Assembly (NCBI GenBank): GCA_023384675.1
Contig: JAHDVK010000035.1
Coordinates: 1-51,789 of the forward strand
DNA: 51,789 nt
Source: Bryobacteraceae bacterium
Lineage (GTDB): Bacteria; Acidobacteriota; Terriglobia; Bryobacterales; Bryobacteraceae
Reading direction: 5' to 3'
Part shown: one piece after another, positions 1-51,789 of the stretch
How the letters are laid out: each line of letters starts with the position of its first letter
How positions within the stretch are numbered: the first letter of the stretch is position 1
The notes under the pieces: generated by a model
Told to the model about the DNA's origin: nothing
Databases searched by the model: none
Seen by the model: only the letters and a program-made list of their open reading frames with translations
Translations under genes and position numbers: made by a program

Positions 1-2
1 GC

Positions 3-461
3 CGGATCTTCGTCATGTTCCGGAACTCGATTGACGGGAATCGCGATATGTACCTAGTCCGCTCCGATGATGGAGGCAGGACCTTCGGCGCAGCGGCCAA
101 GCTCGGCGCTGGTACTTGGAAGTTGAACGCCTGTCCCATGGATGGCGGAGCGCTTCAGGTTGCCGCAGACGGCAAGCCCCTCACGATCTGGCGGCGCGAG
201 GGAGAGGTCTTCTTGTCGGCGGGTCCAAACCTGGAACGGCGGATCGGCGCAGGGCGGCATCCCGTCCTCGCCACGACGCCGCGCGGACCTGCCTTGGCGT
301 GGACAGAGGGAAAGCAACTGAAGGTCGTGGCCCCTGGGCAGAAAGTTGCCGCCACTATCGAGAGCGATGCTGCCTATCCGAGCATGGTGGCGCTGCGTGA
401 CGGATCGGTGGTGCTCGCCTGGGAACAGGGCGGCGCAATCGTCGTCAGAGGGTTGGATTGA
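3..461 (+). CDS. BNR/sialidase-like beta-propeller protein, 3' end only
   Basis: The reading frame is open to the left edge, so this is the C-terminal part of a longer protein. The visible ~152 residues contain a SxDDGGRTF motif near the start, which is the Asp-box (BNR) signature of sialidase-like beta-propellers, followed by beta-rich segments ending in an Ala-Trp-Glu-rich strand. The family is usually exported and binds or cleaves glycans, but catalytic residues are not visible in this part, so the substrate cannot be called. The stop overlaps by 17 bp the 3' end of the convergent ABC ATPase gene. It could equally be a non-enzymatic propeller. Confidence 0.6.
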   Translation, partial: RIFVMFRNSIDGNRDMYLVRSDDGGRTFGAAAKLGAGTWKLNACPMDGGALQVAADGKPLTIWRREGEVFLSAGPNLERRIGAGRHPVLATTPRGPALAWTEGKQLKVVAPGQKVAATIESDAAYPSMVALRDGSVVLAWEQGGAIVVRGLD

Positions 462-1170
462 ATCGCAATTCAGCACGCGCTTCCTTCGTATCTGATGTCC
501 ACTCGAGTTCGCCGTCTCGAATATGGAGTACACGATGAGCGAGCGCGGCATTCGCGGGATTGTGAGTCACCATGAAGATGGTCTGTCCGCGCGAATTGAG
601 TTCGACGAAGATTCGCATAATCTCGTCGCCGGTCTTGGTGTCCAGAGTCCCAGTGGGCTCATCGGCCAGCACCAAAGGGGGATCGTTGACAAGCGCCCTG
701 GCGATGGCAAGCCTTCCCTGCTCGCCGCCGGAGAGTTGGCTCGGCAGACGTGATGCCTTGTCGCCCAGACCGACTTTCTCCAGCACTTCGAGTGCTCTCC
801 GCCGCTTTTCGATGGCTGCAAGCGGGAGCGCCGCCAGCGGAAGCATCACGTTTTCAATAGCATTCAAGTACGGCATCAGATGGTGCTGCTGAAACACGAA
901 TCCGAGGTACTGCGCGCGGAAATCCGCTCGCCGCTCATCGGAGAGGGCATACACGTCTATTCCATCGATGACGAGCCGCCCTTGTGAAGGATGGTTCATT
1001 GCGCCGAGGATCGTCAAGAGCGTGCTCTTGCCGGAACCAGACGGTCCCATCAAACAGACGAACTCCCCTTCGCCGATCTCCGTACTGACGTCACGCAGCA
1101 CGGGCACTCCGATTCTGGAGCCCTGGTCGTTGTACGTCTTGCTGATGTTCTCGACAGCCACGAAAGCCAT
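445..1170 (-). CDS. ABC transporter ATP-binding protein (LolD/MacB type)
   Basis: Nucleotide-binding subunit of a MacB/LolD-type ABC system that would drive the FtsX-type permease encoded just upstream. Visible motifs are Walker A GPSGSGKST, a Q-loop at FVFQQHH, signature LSGGEQGR, Walker B LVLADEPTGTLD and the H-loop VTHN, so all catalytic parts are intact. The full length of about 241 residues is normal for the family. I chose ATG at 1170 because GAGGGAG lies 6 bases upstream. A GTG at 1185 that overlaps the permease stop would add five residues. Last gene of a minus-strand operon with the DUF2318 gene. Confidence 0.9.
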   Translation of the reverse strand: MAFVAVENISKTYNDQGSRIGVPVLRDVSTEIGEGEFVCLMGPSGSGKSTLLTILGAMNHPSQGRLVIDGIDVYALSDERRADFRAQYLGFVFQQHHLMPYLNAIENVMLPLAALPLAAIEKRRRALEVLEKVGLGDKASRLPSQLSGGEQGRLAIARALVNDPPLVLADEPTGTLDTKTGDEIMRIFVELNSRGQTIFMVTHNPANAALAHRVLHIRDGELEWTSDTKEARAELRFNPTL

Positions 1171-1181
1171 TGATTGCTCCC

Positions 1182-2417
1182 TCACACGTATCGCACTGCT
1201 TCAGAAGGGTCGAGGCGCGAGGCGCGAATCACCGGGTAGACGCTGCTCACTATGCCGGTGAGCATCGCGATTGCGATCGCAAATACCGCCAGCGACACAC
1301 GCAATTCGATTTGCGCTCCGGCCTCGGTGAAATACGGCAGTGCCAACCGGCTGGCCAGCAAACCGGCGAGCCAGCCCACGATGCCTCCAGCGGCACTGAT
1401 GATCACAACTTCGATCATGAGGCCCTTGATGATGTGCGTGCGGCGGAAACCGATCGCTCGAAGCACGCCGATCTCTTTGGTCCGCTCGACGACCGCGCTC
1501 ATCATTGTCGTGAAGACCATCAACGCGCCGATAGCGAGGACCACTGCCGACACAACCAAGGAGAATCGTGACAGCCGGTCCACCGCTTCGGCGCGCGCCC
1601 GCACCGACTGTTGAATTGCCGAAACGTTCGCGTGCGGGAGTTCCTTCCGGATCTGGGTGACAATATCTTCGACGGGGCAGTCTTTGCACAGCGCGCTCAC
1701 TTCGATAACGCTCAGTTGACCTGGCCGGCCTAGCAGATCCTGTACTTGGCTTAGTTGGGCGAACACCATGCGGTCTTCAGGACCGCCAGTTTGACCGATG
1801 ACACCCGCGATTCGATGTTCGCGGCTCCCGATGGTGACCCGCTCCTTCGTGATGCGGAACTCTTCCGACGCGGCGGAATGATGGGCCGAGCTCTTGTCTG
1901 CGTCGGCGGAGGTCCCTGGAAATGGCTCGATTGCGGACGCGGCTCTGGCCACGTCGTATCCAAGTAGGACGTCACTGGCCGATTCGGGCGCACGGCCTGC
2001 GAGGCGCCACCATTTCTTGAGCCGTAGTTCACTGGCGAAGTCGACACCTGCGACGAGTGTTCGCCGGCCATCCACATCGACCGTGCCTAGCAGCTTCGGC
2101 GCCACCACGCTCAACCGCTTGCGATAGGGAATCCGTCGAATGCCCGCGGCATCGTCATTCGAGAGTTGATGCTGATCGAAGGACACACCTGCGACTGAGA
2201 CGCCGCCATAATCCAGGGCAAGGCTGTCGGAATGAGGCGTCACGACGATGTTGGCTCCGAATTGGTCCATCTGCGAGCCGATCTCTTCCCGCAGGGAAAC
2301 ACTGAGACTCAGCAACGCGACCGCTGTCCCGATGCCTATGCCTATCCCAGACACGAGGAAGAATGCCTTCCCCTTCCTGCGCCGCAGGTTCGCAAAAGCA
2401 ATAGTGCTGATCCGCAT
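1182..2417 (-). CDS. ABC transporter permease, MacB/FtsX type
   Basis: Inner-membrane permease of 411 residues. It has an N-terminal membrane helix (about residues 18-45), a large periplasmic MacB-like core domain and a C-terminal FtsX domain with three helices (about 285-400). Such permeases act in mechanotransmission or export rather than classic import. A CxxC (CKDCP) lies in the periplasmic domain, which is unusual and suits redox or metal partners. It is followed directly by its ATPase gene and preceded, 21 bp away, by the DUF2318 gene. In Campylobacter a DUF2318-type protein, MacB-like permeases, an ATPase and thioredoxin-like proteins accompany the P19 iron uptake system. No P19 or Ftr1 gene is visible here. 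Confidence 0.85.
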   Translation of the reverse strand: MRISTIAFANLRRRKGKAFFLVSGIGIGIGTAVALLSLSVSLREEIGSQMDQFGANIVVTPHSDSLALDYGGVSVAGVSFDQHQLSNDDAAGIRRIPYRKRLSVVAPKLLGTVDVDGRRTLVAGVDFASELRLKKWWRLAGRAPESASDVLLGYDVARAASAIEPFPGTSADADKSSAHHSAASEEFRITKERVTIGSREHRIAGVIGQTGGPEDRMVFAQLSQVQDLLGRPGQLSVIEVSALCKDCPVEDIVTQIRKELPHANVSAIQQSVRARAEAVDRLSRFSLVVSAVVLAIGALMVFTTMMSAVVERTKEIGVLRAIGFRRTHIIKGLMIEVVIISAAGGIVGWLAGLLASRLALPYFTEAGAQIELRVSLAVFAIAIAMLTGIVSSVYPVIRASRLDPSEAVRYV

Positions 2418-2438
2418 CGTCAGTTGTCATCTCGCTGG

Positions 2439-2987
2439 CTAGAAGTAGGACTTCCCGGCCTGAAGATCGCTGGTGGCGATGACGAGGTGGCCATCGGCGA
2501 CCGTGCGAGTCAAAGGCACTGGATTGCATCCGCCGGACACTTCATTGATCTTTGCTGAGTGGAAGTGCCGCCCGCATTTGCGGCAGATCATGTCGTCTCC
2601 AGCCTGGACATAGCCCTTCTTGGCCGCCCAGCACTCGTCACACGCGTCCAGCGCCGCCCGATAGACACCGTCCGAGCTTTTCATTGCGAAGAACCGAATG
2701 TTCTTGTTGTTCTCCGTCCTCAACTCGAAGAACTTCGCTTTGCCGCCCTCGAGTTCGGCGAGCGGAATCCTCACCCCGGACGGCCCGGGCTCGGCACTGA
2801 TCGGTCTGGCCTGGCTGGCCTGCCCATTCGACCTGCCGGCCACGATGTACCCTCCGACGCCGAGGATCGCAACCAGCGTACCCAGGAGGATCTTCTTCCG
2901 ACCTGAACCGGCTCGTCGCGAGCCGGAGAACTCAGCCCGTTTCCGTTCGCGTGTTGAATGAGAGATTGCCTGCTTTTGTCTGGACAT
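2439..2987 (-). CDS. DUF2318 Cys-rich membrane-anchored protein
   Basis: 182 residues: a basic N-terminus, one membrane helix (about residues 32-50) and an extracytoplasmic domain with CDECW, CRKCGRHF and a GGCNPVPL C-terminal motif. This pattern matches DUF2318, called an Fe-S-containing or metal-binding family. The Cys pairs probably bind a metal or take part in electron transfer. It is the first gene of a tight set with the permease and ATPase. GGAAGAG lies just before the ATG. The exact role is not established; linkage to iron or copper handling is inferred from known gene neighbourhoods and from the metal genes around it. Confidence 0.75.
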   Translation of the reverse strand: MSRQKQAISHSTRERKRAEFSGSRRAGSGRKKILLGTLVAILGVGGYIVAGRSNGQASQARPISAEPGPSGVRIPLAELEGGKAKFFELRTENNKNIRFFAMKSSDGVYRAALDACDECWAAKKGYVQAGDDMICRKCGRHFHSAKINEVSGGCNPVPLTRTVADGHLVIATSDLQAGKSYF

Positions 2988-3008
2988 GCTCTTCCTTCGT
3001 GCTTCGAA

Positions 3009-3374
3009 CTAGTGAGAGTGACCGCCGTGCCCAGAGCGCATGGGCGCCTGGACGGCGGCGGCGGGCGCTGGCAACTGGATTTCTCGCGCGATAATCTCCC
3101 CGGAGGGTTGCGCCGCACCCAGAATAGTCACCTTGACGCCTTGCTTCAGAGCCGCCGGCGACATCTCCGCGCCCTGCATGACGATCCTCGACTCTTGAGT
3201 GAGCAGGACGGTGACAGTCGCTTTCTTCGTCTTAAGCTGCAGACGGTCCTCGCCTACCGAAACGATTTCACCCTTGATCTTTTCTTCCTTCGGTTTCCCA
3301 GAGGCCGCCGCGAGGGCCATTCCGGGGATGAGTAGAGCGATCAATGACAAGACCGCGAAGCATCTGCGTTGCAT
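3009..3374 (-). CDS. Small secreted OB-like protein with His tail (DUF5666-like)
   Basis: 121 residues with a clear signal peptide (LIALLIPGMALA), a short beta domain resembling DUF5666 (IKGEIVSVGEDRLQLKTKK, then a V-x-V-L strand and LKQGVKVTI) and a C-terminal tail ending GHGGHSH. The tail can coordinate copper or another soft metal in the periplasm. A paralogue with the same fold and a GGHKH tail lies at 4808-5170 in the same orientation. It lies 21 bp upstream of the DUF2318 gene, so it is probably co-transcribed. Function unknown; periplasmic metal buffering is my inference. Confidence 0.65.
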   Translation of the reverse strand: MQRRCFAVLSLIALLIPGMALAAASGKPKEEKIKGEIVSVGEDRLQLKTKKATVTVLLTQESRIVMQGAEMSPAALKQGVKVTILGAAQPSGEIIAREIQLPAPAAAVQAPMRSGHGGHSH

Positions 3375-3604
3375 TGTGAATCTCCCATTTCGTAAATCTT
3401 CGGAACGGCCCGGAGCCGTCTGGAGCGATCCCTCGGGGCGATCGGCTCACACCGGCTTGGGAGCAAGTCAGAGACCACTCGATGACTTACTAGAAAAGAC
3501 GGCAGTGTGGATATGCGCGTCGTGGCAGAGCGGGAACGGCCATCGGCGAGATGTCCAAAATCAGGCAGGCAGTGTGCACTTTGGGGCATCTCGGTCGGGT
3601 CTGT

Positions 3605-4165
3605 TCAATTCCATCGTAAGTAGACCCCGGCCGCCGTTCGGCCGTACCATTCGATATCAACCGCCTTCACGGCTCGAAAGTCGAGGAAAACACCCACGTT
3701 GCGACCGATCTTGCAGTCGATCCCGCCGCCCGGGGAGACGCCGAATCTTGCGATGGAGCCACCAGCGATTGCAGTGGCCCCCATCATATCTGTCGATCCG
3801 CCCATCGCGCTGGTTCGTCCCGAGACTGAAGCCGTGACCGCGCCGGCGGTCAGCGCCCCGTAGGGCGTGACGCGCGAACGATTCGCCGCCGAGATCCGGA
3901 CGCCGCCCATTACCTCGTGCCGCCGCGCGCTGTGCATCCCGAGGCTATTGTTCGCGCAACTCCCCGTGACGGCGAGCAACCTGTTGAGCCCAAACGCGAT
4001 CTCCGCTCCGGCTGTCGGAGCGACTGTGTCCATGAGACCAGAGCTGGGGCCGAAGCTGACGCCCGCGAACCCCCTCAGTTCTGCGCGGCCACGATCCAGA
4101 TCCCGATCCTGCGAAAATGCGAGCGCGCTGAAGAACACGCCGCCGGAAACCCATCTGATGATCAT
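3605..4165 (-). CDS. Secreted outer-membrane beta-barrel-like protein
   Basis: About 186 residues. It has a signal peptide (GGVFFSALAFSQ) followed by alternating glycine-rich strands typical of small outer-membrane barrels, and it ends with the aromatic-polar pattern GVYLRWN. No enzyme motif is visible. I chose ATG at 4165 because AAGGAG lies 9 bases upstream; a TTG at 4174 would add three residues. It begins 14 bp after the stop of the thioredoxin-like gene, consistent with one operon. A role as a small porin or envelope stress barrel is only a guess from composition. Confidence 0.55.
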   Translation of the reverse strand: MIIRWVSGGVFFSALAFSQDRDLDRGRAELRGFAGVSFGPSSGLMDTVAPTAGAEIAFGLNRLLAVTGSCANNSLGMHSARRHEVMGGVRISAANRSRVTPYGALTAGAVTASVSGRTSAMGGSTDMMGATAIAGGSIARFGVSPGGGIDCKIGRNVGVFLDFRAVKAVDIEWYGRTAAGVYLRWN

Positions 4166-4179
4166 GGTTAACAACTCCT

Positions 4180-4782
4180 TCAGTAGGACGTGAGCGAACG
4201 CAAGGTACTTGCTGAGGTTCGTACGGGACTCTTCCTGGTTGGCGGGACGCCCACAGCCGGCCGCGGGCCCGGCTCCTTGAGCAGTTCCACGCTCTTGGCT
4301 CTGAAGTTCGCTTCTTCGTTCTGGAAGAAGGCGTCGTCGCCTTGGTGCTGTGCGCGAATGCGCCCGCGCCTGTCGATGAACACCATGATCGGCACTGTGT
4401 GCCGCATCACCGGCGACAACTGGGCAAACTCGTAGACTCGGTCTCTGCGAATTGCCGCAACCGGATGAGTTACTTGATGCGCCGCCACGAATCCCGGTGC
4501 CGCCATAGGCGCGTCGTCGTTAAACGGTAGCGAGATGGCTTGGAAACCTCTTGGGCCGTATTCCTTCTGCAACCGGCTCATCAGCTTCGCCGTGTTCTGG
4601 CAGTGAGGACATGTCGTCAACATGAATTCGAGAATAACCACCTTGCCGCGCAGGAGACTCAGGCGGATCTGCTTGCCGTTAGTATCGGTGAGAAGGAGTT
4701 CGGGAGCCGCGCGATTCGCGTCGGCTCCGCGCACCACCGTCGCGGCGAATGGAGCCGTGAGAAGAAACTGTTGTCTGGTCAT
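4180..4782 (-). CDS. TlpA/AhpC-like thioredoxin-fold protein, exported
   Basis: 200 residues from the ATG at 4782. A short twin-Arg-free signal (TRQQFLLTAPFAATVVRG) precedes a TlpA-like domain. The redox motif is TTCPHC, with CPHC in place of the usual CPPC, and the cis-Pro site lies in the TVPIMVFID segment. The open frame extends further upstream, but those 37 residues are not protein-like and the signal peptide fixes the start. It would reduce or isomerise disulfides, or support metallation of Cys proteins such as the DUF2318 product. It lies between the OMP-like gene and a small His-tailed protein gene. Confidence 0.75.
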   Translation of the reverse strand: MTRQQFLLTAPFAATVVRGADANRAAPELLLTDTNGKQIRLSLLRGKVVILEFMLTTCPHCQNTAKLMSRLQKEYGPRGFQAISLPFNDDAPMAAPGFVAAHQVTHPVAAIRRDRVYEFAQLSPVMRHTVPIMVFIDRRGRIRAQHQGDDAFFQNEEANFRAKSVELLKEPGPRPAVGVPPTRKSPVRTSASTLRSLTSY

Positions 4783-4807
4783 TGATTGTCTCTCATCGTC
4801 CCTGCAA

Positions 4808-5170
4808 TCAGTGTTTATGTCCCCCGCTTGCCGGAGCATCGCGCGAAGGAACATTCGCCGTCCGGTCACCGATTCGTATCTCCCGCGCTTCAATCTGCCC
4901 TGACCTGAGCCGCTGACCCTGCACCAGGAGTCGATCGCCCGGCTTCAAGACGGACGCATCAACGTCCGATCCACGCTGGAGGATTCGGGTCCTCTCGGTG
5001 AGCACCACGGCCTCGGAACGTCGGCCGACGCTGATCTCGATTCGGTCTTGGTCGACCGCCGTGACTGCGCCTTCGACACGCACGTGCCGTCTACGAGGTT
5101 CGCAAGCTTCAGCGGAGAGGTACGTCGAGAACAGTGCCGCGGCGATCAAGAGAATGGATGTGCGAGTCAT
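4808..5170 (-). CDS. Small secreted DUF5666-like protein with GGHKH tail
   Basis: 120 residues: signal peptide (ILLIAAALFSTYLSAEA), then a beta domain (VRVEGAVTAVDQDRIEISV, then VLKPGDRLLVQG) like that of the 3009-3374 product, ending in ASGGHKH. Both proteins share signal, OB-like core and a His-rich end, so they are probably paralogues. It is the first gene of the minus-strand cluster that runs to 445. Metal binding by the tail is inferred; nothing points to catalysis. Confidence 0.6.
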   Translation of the reverse strand: MTRTSILLIAAALFSTYLSAEACEPRRRHVRVEGAVTAVDQDRIEISVGRRSEAVVLTERTRILQRGSDVDASVLKPGDRLLVQGQRLRSGQIEAREIRIGDRTANVPSRDAPASGGHKH

Positions 5171-5749
5171 GCGAGTGCTCCCTTGTGAATCTGTCCCTTC
5201 GGACTCTCAAAGGGCCAAGTGGCCGACTCGGAGGTTACCGGCCACCTGGCAAGGCTCTGGCGACGCGGAGGATCGGAGCCAGAGCGAGGGAAGATGCATC
5301 ACCCGGAGGAGTGGGTTCCGATGTGGCTGCCTTTCCTCACCTCTCACGCTCGATGGAATTGCACTCCGACGCCCACACTGAGGCGGTCCGCCAAGCTTCC
5401 TAGAGAGATCAGCTCATCTCCTGCGTTGTCAATGAGTTGCAGATCATCCAATTCGACTCTGTGACTTGAAAGCCTGACAAGGAAGGAAGGCCCCACCGGG
5501 CAACTGTCCCTGGAAGTACACCGATAGTGCACTTTTGGACAGCATTATCCGAGATCCAGACAGGATCATCCTGTTTCTTCGGGTCTCTTGGAGGTGGGAG
5601 CGTGGCTGAAGGTACTGTGCCCCATGTTTCGGTCTGGGTGGCGTCCTCACTCGGTGGTCGTCGAAGTCCGGCACGGCCAAGCGACCCCATTCTGAACCAC
5701 CTCGACGAGCGGGCGGCTTGTGGCACGCGGCCTGCTTGCATAACTCGCG
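5171..5749. other. 579-bp intergenic region between divergent genes
   Basis: No convincing gene. It separates the minus-strand DUF5666-like gene from the plus-strand VWA gene and should hold both promoters, but I could not pick out a clear -35/-10 pair. A minus-strand open frame at 5344-5532 ends in a strand-like segment (RLSVGVGVQFHRA) reminiscent of the last strand of an outer-membrane barrel. Without an upstream part it could only be a decayed remnant. Confidence 0.4.
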
Positions 5750-6672
5750 GTGCGCATCCCATTCCTAATCCGGCTGCTCGCCGCGACGTCGCTGCCACTG
5801 ATAGCGCAGCAGGCGCGGAATCCCCATGGTCCGCCTCGAGATTCTTCCGAGCCAACAATCCGCGTCACCGCCGATTTCGTCCTTGTACCTGTAACCGTGA
5901 CCGAAAACTCCGGCAAACCCGTCCTCGGTCTTGATAAGAGAGACTTCGCCCTGACGGACGAAAAGGCTCTTCAGGACATCGTGTCGTTCTCATACGAGAA
6001 TGCCTCAGTATCCATCGGCATCGTGTTCGACCTCAGCGGGAGCATGACGAACAAGATTGCGAAGGCGCGATCGGCAGTTCGAGAGTTCCTGCGGTACATC
6101 GAGGTGCAGGATGAGGTCTTCCTGGTGACGTTCAGCGATCGAGCCCAACAGCGGACCGAGTTTGCTTCTGACGATACCGCCGTCCTCAATGAACTTCTCT
6201 TTGCGCAGCCTAACGGCCGCACGGCTCTGTTCGATGCAGTGGCTATCGCAGTTCCGGCGCGATGCGAAAGGCACGGAATGATCGCAGAGTGTTGCTCGTG
6301 GTCTCTGATGGCGAGGATAATCACAGCCGCTTTTCCGAACGCGAACTGCGGCGAGTCGTTGAAGAACCGGAGATTCAGATTCACGCACTGGGAATTCATG
6401 ACCGCGGGCCAGGCATGCGGGACACAGGGGGGCCTCAGATTCTTGAGGACCTCGCGAAGATGACCGGAGGAGAGCACCACATGGTCGGTGACGTCGGCGA
6501 GTTGCCTGGCTTGGCTGCGAAAATGGGATTGTCGCTGCATGACAGGTATCTGCTGGGCTACCGTCCAACGCCGCCGGCAGTGCCGGGAAAGTGGCGGAGA
6601 ATCCGGGTGAAGCTGCCAGTGGCTCCACGGTCCTATCAGATCTACGCTCGTACCGGCTATCGAGTGCCGTGA
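5750..6672 (+). pseudogene. VWFA-domain secreted protein, broken by a 1-bp frameshift
   Basis: The first frame (5750 to about 6255) encodes a signal peptide, a beta region (FVLVPVTVTENSGKPV) and most of a von Willebrand A domain with the MIDAS motif DLSGS and the later GRTALFDAV. The domain continues in another frame from about 6262: VLLVVSDGEDN, then a TGG..HHMV region and a C-terminal YLLGYRPTPP segment typical of the acidobacterial VWFA-related family. Moving from the first frame to the second is explained by loss of one base near 6245-6262. The start is a GTG at 5750. It may be a true pseudogene or a sequencing error; nothing is missing apart from the frame. Its stop overlaps the convergent HAMP gene by 16 bp. 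Confidence 0.75.
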
Positions 6673-7370
6673 GGAGCTTCGGCAACGTCGACCTTGACGT
6701 CCGGCAACTCCGGCGAACCCGGAGCCGGTCGAATCGAATGCAGGTTGAGTTCACGCTGAAACTCCTGCTCGAACAACACAGGGATCTCGTCCAGTAGCTT
6801 GGCTGCGAGGTCGAGGCGCGCCCGGTTCGCGTCGTCAACGCAGACTTCGCGGCTGCCCACGTTGGGATCGGACGCACGTATGAGATCCGCGGCCGCCACC
6901 GCCTTTCTCACCAGTGACTGTCCCAAGAGGGCCATTCCCGACAGCTTCGAAGTCGCAGCAAACTGATGCACTGTCATAGTGAGCTGCCCGCCGAGGTCGT
7001 TGAACGCCGCCGTCAATTCGCCGATCTCGTCTCTGCTGCGAACCGGGACTGGGGTGTGCCAGTTTCCGCGCCTCATGTAGTTGATGTGGCGCAGCAATTC
7101 AGTCAACGGCCCCAACACGGTTCGACTCCAGACCATGTTCAGCGCCACGACCAGAGCAGTCACGGTCAGAACTCCGTGGATTAGGTGCAATGTCGCGAGT
7201 CGCGAAAGGAGAACTTGACCACCCTGCCGCAGTTCCGCCAATGCCAGCCCGTGGTTCATCTCGGTTGCCATATTAGTCTCGTGGGCATTCAGGAACAGGC
7301 TCGTTTGCCGGAAGCCGATCCATTCGGCAGTTCCAAGGACCCCGAGGACAACCAGGGAACTTGCGAGTAG
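6657..7370 (-). pseudogene. HAMP-domain sensor protein, 3' part (gene split by IS3 element)
   Basis: Residues after LLASS of a membrane sensor. It shows a first membrane helix (LVVLGVLG region), a periplasmic stretch, a second helix (LTVTALVVALNMVW) and a HAMP domain (PLTELLRHINYMRRGNW, then DEIGELTAAFNDL), followed by a helical C-terminus without a kinase domain. The missing start lies 4.7 kb away at 12086-12120. Joining the two through the shared 14-bp repeat restores an uninterrupted frame of about 249 residues starting MKLKTKVLLASS. It lay downstream of the kinase/regulator pair and may have been an auxiliary sensor. It cannot now be made as one protein. Confidence 0.8.
7357..7370. repeat. 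14-bp direct repeat flanking the IS3 element, left copy
   Basis: GAACTTGCGAGTAG, identical to 12086-12099. In the restored HAMP gene only one copy is needed, so the second arose when the intervening DNA entered. Fourteen bases is long for an IS3-family target duplication, which is usually 3-5 bp. Confidence 0.8.
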
Positions 7371-7410
7371 TGTTCCGCGCGCGATTACTTGGACAGTCAA
7401 TTCACCATAA

Positions 7411-7611
7411 TCAAGCAGCCTGCTGGAGCGCAAGGAAGCGCTGACGAGCCTGCCGCGGGGACTGGAAGCCGAGCCGTTCGATGAGCCACTCGCGGTTGTA
7501 CCGGTCGCGGAATTCCCGCAGGGCGGCTTGCAGTTCGTCGAGATCCTGGAAGTGCCGCACCCAGAGCAACTGTTCCTTGAGGGTGCGGAAGAAGCGTTCA
7601 ATGCAGCCATT
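7411..7611 (-). pseudogene. IS3 OrfB transposase, C-terminal fragment
   Basis: Encodes the end of the DDE domain from the Asn-Gly just before the catalytic Glu: NGCIERFFRTLKEQLLWV, followed by FQDLDELQAALREF and LGFQSPRQAR. The glutamate in CIERF is the third catalytic residue. The N-terminal part with the two Asp residues is at 10955-11662. Removing 7612-10954 gives GGC-AAT-GGC-TGC at the junction and a clean REPEGNGCIERF reading, so the break is due to insertion rather than decay. Confidence 0.85.
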
Positions 7612-7664
7612 GGACAAGGTCGTTAACTGCACCGCATGGTGACTGTGGGGATGCAGGCTTCGAG

Positions 7665-7928
7665 GTGATCCATCCCCATCATCCATTGAAGGGCCAGCGC
7701 TTCAAGTTGGTGACCTATCGCCACAACTGGGGCGAGGATCGAGTCTACTTCCACGCCGCCGATGGCAGCCTTTGCTCGATTCCAGCGTCCTGGACGACGG
7801 TCATAGCCGAGGATCCTTTTGTGGTTGTCGCTGCCGGTCGATGCCTGTTTCGTTACGACGATCTTCTGAAACTGACTGACTTGGTGGAGAAGTCGCAATG
7901 TGGAGTCAGCCTGGAGTCTGTAAAGTGA
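7665..7928 (+). CDS. DUF5372-like small protein of the recombinase element
   Basis: 87 residues from a GTG start. The sequence has HPLKGQRFKLVTYRHNWGE, an aromatic strand (VYFHAADGSL), SIPASWTTV and an acidic end (RYDDLLKLTDLVEK). I believe this is the DUF5372 family, often found beside recombinase family proteins; no function is known. The frame stays open leftward across the element border, so translation from an outside start is possible, but the GTG at 7665 is the first in-frame candidate I can justify. It lies 53 bp inside the left end, on the same strand as the recombinase but before the promoter of the other three genes. Confidence 0.6.
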   Translation: MIHPHHPLKGQRFKLVTYRHNWGEDRVYFHAADGSLCSIPASWTTVIAEDPFVVVAAGRCLFRYDDLLKLTDLVEKSQCGVSLESVK

Positions 7929-8044
7929 ATTACGCCGAACATGTAAACAGAATAACGCCGCATGAGCCACCGGGATCCCTCGTCGGCGAAGGCGATAGAA
8001 GAGACCAAAACAAATGAAAGCGGATCACTTGCGACAGAAAAGCC

Positions 8045-8072
8045 TTGACAAGCGCGATATGTGGTACATAAT
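8045..8072 (+). promoter_or_regulatory. Sigma70-type promoter of the HTH-recombinase operon
   Basis: TTGACA (8045-8050), 16-bp spacer, CATAAT (8067-8072). It lies 38 bp before the HTH gene, in the only sizeable gap inside the element. Confidence 0.65.
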
Positions 8073-8110
8073 TGTCTTTACAGGTAAGCGGCCGACTCTC
8101 CCCGGTGTTT

Positions 8111-8569
8111 ATGCCCGACAAAGACCCCAAGCTCAAGACATTGCAGCAACAGGGCGCCTTGAACCCTCGCCCGGGGGACGTCACGGACGACTTGTTTGCC
8201 GAAGGCGGCTTCTTCGATTCGCGCGACCTTGTCCAAGTCAAATACGAGATGCTTCGGCGCGTGCAGGCCGACGGCCAGTCCATCAGCGATACCTCTGCGG
8301 CCTTCGGGCTTTCCAGGCCATCGTTCTATCAGGCCCGGTTGGCGTTCGAGCAGGATGGACTCGCCGGCCTGGTGCCGCACAAACGCGGGCCCAAGCAGGC
8401 CCACAAGCTGACCGAGGAAGTCATGCAGTTCATCGTCGGCATTCGCGAAAGAGAGCCATCGGTCCGGCCGCCGGAACTAGCCCGGTTGATCCGGGAGCGC
8501 TTCGGTACGACCGTCCATCCGCGAAGCATCGAGCGCAGCCTGCTGCGCCACCAAAAAAAACGCCGTTGA
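8111..8569 (+). CDS. Helix-turn-helix protein of the recombinase element
   Basis: 152 residues starting MPDKDPKLKTLQQQG. After an acidic N-terminal region comes a KYEMLRRVQADG helix and a homeodomain-like helix-turn-helix (SISDTSAAFGLSRPSFYQAR), then a second winged-helix-like segment (HKLTEEVMQFIVGIRE, SVRPPELARLIRERFG, HPRSIERSL) of the kind found in IS630/resolvase-like transposases. It ends in a Lys/Arg tail encoded by a run of eight adenines. No catalytic domain is visible, so it is probably a DNA-binding accessory protein for excision, integration or self-regulation. Its stop overlaps the TTG start of the next gene (TTGA). Confidence 0.75.
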   Translation: MPDKDPKLKTLQQQGALNPRPGDVTDDLFAEGGFFDSRDLVQVKYEMLRRVQADGQSISDTSAAFGLSRPSFYQARLAFEQDGLAGLVPHKRGPKQAHKLTEEVMQFIVGIREREPSVRPPELARLIRERFGTTVHPRSIERSLLRHQKKRR

Positions 8570-8862
8570 CGGGAGTCTGCAGCCCGGGCGCCCCCCGTCA
8601 GGATCTGATCGCCCACTACGAGCAGCTTCGGCGAGACGCCCTGCGGACCGCCGATGGGGGCGGAGGATTGGGTCTCGCTTTGTTTCTTCGGCGCGGAATG
8701 GCCGCCTGGATCCAGGCTTGGCCGGAATGCGCCAGCGATGTCGGCTCTGGCCCACTTTCACGTCCCAGCGTCGATCAAGCGGTTCCCGCCGACCTGCGGT
8801 CCCAGATCGCCACGCTGTTGGCCGGAATCGTCTTGTGTCTGCAACAGGAGGCCACCCCATGA
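8566..8862 (+). CDS. 98-residue ORF chained between HTH and recombinase genes
   Basis: Starts at TTG 8566, overlapping the HTH stop as TTGA, and ends at 8862, overlapping the recombinase ATG as ATGA. The product contains QDLIAHYEQLRRDALR, then LGLALFLRRGMAAWIQA and, at the end, LRSQIATLLAGIVLCLQQ, a mostly helical protein with two amphipathic segments. It is also the -1 frame after the A8 run at 8553-8560, so it could be made as a frameshifted C-terminal extension of the HTH protein. Both overlaps argue that it is translated. No family recognised. Confidence 0.65.
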   Translation: MTGVCSPGAPRQDLIAHYEQLRRDALRTADGGGGLGLALFLRRGMAAWIQAWPECASDVGSGPLSRPSVDQAVPADLRSQIATLLAGIVLCLQQEATP

Positions 8863-10949
8863 CCGGTAGCTCACACCAAAAGGTCAACGCAAACCATCTG
8901 AAGCGGAACGCCTATCTCTACGTCCGGCAATCCACGCTCCGTCAGGTGTTCGAAAACACGGAGAGCACCAAACGGCAGTATGGCCTGCGCCAGCATGCTG
9001 TCGCCCTGGGGTGGCCGGACGATCGGATCATCGTCATCGACAGCGACCTGGGGCAGTCGGGGGCTTCCGCAGTGGATCGTGAGGGCTTCCAGCGGCTCGT
9101 GGCCGAAGTTGGACTGGGCAAAGCGGGCATCGTGCTCGGTCTGGAAGTCTCGCGTCTGGCGCGCAATTCCACCGACTGGCACCGGCTGCTGGAGATCTGC
9201 GCTCTGTCGGACACGCTCATCCTCGACGAAGACGGAGTCTACGATCCTTCTCACTTCAACGACCGGCTCCTGCTTGGCTTGAAAGGGACGATGAGCGAAG
9301 CCGAGCTGCACGTGCTGCGGGCACGTCTGCAAGGGGGCATTCTGAACAAGGCGCGGCGCGGCGAATTGCAATGCCCGCTGCCCGTGGGCTTCATCTACAC
9401 ACCGGCCAATCAGCCTGCGCTCGACCCGGATAAACAGGTCCAGGAGAGCATCAGTTTTTTCTTTGATACGTTCCGGCGCACCGGATCGGCCTGCGCGGTG
9501 ATCAAGGCATTCCGGCAGAAGGGCCTGCTCTTCCCGCGACGCCTGAAAAATGGGCCCAACAAGGGCGCCCTCGTGTGGGCGGAACTCGTGCACAGCCGGG
9601 CGCTGCATATCCTCCACAATCCCCGTTTCGCCGGCGCATTCGTGTATGGCCGGAGCCGCACCCGGCCGATGGCGAACGGCGGAACCTCTTACACCAAGCT
9701 GCCGCGGGAACAATGGATGCTAATCAAGGATGCTCATCCGGGCTACATCTCATGGGAACAGTTTGAAGGGAACCTGGAGCGGCTTCGCGAGAACGCCCAC
9801 GCCCTCGGCTCGGATCGCCGCAAGAGCCCGCCCCGCGAAGGTCCGGCACTGCTTCAGGGCATGGTGGTCTGCGGCCTTTGTGGAAGCCGGATGACGGTCC
9901 GCTACCACACGCGAGGAAGCTTGCTTGTGCCTGAGTATATCTGCCAGCGCGACGGGGTCCAGCACGGGCAGCCCGTCTGTCAGCGAGTGGTGGGAGACCA
10001 GGTGGACAAAGCCGTCGGACAACTGCTGGTGGAAAGCATCAGCCCACTCGCGCTCGAGGTTTCCCTGGCCGTCCAACAGGAACTTCAGGCGCGTGTGGAT
10101 GAAGTGGACCGGATTCGCAGAAAACAAGTAGAGCGTGCTCGCTATGAGGCCGAACTCGCTCAGCGCCGTTATCTTCACGTCGATCCCGCCAACCGGCTCG
10201 TCGCCGACTCGCTTGAGGCGGACTGGAATGAGAAACTGCGCGTCCTGAATGAAGTCCGGGAGCAATACGAGCAACAACGCCAGCAGGATCGCGCCATCGT
10301 CGACGATCAACAGCGCGCCCGGATTGCCGCTCTGGCCAGCGACTTTCCACGCTTGTGGCAGGACTCGAACACTCCGGACCGGGAGCGCAAGCGTATGATC
10401 CGGCTACTGCTGGCCGACGTAACTCTCATCCGGAAGGACATGATCACGGCCCATGTCCGCTTTCGCGGCGGAGCATCGAAAACGCTGATGCTGCCTCGCC
10501 CGCTGACAGCTTGGGAAATCAGGACGACACCGGCGGAGCTGGTTGCCGAGATCGACCGGCTTACGGATGAGCACACCGACAAGAAGATTGCAGAGATCCT
10601 CAACCAACGGGGAGCTTTGTCCGGCTGCGGTCAACGCTTCAGTAGCCGGATCGTGGCACGCCTGCGCCGCGAATATCATCTGAAACCGCGCTATGATCGG
10701 CTACGCGAGAATGGCCTGCTGACTCTGGACGAGATGTCGATACGATTGGGAATCACGCGCAAGGGTGTTATCGCCTGGCGAAATCACGGGTTGCTGCGCG
10801 GCTATCCGGTCAATGACAGAGACGACTGGCTCTACGAAGATCCAGGGCCGACACCACCACGCAAGGCGCAGGGCGTCAAACTCGCCCAGAGAAGGCAGTT
10901 TGCAGAGAATGTCGTGCGCGGTTCGGAAGAGGTGCAGTGTGAAGCGTAA
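8859..10949 (+). CDS. Large serine recombinase
   Basis: 697 residues from ATG 8859, with AGGAG 8 bases upstream. The N-terminal resolvase domain has the catalytic serine in YVRQST (residue 25), GLEVSRLARN with the active-site arginines and GTMSEAELHVLRARL. A recombinase domain follows (FRRTGSACAVIKAF, LHNPRFAGAFVYGR), then a zinc ribbon (CGLCGSRM ... ICQ ... VCQ), a long coiled coil (about residues 390-490) and a C-terminal HTH-like region (MSIRLGITRKGVIAW). It would catalyse insertion and excision of the element through 2-bp staggered breaks. An open frame runs further upstream (from 8718), but it has no recombinase-like residues. Complete, no inactivating change seen. Confidence 0.92.
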   Translation: MTGSSHQKVNANHLKRNAYLYVRQSTLRQVFENTESTKRQYGLRQHAVALGWPDDRIIVIDSDLGQSGASAVDREGFQRLVAEVGLGKAGIVLGLEVSRLARNSTDWHRLLEICALSDTLILDEDGVYDPSHFNDRLLLGLKGTMSEAELHVLRARLQGGILNKARRGELQCPLPVGFIYTPANQPALDPDKQVQESISFFFDTFRRTGSACAVIKAFRQKGLLFPRRLKNGPNKGALVWAELVHSRALHILHNPRFAGAFVYGRSRTRPMANGGTSYTKLPREQWMLIKDAHPGYISWEQFEGNLERLRENAHALGSDRRKSPPREGPALLQGMVVCGLCGSRMTVRYHTRGSLLVPEYICQRDGVQHGQPVCQRVVGDQVDKAVGQLLVESISPLALEVSLAVQQELQARVDEVDRIRRKQVERARYEAELAQRRYLHVDPANRLVADSLEADWNEKLRVLNEVREQYEQQRQQDRAIVDDQQRARIAALASDFPRLWQDSNTPDRERKRMIRLLLADVTLIRKDMITAHVRFRGGASKTLMLPRPLTAWEIRTTPAELVAEIDRLTDEHTDKKIAEILNQRGALSGCGQRFSSRIVARLRREYHLKPRYDRLRENGLLTLDEMSIRLGITRKGVIAWRNHGLLRGYPVNDRDDWLYEDPGPTPPRKAQGVKLAQRRQFAENVVRGSEEVQCEA

Positions 10950-10954
10950 GCCTT

Positions 10955-11662
10955 GCCTTCGGGTTCCCGGACGAAGGCGGGCGAGGAAGTCATCCCCAGA
11001 AAACGCAATTCCTGTTGAAAGTGGTCGCTCATGTATTGCGAACCGTGGTCGTGGCGAATGCGCAGGCCAGCGGCGGCCTGGGGGCCGAAGCCTCCGAAGT
11101 GCTCGCGCACGCCCTGGCGTAGCGGTTCCAGCGCTTCAAAGCGGGTGGCGCGTTTGACGGCGTGAATACCCACGCACTCGGCGGTGTAGTGATCGATGGC
11201 GGCAAAGACCGTCACCTGCCCCTCGGCCAGAGTGACGGTCACGGTGGCGTCGGTGCCCCACATCTGGTCCGGCTCCTCGGTCACGATCGTGCCGGCATGC
11301 GACTTGGCGGCCACTGCGGCCAGCCGCCGCTGCGGCGCCAGGAGCTGGTTTTCGCGCATCACGCGCAGCACACGTCGCTTGGACGTGCGGACATCCTGGA
11401 GTCGCAACCGCGCCCAGATCTTGCGATGTCCTTCCCCATGAAACGGAGAAGCGGCGAGGATGGCGCGGATCCTCTCGAGCAGTTCGGCATCGGTGTGGGG
11501 GGTCTTCGGCCCGCGCCGCTGCGGGATTGCGGGATGCCGTGCCCTTTGCTGGCGGGCATAGAAGGTGGAGCGGGAAAGCCCCCAAGCCGCGAGCACGCGA
11601 GCCCGCCCGTACGTGCGCTGTGTGGAGGGCGACTGGGTCTGGCTCATCGCTTCGACCTCCAC
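10955..11662 (-). pseudogene. IS3 OrfB transposase, N-terminal fragment
   Basis: Carries the HTH_21-type region (SPFHGEGHRKIWARL), the first catalytic Asp (WGTDATVTV) and the second (RHDHGSQYMSDHF), and stops being transposase-like right after REPEG at 10955. The open frame continues into the inserted element with unrelated residues. Its start overlaps orfA by 19 bp in the -1 frame, the usual IS3 arrangement for a frameshifted OrfAB. The C-terminal piece with the catalytic Glu is at 7411-7611. Confidence 0.85.
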
Positions 11663-12033
11663 TTCAAAGAAGGGTGGGCGTTCTCCAGTTGCTGGATGCG
11701 CTCGCGGAGAAGCTCGTTGGCCATGGTCAGGTCGGCGATGACGGACTTCATGCGCCGGCCCTGGTCGTCCACGAGGTCCTCGTCGCGGATCTTCAAGCCA
11801 GCCTCGCCGCTGGCGAGAAAGGCATCGCGCCAGGCCGAGAGGGTGGCGGCGGTGACGGCGTACTTGCGACTGAGGGATTCGAGATCCTCGCCGCGGAGGA
11901 GTTCAAGAACGACGGCCATCTTGCGCTTGGCCGACCACCGGCCAGCGCCGCGACGGCCGGTCCCGGGGTCCTCTCCGGTCGCCCTCCGGGCTCCCTCCGC
12001 GGCCCCCGGGACCGCTGGTTTGCTGTTGGACAT
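11644..12033 (-). CDS. IS3-family OrfA (transposase HTH subunit)
   Basis: 129 residues: a low-complexity Gly/Arg N-terminus, then an HTH (KMAVVLELLRGEDLESLSRKYAV..TLSAW) and a C-terminal leucine-zipper-like coiled coil (IADLTMANELLRERIQQLEN). Typical of IS3 OrfA, which binds the inverted repeats. It overlaps orfB in the -1 frame. It seems intact, but without a whole OrfB the element cannot transpose by itself. Confidence 0.85.
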   Translation of the reverse strand: MSNSKPAVPGAAEGARRATGEDPGTGRRGAGRWSAKRKMAVVLELLRGEDLESLSRKYAVTAATLSAWRDAFLASGEAGLKIRDEDLVDDQGRRMKSVIADLTMANELLRERIQQLENAHPSLKWRSKR

Positions 12034-12085
12034 GCTGACTCTCCTTTCCTCAAATCAGTGTCCAAGAAATTCGTGGGGCGGGGGA

Positions 12086-12099
12086 GAACTTGCGAGTAG
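12086..12099. repeat. 14-bp direct repeat flanking the IS3 element, right copy
   Basis: GAACTTGCGAGTAG, identical to 7357-7370. Read on the minus strand it encodes L-L-A-S in the HAMP gene on both sides of the insertion. Confidence 0.8.
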
Positions 12100-12120
12100 C
12101 ACCTTTGTCTTGAGCTTCAT
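12086..12120 (-). pseudogene. HAMP-domain sensor protein, 5' start fragment
   Basis: ATG at 12120 followed by codons for MKLKTKVLLAS, the expected cytoplasmic start and first-helix entry of a membrane sensor. It then runs into the mobile element. Joined at the 14-bp repeat to 7370, it gives MKLKTKVLLASSLVVLGVLG in frame. It lies 115 bp downstream of the response-regulator stop, so kinase, regulator and this sensor were probably one operon. No strong ribosome-binding site is visible. Confidence 0.7.
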
Positions 12121-12235
12121 CTTGAGAAGTAATGCAGCAACTTGCGTGCCGAAGTTGTTGTTGAACCGTTGAGTCGCGACACCGTGAGCAAAGGGAATGT
12201 CGGTTTCGCGATGGTCCGCCTCTGCCGGTACTTAT

Positions 12236-13606
12236 TCAGTCATCCTTCCGAAGGTTGAACTTCTCCATGCGGTAGATCAGCATCTTGCGGCTGATGTCAA
12301 GGCATTCGGCCGCCTTGGTCTGGTTCCAGTTGAAGCGCTGGAGCGCACGGAGAACAAGTTCTCGCTCGACAGCCTCGATGCTGATTCCTTGGGGCGGCAA
12401 CTCCAAACGGATGGCCTCCATTGCCGGCCGCTCGCGCACAAGGAAATCGGGCAGGTCGCTCACAGTCACCTCGTCCCCGGGTGACAGAACAACGAAGCGC
12501 TCGACGACGTTCTCCAGTTCGCGCACATTGCCGGGCCATCGATACGTGGAGAAATATGGAAGCAATGACGGAGGCAGTTTCAATCCGGGCCGATTGAGGC
12601 GCTCCTTAAATTTCGCGAAGAAGATGGCGACCAGCTCTGCGATGTCGTCGGGGCGCTCCCTAAGCGGTGGTAGCGTCAAAGGGATCACGTTGAGCCGATA
12701 GTAGAGGTCTTCGCGAAACGTACCATCCTCGACCATGGCCTGAAGATTCCGATGGGTAGCCGCGATGATGCGGACATTAACCTTGGTCGGAGCCGCCGCG
12801 CCGATCTTCTCAATCTCCCGCTCCTGGATCAATCGGAGGAGCTTCACCTGCAGCTCCAGAGGCAGCTCTCCGATTTCATCCAGGAAGAGAGAGCCTTGGT
12901 CGGCCATCTCGATTTTGCCCTGTTTGTTGGCCAGCGCGCCGGTGAATGATCCCTTGGTGTGTCCGAACAGTTCAGATTCCAGTAGTTCCTTGGGGATCGC
13001 ACCGCAATTGATCACGATGATGGGCCGCTCACGACGGGGGCTGTTGAAATGGATGGCCTTCGCCAGGAGCTCCTTGCCGGTGCCCGTCTCGCCACGGATC
13101 ATGACGGTGGAGTCGCTCTGGGCAGCGCGCGAGGCGTTGTCCAAGGTCGTCAGGAGGCTTTTGGACTGGCCAACGATATTTTCGAATCCGAACTTGCGGT
13201 CGATTGCGGAGCGGAGGTTTCTGACTTCTTCTTGGAGCCGATGATGCTCCAATGCCCTGGAAACGATCAGCGTTAAGGCGTCGGAATTGACCGGCTTGAT
13301 GATGTAGTCGTACGCCCCCAGGCGCATCGCTTCCACCGCGCTTTCAATGGTGCCGTACGCCGTCACGACTACGACGATGACCTCGGGGTACTCCTCCTTG
13401 ACCTTCCGCAGCAGGTCGATGCCCGACATTCCTGGCATTTTGAGGTCCGTGAGAACGAGGTCCTGGGGATGCTTGGAGAGGACGTCCAGAGCCTGCGAAG
13501 CATCGCTCGCGGTCAAGGCCTCGTAGCCCGCCTGCTGCAACTTCAACTGAGTGACCCGGCGGAGGTTCTCTTCGTCGTCCACGACCAGAATTCGTTTGCC
13601 GATCAT
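12236..13606 (-). CDS. NtrC-family sigma54-dependent response regulator
   Basis: 456 residues in three parts. The receiver domain has the phospho-acceptor Asp54 in LTDLKMPGMSG, an acidic pair at residues 10-11 and Lys104. The AAA+ domain has Walker A GETGTGKE, a GSFTGA loop (a Ser variant of GAFTGA, residues 219-224) and Walker B LFLDEIGELP. The C-terminal Fis-type HTH reads NQTKAAECLDISRKMLIYRM. It activates transcription from -24/-12 promoters once phosphorylated. It overlaps the kinase gene by 4 bp (ATGA). A -24/-12-like site lies in front of the divergent cus operon at 15800-15815, a likely target; ZraR or HydG-type control is the nearest known model. Confidence 0.93.
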   Translation of the reverse strand: MIGKRILVVDDEENLRRVTQLKLQQAGYEALTASDASQALDVLSKHPQDLVLTDLKMPGMSGIDLLRKVKEEYPEVIVVVVTAYGTIESAVEAMRLGAYDYIIKPVNSDALTLIVSRALEHHRLQEEVRNLRSAIDRKFGFENIVGQSKSLLTTLDNASRAAQSDSTVMIRGETGTGKELLAKAIHFNSPRRERPIIVINCGAIPKELLESELFGHTKGSFTGALANKQGKIEMADQGSLFLDEIGELPLELQVKLLRLIQEREIEKIGAAAPTKVNVRIIAATHRNLQAMVEDGTFREDLYYRLNVIPLTLPPLRERPDDIAELVAIFFAKFKERLNRPGLKLPPSLLPYFSTYRWPGNVRELENVVERFVVLSPGDEVTVSDLPDFLVRERPAMEAIRLELPPQGISIEAVERELVLRALQRFNWNQTKAAECLDISRKMLIYRMEKFNLRKDD

Positions 13607-14697
13607 GCCAGATCACCTCGCGATTGCGGAAAGAACAGATTGAATGTTGTACCCTTGTCCGGGTTCCTGCTCACCGTGATGGTACCTCCATGCTGTGTGA
13701 CGATCTGGTGAGCCACCGAAAGCCCAAGGCCGGTCCCCGTGTCCTTTGTCGTAAAGAACGGGTCGAAGATCTTGTCCAGGTTCTCCTCGGGAATTCCGGC
13801 CCCCTGGTCTTTGATCCGGATCATGATGCCATCCTCGTCTTGACGTGCCGTCAGCCAGACATCGCCACCCTCTGGCATCGCCTGGGCGGCGTTGAGAGTC
13901 AGGTTGAGCATCACCTGAGTCAATTGCTCCTGATCCCCAACGAGTCGAAGGATCTCGCGCGGTGTCTCCTTGTGGAACCGGATGCCTTTCCCTGCGGAGT
14001 GGCTCACCAGATCGATGACCGAGTCCAGTACACGGCAGAGTTCCACCTCGCGCCACTCGGGGCGGCGGGGCCGCGCGAAGTCAAGCAGACCCGTCAGAAG
14101 CCGGTTGAGGCGAGAACACTCCTTCCGGATGATGCCCACCGTCTCCTTCCGCAACTCGGGCCGCTCGTCTGCCACGTCCAGCACCTCGGCGGCGCCGTCG
14201 ATGCTCGCCAAAGGATTTCGGATCTCATGGGCTAAACCTGCCGCCAGTTGGCCTATCGCTGAGAGGCGGTCGGCCCTCTTGACCTGTTCAAAAGTGTCCT
14301 GGAGTTCGCGGTATACCCGGCTCAGCTTCCGTGCGGTGGATTGCAGTTCGGCGCGTCGCTTCCGCTCCCGATCCGAAAGCACCCCCGTCACCAGCCCGAC
14401 CGCGAGGAACATGAAGATCTCCGCGTACTGCTCCAACGCATATTGATGCTCATGCCGCCATGTCATCACGATGTGGGGGACGTAGAGTAGGGCGGCGATG
14501 AGCGCCGCTGCCAGTCCTCCCATCCAGCCGAATGCGATCGCCGCGTAGACGACGGGCAAGTAGTAGAGCCTCTGGAAGATCCCATGCCACAAGCGCATGC
14601 CGGGCGGCGTCAGATAGTGACCGGCGCTTGTCAGCGCGATGCCCGCCAATACCAACGCGATGGCTTTCCAGTTCGGGTTTTTCTTCTCCGTGTCCAT
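13603..14697 (-). CDS. Membrane sensor histidine kinase partner of the NtrC-type regulator
   Basis: 364 residues from ATG 14697. Four to five membrane helices fill residues 10-125, with short loops and no large periplasmic domain. These are followed by a coiled linker, a HisKA domain with [12 protein letters not shown] and an HATPase domain with [22 protein letters not shown] and GTGLGLSVA. The upstream frame to 14787 overlaps the transglycosylase gene and is Ser/Arg-rich, so the later ATG is preferred; it leaves 31 bp between the genes. The lack of a big sensor loop suggests signal detection in the membrane, or through the HAMP protein once encoded downstream. Metal sensing is inferred from context. 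Confidence 0.9.
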
Positions 14698-14728
14698 GCT
14701 TCTCGTGGTTTCGTCCACTGAAGATAAG

Positions 14729-15550
14729 TTACGGGGAGAGCGAGAAAGGGGCGAGGACGATCTTGGCGGCGCGTCTGGGTGAGTCATCGTTTTCGCTCGG
14801 TCTATTCTCTATCGTCCCTGCGCCCAGTAACTGCGCCGCCAGCACCGCCGGTACATACGCCTGCGTTTCCCTCGGCAGCAACCCTGCCTCTGACAGGCGC
14901 CAGAAACTTCGATTCCCTGCTCGTTCGATGGCGATCTGAACGCGCCTCTCTCCCGCGTTGTATGCGGCCAGGGCGAGCGTCCAGTCCCCAAACCTACCAT
15001 AGAGGAACTTCAGGTAGCGGGCTGCTGCGCGTGTGGACTTCTCTGGATGCATGCGCTCGTCTCGTGGGGTCACATTCAGGCCGAACGTCGCGGCCGTCTC
15101 GGGGATCAGTTGCCAGATCCCGAGCGCATTTTTGGGGGATCTTGCCATTGGATCATAGCCGCTTTCGACGAGTCCGATCCAGACTAATTCCGGCGGGAGC
15201 CCTTCCTCGCGGAGGACGCGCTGGATCATCGGGCGGTATGCCTGCAACCGGCTCACGGATGCCCGATAGTGTTTCGATCCGGGGCCCTGGAAGTAGCGGA
15301 CGAAATTGTCGACGATTGGCTGGAAAGATTGCGTGTCGGAGGATGGGGCGGGTACAACCTGATCCGGGGCCGTCAATCGCCGGGAGGGCGCTCCCATGGT
15401 TCTTCGCTCTTGCTCAGCTCGTTCGAGTACTTCGTTGAGCACTTGTTCCCATCGAGGGATGCCATCCACCGCGAATAGCCGCGTGGTCGAGGAGAGCGCG
15501 AGCAACGCCACCGCGGCCAGACGGGCCATGAGGATTCCATTTGAGTTCAT
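14729..15550 (-). CDS. Lytic transglycosylase (SLT/MltD-like), exported
   Basis: About 273 residues: a signal peptide (ARLAAVALLALSSTTRLFA), a helical linker and an SLT domain. The domain has the catalytic Glu in GLVESGYDP, then ALGIWQLIPETAATFGL, RYLKFLYGRFGDWTLALAAYNAGE and a C-terminal TQAYVPAVLAA segment. It cleaves the glycan strands of peptidoglycan. Starts at GTG 15556, ATG 15550 or ATG 15529 are possible. First gene of the minus-strand operon with kinase and regulator, and divergent from cusC. The pairing suggests it opens the wall for assembly of the trans-envelope pump, which is inference. Confidence 0.88.
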   Translation of the reverse strand: MNSNGILMARLAAVALLALSSTTRLFAVDGIPRWEQVLNEVLERAEQERRTMGAPSRRLTAPDQVVPAPSSDTQSFQPIVDNFVRYFQGPGSKHYRASVSRLQAYRPMIQRVLREEGLPPELVWIGLVESGYDPMARSPKNALGIWQLIPETAATFGLNVTPRDERMHPEKSTRAAARYLKFLYGRFGDWTLALAAYNAGERRVQIAIERAGNRSFWRLSEAGLLPRETQAYVPAVLAAQLLGAGTIENRPSENDDSPRRAAKIVLAPFSLSP

Positions 15551-15735
15551 TCGCACTTCATCACAGCAAGAGCACTTCTAACGCCACTCACGATCTACGG
15601 CATTTAAACGCCATGGTTGCATTCGGTTAGCTGAAGTTCTCAGCGGCAAGAACGCTGGCCAACGGAGTGCCACTGCCGAATATTGTCCAATGCGAGCCCG
15701 AGAATCTCCAATGCAAGCGTTGCGGCTAAGGCTCA

Positions 15736-15751
15736 CGGCACCGCGGTGCCG
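15736..15751. promoter_or_regulatory. 16-bp perfect palindrome upstream of cusC
   Basis: CGGCACCGCGGTGCCG, about 50 bp upstream of the -24 element. Its position fits an activator-binding site for the NtrC-type regulator. Two direct copies of TCCAATGC at 15686-15693 and 15707-15714, 21 bp apart, are an alternative. No footprint evidence. Confidence 0.4.
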
Positions 15752-15799
15752 AACGAGAAGGCTTTTGAAGTGAATGGTTTAGCCCGCTTCTTCGCTGAT

Positions 15800-15815
15800 T
15801 GGCACCGGGCGTGCC
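15800..15815 (+). promoter_or_regulatory. Sigma54-type (-24/-12) promoter of the cus operon
   Basis: TGGCACCGGGCGTGCC: TGGCAC at -24 and TGC at -12 with the strict spacing of the sigma54 consensus. The cusC start codon lies 36 bp downstream with AGGAAGG between, and a sigma54 activator is encoded 2.2 kb away. Confidence 0.65.
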
Positions 15816-15851
15816 TTACATCGGCCAGTGGCAACCAGGAAGGACAACGCT

Positions 15852-17111
15852 GTGCGATCACCTTTGATGGGCCGGGGGCTTCTGCTCGTGCCATTCCTAG
15901 CCTCCGGGCTTTGGGCGCAGACGGATCGGATGGAGCTCAAAGATCTGTTGGCCGAAGCGCTGAACAACAATCCGGAGATTGTGGCTGCGCAAAAACGCTA
16001 TGAGGCGTCGCGGCAACGGCCCACGCAGGTCAGCAGTCTGCCAGATCCGATGTTCTCGCCTGGCTACAACAGCAGCGGCAGACCATGGCCTGGCGCTGGC
16101 CTGGGAACGGAGGTCACCAGCAACATCGGCGTGATGATCTCTCAAGAGATCCCGTTTCCAGGCAAGCGCAAGCTGGCAGGGGATATGGCCGTCAAGGAAT
16201 CAGAGGCGGAGTGGCAACTGTATGAGCAAACGAAGCTCAGCGTCGTTTCGCGCATCAAGCAGGCGTACTATCGCCGGGCTTACGCATTCGCAGCTGTCGA
16301 TGTGCTCGACCGCAATCTCGAACTGTTGAGGAAGTTTCTCCGCATCACTGAAGCTCGTTACTCGGTCGGCAAGGCCGCCCAACAGGATGTCTTCAAGGCC
16401 CAGACCCAAATCTCCATTCTCGAAACCAAGAAGGTCCAAATGGAACGTGAGAAACGCGCGCGGGAAGCGGAGATTAACAGTCTGGTGAATCGTTCGCCTG
16501 GATCGCCGCTGCCTAGGCCTGCCGATCTTCGACCCATGGCGGTCCCGGCCAAACTCGAGGAACTCTATGCTGCAGCGCGAGAGAACTCTCCCATGCTCCG
16601 ACGCGACGAAAAGATGATTCAACGCGCCGAAGTGGCCGTCAATATGGCTCGCAAAGAATACTATCCTGACTTCACCCTCAACGGCGGCTACTACAACATG
16701 GGCCGGATGCCCGACATGTATATGTTCCGGGCAGACTTCAAGATCCCGCTGTACTTCTTCCGCAAACAGCGCGCGGCGGTGACCGAGCAAGCGCAGACGC
16801 TGGTTCAATCCCGGAAGACTTATGAGGCCACGAACCAGGGTCTGCACTTCCGTATTCAAGACGATTACCTGATGAGCCAGACGTCCGAACAACTTGTCCG
16901 GCTCTATGGTCAGACGGTCATTCCCCAAGCCAGTCTTGCACTGGAGTCGTCGCTATCATCCTACGAGACAGGATCGGTCGACTTCCTCACGGTCTTCATG
17001 AACTACATCACGATCGTTGAGTACCAGATGAACTACTACGAGGAGTTGCAGAACTTCTATCTGGCGCTGGCTCGACTGGAAGAGATGACCGCTCGCCCGC
17101 TCACGCAATGA
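15852..17111 (+). CDS. cusC: Outer-membrane efflux protein (TolC/CusC family)
   Basis: 419 residues from the GTG at 15852, chosen because AGGAAGG lies 8 bases upstream and the protein then begins with a clean signal peptide (RGLLLVPFLASGLWAQ). The two OEP repeats show long helices (LLAEALNNNPEIVAAQKRYE; EARYSVGKAAQQDVFKAQTQ) and the late AESSLSSYETGSVDFLTV-type segment. It would form the outer-membrane channel of the CusCBA pump. There is no lipobox Cys, so unlike E. coli CusC it is probably not a lipoprotein. It overlaps cusB by 4 bp (ATGA) and is the first gene of the operon. Confidence 0.88.
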   Translation: MRSPLMGRGLLLVPFLASGLWAQTDRMELKDLLAEALNNNPEIVAAQKRYEASRQRPTQVSSLPDPMFSPGYNSSGRPWPGAGLGTEVTSNIGVMISQEIPFPGKRKLAGDMAVKESEAEWQLYEQTKLSVVSRIKQAYYRRAYAFAAVDVLDRNLELLRKFLRITEARYSVGKAAQQDVFKAQTQISILETKKVQMEREKRAREAEINSLVNRSPGSPLPRPADLRPMAVPAKLEELYAAARENSPMLRRDEKMIQRAEVAVNMARKEYYPDFTLNGGYYNMGRMPDMYMFRADFKIPLYFFRKQRAAVTEQAQTLVQSRKTYEATNQGLHFRIQDDYLMSQTSEQLVRLYGQTVIPQASLALESSLSSYETGSVDFLTVFMNYITIVEYQMNYYEELQNFYLALARLEEMTARPLTQ

Positions 17112-18604
17112 ACGAAACCGCCATGAAGCTTACACGCATTATCCTGCTACCCGTCTTGGTCGCCATTGGGATCCTGATCGGCTTCGGCTATGGCCGCTGG
17201 TACGGACCTCGCGAGAGCGCCGGCATTGCCAAGCAGGCCATGAAGCCTAAGGGCTATCACTGCCCAATGCACCCGAGTTATCACTCGGACAAGCCTGGCG
17301 ACTGCCCCATCTGCGGCATGAAGCTCGTGCCGGACGAGGACTCCGCTCATCCGGTCGACGCGGCGGCGCAAAAGCCGACTGGCACGATCCTCTTCTACAG
17401 GGATCCAAAGGCTCCCAATTTCAAGTTTGACAAGCCTGGTATCAACCCCGAAACCGGGAGCGACCTGGAGCCAGTCTACGAGAACGATCCGGCTGCGATG
17501 CCGATGGGCACCATCCGGGTTAGTCCCGAAAAGCAGCAGGTAATCGGCGTTAAGTTCGGCGAAGTCACGTCCGGCGCCGGCACCCACACCTTCCGGTCCG
17601 TGGGGAAGGTCACGATGGACGAAACGCGATTCTCAAACGTTCAGACCAGAATCGAAGGCTGGATCGACAAGGTCTATGTCGATTTCACGGGCAAGCTGGT
17701 GGAGAAAGGCCAGCCTCTCTTGACTCTGTACAGCCCGGAAATGTTAGCCAGCCAGCAGGAGTACCTGCTGGCGATTCGAAGTCGCGAAATCATGAAGGAC
17801 AGCCCGCTGGCCGGCTCACAACAGCAGAGTGATTCGCTCCTGGTCGCGGCCCGCAAGCGGCTGGAACTCTTCTCTCTGAGTGAAGCCCAGATTGAGGAAA
17901 TCACCCGCTCTGGCAAGCCGCTGACGTATATCACGATCTACTCGCCCATCAGCGGCTTCGTCATGATGCGCAATGCGTTTCCGAAACAGCGCATTACGCC
18001 GGAAACCGAGCTCTATACGATAGTCGACCTAAGCAAGGTGTGGATCATGGCCGACGTTTTTGAGAGCGAGGCTTCGATGATCCGAGTAGGAATGCCCGCA
18101 CGTGTGAGTCTCTCCTATGGGAGCGGCGGGAAGATCAACGGCCGAGTGAGCTACATACAGCCCGAGGTTGACCCCACGACTCGCACACTGAAGGTCCGTA
18201 TCGAAGCCGACAACCCAGACATGCGCCTCAGGCCCGACATGTTCGTGGATGTAGACTTCAGCGTCGCCATGTCCGCTCGCATGACCGTGCCCGCGGAAGC
18301 GGTACTCGACACCGGGCTAAAGAAGACGGTGTTCGTTGACCGCGGCAACGGCTACATAGAGCCTCGGCAAGTCGAAACCGGGGAGCGGATCGGCGATCGC
18401 ATAGAGATCACCAAGGGGCTGACCGCGAGTGAGCGCATTGTCATTTCAGGCAACTTCCTGATCGATTCCGAAAGCCAACTGAAGTCATCGGCTGCCGGAA
18501 TGGCTGGGCATCAACACGGAGGGGCGACTTCTGCACCTGCGCCTTCCACACCTGCGCCTTCCACACCTGCGCCCGCCGCTGGGGAGCACAAGAAGCATGA
18601 TTGA
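17108..18604 (+). CDS. cusB: Periplasmic adaptor of Cu/Ag RND efflux (CusB family)
   Basis: 498 residues. An N-terminal anchor helix (about residues 8-27) is followed by a heavy-metal-binding domain with YHCPMHP and CPICGMKLVP (50-75) and a degenerate second copy (about 92-128). Then come the lipoyl/barrel-sandwich and beta-barrel domains of a membrane-fusion protein (VYVDFTGKLVEKGQPLLTL; YITIYSPISGFV; SYIQPEVDPTTRTLKVR). The C-terminus is a Pro/Ala/Ser repeat (three PAPST-like units) ending GEHKKHD, which adds another possible metal site. It links CusC with CusA and hands over Cu(I)/Ag(I). Overlaps both neighbours, so it is translationally coupled. Confidence 0.93.
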   Translation: MNETAMKLTRIILLPVLVAIGILIGFGYGRWYGPRESAGIAKQAMKPKGYHCPMHPSYHSDKPGDCPICGMKLVPDEDSAHPVDAAAQKPTGTILFYRDPKAPNFKFDKPGINPETGSDLEPVYENDPAAMPMGTIRVSPEKQQVIGVKFGEVTSGAGTHTFRSVGKVTMDETRFSNVQTRIEGWIDKVYVDFTGKLVEKGQPLLTLYSPEMLASQQEYLLAIRSREIMKDSPLAGSQQQSDSLLVAARKRLELFSLSEAQIEEITRSGKPLTYITIYSPISGFVMMRNAFPKQRITPETELYTIVDLSKVWIMADVFESEASMIRVGMPARVSLSYGSGGKINGRVSYIQPEVDPTTRTLKVRIEADNPDMRLRPDMFVDVDFSVAMSARMTVPAEAVLDTGLKKTVFVDRGNGYIEPRQVETGERIGDRIEITKGLTASERIVISGNFLIDSESQLKSSAAGMAGHQHGGATSAPAPSTPAPSTPAPAAGEHKKHD

Positions 18605-21600
18605 CCACATCATCGAGTTCTCCGGCAGGAACAAGTTCCTGGTCTTCATACTCATCGGATTTGCCGTCGTGGCCGGCATTTACTCGATGAGGACAATTCC
18701 GCTCGATGCGCTCCCGGACCTAAGCGATACGCAGGTGATCGTTTACTCGCGCTGGGATCGAAGCCCCGACATCATGGAGGACCAAGTCACATACCCAATC
18801 GTCACCAGCATGCTGGGGGCGCCGAAGGTGAAAGACGTGCGAGGGTTCTCGGACTTCGGCTATTCGTTCGTCTACATCATCTTCGAAGAGGGGACTGACA
18901 TCTATTGGGCGCGATCACGGACTCTGGAGTACTTGTCTGCGGTCCTCCAACAGCTTCCGCAGGGCGTGAAGACGGAGTTAGGCCCCGACGCTTCGGGCGT
19001 CGGTTGGGTCTTTCAGTACGCGCTGATAGACAAGAGCGGAAAACATTCGCTCTCTGAACTCCGTTCCTTGCAGGACTGGTTTCTCCGCTATCAATTGAAG
19101 TCCGTGCCCGGAGTCGCCGAGGTTGCGCCCTTAGGTGGGTTCGTCAGGCAATACCAGGTGAACGTAGATCCCAACCGGCTCCAAGCATACAAGATTCCAA
19201 TCATGAACGTGGTGGAAGCAGTCCGCAAGGGCAACAATGATGTTGGCGGCCGGCTTGTTGAGTTCAGTGGCACGGAATACATGGTGCGCGGGCGCGGCTA
19301 TGCCAAGAGCGTCGATGACATCGGCAACATCGTCCTGCTAAGCACGGAAGGGGGCGTACCCGTTCGAGTCAAGGACGTGGGCAACGTTGTTCTGGGCCCC
19401 GATATTCGACGAGGCATCGCCGACTGGAATGGCGAAGGCGACGTGGTCTCGGGCATCGTCGTCATGCGGCAAGGCGAGAACGCACTCGAGGTCATTGAGA
19501 GAGTCAAGGCCAAGATCAAAGACCTCGAGCCCGGACTGCCGGAGGGAGTAAAGATCGTCTCGGCGTACGACCGCTCCGATCTGATCCTTCGCTCGATCGA
19601 CAACCTGAAGTGGACGATCACAGAGGAGATGGTGGTTGTGGTACTCACGATCTTCATCTTCCTCTGGCACATCCCCAGCGCGATCATCCCGGTATTCACG
19701 ATTCCCATCGCCATCATCATCTCCTTCATCCCGATGAAGATGATGGGGGTCAGCGCGAACATCATGTCGCTCGGCGGGATCGCGATTGCTATAGGCGCCA
19801 TGGTGGATGCCGCCATCGTTGTGGTGGAACAGACTCACAAGAAGCTTGAGGAATGGGAGCGGACTGGACGCAAGGAAGACTACCACAGGGTAGTCATTGA
19901 CGCAGTGAAGGAAGTAGGTGGTCCCAGCTTCTTCGCACTGCTTGTTATCGGGGTCGCGTTCGTGCCGGTATTGACCCTGGAGGCGCAGGAAGGCCGGCTC
20001 TTTAAGCCGTTAGCCTATACAAAGAACCTGTCCATGATCATCGCCGCCGTATTGGCCATCACCCTGGACCCGGCGATGAGGTTGCTATTCACGCACATGG
20101 AGAATTTTCGCTTCCGGCCGCGTTGGCTGGCGCGTGTAGTGAATGCCGTGTTGGTTGGCAAGATCCACTCGGAGGAGAGTCACCCAATCAGCAGGATTCT
20201 GATACGGATCTACGATCCCGTCTGCCGCTGGTCACTTCGCTGGAAATACATGGTCATCGCGGGAGCAGTTGCCATGGTCCTGGTGACGATACCAATCTAC
20301 CAGCAGCTAGGTTCCGAGTTCATGCCGCCGCTCGATGAGGGCACGCTGCTCTACATGCCATCGACGCTTCCTGGCATCTCGGTCGCGGAAGCGCAGAAGC
20401 TCATGCAGACTCAGAACCGCATCATCAAGAGGTTTCCGGAAGTCCTCACGGTACTGGGGAAATCCGGCCGGGCTGAAACGTCCACGGATCCCGCGCCGCT
20501 CTCCATGATGGAAACCACCATCGTGCTCAAGCCGCAAACTGAATGGCGAAAAGTCGATACCTGGTATTCGAAGTGGACCTGGACGCCAAACTGGATGAAG
20601 TCGGTCTTCCGGCACATCACGCCTGATCACATTTCAAGCGAACAACTGGTCGAAGAGATGAATACGGCTCTCTTAATGCCTGGCGTGTCCAACGCCTGGA
20701 CTATGCCCATCAAGGGCCGTACCGACATGCTGACCACCGGAGTGCGCACCCCCGTAGGCATCAAGGTCTATGGTTCCGATCTGAAGCAAATCGAACAGAT
20801 CGGTACGAACATTGAGAGCGTCCTGCCGAAAGTGCGCGGAACTCGAAGCGTATTTGCGGAGAGAACGGGGGGAGGCTACTTCCTGGACTTCGATTGGAAG
20901 CGCGAGGAGATGGCCCGTTACGGTCTGAGCATGGAGGATGTCCAAGGGGTGGTGATGAGCGCCGTAGGTGGGGAGAATGTGACAACCACCATCGAAGGGC
21001 GCGAGCGCTACCCGGTCAATGTGCGTTACATGCAGGACTTCCGCAGCGACATCAACCGGCTTAGCCGCGTTCTGGTGCCGACAATGGACGGCAAGACGCA
21101 GATTCCGGTTTCGCAACTTGCGGACATCAGACTTTCTACCGGCCCCGCCATGTTGCGGGATGAGAACGGGATGCTCAATGGCTACGTTTACGTTGACGTC
21201 GCAGGCCGCGATGTTGGCGGGTACGTCGAAGAAGCCAAAGAACTGATCCGCGAGAACGTGAAACTTCCGGTCGGGTACACCCTGGTCTGGAGCGGACAGT
21301 ACGAGTCCATGCAGCGGGTACGCGAGAAACTCATGGTGATCCTGCCTCTGACTCTGTTCCTGATCATGATGCTGCTCTACATGAACACGAAGTCGGTCAC
21401 CGAGACCATGCTGATCCTCCTGGCGGTTCCGTTCTCGGCAGTGGGCGCGATCTGGTTCCTGTACGCGCTGGGTTATAACATGAGCATTGCCGTATGGGTC
21501 GGCCTGATTGCATTGCTCGGCGTCGATGCCGAGACGGCCATCTTCATGCTGCTCTACCTGAATATCTCTTATAAAGAGGCGAAGCGGGAAGGCAAGATGA

Positions 21601-21866
21601 ACAGCCTGGCCGATCTCCAGAAGGCGATTCATGACGGCGCCGTGAAGCGGATCCGGCCCAAATTCATGACGGTGGCCGTGACGTTCATGGCTCTAATTCC
21701 GATCATGTGGTCCACCGGAGCGGGCGCGGATGTAATGAAGCGTATTGCTGCTCCCATGATCGGTGGGATCTTCACGTCGTTCATTCTTGAGCTGGTCGTC
21801 TACCCGGCAATCTATGAGGTTTGGAAATGGAACACAGAAGTCAAAAAACAACAACTCGTATCTTAA
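18597..21866 (+). CDS. cusA: Heavy-metal RND efflux transporter (CusA family)
   Basis: 1089 residues, normal for a CusA/CzcA pump. Visible are TM1 (FLVFILIGFAVVAGIYSM), DALPDLSDTQVIVYS, the large periplasmic loops and the TM4 segment GGIAIAIGAMVDAAIVVVEQ with the proton-relay Asp. This matches the GAMVDAAIV signature of copper/silver (HME4) pumps, except that the usual ENAHK reads EQTHK. The second half has a full second loop and GLIALLGVDAETAIFMLLYL in TM10. It exports Cu(I)/Ag(I) from periplasm or cytoplasm through CusC using the proton gradient. It overlaps cusB by 8 bp and the next gene by 40 bp. Confidence 0.95.
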   Translation: MIDHIIEFSGRNKFLVFILIGFAVVAGIYSMRTIPLDALPDLSDTQVIVYSRWDRSPDIMEDQVTYPIVTSMLGAPKVKDVRGFSDFGYSFVYIIFEEGTDIYWARSRTLEYLSAVLQQLPQGVKTELGPDASGVGWVFQYALIDKSGKHSLSELRSLQDWFLRYQLKSVPGVAEVAPLGGFVRQYQVNVDPNRLQAYKIPIMNVVEAVRKGNNDVGGRLVEFSGTEYMVRGRGYAKSVDDIGNIVLLSTEGGVPVRVKDVGNVVLGPDIRRGIADWNGEGDVVSGIVVMRQGENALEVIERVKAKIKDLEPGLPEGVKIVSAYDRSDLILRSIDNLKWTITEEMVVVVLTIFIFLWHIPSAIIPVFTIPIAIIISFIPMKMMGVSANIMSLGGIAIAIGAMVDAAIVVVEQTHKKLEEWERTGRKEDYHRVVIDAVKEVGGPSFFALLVIGVAFVPVLTLEAQEGRLFKPLAYTKNLSMIIAAVLAITLDPAMRLLFTHMENFRFRPRWLARVVNAVLVGKIHSEESHPISRILIRIYDPVCRWSLRWKYMVIAGAVAMVLVTIPIYQQLGSEFMPPLDEGTLLYMPSTLPGISVAEAQKLMQTQNRIIKRFPEVLTVLGKSGRAETSTDPAPLSMMETTIVLKPQTEWRKVDTWYSKWTWTPNWMKSVFRHITPDHISSEQLVEEMNTALLMPGVSNAWTMPIKGRTDMLTTGVRTPVGIKVYGSDLKQIEQIGTNIESVLPKVRGTRSVFAERTGGGYFLDFDWKREEMARYGLSMEDVQGVVMSAVGGENVTTTIEGRERYPVNVRYMQDFRSDINRLSRVLVPTMDGKTQIPVSQLADIRLSTGPAMLRDENGMLNGYVYVDVAGRDVGGYVEEAKELIRENVKLPVGYTLVWSGQYESMQRVREKLMVILPLTLFLIMMLLYMNTKSVTETMLILLAVPFSAVGAIWFLYALGYNMSIAVWVGLIALLGVDAETAIFMLLYLNISYKEAKREGKMNSLADLQKAIHDGAVKRIRPKFMTVAVTFMALIPIMWSTGAGADVMKRIAAPMIGGIFTSFILELVVYPAIYEVWKWNTEVKKQQLVS

Positions 21867-22621
21867 GCCTCGCTATTGCGCTCGGGCTGTCCACGACGGC
21901 TTGGAGCCAGGATCTGCAGTTCGAAGTCCGCCACGAGCGCGCACTGAAGGATCATCCCGGTCGCCTCACGCTCGACGAACGCGGAGTGCAGTACCAGCAA
22001 ATCCTCACCGGGAAGCAACAGGCGAAGGTCGCGAAGGGAAAGAAGCCTCCGAAGCTGGAGAGCGCACGGTGGGAGTATCAGGACATTCAACAACTCTGGA
22101 TTTCACCCGAGAAGCTGGTGATCGTTACTTACAAGGACCGCAAGTGGTTCCTCGGCGTGGACAAGGAATTCGAGTTCTTCCTTCCCAAAGGCAGGTCGTT
22201 CGAGACGGCCTACGCGATGCTAAAGGACAAGCTGGACCGCAGATTCGTCGCCGCAGTTGCTGACTCACAGCCCGGCACGCTCTGGGAACTTCCTGTCAAG
22301 CTGCTGGGGAGGATTCAGGGGTCCGATGGTGTCCTCCAGGTGGGACCGGATCGCATCGTCTACAAAACGGACAGACCCCGTCAGTCGCGCACCTGGCGGT
22401 ATCAGGACATCGAGAACGTCAGCACGTCCGACCGTTATCAACTCACCCTTACGACCTACGAGCGCGCCAAGACTCACTACGGCAGCATGAAGGGCTTCAA
22501 CTTCCAGCTCAAGCAACCGATGGACGAGAAGCGGTTCGAAATGCTTTGGAAGCGGCTGAACCAGGACAAGGGACTTCAGTTTTTGACTTCGATCGAAGAA
22601 AGGAACCAAACCTCAAAATGA
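21827..22621 (+). CDS. Secreted protein with two PH-like repeats, in the cus operon
   Basis: 264 residues from ATG 21827, with GAGG 7 bases upstream; the start lies inside the end of cusA. After a signal peptide (LSLAIALGLSTTAWSQ) come two similar beta-rich repeats, each with a W-x-YQDI core: WEYQDIQQLWIS with later TYKDRKWFLGV, and WRYQDIENVSTS with later LTTYERAKTHYG. The pattern resembles PH-like (GRAM-type) folds, but I cannot name the family. Its place between the pump and two small secreted Cys/His proteins suggests a periplasmic role in copper handling. Confidence 0.7.
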   Translation: MEHRSQKTTTRILSLAIALGLSTTAWSQDLQFEVRHERALKDHPGRLTLDERGVQYQQILTGKQQAKVAKGKKPPKLESARWEYQDIQQLWISPEKLVIVTYKDRKWFLGVDKEFEFFLPKGRSFETAYAMLKDKLDRRFVAAVADSQPGTLWELPVKLLGRIQGSDGVLQVGPDRIVYKTDRPRQSRTWRYQDIENVSTSDRYQLTLTTYERAKTHYGSMKGFNFQLKQPMDEKRFEMLWKRLNQDKGLQFLTSIEERNQTSK

Positions 22622-22965
22622 AGAAGATGATCTGCACTCTGATTGTTGGCACGGCCCTACTCGCCGCCGCCGACAAACCGCAAACGTATACGGGCGTTAT
22701 CACCGACACCATGTGCGGCGCCAAGCACGCCATGGGCATCACGCCGGACGACAAGTGCGTCCGGGAATGCGTGAAGATGGACCCTAAGAAATGGAAGTAC
22801 GCGCTCCTGGTCGGCACAAACGTCTACGCACTGAGCGACCAGCAGACCCCGGAGAAATTCGCGGCACAGAAGGTTACCGTCACGGGAACCCTTTTCGAGA
22901 AGACGAAGATCCTCAAGGTCGACAAGATCGAAGCCGCAAGCGGGCATTCGGGTCATTCCCATTAA
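22618..22965 (+). CDS. Small secreted Cys protein with GHSGHSH tail
   Basis: 115 residues beginning MKKMICTLIVGTALLAAA (signal peptide); the ATG overlaps the previous stop (ATGA). The core has TGVITDTMCGAKHAMG, then CVRECVKMD, and a beta strand repeat (QKVTVTGTLFE). The C-terminal tail GHSGHSH could bind copper. The next gene encodes a relative with the same C..H..C..C layout. Probably a periplasmic metal-binding protein; no enzymatic motif. Confidence 0.7.
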   Translation: MKKMICTLIVGTALLAAADKPQTYTGVITDTMCGAKHAMGITPDDKCVRECVKMDPKKWKYALLVGTNVYALSDQQTPEKFAAQKVTVTGTLFEKTKILKVDKIEAASGHSGHSH

Positions 22966-22974
22966 GGAACGCGC

Positions 22975-23376
22975 ATGAACATCAAGCTGAGGGTTGCTAC
23001 TGTTTTTCTGGGGATCGTAGGTGGGGTCGTAGGTGGGGGGACCGTGTTGGCCTGGCAAGGGCATTCACACGAACAGCAGGGAGGGAAGGCCGCGCAGATC
23101 ACCGGTCTGGTGGTCGACATTGCGTGCTTCGTGGGCCACGACAGTTCGGGTCCAAAACATGCGAAGTGCGCGGAGGCGTGTGCGCGCGCCGGAAATCCAC
23201 TCGCAATCTACGAGGAGGCGACGAAGACTTTGTATCTACCCGTCTCGCTGGATCACAAGAATCCAAACACGAAGCTAATGGAGTTCATTGAGAAGAAGGT
23301 CAGGGTCTCCGGTAGGGTGATGGAGAAGGCCGGCCTCAACGGCATCGCGATCGAGAAGGTGGAGGCAGCCCGATAG
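22975..23376 (+). CDS. Small secreted Cys/His protein, paralogue of the preceding product
   Basis: 133 residues: a hydrophobic N-terminus with a glycine-rich stretch (GIVGGVVGGGTVLAW), then GHSHEQQGG, then the shared core ITGLVVDIACFVGHDSSG, KHAKCAEACARAGNP and a final beta segment (KKVRVSGRVMEK). Compared with its neighbour the His cluster has moved from the tail to the start of the mature protein. It begins 9 bp after the previous stop. Its function is probably periplasmic metal binding, by analogy only. Confidence 0.68.
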   Translation: MNIKLRVATVFLGIVGGVVGGGTVLAWQGHSHEQQGGKAAQITGLVVDIACFVGHDSSGPKHAKCAEACARAGNPLAIYEEATKTLYLPVSLDHKNPNTKLMEFIEKKVRVSGRVMEKAGLNGIAIEKVEAAR

Positions 23377-23475
23377 GCGGTCGAACCGACTCCAACCACT
23401 CGTGAAAAGCCTGCCTTGACAAGTTGGCCGGCAGTCCGGGGCTCAAACGAGACAAGAGAGAGCGGAGGGCACAGT

Positions 23476-25947
23476 ATGAACCACGAGGCAGCGGGACATG
23501 AAGGCCACCATCATGGCGGCCAACCGGACAAGCCAGTGCGCGATCCAGTCTGCGGCATGAACGTAGATCCGGAGTCCACCGCATACCAGGATTCGTTCGC
23601 CGGGCATTCCTACTTTTTCTGCAGCCAGAACTGTTTGGCGAAGTTCCAACATGAGCAGAAGCAGTATGTTCAGCCGCGACTGGCGCCGGCGGCGGAAGCG
23701 CGGCCCCAAAGTGCGGCAACCAAGGACGAATACACCTGTCCGATGCATCCCGAAGTCCGGCAGCAAGGACCCGGTGAGTGTCCGAAGTGCGGGATGGCCC
23801 TGGAACCAGTTGCGCCGCCTGCGGCCACGCGCACAGAGTACGTGTGCCCCATGCATCCGGAAATGGTGCGCAGTGAGCCCGGGAACTGTCCGATCTGCGG
23901 CATGGCTCTAGAACCCAAGACGATTTCGGCAGGCGACGAACCGAATCCCGAGCTTGCCGATATGCAGCGGCGCTTCCGGGTCAGCGTCGTCCTGTCTATC
24001 CCAGTGCTGATCGTGGCGATGGGCGACATGATCCCCGGACAACCGCTCCTGCAGCTGGCTTCCCCGCGGACCTGGACATGGGTGGAACTGATCCTCAGCA
24101 GCCCTGTAATCCTGTGGGGCGGCTGGCCGTTCTTCGTTCGCGGCTGGCAGTCGGTTGTGAATCGTAGTCTGAACATGTTCACGCTCATCGGACTCGGCGT
24201 GTCGGTCGCCTATGTGTACAGTCTCGTCGCCGCTCTGGCGCCCGATCTATTCCCGGCGACCTTCCGCGACACTGACGGCAGGGTGGCTGTCTACTTCGAG
24301 GCCGCCGCGATCATCGTTACGCTAGTCCTGCTGGGACAGGTACTGGAGCTTAAGGCCCGTAGTCAGACGGGCGCAGCTATCAAGGCCCTTCTAGGCCTTA
24401 CTCCGAAGACTGCTCGCCTGGTTCGCGATGACGGTTCGGAGGCTGATGTCCCGTTGGACCAGGTGAAGGTTGGCGCTCGACTCCGAGTCCGGCCAGGAGA
24501 AAAGGTACCCGTAGACGGCGTGGTGGAGGAGGGAACGAGCAGCGTGGACGAATCGATGATCACCGGCGAACCAATCCCGGTCGAAAAGGGAGCTGGCGAT
24601 CGGGTTACAGGCGCGACTGTGAACGGCACCGGGTCGCTGGTCATGCGAGCCGATCGGGTCGGCTCGGAGACCCTGCTGTCTCAGATCGTGCGAATGGTGT
24701 CTGAAGCCCAGCGGAGCCGTGCACCGATTCAGAAACTCGCTGACCAGGTGGCTGGCTACTTCGTGCCCATCGTGATCGGCGCTTCCATCCTTACCTTCGT
24801 CATCTGGGCGTCTGTTGGACCTCAGCCGCGAATGGCCCACGCTTTGATCGCCGCCGTGGCCGTCCTGATTATCGCCTGCCCCTGCGCTCTGGGGTTGGCG
24901 ACACCGATGTCGATCATGGTGGCGACAGGGAAAGGCGCGACGATGGGCGTGCTATTCAAGAACGCCGAGGCTATCGAGTTCATGCGCAAGGTGGATACGC
25001 TAGTGGTGGACAAAACCGGCACGCTCACCGAGGGCAAGCCCAAATTGGTCGCGGTGAAACCCGCCCCCGGCTTTGAGGAAGCGCGCCTGCTGCAGTTGGC
25101 GGCGAGCCTTGAACGCGCCAGTGAACACCCCCTTGCTGCTGCCATCGTGGCGGGAGCGGAGGCGCGCACCATTCCGTTTCTCGCTGCCGAAAGCTTTGAA
25201 TCCGCCACAGGCAAGGGGGTCAAAGCCAGGGTCGACGGGCTGGACGTGCTCCTCGGCAACGGCCGGCTAATGGAAGACTCAAGTGTTAGTCCGGCAAGCA
25301 TGGCCACTGAGGCCGAGACGATGCGCGCGGACGGCCAAACCGTCATGTTCGTCGCCGTGGACGGAAAACTCGCCGGGCTTATCGGTGTCGCGGATCCGAT
25401 CAAAGCGACCACTCCGGAAGCCATTCGGCAGTTGCACGAAGAGAACATCCGGATTGTCATGTTGACCGGAGATAGTCGAACGACGGCCCAGGCAGTGGCC
25501 AACAAGCTGGGGATCAACGATGTGATTGCCGGGGTGCTACCGGGAGACAAGAGCAATGCGGTCAAGCGGCTCCAGGACGAAGGCCGGTTTGTAGCCATGG
25601 CAGGCGATGGCATCAACGATGCTCCAGCGCTGGCGAAAGCTCAGATTGGGATCGCCATGGGAACGGGCACAGACGTGGCGATGGAGAGTGCCGGCGTAAC
25701 CCTTGTCAAAAGCGACCTCGGGGGCATCGTGCGCGCGCGGCGACTGAGCCGTGCCACGATGCGAAACATCAAGGAGAACCTGTTCTTCGCGTTCTTCTAC
25801 AACGCGCTCGGCGTGCCCATCGCGGCCGGCGTGCTCTACCCCTTCTTTGGTTTGCTACTGAGCCCGATGATCGCGGCCGCAGCAATGAGTTTCAGCTCAG
25901 TTTCCGTGGTCGGGAATGCCTTACGCCTCCGGCGGGTAGAGGCGTGA
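23476..25947 (+). CDS. copA: Cu(I)/Ag(I)-translocating P1B-1-type ATPase
   Basis: 823 residues from ATG 23476, with GGAGG 7 bases upstream. The N-terminus is built from a His patch (HEGHHHGG), a YHS domain (DPVCGMNV ... FFCSQNC, about 23-60) and two heavy-metal-binding motifs ([34 protein letters not shown], about 86-150) in place of the usual HMA domains. The ATPase core has [11 protein letters not shown] in TM6, [20 protein letters not shown] and [13 protein letters not shown]7 (YNALGVP) and TM8 (MSFSSVSVV) carry the Cu(I)-type residues. It exports cytoplasmic Cu(I) to the periplasm for CusCBA. It lies 99 bp after the preceding gene in the same direction. Confidence 0.95.
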
Positions 25948-26047
25948 ACTCTCCATTTCGATTCAGGAAACGCGGTTCGCCAAGCGGAGTCGCGGAACTT
26001 TGTTCAAGTCGAGGCGCCTGGCGAAGCCACTCAGGTGTATCTCGAAC

Positions 26048-26539
26048 CTATCGCTGAAACTCGGAGGCGAAGTCGGAAAACTTGACGACCTGGCCTCCGT
26101 GCTCGCCTGAGAACGCTGTGGCCGACTTCTGGTCTTGAAATGCGAGCACGCTCGGGGAGCAACGGTCAAAGTGGGCTTGGAGGGGCTGGTTGTTTTCACC
26201 GACAGCCGGTTGATGCTGGAGGCAGGGGTTCACGTCGCTATTCCGGACCACAAAGCTGCTTTCCGGCTTCACCGGGCCATTGCTGATATAGTCCGTCATC
26301 TCCACCACCTGCACCCGCTTCCCAGACTGCTGGTGCACTGAAAGCGCACACGCCGGGCAGCAGTAAACCGCGCGCTTGCCGTCAAGAATAGCGACTGTCT
26401 TCATGTGCGAGTGGACGGGTCTCGTGCATGCTTTGCACGATTGCGCGCTCCGCTCGTTGACGTAACGCCATGCGGAGTATCCGAGTCCAGCGATGACAAG
26501 AATGGCAACAATGCCGGCGAGAACGCTCCTTCGTTGCAT
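26048..26539 (-). CDS. NosL-like membrane-anchored protein
   Basis: 163 residues. An N-terminal helix (VLAGIVAILVIAGLGYSAW) anchors the protein. The outer part has CKACTRPVHSH, YCCPACALSVHQQ and a C-terminal FQDQKSATAFSGEHGGQVVKF that resembles the end of NosL. NosL binds Cu(I) and supplies it to the nitrous oxide reductase centre, but no nos genes are visible. In this setting it may serve as a copper chaperone or sensor. It is convergent with copA and divergent from the gene at 26808. It has two extra CxxC-like motifs compared with standard NosL. Confidence 0.65.
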   Translation of the reverse strand: MQRRSVLAGIVAILVIAGLGYSAWRYVNERSAQSCKACTRPVHSHMKTVAILDGKRAVYCCPACALSVHQQSGKRVQVVEMTDYISNGPVKPESSFVVRNSDVNPCLQHQPAVGENNQPLQAHFDRCSPSVLAFQDQKSATAFSGEHGGQVVKFSDFASEFQR

Positions 26540-26732
26540 TGCAGTCCCTCTTCAGCGTTGCTTTATCGTACACCAACGAACCTAGATCCGGGGCCGGGCG
26601 ATGTGTCCTACGTCGGCGGGCTCTGTCCAGGGTTCTCCAACCGCTGTCCCTCCATGTCCAATCTACTACGGCAGTTCACTGGGATTCGCCCAAACTCTCT
26701 GACACACAACAACTTTCCACTCTGTGATCGAT

Positions 26733-26748
26733 TGGCCTTCAAGCTGCG
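26733..26748 (+). promoter_or_regulatory. Possible sigma54 promoter before the 26808 gene
   Basis: TGGCCTTCAAGCTGCG has TGGC and TGC at exact -24/-12 spacing, 60 bp upstream of the start codon. Seven matched bases can arise by chance a few times in a window this size, so support comes mainly from position. Confidence 0.35.
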
Positions 26749-26807
26749 CTAAGAAAGGCTGTCAGAGCTCACCCATGTCGCTGAGCGGGCAATAAGGAAA
26801 AAGTAAG

Positions 26808-27215
26808 ATGAAACAAGCATTTCTGAACTGGAAACGAGCAGCCGCCACATCGATGGTTCTGGCTGCGCTGATTGTGGCCTCGACCGGGCAGGCGCCGGCG
26901 GCGGAGTCCAAAGGCGAAATGAAATCGAGGGAGGTCAAGGCACTCGTCGCTAGCGCCAAGACGCCAGCCGATCACCTAAAACTCGCCCGCCATTACACAG
27001 CAATGGCTGCCAAGCATGACGCCGAGGCGCAGGAGCACGAGGCGCTCGCCGCCGAATACACCCGGAACCCGCAGATGGGTTCCTCAAAGAGTCCGATGAG
27101 GCCAAATTCGGCTGAGCACTGCAAGTACTTTGCCGAGCACTGCCGCAAGGCTGCCGCCGAGATGCGCGCGATGGCTGCGGAACACGAAGAGATCGCCAAG
27201 AGCCTCACAAAGTGA
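26808..27215 (+). CDS. Small secreted helical His/Met-rich protein
   Basis: 135 residues: a long signal peptide (ATSMVLAALIVASTGQAPAA) followed by an almost entirely helical protein with HYTAMAAKHDAEAQEHEALA, a short Met/Pro loop and HCKYFAEHCRKAAAEMRAMAAEHEE. The spaced His, Cys and Met residues on helices suggest metal binding in the periplasm, somewhat like CnrX/ZraP-type proteins, though no clear homology is visible. It stands alone between the NosL-like gene and prophage genes and ends at a strong terminator. Confidence 0.6.
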   Translation: MKQAFLNWKRAAATSMVLAALIVASTGQAPAAESKGEMKSREVKALVASAKTPADHLKLARHYTAMAAKHDAEAQEHEALAAEYTRNPQMGSSKSPMRPNSAEHCKYFAEHCRKAAAEMRAMAAEHEEIAKSLTK

Positions 27216-27229
27216 AGTGGCCGGATCAT

Positions 27230-27258
27230 GGGGGAGGAGACGCCGTCGCTCCTCCCCC
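27230..27258. terminator. Bidirectional-looking hairpin terminator
   Basis: GGGGGAGGAG pairs with CTCCTCCCCC (10-bp perfect stem, 9-base loop), followed by a T-containing stretch. It lies between the small secreted protein gene and the end of the tail-fibre gene. Confidence 0.7.
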
Positions 27259-27289
27259 GCTTTGGCTTGATTTGGTGGTCTATTGGGTC

Positions 27290-28188
27290 TCACGGATTGG
27301 AATAAAGCAGGATGTAGCCGAGCGTCGTACCAGCGGGCGTCTTCACCTTGAGCATGCCCGCCCAGCCAGACGGGCTGCTGGCCGGTGCGATCTCTGCGAG
27401 GCGATAGCCGTTGCCGGATCCGCCGGCGAGGATGAGTTCGCCGTTGGCAGTCACCTCGAGGAGAGTGCTGTCGGCAAGGTTGGATCCCGGACCGTGAATC
27501 TTGAGGGGCGAGGTGGTGTTGTCCGGCACGGCGATGACGGTGGGGCCGACGGCGACGCCCGAGGCTATGTGCGGCGTCTGGGATGACCAGGTGCATGCGT
27601 ACGAGACCTGCGGGTCGTTGCCCTGCTGGAGGCAGGCGCCCCAGACGTGAATGGCGCCGGTGGTCCAGTCGTCGCCATTCCCGGCGAACTGGCGGACGAC
27701 GATCCAGAGACCAGTCTGGCCCGACGCCAGTGTCCCAGTGATCTTGAAGCGTTGCCAGGAGGTCGTCAGCGTTACCTGCGTGGGCCCGGCCAGATAGGCC
27801 GCGTAGGCATTGTTGACGATCGCCAGCGAGACCTTGCGCGTTCCGGATGGGACGCGCGCCCAGATGTAGAAGGTGCAGGTGCCGCCGTCGACGAGGCCTG
27901 CGACCTGCTGCTGGATGACGGGCGTGCTGGTGACGGCCGTGACGACGTCCGCGGTCTGGTTGCCGTCCGGCGCGATGATGGCGTCCGAGGTTACCGTGCA
28001 GGAGCCGCCGTTCTTGTCCCAGGCCGCCGCGGCGAAGTCCTCGGAGTGCCTCGCCATGTTTTCCAGCGGGCCGCCGATGGTCTGATGCGGGCCGCAGTCG
28101 ATGGGGCCGGTGAAGTGGTCGCCCGCGCGGTTGGCGGGGACGTAGCCGAGGGCGTTTGTGATCTCGCCGGCCTCCGGTGGGCTAGCCC
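27290..28188 (-). pseudogene. Prophage tail-fibre protein, C-terminal part (split by IS4)
   Basis: About 298 residues after IGAS: PPEAGEITNALGYVPANR, then a carbohydrate-binding-like beta-sandwich (FYIWARVPSGTRKVSL, TTSWQRFKITGTLASG) and a C-terminal G-rich section. The GEITNALGYVP motif is common in tail fibres. Fusing it at the GGGCTAGCCC target site to the 29642-30624 part gives IGASPPEAGEI in frame. The whole fibre would be about 625 residues. As it stands, this part has no natural start of its own. Confidence 0.78.
28179..28188. repeat. 10-bp target-site duplication of the IS4 element, left copy
   Basis: GGGCTAGCCC, itself palindromic, repeated at 29642-29651. Confidence 0.85.
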
Positions 28189-29641
28189 CAATACCGTTCA
28201 CTTAACAATCCTGATTCGCTTGGCGACATCGATCCGGCGGGTCCGTTGCTGCTTGCGTGGCCGCAGGTTGTAGTTGCTCATCTTCCGCTTCACTCCTCGG
28301 AAGTTCACCCGGGTTCGGCTCGAGTCGACCCGCTCTTCGAGAATCTCTGCGAGGATCGCTTCATGCAGGGCTTTCTTCCGCCGAGGGGGGAATAGCGGCG
28401 TAGCGCGCCAGCCGCCGCTGGACCACCCGCACGGCATGCAGAAAGGAGAGCCGGTCGGGATCTTCATCGGCCTTCAGCGCGGCCTCGTGCATCAGTCCGC
28501 GGATCGCGAAGTGCGCCATGAGCAGGCCCCAGAACTCCTGTTCGACCAACTCCGGCGTCTTGCTCCGCAGCACGATCTGCGCGCCGCGCAAGTGCGTCTT
28601 TAACTCGTCCAGCGCGGTCTCTATCTCCCAGCGCTCATGGTACAGCGCGGCCAACTCTTTGGCCGGAGCTTGCTTGGGGTCGAGGATCGTCGTGATCAAC
28701 CGGTACAGCGGCTCGGCGCCCGGCACCTTGTCGAGCCGGTAGTCGATCACGCGCACCACAATCCCGTTGCGCTGGTGGCGGCGATCCGATGTCGAGGCGT
28801 AGATCCGGCTGAGATAGGAACCATCGGCCAGCCGCCGGTCGACCTCCAGGCGGGCATTCCGGCGGACTCGCCACAGCAGGTCAGCGCGCGTTTGAGCCGC
28901 GCTTTGCCAAAGATCGTAGCTCGGAAAGAAGCGGTCGGCCAAGCACAGCATACCCTGGCCGAGCGCAGCCACCACGTCGCGGGCCAAGGTGAGTTCGTCC
29001 GTGGCGAACGCGCCCATCCGCGCCGCCCACAGGACATGGGTTCCGTTCTCCAGCAGGGCCACGAAGCGGATCTTGGAGAAAGCGCTTTCGCCCCGGCTGG
29101 CGCCGGGCCGCCCATAGGCCCTCTCGTTCTCTTTCGTGTCGGCCACATCGAGCGAACTGCCGTCCAGGCTGACCAATCGCCAATCGCGGTACCAGGCGCC
29201 CTTGGTGCGCTTTTCGGCGATCGGGCCAACCAAGCCGGTGTACAGGCGGCGCAACGGCTCGGCCCCGAGGCGGCTGCGCGCCTGCGAGATGCCCGACTTG
29301 CCGGCCACCTTGATGCGCACCGAAGGGTCGAGCAGCCACTGCACGCCCTCGAGCAAACAACGCAAAACTTCGCGGGTCGAAGAGCGCATGTACAAGGCCA
29401 GCGCGATCACGTAATAGACAACCACATGCGCAGGCAAATCCCGCTCGCGAATACTGGCCCGCTTGGTTTCGGCGAGCACAGCGCGCACTCGCTCCAAGGG
29501 AAAGAACTTCGCGATCACGCCGAGACTGATGTAATCGGTGATCCGGCTCCCGGCCGGTAAGGACGCAACAGTACGAGCCATTCCCGGGGCCTCCCGCCCC
29601 AAACAGAATAGCATAACAATGTTGTTAAGTGAACGGTATTG
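28189..29641 (-). mobile_element. IS4-family insertion sequence, 1453 bp
   Basis: Bounded by perfect 20-bp inverted repeats (CAATACCGTTCACTTAACAA) and flanked by a 10-bp target duplication. One transposase gene, whose stop codon lies in the left repeat. It is inserted in a phage tail-fibre gene. The transposase has a frame change near its end. Confidence 0.92.
28198..29581 (-). pseudogene. IS4-family transposase with a C-tract frameshift
   Basis: The main frame starts at ATG 29581 (GGAGG 11 bases upstream) and carries the DDE domain: LVSLDGSSLDV, CLADRFFPSYDLW and the Y-R-E-K motif in YHERWEIETALDELK. It stops early at 28361. The usual IS4 C-terminus (ILAEILEERVDSS, FRGVKRKMSNYNLRPR) is in the +1 frame and runs to 28198. 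The switch lies at a run of six C (28385-28390 as G on the plus strand), so one inserted base, slippage or a phase-variable tract could explain it. All three catalytic residues are upstream of the shift. Confidence 0.82.
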
Positions 29642-29651
29642 GGGCTAGCCC
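29642..29651. repeat. 10-bp target-site duplication of the IS4 element, right copy
   Basis: GGGCTAGCCC, the same palindrome as at 28179-28188. Confidence 0.85.
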
Positions 29652-30624
29652 CGATTGTCACGCCGACGCGGTCGTTCGCAGGATCATCGGCCGCAGAGAT
29701 CGAGACGCGGCTGCCCTGAACGAGGTTGAGCGCCCGCCGCGTGCCGACGTCGGCGCCGTCCTTCTGGACCTTGTGCGGGAGCGCGCCGCTCACGATATCG
29801 CTGGCGGTATGCGTGTGGCCGGGCAGGTCGCCAGCCGCGAGGTTCGCGCCTGCGGTCACGCGGCCTTTGGCATCGACGGTGACCTTGGGATACGTGCCTG
29901 GCGTAGCCCCGGATTGGGCCATTGACAGCACGCCCGACTCGACGGCGAGACCTCCGGCGGCATCGATCTGCACGATGCCCTTGTTCCCGTAGCCGGCGTC
30001 CGGGTAGGAGAACGCGCCGAAGGTCTGCCCGGGCGCAAAGTCGACGATCGCGTCGGGGGCGAGGTGGTCGTTGGCGTTCAGCGCGAGACCCAGGTCGCCG
30101 GAGCCGTCGGCCTTGCGCCATTTCACGGCACCCGTGTTGGGCAGGCGCACCAAGCCCGTTGCAGCCTTGTTGCCCGATCCGAAGTCGGCTCCGTCGACGA
30201 AGCTCTTTGCTCCGGTCACCGTCACCGGGCCGTCCTTTCGAACGTAGCTGCGGCTCGACGCCGTGCCGAGATCCTGCTCGATCGCTACGACTGCTTCCTG
30301 AAGAGCCTTGATGTAGGCCGAGACCATGTTGGCGCGCACGGCCGCGCCTGCAGTGTGCTGGGCTGCGACGGTTCCGAACGCGCCGCGCTGGCAGCCTGTG
30401 AACTGCGCTGAGGTCTTGGCGGTGTAGACGATCAACTCGTCGTCGATGGAGAGGATCCCGTACTCGTCCGCGAAGCCTCCGCCGGCGGACACGACGCTGA
30501 TGGTCGAGTCGTTGGCCTGCACCAGCATCGTCGTGATCGTCTCCAACGGCTTCGTCGAGAAGGCGTCGGCAGGCGAGAAGAGGCTCGAAGCGTCGTCGAT
30601 CGCGGTTGGGTACTTACTGGCCAT
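29642..30624 (-). pseudogene. Prophage tail-fibre protein, N-terminal part (split by IS4)
   Basis: About 327 residues to the insertion. ATG 30624 is preceded by AGGAGG. The N-terminus (MASKYPTAIDDASSLFSP) and the early IDDELIVYTAKT..FTGCQRGAFGT motif recur in fibres of myovirus- and siphovirus-like prophages. The middle contains TPGTYPKVTVDAKGRVTAG, a typical fibre motif, and HTHTASDI. The frame runs on into the IS4 element with unrelated residues. It overlaps the tail protein gene upstream by 11 bp, which is the usual phage gene packing. Confidence 0.8.
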
Positions 30625-33600
30625 TCAACCTCCTCGCGTTCAGGTGGAACGTGTTCATTCGGCTGCTCGGCTCCGGCGCATACGCGACGGCGATGGGTGC
30701 CTCGGGCGACTTGGCAGCACGCGGGCGGTGATAGCTGGCGAGAGTGGCGGTGGCCTGAGACGTGACCTCCAGCGGGACCGGCCTGGAGTTCAGGCAGAAC
30801 TGATCAAAGGCCCAGAAGCAGAACGAGTACAGGCCGCTGTTGCGCCACATGCCGTAGGCCTCACGCATTGGCCGATCGGGCGGGCCATAGATGCCCGCCA
30901 GGTACATGCACTCCGACGCCGGGCGACCGAGCTTCAGCGGGAACTCGAGCGTCTGGCGCATGAGCCGGGCGTTCTTTTGCCAGACGTCGTAGTCGAAGCC
31001 TTCCGAGCGGAAGTACTTCACGCCGTGGGCGAGGTCTTCCACTCGTTGGGCAGGTTCACGTGGAAGTTCAGAGCGCGGAAGGCCGGATCGGGCGCCGGCT
31101 TCCCCTGGTTGGCATCGAGCGGCCAGAGACATTCGAAGACCGCCGCCGGATGGAAGCGGCGGACGTAGCCGATCACCTCGGCGCAGTACTCCCAGATGCG
31201 ATCGCGGAGGAAGTCGCTCGCTTCGATGTCGTCGTTGGGATCGTCCGTGTTCGCGAGAAACCGATGCAGAGGGCGTCCGTAGCGAGTCTGGAAGGCCGCC
31301 TTCGTGTCGTCGTCGTAGAACCCCATGCCGGAGGCGTTTGGGAAGTACCACCACTGCGTCTCACCGAACTGGAGCACGATGGGTAGCCCGGCGACTGCGA
31401 TCTCGTCGGCGCACTCCTTGTACATCTGCTTGAGGTAGCTCCGTACCCGCATGCCGAAATGCATTTGGTGCGACGGGATCTCCAGGAAGACCGGCTCGCC
31501 GTCCCAATAGCGCGCGGCCATTGCCATGGGAGGCAGATAGCACTCCATCGAGAACGCGAAGCTGGCGCCGATACCGGCCAGTTTGAACTCACGGGCCAGG
31601 TCGCGGAGCCAGTTGCGCGCCCCGTGGGTCATCACGGGCGAGATAGTGTCGATCATCTCCCAGTCGCCCTCGGCGCCGAGCTGGTCGAGCGGCGGCGTGC
31701 CCTGCGCGATGCTCATCTGCGAACTGGCCGAGACCGTGAAGGTGTAGCTCGGCGCGCGGGAGCGGATGTGGATCGAGCTGGTATCGCTGGTGCACCAGAC
31801 GCCCGGAAACGTAACGTTGATCATCGCGCGCAGGTGTGCGGCGATGTCCTCCGTTTCGAGGCCTGCACCAGGCGCGAAGTAGAGCGTGGTGCCGGAGAGG
31901 TTGATCCAAAGGGGCTCGTCTGGTTGCCAGGCGCCGATACTCACCGCGCAACTCGGGTACGTCGCCTCCACGCGTCGGCGTTTGTTATTCCAGAAGACGC
32001 CCATGTAGACGTCGGCGTGACCGCGGAAGCCGAGCCGGTCCAGGTGCCAGACGTGCCAAGCGGGCGGCTTCTTGTAGCCATGGTCGGTGTCGAAGTCGAA
32101 GGCGAGCGAGACATCGTTGTAGACGGTCGGCGGGTCCGGAGGGTCCTGCGGCTCCAATGGCCAGAGGTAGTCGAAGTAGAAGTAGTAGCCGCTGCTGGCC
32201 GGGTGCTTGTCGAAGAGCGCACGGATCTCCACGGTGTGTGTTCCGGCGGCCGCGCTGACGGCCAGCTTCCGCATGGCAGCGAGGCCGTTGTAGTCGTTCA
32301 GGTAGAGGTCGTGGACGACGGGCGTGCCGCCGTCGATCGTGACCTGAATCCGGCCCGCGTCGCGGCCGAGCCAGGTGCCGAGGTAGAGATCGTGCTGCGT
32401 GGAGCGCGAGTAGCGAATGGTGACTTGTCTGAGATCCTGCGCGTCCGTGGGGGCACAGCGCTTCGCATGTCCCAGCGACCACCACTGGGTGGGCCACGGC
32501 GCGCCGTAGCTGTAGTCCTCCCAGATCCCTTCGTAGCGGCAGCGGCCGTCGGACTCTTCGATCCGTGGGGCATCCCCGCCGACCTTGAGCGCTCTGTCGC
32601 CGGTGACGGCGAGGTTCGAGACCTTGACTTGCCACTCAATGTCGGAGCGGGTTCCGGTGATCGTGGAGATACGCTGGATGCGCGTGCCGGGCGGCCAGGC
32701 TTGTGGCGTCGAGGAGTCCTCGCCGCGACGCACCAGGACCCGATAGAACCAGGTGGCCGGGTCATCCGGATCCGGCTTGGACTGGCCGAAGTTGGCGAGG
32801 CAGGTGATGCGCTCTTCGGCAGCGGGGTTGCCGACGTAGTACTTGAAGCCGGAGAGCATCGCCTCGGCGTCGGTTGCCTGCCATTCCTCCTCTATGCCCG
32901 GCGCGGACGCGGAGACCGCCGCCTTCAAGATTCCGCCCGCCGCGAGTCCGTACTCCACGTCTTCGAAGCGAGGCGCGAAGGTCAGGTGGACCTTGACGAT
33001 GTCGCCGGCAGGGACAGAGACGAGAGCATTGCGGTCTCCGTTCCGGTAGCCGGAGAGAGACGCGAAGGGGAACGTGAAGCGGTACACCCGGTCGTTGTCC
33101 GCACCTTCAACTCGTGCCCCGATCGCCGTGGCTCCAAACTCACCCTCGGAGTTTTCGAGGCGCACGATCTGGTTGCCATTGTCGACGGATACGTGCACTG
33201 GAATGCCGTCGGCGTCGCGCCCGTATTCTCCCAGTTGCCCGGTGAGCCGGATCTGGAGTTGGGTAGAGGTGTTTGTCGTCGCGAAGCCTTCGGCGGCGAG
33301 GATGCTGGGCTGGTCTCCATAGTCTGGGAGCGGATGATCCACCATGCGGTCCTTCAGCACGCGTCCAAAGTGCCGCGCCCGTGGGAGAACGCGGCACTGG
33401 ACGTTGTAGAGCTTGCCGTAGTGCGGCTTTGTGAAGTACGCCGTGAAGGTGCCTGAGCCGACCGCCAGGACCTTGACGACCTCGTCGTTTGCGCTTCCGA
33501 TGTCGACGCCCACGTAGTCGCCCACACGGATCTCGGTCGAGGAGGCCACCTGCGCGGTGTAGATCCCCGGAATGGCGCGGCTCAATGTGGCAGGGGCCGA

Positions 33601-34452
33601 ACCGCTGTTCGTCGAGACCTGGACCGGGCCATTCACGCCTGATTCGAGGCTGACGGTGATGACATTGCCGGATGCGCTGCAATCGACCAAGTAACTGGAG
33701 ATGCCAACCATGAAGGCCAGGCGGGAAGCAATGTCGGCGGCATCGGTGGCGCCGGCCTCCTGGATGCCCGCGCCGCCGTTGTTGACCAGCAGATAGTGCC
33801 AGAAGTTCGGGTCGTCCTGCCACCAGATGGCCTGCTCGCACGACGGCACGTCCGGCGCGCCGATGTTGTTCAGCAGGCGTGTTTCGAGGTTGCAGAACGC
33901 GATGGCTTCCGCTGACGAGCACGACCACCGCGTGCCCATGAAGTACACGTAGACCTGATCGGTCAGGCCGGGAGTGGGGCCTCCGACCAGAAGTTGATCG
34001 AGGGTCTCGCTGTCGCGGTCGCAGATGGCGAAGCCGAACGTGCCGGGCGTGAAGCCGCCGGAGAGGATCTGCGCGTGGCTCATCAGCGGTACTTCGTAGA
34101 TGTCGCCGGCGCCCGAGGTGATTGTCAGCTTGTCCCATCCGACCGAGGCGTAGCGGACGCAGTCCGGCCGGACGTTTCCTTCCTCGCCGTTGACGCGCAG
34201 GATTTCCATGTCGAGCTGCAGGGTCAACCCCGAGAGGTCCGTCACCGGCAGAGGCTTCACGCGGAGGTGATTGAAGTAGTCGTAGGCCGAGGAGAGCTGG
34301 ACGTTGGCGAAGTCCTCGGCCGCCTGGAAGATGCCGGAGATTTGGAAGCCCGTCTCGGTCGCGTCGTGGATCGTGGTAGTGGCGGCTCGCCCGGAGAAGC
34401 CCTGAAGCTGGACCGTGCAGCGGGGGTCGAAGAGGAGAAGTGGAACGATCAT
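30614..34452 (-). pseudogene. Large prophage tail protein with TIM-barrel domain, frameshifted
   Basis: About 1,280 residues across a one-base loss near 31034-31040, where NLPNEWK passes to DLAHGVKYFRSEGFDYDVW in the next frame. The N-terminal two thirds are beta-rich domains of a tail-tip kind. From about residue 970 a glycosidase-like TIM barrel appears (FLEIPSHQMHFGM; LPIVLQFGETQWWYF with a possible catalytic Glu; GFYDDDTKAAFQTRYGRPL). ATG 34452 is preferred. The open frame to 34539 crosses the MerR operator and probably is not native, because the mer cassette abuts it. The protein would adhere to or cut surface glycans. Confidence 0.7.
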
Positions 34453-34484
34453 CGGCTCAGATGCCCAGACTGGAAAGTTTTCTC

Positions 34485-34516
34485 TTGACTCTGGAGTTAA
34501 CTCCAGGGTGTACGCT
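34485..34516 (+). promoter_or_regulatory. MerR-family operator-promoter of the mer-like cassette
   Basis: TTGACT (34485-34490), a 20-bp spacer and TACGCT (34511-34516). The spacer carries the perfect palindrome CTGGAGTTAACTCCAG (34491-34506). The overlong spacer with a central dyad is diagnostic of MerR-type control, and the sequence closely resembles ZntR/CadR-type sites (ACTCTGGAG..ACTCCAG). Confidence 0.9.
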
Positions 34517-34537
34517 GTCGTTAGGAGATTCCGCCTC

Positions 34538-34990
34538 ATGGCTCAAGGGATTCAAATCGGCGAGGTTGTGAAGGCTACCGGTCTTTCCCACGATGCCATC
34601 CGTTTCTACGAGAAGCAGAAGTTACTCGGCCGGCCCAATCGCAGCGAGGGCGGATTCCGGCTGTATTCTGATCGCGATATCGAACAACTGAAGTTCATTC
34701 AGCAGGCGCAGGCACAAGGATTTTCACTGGCGGAGATTCGTGAACTCCTGGAATTGCAGGGCGACGTCACGGCATGCGCCCAGGTCCGTCACCGGCTCCA
34801 GCAGAAAATCGGTGAAGTCCAGGAGAAGATCCGGCAACTGCGCCAAATCGAAACGCGGTTGGCCGCAGGGCTCAGGAAGTGTTCAAGAGCTTTGGCTGCA
34901 TCCCGCGTAACAGATGAAGAGCCGTGTCCCGTGTTCCCTGAATTGACGCCACGGCGAGACTTGCGAGCGAGGAAGCCACGTGCGAATTGA
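34538..34990 (+). CDS. merR: MerR-family metal-responsive regulator
   Basis: 150 residues from ATG 34538 (AGGAG upstream). It has an N-terminal HTH (QIGEVVKATGLSHDAIRFYE) and the RLYSDRDIEQLKFIQQAQ region, then the long dimerisation helix. Metal-site cysteines are Cys80, Cys115 and Cys130. The 35-residue spacing of the first two matches MerR (82/117) and ZntR/PbrR (79/114), but the third lies 15 residues on instead of 9, so the binding loop is longer than usual. The metal may be Hg(II), Pb(II), Cd(II) or Zn(II). It autoregulates through the operator just upstream and overlaps the next gene by 11 bp. Confidence 0.85.
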   Translation: MAQGIQIGEVVKATGLSHDAIRFYEKQKLLGRPNRSEGGFRLYSDRDIEQLKFIQQAQAQGFSLAEIRELLELQGDVTACAQVRHRLQQKIGEVQEKIRQLRQIETRLAAGLRKCSRALAASRVTDEEPCPVFPELTPRRDLRARKPRAN

Positions 34991-35294
34991 AATCTTGTAC
35001 TTTCCGGGTTGCCCGAACCATGAACCGGCTGTGCGGCGGGTTCGTGATGTGGTGGCGTGCGAAGGACTCGCCGCCGAGGTTCGTGAAGTCAATGTGATGG
35101 ATGAGTGCACCGGTGAACAACTGGGGTTCCTGGGCTCGCCCACCATCCGCGTTGATGGACTGGATATCGAACCGGGCGCGCGTGGCGCGAAGTTCGCGGG
35201 GCTCGCCTGCAGGCGCTATCCAGGCGGTTTGCCGTCCGAGGAGATGATCCGCACGGCTTTGCACGAAGCGCTGGCGATGGGAGGACAAGCCTGA
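34980..35294 (+). CDS. Thioredoxin-fold protein of mer-like operons
   Basis: 104 residues with EILYFPGCPNHEPAVRRV at the start, CxxH-type in place of CxxC, a middle strand (LGFLGSPTIRVDG) with a cis-Pro and a late Cys (GLACRRYPG). This small family is often annotated as alkylmercury lyase or DF family protein and sits beside merR and merT genes. The organomercurial lyase catalytic set is not visible, so I do not call MerB. Its stop overlaps the next start (TGATG). Confidence 0.75.
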   Translation: MRIEILYFPGCPNHEPAVRRVRDVVACEGLAAEVREVNVMDECTGEQLGFLGSPTIRVDGLDIEPGARGAKFAGLACRRYPGGLPSEEMIRTALHEALAMGGQA

Positions 35295-35878
35295 TGCGCG
35301 CCGCGCGAGTATTCGCAGGTTCGATCCTGGCCGCCGTTTTGGCTTCTCTCTGTTGCATCGGTCCGTTGTTGGTTGCGGTAACGGGGTTGGGGTCCATGTC
35401 TTTATTCGGGCGATTTGAGGTGGTAAGGCCCTACCTGCTTGGGATATCGGCTGTTTTGCTTGTCGCGGGAATCATTTGGAGCGTGCGCAGCCGGCGGACA
35501 CAGTGTGGTCCGGGGATGGCATGTGAACCGGATTCGGTGGCCTACTTGGCCTGGCTCGCTATGCCGGTCCTTGTTGTTGCTGCCGCGGCGTCCTTTCCGA
35601 ACTATCCGAGTTACTGGCTGGCCGTTGCCCGAAAAAACTCGGCATCCTCCGTGCAGCCCGCAAACCAGATGACAACGGTGCGAGTTCGAATCACGGGGAT
35701 GACTTGTGAGGCTTGTGCGAGCGGTCTGGCGGCGTCGTTCCGGAACTTGGCTGGCGTCCAATCGGCAACGGTGGAGTATCCATCCGGAATCGCGACGGTC
35801 ACATATGCTCCGGGTAAGATCTCTGTGGAACAATTGACGGCATTGGTTCAGGACGCCGGCTACCAGTTTCATCGATAG
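35294..35878 (+). CDS. Mercuric transporter MerT fused to a MerP-like HMA domain
   Basis: 194 residues. Three membrane helices with the paired Cys of MerT in the first (ASLCCIGPLLV) and a second Cys pair in the loop (TQCGPGMACEPD) form the transporter. A linker leads to a C-terminal HMA domain (TTVRVRITGMTCEACASGL, then VTYAPGKISVEQL) equivalent to MerP. The route Cys-pair to Cys-pair takes Hg(II) into the cytoplasm. No merA reductase follows: at 35911 the prophage genes resume on the other strand. Import without reduction would be harmful for mercury, so another metal or a remote MerA must be considered. Confidence 0.85.
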   Translation: MRAARVFAGSILAAVLASLCCIGPLLVAVTGLGSMSLFGRFEVVRPYLLGISAVLLVAGIIWSVRSRRTQCGPGMACEPDSVAYLAWLAMPVLVVAAAASFPNYPSYWLAVARKNSASSVQPANQMTTVRVRITGMTCEACASGLAASFRNLAGVQSATVEYPSGIATVTYAPGKISVEQLTALVQDAGYQFHR

Positions 35879-35910
35879 TGCTTGGCACGAACTCTGGAGA
35901 GTGCGGGCAG

Positions 35911-36282
35911 TCACGTCTGGATGACAACCGTCGGATCAGACCCAGAATCCGGCGAGGCGACCGCCAGAATGTCGAAGGCCAGATCGTCACCCTCCAACAG
36001 GATCGGAGTTGGCCAGATCGCAGGCCGGATGCGCTCGCCGTCGGCGTGGTCTTTCATCACGATTGCGTCGAATGTCTGGTTGTCCGGATCGGCGGCGATG
36101 ACCTTCACGTACTCTTCATTCGCGCCGCCAGGGTCAAGGAAGAGAAACTGCCCCGCCGCCAACCCCAGGCGGTTGGCTCCGTACGAGGCAGTCTGAAGGG
36201 TCTGGGGAGCCGGGTTTGCCGTGACAGCCTGGGCCAGGGCGAGTCCGTAGTCCGCGTAGGGCAGACGTCGCGACGCCGGCAA
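35911..36282 (-). pseudogene. Remnant of a prophage structural gene
   Basis: About 115 native residues (LPYADYGLALAQAVTANP, FLFLDPGGANEEYVKVIAAD, NQTFDAIVMKDHADGE, then a final strand). It looks like the C-terminal part of a small virion or head-tail protein. It has no proper start: its 5' end joins the truncated intein of the terminase near 36290, so an upstream segment has been deleted. Family not recognised. Confidence 0.55.
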
Positions 36283-37415
36283 CCCTCTCGCGACTGCACA
36301 GGCCTTCCGGCGATCAGGTATTGCCTGGGCTCCCGCCGATAGATCGTAGCTTTGAGACCCAGCGACATGAGCAGCTCGTAGATTCCCTGCAGCAGCGCTG
36401 GAGTATGGGTCGTATATTCACAGCGGCCCTCTCGGCAAATATGCCCATCAGAGTCCATCAAACCCTGCAGGAGTGCGAGCCTCTGGCCGAAGCTCCCGCG
36501 AAGGTACGCTGCGGGGATGTGTTTGTTGCCCACCAGACCCAGATCGCGCAGACAACCCATGAAATAGGTTTCACCCTCAGCGACCACGATGCTGCCAAAC
36601 GAGCCATCGAGCCGTCTCTTTGTCCGTCGACCGCCATCCACGAGGAGATTGGCCGAGCGGCCTTTTCGCCACCAAGGCAATCGGTACTCGACCTTGACCC
36701 GCGATTGAGCCATGTGGTCCACAATTTCGTGGTCATCCTCATGGATGGTGATGTGGTTCATCACCGCGTTGCCGTTGCCGAGCCAATACCCGAGAAGGTA
36801 GGGGTCCAAGGGTAATGGGGACTCTGGCAGGCAGAGCGGGCCAGCCACATCGATGGCGTAGCGGTTTCTTTGCTTCCGCCCACCTGCCTTGTGCCGTGGG
36901 TACATCGCTGCTGTCGTTGTCTTTACCAGTCGGCGCTTCCCGGCTCCTAAGTCATCCCAGGCGACCCACCGGTGCGCACCGTCCGACACGATGCGACTGC
37001 CATCGGAGAAGGTGATTTCAAAGCATTCCCGATCGAAGAGGACATCAGAGACGCCGATGACGCGGGCCGGATGGCCGTTCTCGTCAAACACCCGATCTCC
37101 AACACGAATCGTCCCCATCGTGGTCCACCCCTCCACGGTGGGGATCGCGGTATCAAGCGCAAGCGGGCCTCCGATCTGCGAGCCCTTCATGAAGACCACA
37201 CGTTCGGTGGCTGAGGACGGCGACAGGCAATCCACGATTTCGCGCAGGTAGGGAGTTCGGTCTGTGCGCCAGGACCCTGGCTCAGCAGCTGACTTGCCCG
37301 ACAATCGCCGGTACCGGTCGGCCCACTCCGACACGGTCAGCAGCGGGTCCGGCCGCAGGCCGGCGCGGAAGGCCTGGTCGTAAACCTCAGCGGCTGTCAG
37401 CGCCGGCAAGCTCAT
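36283..37415 (-). pseudogene. terL: Phage terminase large subunit, intein-bearing and truncated
   Basis: The first 82 residues are a GpA-like terminase N-terminus (VSEWADRYRRLSGKSAAEPG; ERVVFMKGSQIGG). The P-loop segment is broken by an intein from about residue 84. The terminase remainder after the intein (Walker B, nuclease domain) is absent: at about residue 372 the frame runs into another phage gene. The protein cannot package DNA. The start ATG lies inside the small-subunit gene end (29-bp overlap). Confidence 0.85.
36290..37166 (-). other. Truncated intein with LAGLIDADG endonuclease in terL
   Basis: Begins PLALDTAIPTVEGWTTMG, then VGDRVFDENGHPARV (block A) and FSDGSRIVSDGAHRWVAW (block B). 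There is no Cys or Ser at position 1, and a Trp follows the block-B His: features of class 3 inteins known from phage helicases and terminases. A LAGLIDADG endonuclease is seen in LLGYWLGNGNA and LLQGLMDSDGHI. The C-terminal splicing blocks F and G (His-Asn, with the Cys and Thr of the WCT set) are missing, so it cannot splice. Boundaries are approximate. Confidence 0.82.
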
Positions 37416-37893
37416 CGAGGGCCTTTCGAATCTCAGAGGTCATCACCTGGTGCACAATGTCGGCGTCGGACTCCGCGGCCAGCATCGCCGCCAGCCGGTC
37501 CGGCAGGTTCAGCAGACTGTCGCGCACGGTCCGCGCCTTGGTGAACGCCGCGACCTGCACTTCGTCCCGGCTCACCAGCTTCGCCGTGCGTTCCTCGAAC
37601 TCGATCTTGGCCAGGCGGGCGAGGTAGCTCTCGCGAATTGCCCGGGCCTTGAAGTAATCGAGGCCACCGGCCGGATCCGTGCGCACGGGTTCAGGCGCGG
37701 GTATAACAGTGCGGACTGCAGCAGCCCGCTTTTGGCCGGGGCGCGTCCGCGTCTCCCACGTCGCATCGGCCTGGACACTGTCAATCTGGCCGTCCGCCGT
37801 CGTGGCGATCCGGCCCGCTTTGATCGCTTTCTGCACCGCCGCCAGGCTCAAGCCGCGATGTTTGGCGTAGCCCCGCAGGCTCAGCAGCGGCAT
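37387..37893 (-). CDS. terS: Phage terminase small subunit (Nu1-like)
   Basis: 168 residues. It has an N-terminal winged-helix/HTH (LRGYAKHRGLSLAAVQKAIKAGRI), a linker and a helical domain (KARAIRESYLARLAKIEFEE, AKLVSRDEVQVAAFTKA, LNLPDRLAAMLAAESDADI) usual for Nu1-type small terminases. It recognises phage DNA and delivers it to the large subunit. It overlaps terL in the normal phage order. It seems intact, although its partner is broken. Confidence 0.85.
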   Translation of the reverse strand: MPLLSLRGYAKHRGLSLAAVQKAIKAGRIATTADGQIDSVQADATWETRTRPGQKRAAAVRTVIPAPEPVRTDPAGGLDYFKARAIRESYLARLAKIEFEERTAKLVSRDEVQVAAFTKARTVRDSLLNLPDRLAAMLAAESDADIVHQVMTSEIRKALDELAGADSR

Positions 37894-37926
37894 CTCGAAG
37901 TTCTCAATCTTTCCCGGTCGATTTCG

Positions 37927-37957
37927 CTTGATTCATCGCCGAACCTGAGTGATGAAT
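37927..37957 (+). promoter_or_regulatory. Repeated promoter-like module, copy 1
   Basis: CTTGAT, exact 17-bp gap, TGATGAAT. The same layout is at 38345-38375 and 38969-38999. The ATG at 37967 begins 10 bases after the last base of the second box, which would give a leaderless or nearly leaderless mRNA. Confidence 0.5.
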
Positions 37958-37966
37958 GGTGTCGCA

Positions 37967-38269
37967 ATGAAGAACACCACCAAACGCACCAAAACGCCAG
38001 CGAACACCACGCCGGGCTTCACCCTCCGCATCGAGGAAACGACCGAACTCAGCGACGCCTTCCTGATCGCCGAATTTGACGGCGGCCGCTACGAACCGCT
38101 CGGCGGCGTGATCAGCCTGCGCGAGGCGAAGGAGTTTGCCGACAACGACATGCGCTGCCGGATGCGCGACCTCGAGGCTGGCAAAGAACCCGCCTGCCCG
38201 GACGGCTACGTGGTCTGGGCCCGCGGAGTCGACGGCGTCTACCAGGTGGCCGACCGCTTCAACCCCTGA
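37967..38269 (+). CDS. Small prophage/island protein of unknown function
   Basis: 100 residues from ATG 37967 (an earlier ATG at 37952 is possible). A basic Thr-rich start is followed by FTLRIEETTELSDAFLIAEFDGGRYE-like strands (read in pieces), VISLREAKEFADNDM and a C-terminal DGYVVWARGVDGVYQVA strand pair. It looks like a compact alpha/beta protein. Divergent from terS and first of a series of small plus-strand genes. No family recognised. The start region (TCGC-ATGAAGAACACC) is almost the same as that of the 39009 gene. Confidence 0.65.
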   Translation: MKNTTKRTKTPANTTPGFTLRIEETTELSDAFLIAEFDGGRYEPLGGVISLREAKEFADNDMRCRMRDLEAGKEPACPDGYVVWARGVDGVYQVADRFNP

Positions 38270-38292
38270 TCACCCGCCAGCCAGAGCCCCAC

Positions 38293-38326
38293 GCCCCGGC
38301 CCTCGCGCCGGGGCTTCTTTTCTTCT
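38293..38326 (+). terminator. Rho-independent terminator, module copy 1
   Basis: Stem GCCCCGGC/GCCGGGGC with a 6-base loop, then TTCTTTTCTTCT. The same stem and loop length is at 38915-38948. Confidence 0.8.
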
Positions 38327-38344
38327 GAATCAGATCGCAATTCG

Positions 38345-38375
38345 CTTGATCGGGGGCGCATTTGAAGTGATGAAT
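38345..38375 (+). promoter_or_regulatory. Repeated promoter-like module, copy 2
   Basis: CTTGAT, 17-bp gap, TGATGAAT, followed by AAGGAG and ATG 38396. Begins 19 bases after the terminator before it. Confidence 0.5.
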
Positions 38376-38395
38376 GTTCGTGCAAGGAGACCACG

Positions 38396-38599
38396 ATGGC
38401 AAAGAGAAACCTCACCCAGGAAGAAGCGAACAGCCTGCACCGCGAGCTGATCGAGAAAGCCGCCCGAGACGCCCGCAAGGAAGCAGACGATCTCGCCCGC
38501 CAGATTAAAGACATGCAGGCGCGCCACGCCCGCGCCGAAGCCGACGCCCGCCGCCTGACACAGCTGGTCGTCAAGACCTGGGGCATGGGCAAGAAGTAG
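38396..38599 (+). CDS. Small coiled-coil protein
   Basis: 67 residues, with AAGGAG 8 bases before the ATG. Almost entirely helical and charged (EEANSLHRELIEKAARDARK; DLARQIKDMQARHARAEADA), compatible with a dimeric coiled coil. It ends VVKTWGMGKK. No known family. It is followed after 20 bp by another small gene and shares its terminator. Confidence 0.65.
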   Translation: MAKRNLTQEEANSLHRELIEKAARDARKEADDLARQIKDMQARHARAEADARRLTQLVVKTWGMGKK

Positions 38600-38619
38600 C
38601 CATCGGAAGAACCCGCACC

Positions 38620-38889
38620 ATGAACACCAGACCCACCACCACGATGATCCTGACACTCAGCGCACGAGGCGTGCCCACCTCGCGCGTGCCCGTTGCCTCC
38701 TTTGCGGAAGCGAGCCGCCGATGGGCGCAATTCCGGGATGCCGAAGGGTTCGGCGCATCCGGGCTCAAACGCGACTCCGGGCGCCTCACGGACGCCAAGA
38801 CGGGCACGCTGGTCGCCCACGTCAGCTACAACGGCCGCGTTTGGGGACCGGATCCCACCTCCCGCGTCCTGCTCGAAGAGGCCCAGTAG
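38620..38889 (+). CDS. Small hypothetical protein
   Basis: 89 residues. The core reads VPVASFAEASRRWAQFRDAE, then SGLKRDSGRLTDAKTGTL and VAHVSYNGRVWGPDP, an alpha-beta arrangement with a terminal hairpin. It ends just before the second terminator copy. Base composition and codon use agree with its neighbours. Function unknown. Confidence 0.65.
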   Translation: MNTRPTTTMILTLSARGVPTSRVPVASFAEASRRWAQFRDAEGFGASGLKRDSGRLTDAKTGTLVAHVSYNGRVWGPDPTSRVLLEEAQ

Positions 38890-38914
38890 ACCCACGCAGG
38901 CCCACGACTCACGC

Positions 38915-38948
38915 GCCCCGGCCACCGCGCCGGGGCTTCTCTTTCTTC
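38915..38948 (+). terminator. Rho-independent terminator, module copy 2
   Basis: Stem GCCCCGGC/GCCGGGGC, loop CACCGC, tail TTCTCTTTCTTC; near-copy of 38293-38326. Confidence 0.8.
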
Positions 38949-38968
38949 AAATCGACCTGCAGATTCTA

Positions 38969-38999
38969 CTTGCTTCTTTGCGCAGCGGAAGCGATTCAT
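38969..38999 (+). promoter_or_regulatory. Repeated promoter-like module, copy 3
   Basis: CTTGCT, 17-bp gap, CGATTCAT, then ATG 39009 after 9 bases, the same geometry as copy 1. Confidence 0.45.
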
Positions 39000-39008
39000 G
39001 GGTTCGCG

Positions 39009-39278
39009 ATGAGGAACACCGAAACGCAGCCCACCAAAACGAAGGCCGGAGTGACCCGCGATCAGTTGATCGCCTGGGCCACTCGCAACGGCTGGAAACT
39101 CGACCGCTGGGGCCACCTCAAGAAGGACTTCCCCAACGGCGCCCACCGCCTGAAACTGAGCCGCATTGCCGCCCGGCACGAGATCCAAACACCCTTCGGG
39201 TGGGCTCGTACCGCCAGCGGTTACTACAAGCAACTCACCATCACCGCCGACGACAAACTCGCCGGCCTCAACCGATAG
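39009..39278 (+). CDS. Small hypothetical protein
   Basis: 89 residues beginning MRNTETQPTKTKAGVTRDQL. A helix (IAWATRNGWKLDRWGHL) precedes KLSRIAARHEIQTPFGW and a C-terminal strand (GYYKQLTITADD). It may be a small nucleic-acid-binding protein by its basic character, but this is a guess. It follows promoter module 3 and lies 15 bp before the DUF3489 gene. Confidence 0.65.
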   Translation: MRNTETQPTKTKAGVTRDQLIAWATRNGWKLDRWGHLKKDFPNGAHRLKLSRIAARHEIQTPFGWARTASGYYKQLTITADDKLAGLNR

Positions 39279-39293
39279 AAAGGACCCACTCTC

Positions 39294-39854
39294 ATGACCA
39301 TCTTTGCCATCGATGCCGAAAACACCATCACCGCCTACCTCGCGGGCGAGTCGATCCCCGAGGACCACGTCACCTTCTCCTCCGAGAAGGAGCTCACCAA
39401 ACTCGCCGCCGCCTGGCCCATGGCCCGCTTCGCGGAAGTCTGGAACAACTTCGCCGAGGTGCCGCCCTTCGGCGACCTGAAGCCGGTGAAGAAATTCACG
39501 GACCGCAAGACGGCCGTGGCCCGCATCTGGCGCGCCGTCCAGGCCCTGACACCCACCCCCGCGCCTACGGCGGCCCCTGCCGCGCCCGCGCCCAAGAAGG
39601 CGGCCACCAAGGCCACCTCCAACGACGAGCCGCGCGAGGCGCGCCCGGGCAGCAAGAAGGCCATCGTGCTCGACCTGCTCCGCCGCCCCGAAGGCGCCAC
39701 CCTCGAGCAGATCATGTCCGCCACGGGCTGGCAGTCGCACAGCGTCCGCGGCTTCCTCTCCGGCAGCCTCGGCAAGAAGATGGGCCTCGCCATCGAATCC
39801 CTCAAGACCGACGACGGCGCCCGCGCCTACCGCCTCCCGGAGGCCCAGGCATGA
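39294..39854 (+). CDS. DUF3489 domain protein
   Basis: 186 residues. The N-terminal part (MTIFAIDAENTITAYLAGE, AWPMARFAEVWNNFAEVPPF) is followed by an Ala/Pro/Lys linker and a C-terminal winged-helix-like DUF3489 domain: SKKAIVLDLLRRPEGATLEQ, IMSATGWQSHSVRGFLSGSL, then KTDDGARAYRL. The domain is frequent in prophages and plasmids and is thought to bind DNA. Its stop overlaps the ATG of the next gene (ATGA), so the two are coupled. Confidence 0.8.
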   Translation: MTIFAIDAENTITAYLAGESIPEDHVTFSSEKELTKLAAAWPMARFAEVWNNFAEVPPFGDLKPVKKFTDRKTAVARIWRAVQALTPTPAPTAAPAAPAPKKAATKATSNDEPREARPGSKKAIVLDLLRRPEGATLEQIMSATGWQSHSVRGFLSGSLGKKMGLAIESLKTDDGARAYRLPEAQA

Positions 39855-40093
39855 AGGGCTGGAAGCGCATCACCGTCGACGCGGAAGTCGCCAACGCACT
39901 GCGCGGCCTCGCCATCGGAGAAATGGAGGGCGTCACCGCCCTCCCCGATGGCCAGGTCGCCTTCCTGATCGATCCCGACGTCGCCGCCGAACTCGACCGC
40001 CAGCGCCAGCCCGGCGAGGACGACAGCCGCCTGCTGCGCCGGGTTCTGAAGGAACAGACCGGCATCATCATCCCGGAAAGGAGACCCAACTGA
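39851..40093 (+). CDS. Small hypothetical protein coupled to the DUF3489 gene
   Basis: 80 residues starting MKGWKRITVDAEVANALRGL, then a strand (VTALPDGQVAFLIDPDVAAE) and a helical end (DDSRLLRRVLKEQTG). It may be a small regulator or antitoxin-like protein, but no toxin is visible next to it. Overlaps the previous gene by ATGA and abuts the next start at 40094. Confidence 0.6.
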   Translation: MKGWKRITVDAEVANALRGLAIGEMEGVTALPDGQVAFLIDPDVAAELDRQRQPGEDDSRLLRRVLKEQTGIIIPERRPN

Positions 40094-40486
40094 ATGCCCC
40101 GACCCGTCCAACACGCCAAGGCCTACACGCAGCCGGGCGTAGCGTTCCGCATCCATCCCTCGCGCCAGGACCGTTTCGCCGGCGCGATTGGCACCGTCCT
40201 CAACAAGACCAGCCGGTTGCAGTCCGAGAAGTTCATGCACCTGATGCGCGAGTCCCGGTCCGGCGAGGCGGTTGATTTCGCCTATGCCGCCCTGTCGGAC
40301 GCCTACCCTGGCTTCTACTTCGGCTGCATCGGCCCCGACGAAGAAGGCTGGATCGAGTACGGCTGGCTCCCCGATGGCGTCCCGCAGTACGGAGGTGAAT
40401 CCGGTGAGACGCCCGTGGTCGAGGGCGGGACCCAGGAGTTCTACGCCTTCGAAGATCTGGGCCGCAAACTCGAGCGAATGGGCTAG
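40094..40486 (+). CDS. Hypothetical protein of the small-gene array
   Basis: 130 residues starting MPRPVQHAKAYTQPGVAFRI; GAAAGGAGACCC lies before the ATG. The middle reads LMRESRSGEAVDFAYAALSD, then a strongly aromatic, acidic segment (GFYFGCIGPDEEGWIEYGW) and a C-terminal FYAFEDLGRKLERMG. It may be a compact alpha/beta protein of phage origin. Last gene of the array; a stem-loop follows at 40507-40527. Confidence 0.6.
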   Translation: MPRPVQHAKAYTQPGVAFRIHPSRQDRFAGAIGTVLNKTSRLQSEKFMHLMRESRSGEAVDFAYAALSDAYPGFYFGCIGPDEEGWIEYGWLPDGVPQYGGESGETPVVEGGTQEFYAFEDLGRKLERMG

Positions 40487-40844
40487 CCCAGCCCCGCCGC
40501 CGCCCGCCGCCAGCCGGGCGCTGGCGGCAAGTCCAGTTCGTGTCTTGGCCAGATTCTCGTTGATCTTTGAACGTCCCGAGTAATGATCGTCCACAGCAGA
40601 GACCCGATCACCTTCCTCTCGCCATCGACTCTCTGGCGTGCTCACTACGTCCAGGAATCTACACATGGACTCTGAGTTCGAAGCCTCGTGTCGCCGATCC
40701 CCACGCTAAAAGTCGGATCCCGGCAGAGGCGACGTTGACTCCTGACCTAGCGTCAGAATCAGTCCTCACGCACAGGACTGACCCTCCTGCCTGAGGCGGT
40801 TGTCATGGGCCCGCGGATTTGGGATGGATGGGTCGGCCCACGCG
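40487..40844. other. Intergenic region with two hairpins
   Basis: 358 bp without a gene. CCGCCAGC/GCTGGCGG (40507-40514/40520-40527) may end the plus-strand array. TCAGTCCT/AGGACTGA (40759-40766/40774-40781) could end transcription of the minus-strand respiratory operon. No T-tracts of note follow either. Confidence 0.45.
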
Positions 40845-42620
40845 TCATCCCTCGGCACCTGCGACTCCTTGAGCCCCCTTCGTGCGCAGCCAGCGTGGCA
40901 GCAGAACGAGCGTGCCGCCAAAGAGAAGTAGCGACAAGAACAGCGCCATCGTCCGATCGCCGTGTAGATCCTGAGCCACCAGTTTATAACCGCCCAGTAT
41001 CATCAGCGGGTAGACCAGGCGCGTCAATTCGGGCATGTTCCATCGAAAACCGGCCCAGGCAAGTGACAGCGACATGCTCGTGATCACGGCGGTCCGCAAG
41101 GTCGCGCAGTAGGCGATGGCCGCTTCCTGCCCAGCCACATTCAGGTATAGTCCGGTGAACAGACCCGCACTCAGCCCCGCAGCGTGCCACGCCATAATCG
41201 CGGTGACGGCCAGTGAGAGGCCGGAATGTGTGCCCGTCCGGACCGCCCGCTTTTGGTAGTGCATTGCAGTTACGTACGACAAGGCCACTGTCGCGATCAC
41301 TACCCAACCGGCAGTGGAAAAGCCGGAGAGACCGACGACAGAACCGATGAGCAACCGGCCTGCCGCTGCCGCTGCGCCGGATAATACAGCCCCAAGCAGC
41401 AGGTAGAGCAGACCATGCCAGCGCAAAGTGATGCGCGCGCCCACGCCACCTGCCACAATGCAGGCCAGCGCCAGAAACGACAACGCCCCCGCGAACGGCG
41501 CCCCACTGAGCAGCAGCCAGGAACCCGCCAGTGTGAGCAGCAGTCCGAATGTCGAGTAAGTGTAAAAGTTGCGGTCGTGCCTGCCTCGGCGCTCAAGATG
41601 GGTGAACGTCACAAGATAGCAGGCTGCGCCGCACAGTAGCGCGAAGGCCGGCATGGCAAAGGGCAGGAAGCCCGACCCGTCCGCTGCCGCCACCGCACCG
41701 CCGACGCCGATGGCAAACGCCGCTGCAAACTGGGTGGTCTCGAAGATGGTGAAAGAGAAGCCCCGGCCGAGTGTGCGTACAAGCGTGCTGGTCAGGTAGA
41801 TCCCGAGCAGTGCCACCTGCACGACCGGCGCCGCCGCCGTGGACAAGGCGACGTAACCCGGTGGGAGCGCATCCCGCACCGCCAGATAGGTAAGGAAGAG
41901 CACAGCGAGGTTGGCTGACCCGGCCGCCACCCACCGTTCCGGAAGCCAGTGCTCGAGGCACGCCGAAACCTCGACGGCCGCCGCCACTGCCAGCAACGCC
42001 AGAGTGAAGGGGAGCGCGTCCCTAGTCGCGGCCAAAAGACCCCAGGCGGTAAACACACCCGCCAGCAGCGCGACCCAGGCCAGCGCCGTGATGTTCTTGC
42101 GCCATGAAACCACCAGACCCAGAATCGTGAATCCGGCCAGCACGGCGGCAGCAACCCAGGTGGAGAGGGCCTGGAAGCGGACGGTCGCCTCCCAGATCAG
42201 CGGGACCAACACGAGGACAGAGGTTGCGCTGCGGACGGTGATTTCCAATCTCTGTCCACCAGGGGTCTTCGCGGCGAGAGCCATCCAGGCAACCGCGTAA
42301 ACCAGCCCTAAGCCGACGCCCGCCTCCAGGGGGAGTGTGCCCATCTCGGTCAAGGCTCGGAGAAAATAGGCCCCGGCGATCCCAAGCAGCGCACGGCCGA
42401 AGACTGGAATGGCGGCTGCCGGGCTCTCCAGGCCATTGGCGATCTGGAGTGCGGGTTCCGCTTTCGGTTCGGGTCCGAGACCGTCAAGGTCCGCGTCTGG
42501 CGGCCTGCCCATCTGCTCCTCGATGCGCGCCAGGCGAAGTTCGATCGTGTTCAGTTTGCGCGCCAAGGCCTCCAGCGTGGGCTGTGACGCTGCGACAGTA
42601 GGACCGATCGGTTCGGACAT
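40845..42620 (-). CDS. DUF2339 multi-pass membrane protein
   Basis: 591 residues. The N-terminus carries a short coiled coil (LEALARKLNTIELRLARIEE), then a Pro/Glu linker. About 16-18 hydrophobic helices follow, for example FGRALLGIAGAYFLRALTEM, VGLGLVYAVAWMALAA and YLLLGAVLSGAAAAAGRLL. This layout is the DUF2339 family, whose function is unknown. It sits 42 bp after the monoheme cytochrome gene on the same strand, so it may belong to the respiratory operon as its last member. No catalytic motif. Confidence 0.8.
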   Translation of the reverse strand: MSEPIGPTVAASQPTLEALARKLNTIELRLARIEEQMGRPPDADLDGLGPEPKAEPALQIANGLESPAAAIPVFGRALLGIAGAYFLRALTEMGTLPLEAGVGLGLVYAVAWMALAAKTPGGQRLEITVRSATSVLVLVPLIWEATVRFQALSTWVAAAVLAGFTILGLVVSWRKNITALAWVALLAGVFTAWGLLAATRDALPFTLALLAVAAAVEVSACLEHWLPERWVAAGSANLAVLFLTYLAVRDALPPGYVALSTAAAPVVQVALLGIYLTSTLVRTLGRGFSFTIFETTQFAAAFAIGVGGAVAAADGSGFLPFAMPAFALLCGAACYLVTFTHLERRGRHDRNFYTYSTFGLLLTLAGSWLLLSGAPFAGALSFLALACIVAGGVGARITLRWHGLLYLLLGAVLSGAAAAAGRLLIGSVVGLSGFSTAGWVVIATVALSYVTAMHYQKRAVRTGTHSGLSLAVTAIMAWHAAGLSAGLFTGLYLNVAGQEAAIAYCATLRTAVITSMSLSLAWAGFRWNMPELTRLVYPLMILGGYKLVAQDLHGDRTMALFLSLLLFGGTLVLLPRWLRTKGAQGVAGAEG

Positions 42621-42662
42621 GACTGTCTCCTGCCGGCTTGGCCGCCGGTGCTGGACATACGG

Positions 42663-42971
42663 CTATTTCTTCATGGTGCGAATGAGCGCCACGACATCCG
42701 AGGTATCCTTGGCAGAAAGTCCCTTGACGGGCTTCATCTTGCCGGTACCCTCCACGATGATCTTCTTCAGCTGAGCATCGGATTTCTTCTGGACGTCCGC
42801 CGAGCCGAGGTGGAGGATCTCCACCTTGAGCATCGAGGCGATTTTCGGGTTTCCTTCTCCTTTAGCGCCGTGACAGCGCTTACACTCCTTGTCATAGGCC
42901 GCCTGGCCATCGGCCGCCAGAGTGAGCGGCACCGTGAGGAGCGCGCACAACATCATGGTTGACCAGTTCAT
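42663..42971 (-). CDS. Monoheme c-type cytochrome
   Basis: 102 residues: signal peptide (MMLCALLTVPLTLAA), heme motif CKRCH at about residues 30-34 and distal Met in GKMKPVKGL, so a class I cytochrome with His/Met ligation. GGAGG precedes the ATG. It starts 3 bp after the multiheme gene. Soluble in the periplasm, it would carry electrons from the bc-type complex to a terminal oxidase or reductase that lies elsewhere. Confidence 0.9.
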   Translation of the reverse strand: MNWSTMMLCALLTVPLTLAADGQAAYDKECKRCHGAKGEGNPKIASMLKVEILHLGSADVQKKSDAQLKKIIVEGTGKMKPVKGLSAKDTSDVVALIRTMKK

Positions 42972-42974
42972 AAT

Positions 42975-44258
42975 TCAACCTCCCAGGGAATCACCGCTAC
43001 CTGAGCTTGCGCCGGGCGCGTTAAGTGAACGTTCATTGCGCTCGAAGTTCCTGATCCACAGCCAGAGACCGAGAATCGTTAGGCTGATTGCAGCCAGCGA
43101 GAACAGCAAGCCGGTGCGCCTGCGGTCCAGCTCCTCCAGTGCGGACAAGCCCGCGGTGTAGGTTTCGCGCGTGATCGCGAGCCCTTCCTGGACGGGCGCG
43201 CCCACAGCATCCACCCGGAAGGCGTGCACCGCGACGCGCGCCTTCACGAGTTGCTCCTGCGCTTCTGTCTGCCGGAGCAAGGCGGGTGAGACTTCCATGC
43301 CGGAGCGGCGCGCCCGGTCGAGAATCGCCTTGGAGCGGTCGATCTGCGAACTCAGCTCGCCAATGAGCTCTGCCATGCCCGCGGCAGTCTGGCCGCCGGC
43401 GGACTCCGCGTCGTGGCAATTGGCGCAGATGCCGGATTCACTATTGAGCAGTTCGGGGGTGGGGTGTATGACGGCGTGATTCTCATGGCAAGCGACACAG
43501 CCGGCGACGCCCATGCCGTCGAAGATGGGCTTGTGCGGACTTCCGCGGTAGAGGTCCTCCATCATGACGTGGCAGGTTCCGCACACGGCCGCGACTTCGC
43601 CGACATGTGGGGGTGCGGCGCCATGGTTACCGTGACAAGAGGCGCAGCTTGGTGCTGAGAGGTCGCCGCGATCGGCCAGCGCCCTCCAGTGGACGCTCGT
43701 TTGGTAATCAGCCAGCACCGTGGGGCTGATCTTGTACTTTTCCATGCGGGCGGTGTCGGAGTGGCAACGTGCACAGGTTTCGGGCAGGCGCAGGGGGTGG
43801 ACTGGCGATAGGGGATCCTTAGTCGTGCGGATGTCGTGGACGCCATGGCAGTCCACGCAGTTGGCAACGGCGGTGTCGCCAGCGGCGAGGCGCTTGCCGT
43901 GATTGCTCGTAAGATATTGAGCCAACTGATCGACGCGCTGGCGGGGATTGTACTTGTGCATCAGGCTGGCGTCGCTATGGCAGCGGGCGCAAAGTTGCGG
44001 CACGGCCGTGCGCGGGATCTTGCCGCGAAAGCCGCGCGCCGGACTCATCGCCGCGTCTGCATCGTCGCGCTGCGGGTCGCCGCCATGGCAATCGGCGCAA
44101 CTGAAGCCGTGACGATGGTGGATGTCATTCGTGAACTTCCGGACCGGATCGCTCTGAACCCCTTCGAGGCCCTGATGACACGTGACGCAGGAGTCCTTGG
44201 CCGCAAGGCAGATTGACATCAGCATGGCCAACCAGGATGCCACCATAATCGTTTTCAT
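42975..44258 (-). CDS. Nonaheme c-type cytochrome, membrane-anchored
   Basis: 427 residues from ATG 44258, which overlaps the cytochrome b stop (ATGA). After a signal peptide (MVASWLAMLMSICLA) there are nine CxxCH motifs (CVTCH, CADCH, CARCH twice, CVDCH, CASCH, CGTCH, CVACH, CANCH), many with paired distal His. A helical region and a C-terminal membrane helix (LLFSLAAISLTILGLWLWI) follow. It probably replaces cytochrome c1 as the electron exit of the Rieske/cytochrome b complex. The open frame continues upstream of 44258 but lacks a signal, so the later start is used. Confidence 0.9.
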   Translation of the reverse strand: MKTIMVASWLAMLMSICLAAKDSCVTCHQGLEGVQSDPVRKFTNDIHHRHGFSCADCHGGDPQRDDADAAMSPARGFRGKIPRTAVPQLCARCHSDASLMHKYNPRQRVDQLAQYLTSNHGKRLAAGDTAVANCVDCHGVHDIRTTKDPLSPVHPLRLPETCARCHSDTARMEKYKISPTVLADYQTSVHWRALADRGDLSAPSCASCHGNHGAAPPHVGEVAAVCGTCHVMMEDLYRGSPHKPIFDGMGVAGCVACHENHAVIHPTPELLNSESGICANCHDAESAGGQTAAGMAELIGELSSQIDRSKAILDRARRSGMEVSPALLRQTEAQEQLVKARVAVHAFRVDAVGAPVQEGLAITRETYTAGLSALEELDRRRTGLLFSLAAISLTILGLWLWIRNFERNERSLNAPGASSGSGDSLGG

Positions 44259-45349
44259 CGCGTGTACCCCAGGAAGCTGAAAGTGGCAAGGTATGCGATC
44301 AAGGCCACGCCTGCGCCAGTCACCAGGCGCACCCGAAGTGCACCGTCGCGAGCAGCGGCCCAGAAAGGCAGCGTCACCCACCAGGCGGCGAGTAGGCCGA
44401 AGCCCAGCAGGCCGAGCACCTGGCCCTCAATCCCCCAGACGTGGCTTGGGATCAGTTTCAAGGTGTAGAAGGGCGCCAGGAAATACCACTCCGGGCGAAT
44501 CCCGGCTGGTGCGGGCGCAAAGGGGTCGGCCTTGTCACCCAACTCCCACGGAAATAAAGCGGCGAGACAGCCGAGCACGCCCAACGTTCCATACCAAGCC
44601 ATGAGTTCACGCACCAGGAAGTTCGGGACGAACGGAAGCTGGGCAACCTGGGCCCCGGCGCCTCGGTGCTGACGCTCCACGCGGAGTGGGGTGCTGATTC
44701 CGTGCCTCTGCACCAGTGCCAGATGCACGAGGATCAACGCAGTGGTTATGCCGGGTAGAATCGCCACGTGGAAGCCGAAGAACCGCGTCAGGGTCGCGCC
44801 GCCGATGTCGTCGCCGCCACGCAGGAACCGGGCCAGCGCCTCGCCGATGAACGGCATGCTTGCGGCCACGTCGGTGCCGATTCTGGTAGCGAAGAATGAA
44901 GTTGTGTTCCAAGGCAGCAGGTAGCCGCTGAAGCCGAAGGCCATAGTCAGGCCGAGCAGAGCAATGCCGCTCAGCCACGTCACTTCCCTAGGCCGGCGAT
45001 AGGCATGCAGGAAGACGACACTGAACATGTGAATGAATGCCGTCAGCATCATCAGGTTTGCCGACCAGCTATGGATCGAGCGGATCAGCCACCCGAACTG
45101 AACCTCGGCGACGATGAATTGCACGCTCTCATACGCTTCTGTGCTGGTGGGCCGGTAATAGAGGAGCAGCAGCATTCCTGTGGCGACCTGCACGCCGAAG
45201 AGGAACAGAGTAATGCCGCCGAAGTAGTACCAGATGGTGGAAGAGTGTTTGGGTACGGTCTTGTGCGCTAGGAATTCGCGAACCGGTTCCAGCCCCAGCC
45301 GCTCGTCCAGCCATTGCTTGACGGCTGAGACGCGAGCACTGACCTCCAT
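44255..45349 (-). CDS. Cytochrome b of a bc-type quinol-oxidising complex
   Basis: 364 residues. Eight membrane helices carry the heme His pairs IHSWSANLMMLTAFIHMF (13 residues between) and FHVAILPGITTALILVHL (14 between, the b6-type spacing). The Qo motif PEWYF is present. N- and C-terminal halves are fused, as in mitochondrial cytochrome b. It oxidises quinol and passes electrons to the Rieske centre and low-potential hemes. ATG 45349 is preferred over a TTG at 45379; GGGAG lies before it. Follows the Rieske gene by 26 bp. Confidence 0.93.
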   Translation of the reverse strand: MEVSARVSAVKQWLDERLGLEPVREFLAHKTVPKHSSTIWYYFGGITLFLFGVQVATGMLLLLYYRPTSTEAYESVQFIVAEVQFGWLIRSIHSWSANLMMLTAFIHMFSVVFLHAYRRPREVTWLSGIALLGLTMAFGFSGYLLPWNTTSFFATRIGTDVAASMPFIGEALARFLRGGDDIGGATLTRFFGFHVAILPGITTALILVHLALVQRHGISTPLRVERQHRGAGAQVAQLPFVPNFLVRELMAWYGTLGVLGCLAALFPWELGDKADPFAPAPAGIRPEWYFLAPFYTLKLIPSHVWGIEGQVLGLLGFGLLAAWWVTLPFWAAARDGALRVRLVTGAGVALIAYLATFSFLGYTR

Positions 45350-45375
45350 GCAACCACTCCCTTCCCTTCCGTACT

Positions 45376-45807
45376 TCAACTGCGTTTGGTGATGATTACA
45401 TCCTCGCCCCGCAAATGGACTTCGTACTGGGCGAGTGCGCGAGGCGGCGGTCCGGAGACCACCTTCCCATTGAGATCATAGAAGCCGTTGTGGCAGGCGC
45501 ACCAGATCTGGCGGCCCTCCTGGTGGTACTGGACTGTGCAGTTCAGGTGGGTGCACATGCCATCGAAGGCACGATATTCCGAATCGCTGATGCGAATCAG
45601 CAGCACAGGACGGCTGCCGAAGCGGATCATCCTGGCGGAATTAACCAATAGATCAGTGGCCTTGCCGGCCGTGACCTCGTTGACAGGCGCCTCGGACACC
45701 TTGGGCGGAATCACGAAGCGGAGCACGGGATAGGCAAAAGAGGCGAGCGAGGCAGCTGCGCCCCCACCCACCAGCCAACCGATCCAACCACGTCGATTAG
45801 CGACCAT
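45376..45807 (-). CDS. Rieske 2Fe-2S protein
   Basis: 143 residues from ATG 45807 with GAGGAG 5 bases upstream. An N-terminal membrane helix (GWLVGGGAAASLASFAYPVL) precedes a Rieske fold with cluster ligands CTHLNC and CACHNGFYD. The disulfide Cys are present in these motifs. The protein accepts electrons from quinol at the Qo site of cytochrome b. First gene of the operon Rieske - cytochrome b - nonaheme c - monoheme c - DUF2339. A sigma54-like site at 45863-45878 lies upstream. Confidence 0.92.
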   Translation of the reverse strand: MVANRRGWIGWLVGGGAAASLASFAYPVLRFVIPPKVSEAPVNEVTAGKATDLLVNSARMIRFGSRPVLLIRISDSEYRAFDGMCTHLNCTVQYHQEGRQIWCACHNGFYDLNGKVVSGPPPRALAQYEVHLRGEDVIITKRS

Positions 45808-45862
45808 AGGCACTCCTCAACCACAGATGTCGAAGAAGGGGATTCCTTGTGGGTGTTCTATC

Positions 45863-45878
45863 CGCAGGTAACTGGCCA
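45863..45878 (-). promoter_or_regulatory. Possible sigma54 promoter of the Rieske operon
   Basis: On the minus strand TGGCCAGTTACCTGCG fits -24/-12 spacing, 55 bp before the Rieske start. A dyad (TGTCGA-N5-TCGACA, 45900-45916) lies about 22 bp upstream and could be an activator site. Chance cannot be excluded. Confidence 0.4.
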
Positions 45879-46602
45879 ATGTAGCAGAAGTCTGGATTCT
45901 GTCGACATTTTCGACATGCGCCGACCCAAACGCCTTGTAGAATCACGCCACACGCAGCGTTGGGGATTGCGACATACTGGGTCAAATAACACAGGTGGGT
46001 CGTATTTCCCACTTCGGACACGCAGTTGGGTGATGCAAAGCCATGCGCGCGCAAAGTGGCGCAGACTCCGTCGGTCGAATCGACCAGGATCGGCGATGTG
46101 AACCGGAACTCCACAATCGAGGCCGCGATCTGCGAAGCCTGTTAGTCGGAATGCGTCCGCGCGTTCCGTTGGTACGGCTGCAGCCGGTCCAGTGGCCAGA
46201 TCTCAATCCGGCGCGCCATGGCGGTTCCGTCCTGGGTGGTCGCCCTGGTGGTCGCCCTGGTGGTCACCCTGGTGTTCGCCCCGTCAGATTGCATCGGATG
46301 CTTTGTTCACTGGGGTTCGGCGCGAGTTCGGCGGCGCAGGGGTGACAGCTATCGAGGTGTACACCTATTATTTTTTCCTGAGCCTGGCGAATCGGTGCCG
46401 TAAGCCCACCGTCGGGAAAAATGCGCGTAAGGGACCCATAATTGCTACCAAACAGCGCCAATGGCGGCTAATTGGAGCGTTTTTTGTTGCGATTTCGCCT
46501 TTTGCGTAATTTCCGGACCAATTGCCGCTCCTTTTCCAGCAACCCTCGCTCCATCGCCACGTGGCGTCCGCCCGCTCGCGTTTGACCGGCTTTCACGGAT
46601 CG
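45879..46602. other. Intergenic region upstream of the Rieske operon
   Basis: No gene called in over 700 bp. It contains the TGTCGA/TCGACA dyad and, at 46235-46282, four tandem 12-bp units (GGTGGTCGCCCT and variants) which in one frame would encode a hydrophobic Val/Ala/Leu stretch. Short open frames here lack family features. Confidence 0.5.
46235..46282. repeat. Four tandem 12-bp repeats
   Basis: Units GGTGGTCGCCCT, GGTGGTCGCCCT, GGTGGTCACCCT and GGTGTTCGCCCC. They decay from left to right. Confidence 0.75.
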
Positions 46603-46926
46603 CTACCTCCCTGGCACCAGGCAATCCGTCAGGACCTGCGTGAAGATGGGCCGAAGCTCATCGCCTTTGCCGATGCGCCGGAGCGACCAGCAACGCCCGT
46701 GCTCCAGCGGCTCGACGAAGCTGTAACTGGTGCCCCGCGGCGCATGGCTGGCAACGGGAGAGCTTCCGTCCTCCCGTTGCAGCCAGATAGCCCGGAGATG
46801 GCCTTTGCGGCCGTAGGAGGGCTTCACGAAACCGCCGGCGATGAGGCGCCGGGCAGCCGTCAATGTCCGAAAGCCGAGCGGGCGGCCATCGGCGGCATAG
46901 AACGGAATCTGTTTGTCGGTTTTCAT
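46603..46926 (-). CDS. Conserved-looking hypothetical protein
   Basis: 107 residues starting MKTDKQIPFYAADGRPLGFR. The centre is LTAARRLIAGGFVKPSYGRK, GHLRAIWLQREDGSSP, then SYSFVEPLEHGRCWSLRRI. The compact, basic, non-repetitive composition and a promoter-like pair upstream support a real gene. A small DNA- or RNA-binding protein is possible. No family recognised. It stands alone upstream of the respiratory operon, on the same strand. Confidence 0.6.
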   Translation of the reverse strand: MKTDKQIPFYAADGRPLGFRTLTAARRLIAGGFVKPSYGRKGHLRAIWLQREDGSSPVASHAPRGTSYSFVEPLEHGRCWSLRRIGKGDELRPIFTQVLTDCLVPGR

Positions 46927-47061
46927 GAAGACACACCTCGGGCGGTGAGGAATCAGGGAAGGAGATTCAAGAGAGTCCCGTCTCTCAGTGCAGTTTGTCT
47001 TGGGGGGTACTTTCGGAGGGTGCGCTTTGCGCTTGCCTGTCGAACCGTGCCTTCACTTCAA

Positions 47062-47091
47062 ATATACGCAAGCCGACCCGAAATCGTAAAC
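47062..47091 (-). promoter_or_regulatory. Sigma70-like promoter, minus strand
   Basis: TTTACG (47091-47086), an 18-bp spacer and TATATT (47067-47062), about 135 bp upstream of the 46926 start. The flanking DNA is AT-richer than the surroundings. Confidence 0.45.
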
Positions 47092-47183
47092 CCCGGCGAA
47101 AAGAATTTGTGGATTTATTTTCGTGAGGTGCTTTGGATGACGAATGTGGCCTCGCCGGGCGTGGGGCAAGGTGAGTGCGAGGT

Positions 47184-47912
47184 TCACAGGGCGACCCTCC
47201 GGATCCACGGCTGCTCCACATCCGGGTTGTAGAAGCGCGTGCGGACCTCGCGCGGAGGCGGGCCGATGATCTCGATGGATTCTCTGGCGACCTCCCCAAT
47301 CTGGTGCGCTGGCCCGATGAAGCAGATGAGCCCACTTCGTGTGCTGAGACGGCGCCCGTCGTAGCCTTCGTGGAAGTAAAGCCGATCGAGCGTCCAGCCC
47401 AGGGCGAGAGCCTGGTCACGGATGGCGTCGATGAGTCCGCGGGCGCGGACGATTCGTTCCTGACAGACTTGCGGCTCAGGGCGCGCGTTGCGCGGCGTGA
47501 CAGGCTCACGCTGCTCCGGCATCGGCGGGCGGTAGCGCTCGACGTCCAGAGCCCGGACGGCTCTGAGCAGGTCAGCCTCGCCAAACATGGTGATCGCCTG
47601 TGCCTGAACCTCGTTGAATCGCAGGCGCATGGCCTCGAAGGCGACGCCAGAAACCCGGCCAGCGATCACGGCGGCGCGAAGCGCATGCATGCGCACTTTG
47701 AGCCAGGCGAAGTACTCGGGATCAAGCCGCCGGTAGCAACGTTGGTCGATCTGGAGGTCTCGATCGAGGGCTTCCGGGTCACGTGGAGTGAGCAAAAACA
47801 GATCGGTCGATACCCAGATGGGTGAAGAATGGCCGGAATTGGCGGGGGGCACGGGGAGGGTGGCGACTGTCTTTCCCGAGTCCTCCCCGTACGGCAACGT
47901 GTTGTTCAGCAT
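47184..47912 (-). CDS. Hypothetical protein next to the replication genes
   Basis: 242 residues. A Thr/Pro-rich start is followed by IWVSTDLFLLTPRDPEALDR, a helical part (YFAWLKVRMHALRAAVIAGR; FEAMRLRFNEVQAQAITMFG) and a C-terminal part with LGWTLDRLYFHEGYDG and LICFIGPAHQIGEV. No motif of a known family is visible. It is on the same strand as the primase/helicase and follows it after a 219-bp gap holding iteron-like repeats. It could belong to the replication module. Confidence 0.6.
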   Translation of the reverse strand: MLNNTLPYGEDSGKTVATLPVPPANSGHSSPIWVSTDLFLLTPRDPEALDRDLQIDQRCYRRLDPEYFAWLKVRMHALRAAVIAGRVSGVAFEAMRLRFNEVQAQAITMFGEADLLRAVRALDVERYRPPMPEQREPVTPRNARPEPQVCQERIVRARGLIDAIRDQALALGWTLDRLYFHEGYDGRRLSTRSGLICFIGPAHQIGEVARESIEIIGPPPREVRTRFYNPDVEQPWIRRVAL

Positions 47913-47985
47913 AGAGTTATTCCCAATTGCGGGGATTGCGGGGACTTTCTATTCCTTACGTGTGTGAATTTAATACGCACATAAT

Positions 47986-48012
47986 GCGCGTCACGCGCGT
48001 TACGCGCGCGCA
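47986..48012. repeat. Three 9-bp iteron-like repeats next to an AT-rich stretch
   Basis: GCGCGTCAC, GCGCGTTAC and GCGCGCGCA in direct array, followed at 48015-48030 by ACATATATGTATAAAT. Repeats beside an AT-rich tract near primase and helicase genes are origin-like. No Rep protein is identified. Confidence 0.4.
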
Positions 48013-48131
48013 CACATATATGTATAAATAGAGTCCCCGCACAGGCCCGCAGTCCTCCTATCGCATAGAGCAGAAGAGAGTTACGCGTTGCGGAAGGTGT
48101 TTTTCCGTCTCCGGCACCCCCCGCAGCCAAA

Positions 48132-50588
48132 TTACGCATCGGACACGACCTTCCACCGGTTCACCTTCCGGTGCGTATCCGCCGGCGCGCGTTCGATACG
48201 AAGCCCGCGAGGCCCGTATTTCCGGCCGCGCCGTTGATTGAAGGCCAATCCGAGCCGCTGTTTGAATGGACCCTCGCGCTCCATCCAACTCGTCAAATCG
48301 GCCGGCAGAGCCTCGCGCAGCTGCTCGGCGCGATCGCTCAGCACGGACTGGCGGATGATCTCTTCGTAGGTCTTCTCGTTGAGGCGTTCCCAGAGTTGCG
48401 ACACCGTGAATGGCGTTGCCTGGAAGGTTTCCTCCACCTCGTCGAGGAACGATTCCCACTCCGAGCTTTCGGTATCGGACTGCGTAAACAGCTTCTCGCC
48501 GTTGCCGAGAAAGCCCTCTACGCCCGCGTATTCGAGGATCCCGGCCACGACCTCGGTCCAGCGCTCGAAGCTGCCCACAGGCGGCGTGGAAGCCCGTGGC
48601 TGGCCCGCTGCGAACCACGCCCGGGCGATGGTCAGCAGGGCGAGCAGCAGGCCGCGCCGGTGTTCGAGAACGTAGTCCTTGATCCGCTCGTGCTTGAATC
48701 CGGTACGGCGGAACGGATCGGGCACGCCGGCGTCCATGCGGACCCAGAAGCAGCGGCGGGCCATATCCCCACCGAGTTGCAGGTTGTTACCCGTGGCAAT
48801 CCAGGAGCAGCGAATCGGGACCGAGACCGTCTGGGACTTGCCGAGAATGCGGTCGCGGTGGATCTCGCCGGTGATCACCTTGGCGAGCACGCCCCAGTCG
48901 ACCGTGGAGGTGACGTTGTCGATGATGACGAGCGACGGGGCCTCGATCAAGATACTGGTGAGCTGCTTGCGGAGTTCCTCGGCCTCGGTGAGAGGAGTGA
49001 CGAGTTCCGCGGCGCGGCCCGTGAGAATGAGCGCGATCAGTTCGGCGAGCAGGGTCTTGCCGGTGCCTTGCGTGGTGGCGTCGAACAGGGCGAGCGGGAC
49101 CGGGCCACTGATGATGTGGCGGCAGACCGAGGTGACCAGCGCGCCGATGGCGTTGGCATAGCTGGCCTGGTCAACGAAGGGAAACTCGGCGAGTATGTCG
49201 CGGATGCTTTCGAGCGCGACATCGATGTGATCGCGGGTGGGCGTATCAGGCACCTCGAAGTTGTCGAGGCCCGGCGAGGGGACGAGATACAACCGGCTCG
49301 CCGGGTCATAGCCCGCCGTGGCCAGAATGGTGCCGTCGGTGCGCAACGTGGGTGCCTCGACGACGCCTTCGAGGACGGGGAAACCCCAGAGCGCTGGGTT
49401 GAGCGTGCGGATGTTCCGGGAGACGTCGATCGGCGGCGGCACCTCTTTGCGGACACCGCGCGCGGACAGCTCGAAGTAATCCGCCGTTTGCGCCAGCGCA
49501 TTGCGGAGCTTGGTTTCGTCGAGATCGGCGATGAAGGGCCGGCCCAACTCCGTGGTCTCAATTGCGGCGATCCGGCAGGCGCGGACGAACAGATGCGGGG
49601 GAGAGTTGGAGGCCGTCAGCGCACTGAGCGCGTTCTGACAGACCGAGCGGAAGGGGCGGTCGTTGACCTGGATTTGCGGCAGGGCAGGGCCGGCCAGTGA
49701 TGGCGGCGTGGAGGGATGCCCCGTGGGCGGGCCTTCTCCATTGGGCGGGGCGGATCCGGAGTTGCCCCCGACGATGGGCGCCTGCGCGATGGCGTCCTCG
49801 ATTGTGGCGCGCGTGGCCCCGGCGGCGATCCAGTCCGAGGCGTCCTTGCCTGTGGGGATGGTCAGCCTCCGAAGCTCCTTCACGCGGTGCCGCAGGGCCT
49901 CAACCACAATCCCGGCATGCTTCTCGCCCGGAGTGTCGTTGTCGGGCAGCAGAACGACGTTCTTGCCTTCGAGCGTCTCGGTGTAGTTCTTCAGCCACTT
50001 GCCGGCGTGGTTGCAGGCGCCGCCTGGATTGCAGGTCGCCACAAAGCCGAGCCGCTCGAGATTTTCGACGTCCTTTTCTCCCTCGACCAGCAGCACCTGG
50101 TCCGCGGCCAACACCTTCGGCAGCCGGTACAAGACGCGGGCGATGCCCTTGATGTTGTACTCCCAGGAGACGGCTGCGCTGGCGCCGTCCATCTTCACCA
50201 CGCGGCGGCGCTGGCGGAAGGTCTTGGGCTCGTAGCGCACGACCTGAAACAGGAATTCGCCCTTCGCATCGGTGTAGTCGTAGGCCGCCACCTCGGTGAG
50301 CTTGGCTGGGCCGCGTGCCGGGCGGCCGAGCAGGGCGTGGACGGCATCGCGGCACTCCTTCCATGCGCGGCCCGAGATCTGCTGTTCGAGTTGGAGAATG
50401 TTCCAGCCGCGGCCGCATTGGGAGTGACAGAAGGCAAGCCCGTTTTCTGGATTGACGGCGAAGTTATCATCCGCGCCCTGGTGAATGGGGCAGGGGCCGC
50501 GCCACTCCGGCCCCGATTGCTTCAGGGCAGGGAAGCGCGACCGGTAGTAGCTCGCCACCTCCGAAGGATTGAAATCGAGAACTTTCAT
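48132..50588 (-). CDS. Primase/helicase with zinc ribbon, TOPRIM and AAA-type ATPase domain
   Basis: 818 residues from ATG 50588 (GGAGGG upstream; overlaps the RecD2-like stop as ATGA). The N-terminal CHC2-type zinc ribbon reads CPIHQGADDNF ... CHSQC. A TOPRIM domain has VLLVEGEKDVENLERLG and VVLLPDNDTPGEKHA. The C-terminal half is an AAA ATPase (DATTQGTGKTLLAELIAL; SLVIIDNVTS; CSWIATGNNLQLGGD) of the phage/plasmid helicase type. It would prime and unwind DNA for replication of a mobile element. The last 60 residues are basic and might bind DNA. Confidence 0.88.
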   Translation of the reverse strand: MKVLDFNPSEVASYYRSRFPALKQSGPEWRGPCPIHQGADDNFAVNPENGLAFCHSQCGRGWNILQLEQQISGRAWKECRDAVHALLGRPARGPAKLTEVAAYDYTDAKGEFLFQVVRYEPKTFRQRRRVVKMDGASAAVSWEYNIKGIARVLYRLPKVLAADQVLLVEGEKDVENLERLGFVATCNPGGACNHAGKWLKNYTETLEGKNVVLLPDNDTPGEKHAGIVVEALRHRVKELRRLTIPTGKDASDWIAAGATRATIEDAIAQAPIVGGNSGSAPPNGEGPPTGHPSTPPSLAGPALPQIQVNDRPFRSVCQNALSALTASNSPPHLFVRACRIAAIETTELGRPFIADLDETKLRNALAQTADYFELSARGVRKEVPPPIDVSRNIRTLNPALWGFPVLEGVVEAPTLRTDGTILATAGYDPASRLYLVPSPGLDNFEVPDTPTRDHIDVALESIRDILAEFPFVDQASYANAIGALVTSVCRHIISGPVPLALFDATTQGTGKTLLAELIALILTGRAAELVTPLTEAEELRKQLTSILIEAPSLVIIDNVTSTVDWGVLAKVITGEIHRDRILGKSQTVSVPIRCSWIATGNNLQLGGDMARRCFWVRMDAGVPDPFRRTGFKHERIKDYVLEHRRGLLLALLTIARAWFAAGQPRASTPPVGSFERWTEVVAGILEYAGVEGFLGNGEKLFTQSDTESSEWESFLDEVEETFQATPFTVSQLWERLNEKTYEEIIRQSVLSDRAEQLREALPADLTSWMEREGPFKQRLGLAFNQRRGRKYGPRGLRIERAPADTHRKVNRWKVVSDA

Positions 50589-51789
50589 TCGGCCCTCCGG
50601 CATTGGTTGAGGAAAAAGGAAAGGAAGGTATTGCGTTGGTCGACCTGCTCCTTCCCGGTGCAGTGATCGATGCCCCAACGGTCACCGAGGAGGATCACCG
50701 ACTGCTGGGCCCGCGTGACGGCGGTGTAGAGCAGGTTGCGGTGATGCATGAAGGAATGGGACTTGTGCACAATGACGATGGCGCAGGGGAATTCCGAGCC
50801 CTGCGTTTTGTGAATTGAGGTGGCATAGGCGAGTTGCAGGTTGTGCTCCTTGGCGCTGCCCTTGGGGATGGTCTTCAGCGTGCCCTCGAAGTCAACCACC
50901 AAACCCTGCTTCGGATCGTTCTCGACGACGTAGCCCAGTGCGCCGTTCATGACGCCGAGATCGTAATCGTTCGAGGTCTGGATGACCTTGTCGCCGGGAT
51001 AGATCAACGGGCGCCGGCCGGGTTCCACGGGGGCGACATCCACGCCGAAGAGCTTCTTCTGCAGCAGCCGTTGAAGGGTGATGTTCAGTTCCACCGTGCC
51101 CAGCGGCCCCTTGTGGGTGGGCGTGAGCACCTGAACATCCTGGAGCAGGTCAAAGCCGAGCCGCTCGGCGATGACTTCATGGAACAGCTTTTCGAGAAAC
51201 AGCCGGACATGCTCCCGGTCCGTGAAGTTGTTCACCACGTACCAGGGGCGGTAGCCGTAGGCCTTCTCGTCGCAGGTGGGCCGGACATGGCCACTGAGAA
51301 TGGCCGTGGAGTTTTCCTTGAGCACTCCGGCCTGGCGGATGATCTTGGTGAGCACCGTCGTCGGGATCGCCCCGGACTGGATGAGATCGCGCAGCACATT
51401 GCCGGGACCGACGGGCGGTAACTGGTTGTGATCCCCGACCAACAGCACCGCCGTGCGGCTCAGATCCACGGCCTGAAACAACTGGTGCATGAGCGGGACG
51501 TCGATCATCGAAAGCTCATCAATCGCCAGGAAATCGACATCGAGCTTCTCGTCGCTTCCCTTGGCAAAGGTATGGCCATTGAAGCCCAGCAACCGGTGCA
51601 CCGTCTGCGCCGGACGTTTCACAGACTGCTCCAGGCGCTTGGCCGCCTTGCCCGTGGGCGCGGCGAGCGCGTAGCTGATGCCCAGATCCTCGCAGGCCCG
51701 GATGAGCGATTCGACCGTGAAGGTCTTGCCACTACCGGCGCCGCCGGTCATGAGCGAGATGGAGTACTGGAAGGCATTCCGGACCGCCT
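50585..51789 (-). CDS. RecD2-like DNA helicase, N-terminus beyond the window
   Basis: Superfamily 1B helicase, about 401 residues visible, open to the right edge. Motifs in order: I (LMTGGAGSGKTF), Ia (ALAAPTGKAAKRL), II (LAIDELSMID), III (LLVGDHNQLPPVGPG), V (YATSIHKTQGSEFP) and VI (LYTAVTRAQQ). RecD2 unwinds DNA 5' to 3'. The pairing with the primase/helicase downstream by a 4-bp overlap implies a replication operon of a prophage or integrated plasmid. The N-terminal domain is not visible. Confidence 0.9.
   Translation of the reverse strand, partial: AVRNAFQYSISLMTGGAGSGKTFTVESLIRACEDLGISYALAAPTGKAAKRLEQSVKRPAQTVHRLLGFNGHTFAKGSDEKLDVDFLAIDELSMIDVPLMHQLFQAVDLSRTAVLLVGDHNQLPPVGPGNVLRDLIQSGAIPTTVLTKIIRQAGVLKENSTAILSGHVRPTCDEKAYGYRPWYVVNNFTDREHVRLFLEKLFHEVIAERLGFDLLQDVQVLTPTHKGPLGTVELNITLQRLLQKKLFGVDVAPVEPGRRPLIYPGDKVIQTSNDYDLGVMNGALGYVVENDPKQGLVVDFEGTLKTIPKGSAKEHNLQLAYATSIHKTQGSEFPCAIVIVHKSHSFMHHRNLLYTAVTRAQQSVILLGDRWGIDHCTGKEQVDQRNTFLSFFLNQCRRAE

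Follow-up and report, generated by a model that had tools for sequence, protein, structure and literature searches.

Multi-targeting large serine recombinases (LSRs) have been described by Durrant et al. 2022 (PMC10083194), and DUF4368 was found in 63% of the multi-targeting clade. The targets named there are magnesium chelatase, prolyl isomerase, and competence genes, and no transposases are mentioned in the relevant main-text sections. The TndX/TnpX transposons also belong with the large serine recombinase elements. It is known that the group II intron RmInt1 homes to a conserved site in ISRm2011-2, and that phiRv1-type prophages integrate in REP13E12 repeats by means of a serine integrase. 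Mycobacteriophage BPs (PMC4557955) shows integration-dependent immunity, in which the repressor is shortened by 33 residues at its C-terminus and turns active. Insertion sequences (ISs) are usually regarded as the lowest level in the chain of parasites. Here I describe what is, with high confidence, an autonomous element whose widespread family resides within other mobile elements.

The window analysed is the whole 51,789-nt stretch of contig JAHDVK010000035.1 of a Bryobacteraceae bacterium. It was found that a 3,341-bp mobile element (positions 7612-10952) with a full-length LSR aboard is nested inside the orfB gene of an IS3-family element. The order along the window is host, TT (7610-7611), element, TT (10953-10954), and host. 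The two core copies, to which no strand is assigned, were read from the window sequence and the joined frame, and the TT is the only sequence common to both element-host borders. The element sits at the OrfB codon that lies four residues ahead of the catalytic Glu. When the flanks are joined at one TT, a 382-codon open frame reading REPEG-N-GCIERF runs across the junction. A preliminary description, made from the sequence alone, had proposed a compact serine-recombinase element in the catalytic-Glu motif of an IS3 transposase, whose removal restores REPEG-NGCIERF with only AA (TT on the plus strand) shared. The first claim held by the ends and the restored frame and the second by the joined frame; the extent of 7612-10954 given there is corrected to the body of 7612-10952 plus the 2-bp core.

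The interrupted host IS3-family element occupies 7389-12066 on the minus strand (ends approximate), with an imperfect terminal inverted repeat around TTGGACA on both sides; a target duplication was looked for at its ends and none was recognised. The host meets the criteria of the IS3 family, an orfA gene and an orfB gene with an rve core. The orfA gene (11644-12033, minus strand) matches HTH_28 and HTH_Tnp_1. The 5′ part of orfB (10955-11662, minus strand), which reaches as far as the Asn codon at Glu minus 4, matches rve, HTH_21, and the NCBIfam profile transpos_IS3 (E 3e-30), and the 3′ part (7411-7609, minus strand), which starts within the Glu-minus-4 codon, matches rve_3 and positions 314-369 of transpos_IS3. 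The element's own genome has one full recombinase copy, and no uninterrupted copy of this IS3 was found there at E 0.001. In two of the 297 Acidobacteriota genomes searched, besides the own genome, an alignment without net gaps crosses the predicted empty site (108 bp at 79% in G190 and 166 bp at 72% in G109), as judged from coordinates without inspection of the alignments. Intact IS3 relatives that did not match the predicted empty site would have refuted the preliminary description; they match.

The left end (7612-7633, plus strand) consists of a 14-bp arm and ACTGCACC (7626-7633), and the right end (10931-10952, plus strand) consists of the inverse GGTGCAGT (10931-10938) and a 14-bp arm. 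Inverted end motifs exactly 14 bp from the core had been claimed before and are confirmed. Both ends are conserved in relatives across phyla, which have a single end architecture (core, 14 bp, and a ACTGCACC-like motif, inverted at both ends). Since the same architecture recurs in relatives across phyla, the ends are beyond chance. In one relative (L038), the arms are 15 bp long and the DUF5372 frame is broken. The end-calling script favoured equal cores; copy-versus-copy and copy-versus-empty-site comparisons agree with the called ends. The ends, the core, and the precise restoration of the host gene are shown by sequence.

Four ORFs were confirmed in the element: a DUF5372 gene, a helix-turn-helix (HTH) gene, the 98-codon ORF3, and the gene of a 696-residue large serine recombinase (8859-10949, plus strand). 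The recombinase has the complete LSR domain set of Resolvase, Recombinase, and zinc ribbon. Ser25, Arg99, and Arg102 are catalytic residues of serine recombinases; Ser25 is present in 73/73 aligned rows, and Arg99 and Arg102 in 75/75. The criterion of a matching 2-bp core at both ends with the host restored on joining is also met. A Pfam search of the recombinase gave no match to DUF4368 at E 0.1. An IS607 serine transposon was considered and rejected; those transposons have an inverted domain order with an N-terminal DNA-binding domain (also PMC4058570), and here the catalytic domain is N-terminal in a protein of 696 aa. In the proposed mechanism, the recombinase would cut at the 2-bp core, and the circular element would enter a mobile-element gene at a conserved motif, with nothing duplicated beyond the core; in the window, the target would be the AA in the codon for the Asn that precedes the catalytic Glu of the IS3 transposase by four residues. 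Catalysis by the recombinase and circle formation are inferred. The circle junction was not found in viral_contigs with one strict pattern (0 matches), and its two matches among 139 fetched loci were both ordinary right ends.

Does the element move on its own? An alternative is that it is immobile and that one old insertion was spread by host-IS transposition and horizontal transfer. In favour of this, five Polaromonas copies lie in near-identical interrupted IS3 elements with differing outer flanks, so some interrupted ISs probably moved as units. Against it, elements identical over 3.2-3.5 kb were found in different host ISs. In NGR234 (L070/L059, IS21 versus ISNCY), Streptomyces (L061/L071), and Polaromonas (L102/L103, two IS21-like hosts), a 100% identical element sits in unrelated hosts, while in Poly30 four identical copies sit in differing IS91/ISCR-like copies, with 5-26% divergence between the right flanks. 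The Poly30 and Polaromonas genomes also carry uninterrupted copies of the host (three in Polaromonas). Because identical copies occupy different hosts and two of those genomes contain uninterrupted hosts as well, the element moved on its own; the recent movement and the empty sites are shown, and the immobile-element alternative is all but excluded. Passive carriage by ISs was likewise rejected, since identical elements occupy unrelated hosts.

Among close relatives (at least 50% identical), 54 of the 60 distinct assessable insertions were assigned to transposase or IS66 TnpB genes, 46 on the strength of one flank that matched a profile by itself (E up to 0.01) and 8 by frame and motif alone without a profile match. 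The hosts in this clade are IS3, IS21, IS481-like, ISNCY, IS256, IS4, Mu/Tni-type, IS91/ISCR, and IS66 elements, and RefSeq labels concur with the assignment at L061, L109, L112, and L113. The 60 and the 54 are hand counts. Left out of the 60 were L015, L016, L041, and L042 (no or almost no host flank) and L004 (18-21 bp only), and L047 and L057 have no usable ends. One end each of L005, L034, and L100 was read by eye, and some wrong script-scored left ends were replaced by hand, several via pairwise comparison of copies. At L017 and L028, IS21-like DNA is present on the right side only. The left flank of L100 does not look transposase-like by eye. Loci below 50% identity or with a too-short match (23 loci) were kept out of the main set, and 22 of them were analysed separately (L056 was omitted). 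In 15 of these 22 distant relatives (35-47%), the insertion lies in a mobile-element gene, including IstB, IS5, IS110, IS1380, and reverse transcriptase genes; the host gene of the other 7 was not assigned. Since these 7 and 6 of the 60 close insertions (L014, L045, L065, L089, L100, and L101) are unassigned, exclusive targeting of mobile-element genes is not proven.

Several DDE families are struck at the corresponding position, an Asn or Lys codon at Glu minus 4 with AA as the core, and other motifs are targeted in IS91/ISCR, IS66 TnpB, IstB, IS110, and reverse transcriptase genes. It may be argued that the recombinase targets many sites with loose specificity and that the preference for mobile genes is a survival bias, IS insertions being harmless. 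This is supported by the 6/60 unassigned sites and by the few bases common to one element's target sites: in unrelated hosts, no more than 20-22 of 46 bases agree between two sites, a level of similarity also reached by about 1-4% of random AA-centred sites. At the window's site, the family motif also yields 158 false positives per Mb. Because paired sites share few bases and a small percentage of random sites match equally well, the signal restricting targeting is not fully explained. On the other hand, a survival bias would not lead one to expect the same codon in the same reading phase across families. By a leave-one-out motif, 26/30 DDE sites rank first within their own host, though host homology inflates this figure, and on the recombinase tree, like target choices group together (36 changes versus a shuffled mean of 53.8; 0/200 shuffles as low). 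The survival-bias explanation is unlikely but was retained as a rival. The conserved target choice is shown, and the DNA motif as its guide is inferred. Homologues at random sites would have refuted the preliminary description, but the relatives are not at random sites; its idea of a transposon parasitising transposons is supported but too narrow, as the targets extend beyond IS3.

It was revealed that the DUF5372 gene is split by the attachment site, the right end carrying the ribosome-binding site and the start codon and the left end the body. The start (10939-10954, plus strand) runs from a GTG, preceded by an AGAGG-type ribosome-binding site, through the core, and the body (7612-7928, plus strand; PF17342, E 1.2e-26) continues the frame from 10939 once the ends are joined. 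In 42/43 elements, circular joining of the ends puts DUF5372 in frame. The linker length is 2 mod 3 in 39/39 elements, at five different lengths, and substitutions by codon position are 52/49/79 (ten pairs). In 21/39 elements, the integrated left end has no in-frame start inside. Since the start sits behind the recombinase gene at the right end and the body at the left, excision completes the gene and integration breaks it. DUF5372 thus appears to be circle-only, the circle and the function of DUF5372 being inferred. The DUF5372-like gene of the preliminary description was only partly right, being the 3′ part with its start at the other element end; the split was missed.

Alternatively, the right-end start codon may serve translation into the host gene, and the DUF5372 frame may be a by-product of inverted-repeat coding potential. 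The integrated start does face host DNA, open frames are frequent in GC-rich DNA, and the other-frame control is weak, one frame usually stopping at once in ATGA itself. However, 45/54 assigned hosts are antisense to the start (by my own reading), the linker stays in frame at all five lengths, and nearly all the junctions continue into DUF5372, which makes this alternative very unlikely. If the gene is completed by the circle, DUF5372 may report or enforce that the element is excised, for instance by promoting integration. Its structure model (pLDDT 87.7) has no match among PDB folds at E 0.001 or better, and its sequence has only two PDB matches (E 0.87 and 0.95); the function therefore stays open. 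DUF5372 is also present in two genomes (G021 and G064) without a recombinase match at E 1e-60.

The HTH gene (8111-8569, plus strand) encodes an IS481/IS630-type DNA-binding fold (HTH_32, HTH_28, and HTH_29, with partial IS481/IS630 matches). At its end lies a slippery heptamer A_AAA_AAA (8554-8560, plus strand), which is in phase in 39/42 elements, with the -1 frame open in 38/42. ORF3 (8566-8862, plus strand) lies in this -1 frame and has a conserved YExLR...GLALLLRxGMxAWM in an alignment of 22 sequences; it has no Pfam match, and its model shows three helices (mean pLDDT 74). An in-phase slippery heptamer with an overlapping -1 frame meets the criterion of a programmed -1 frameshift of the OrfA-OrfB arrangement. 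It is likely that HTH and ORF3, previously listed as separate genes, are joined into one product, a possibility that had been missed; the frameshifting itself is inferred from sequence. The fusion may act as a regulator or recombination partner. Two operator-like direct repeats GTAAAnnnAATwACGCC (7920-7959, plus strand) of unknown function, a pattern found in 16/39 elements, precede the HTH gene, and a promoter-like TTGACA-16-CATAAT (8045-8072, plus strand), with such a pattern in 20/39 elements, lies between DUF5372 and HTH. These two counts are without a chance control.

No published description of such elements, and nothing on DUF5372 by name, was found in the literature searched (preprints and most subscription journals were not covered); the claim that no named element matches stands within that scope. 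The elements probably form an apparently undescribed family of parasites of mobile elements, with relatives in many bacterial phyla. A bolder reading, likely as one joint claim, is that this is a deep cross-phylum lineage specialised on mobile elements with a circle-completed gene as a state sensor, each subfamily homing to a conserved transposase, transposition-helper, or reverse-transcriptase motif that is often catalytic and that the host element cannot change. If true, transposition would be naturally restrained by a dedicated family that disables transposases at conserved codons, and the conflicts between mobile elements would gain a new layer. Such a family would also account for many interrupted copies of ISs and place DUF5372 in a context. 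The family supplies serine recombinases with unusual targets, and the split DUF5372 is a clean test case for an excision-switched gene.

How does the element compare with the known systems? Large serine recombinase elements and the multi-targeting LSRs (PMC10083194) share its enzyme class, 2-bp core, and lack of target duplication, and some multi-targeting members use many insertion sites, like the present family. However, DUF4368, found in 63% of the multi-targeting clade, has no match in the present recombinase, and the relevant main-text sections do not mention the set of DUF5372, HTH, and ORF3. In BPs as in the present element, the attachment site lies within a gene and integration alters the product; the BPs repressor loses its C-terminus, whereas what the DUF5372 gene loses is the ribosome-binding site and the start codon, and its product is a domain without a known function. 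RmInt1 resembles the present element in homing to a conserved IS site, but it is a retrohoming RNA element rather than a DNA element with a serine recombinase, and, unlike the RmInt1 case, intron reverse transcriptase genes are themselves targets of the distant relatives. The phiRv1-type prophages likewise use a repeated element as the target of a serine integrase, but they are phage-sized and use one repeat family, while the present element is 3.3 kb and its family uses many target families.

The IS3-family element at about 7389-12066 on the minus strand has both orfA and orfB, and its orfB is split by an insertion of 3,341 bp (7612-10952), which is bounded by TT core copies at 7610-7611 and 10953-10954. 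On the plus strand, the insertion encodes DUF5372, an HTH protein, a 98-codon ORF (ORF3) and a 696-residue serine recombinase. When the flanks are merged at a single TT, orfB reads REPEG-N-GCIERF, and the core forms bases 1-2 of the Asn codon, four residues ahead of a Glu which I take, by analogy with the family, to be catalytic. An inverted ACTGCACC is present at both element ends, each 14 bp off the core. The preliminary description of this element, its ends and the restored orfB held in all points tested. It had also proposed that the element parasitises IS3 transposases at the catalytic-Glu motif; this idea held as well and is wider than proposed, since more host families than IS3 were found.

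A recombinase scan of genome contigs gave 34 loci, labelled in the records as Acidobacteriota, Pseudomonadota, Planctomycetota, Actinomycetota, Myxococcota, Bacillota, and others. The recombinase was matched in 20 of 396 Acidobacteriota genomes (E up to 1e-60; own genome counted) and, at E up to 1e-150, in 2/369, 2/289, and 5/294 genomes of three further draws, each count taking in the genome on which the draw was centred. Among plasmids, 472 records matched (E up to 1e-30), mostly rhizobial, and 18 plasmid regions from these records were read; one viral contig also yielded a locus. In a copy-number search, each of twelve genomes or records gave 1 to 9 matches (E up to 1e-100). Four metagenome contigs (L015, L016, L020, and L041) stop exactly at the element end, as expected of a collapsed repeat.

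Which genes are interrupted? The 94 loci at least 50% identical were reduced to 61 distinct flank keys plus five loci without two recognised ends, and 60 distinct insertions were assessable (57 of the keys, and L005, L034, and L100, which had enough flank). Several share one genome, including four in the Planctomycetes genome Poly30. By the restored reading frame and motif, 54 of the 60 were assigned to mobile-element genes: IS21 IstA (22, with L017 and L028 assigned by the right flank only), IS3 orfB (10), IS91/ISCR-like (9), other rve or IS481-like (5), Mu/Tni-type, ISNCY, and IS66 TnpB (2 each), and IS256 and IS4 (1 each). A transposase-type profile matched one unjoined flank in 46 of the 54 at E up to 0.01; Pfam accounts for 31 of these, and NCBIfam adds 15. 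Frame and motif are the sole basis for the other eight (L018, L020, L023, L024, L025, L031, L034, and L096), and the profile scan of the flanks gave no transposase match for L018, L023, L025, L031, and L096. In the NCBIfam scan of 53 flank translations, overlapping counts were obtained for IS21 (22), IS481 (19), IS3 (13), IS66 accessory TnpA (7), IS630 (4), ISCR (3), ISNCY (2), and IS91, IS66 TnpB, IS4, and IS256 (one each). RefSeq gene names, where given, agree with the assignments. The model match of IS21 right flanks often stops at position 224-226 of 294, and that of one left flank begins at 230, in each case at the same point of the model. For DDE hosts, the two core bases almost always form the AA of the Glu-minus-4 codon, which encodes Asn or Lys, with the phase unchanged; L038 is inserted at the Glu itself of an IS4 transposase.

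Six insertions (L014, L045, L065, L089, L100, and L101) have no host assignment. By eye, the gene holding the left end of L100 does not resemble a transposase, and this may be an off-target insertion. In L089, an element with a palindromic TA core is flanked by two half-copies of a single unknown gene in inverted orientation, an arrangement that could have arisen by recombination between two insertions. A second, distant recombinase (37%) lies beside the L034 element in the opposite orientation (1040-2920).

At 35-47% identity, 15 of 22 loci are hosted by mobile-element genes: group II intron or related reverse transcriptase (L058, L093, L114, and L079), IstB (L051 and L115), IS66 TnpB (L052 and L117), IS66 TnpC (L050), IS1380 (L076), IS110 (L080), IS5 (L081, L118, and L119), and an rve transposase (L116). 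The host gene is unassigned in the other seven. Pfam supports the host call in 8 of 10 distant loci scanned and not in L058 and L114. Five loci were scanned with Rfam, three of which (L114, L093, and L049) contain group II introns.

Elements that share a target family cluster on the recombinase tree (75 rows, those without host assignment entered as groups), with 36 changes versus a shuffled mean of 53.8 and none of 200 shuffles as low. A motif from 30 DDE sites ranked the true site, left out of training, first in 26 of 30 hosts, a result inflated by homology among the hosts. Scored against both strands of roughly 2 Mb of fetched sequence, 17 of 30 left-out sites were reached at 1.5 or fewer false positives per Mb; the window's own site stood at 158 per Mb and L096 at over 7,000. 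The two sites of one element in unrelated hosts have 20-22 of 46 bases in common. Therefore, a degenerate DNA motif guiding target choice is plausible, and may not fully account for the avoidance of other genes.

Copy comparison revealed elements identical over their whole length in different hosts. Poly30 has four identical copies, and the right flanks of their IS91/ISCR-like hosts are 5-26% different; identical elements lie in two IS21-like elements of Polaromonas that are unrelated to each other (L102 and L103), in IS21 (L070) and ISNCY (L059) on pNGR234a, a plasmid of Sinorhizobium fredii NGR234, and, on one Streptomyces plasmid, in two transposases that differ (L061 and L071). Three Bradyrhizobium copies are 99.8-99.9% identical. 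Uninterrupted host copies with a 2-3 bp overlap at the site were found in Poly30 and Polaromonas (three), and two Acidobacteriota genomes other than the own one, of 297 searched, contain DNA that aligns with no net gap over the window's empty site. An interrupted Polaromonas IS3 occurs at five places (L009, L010, L011, L026, and L037) with differing outer flanks; thus, the host is probably still able to carry the element, and the two seem to move as a unit.

In the relatives, the right end is GGAGGTGCAGT-ATG followed by 11 bases and the core, and the left end is the core, 14 bases, and ACTGCACC or a near variant; 15-bp arms are likely the best reading of L038. The core is TT in most relatives, TA in L024, L025, and L089, CA in L041, and TG in L045; the distant L058, L093, and L114 group has GG. 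End calling favoured equal cores, which by itself produces part of the agreement; copies compared with each other and with empty sites support it independently.

An in-phase A_AAA_AAN heptamer lies at the HTH end in 39 of 42 elements (window 8554-8569), and ORF3 is in the -1 frame relative to HTH in 38 of 42. The heptamer is missing in three actinobacterial elements (L028, L061, and L063), L063 seemingly having a start codon of its own for ORF3, and the long frame is +1 instead in L035, L045, and L070. Judged from sequence alone, HTH and ORF3 are likely made as a -1 frameshift fusion.

The DUF5372 gene is split across the attachment site. When the right end was joined to the left end, as after excision, a reading frame from a start codon 14 bases ahead of the core stayed open across the core and the left end and reached DUF5372 in 42 of 43 elements, a set including a few mutual close relatives; only in L038 is this frame broken. 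The invariant HPxHP motif lies 53, 56, 59, 62 or 65 nt from the core, 2 mod 3 in 39/39, and substitutions in this interval number 52, 49, and 79 by codon position (ten pairs). In 21 of 39 integrated left ends, no in-frame start precedes HPxHP. By pattern, 20 of 39 have a promoter-like site in the interval from DUF5372 to HTH. Two operator-like direct repeats were observed between DUF5372 and this site (window 7920-7959), a pattern seen in 16 of 39 elements. DUF5372 was found in 6 of 149 Acidobacteriota genomes and in none of 14 control genomes. Among the six are G021 and G064, whose DUF5372 matches (L132, L135, and L137) come without any match to the recombinase at E 1e-60. In the proposed mechanism, the circle would place DUF5372 downstream of the recombinase in a single operon, and integration would strip it of promoter, ribosome-binding site, and start. 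Sequence alone underlies the inferences on catalysis, on the formation of a circle, and on what DUF5372, HTH, and ORF3 do. The enzyme class, serine recombinase, is already known. Both the lifestyle and the circle-completed gene seem to be undescribed in the literature searched; the nearest known analogue of the split DUF5372 is a phage repressor interrupted by attP (PMC4557955).
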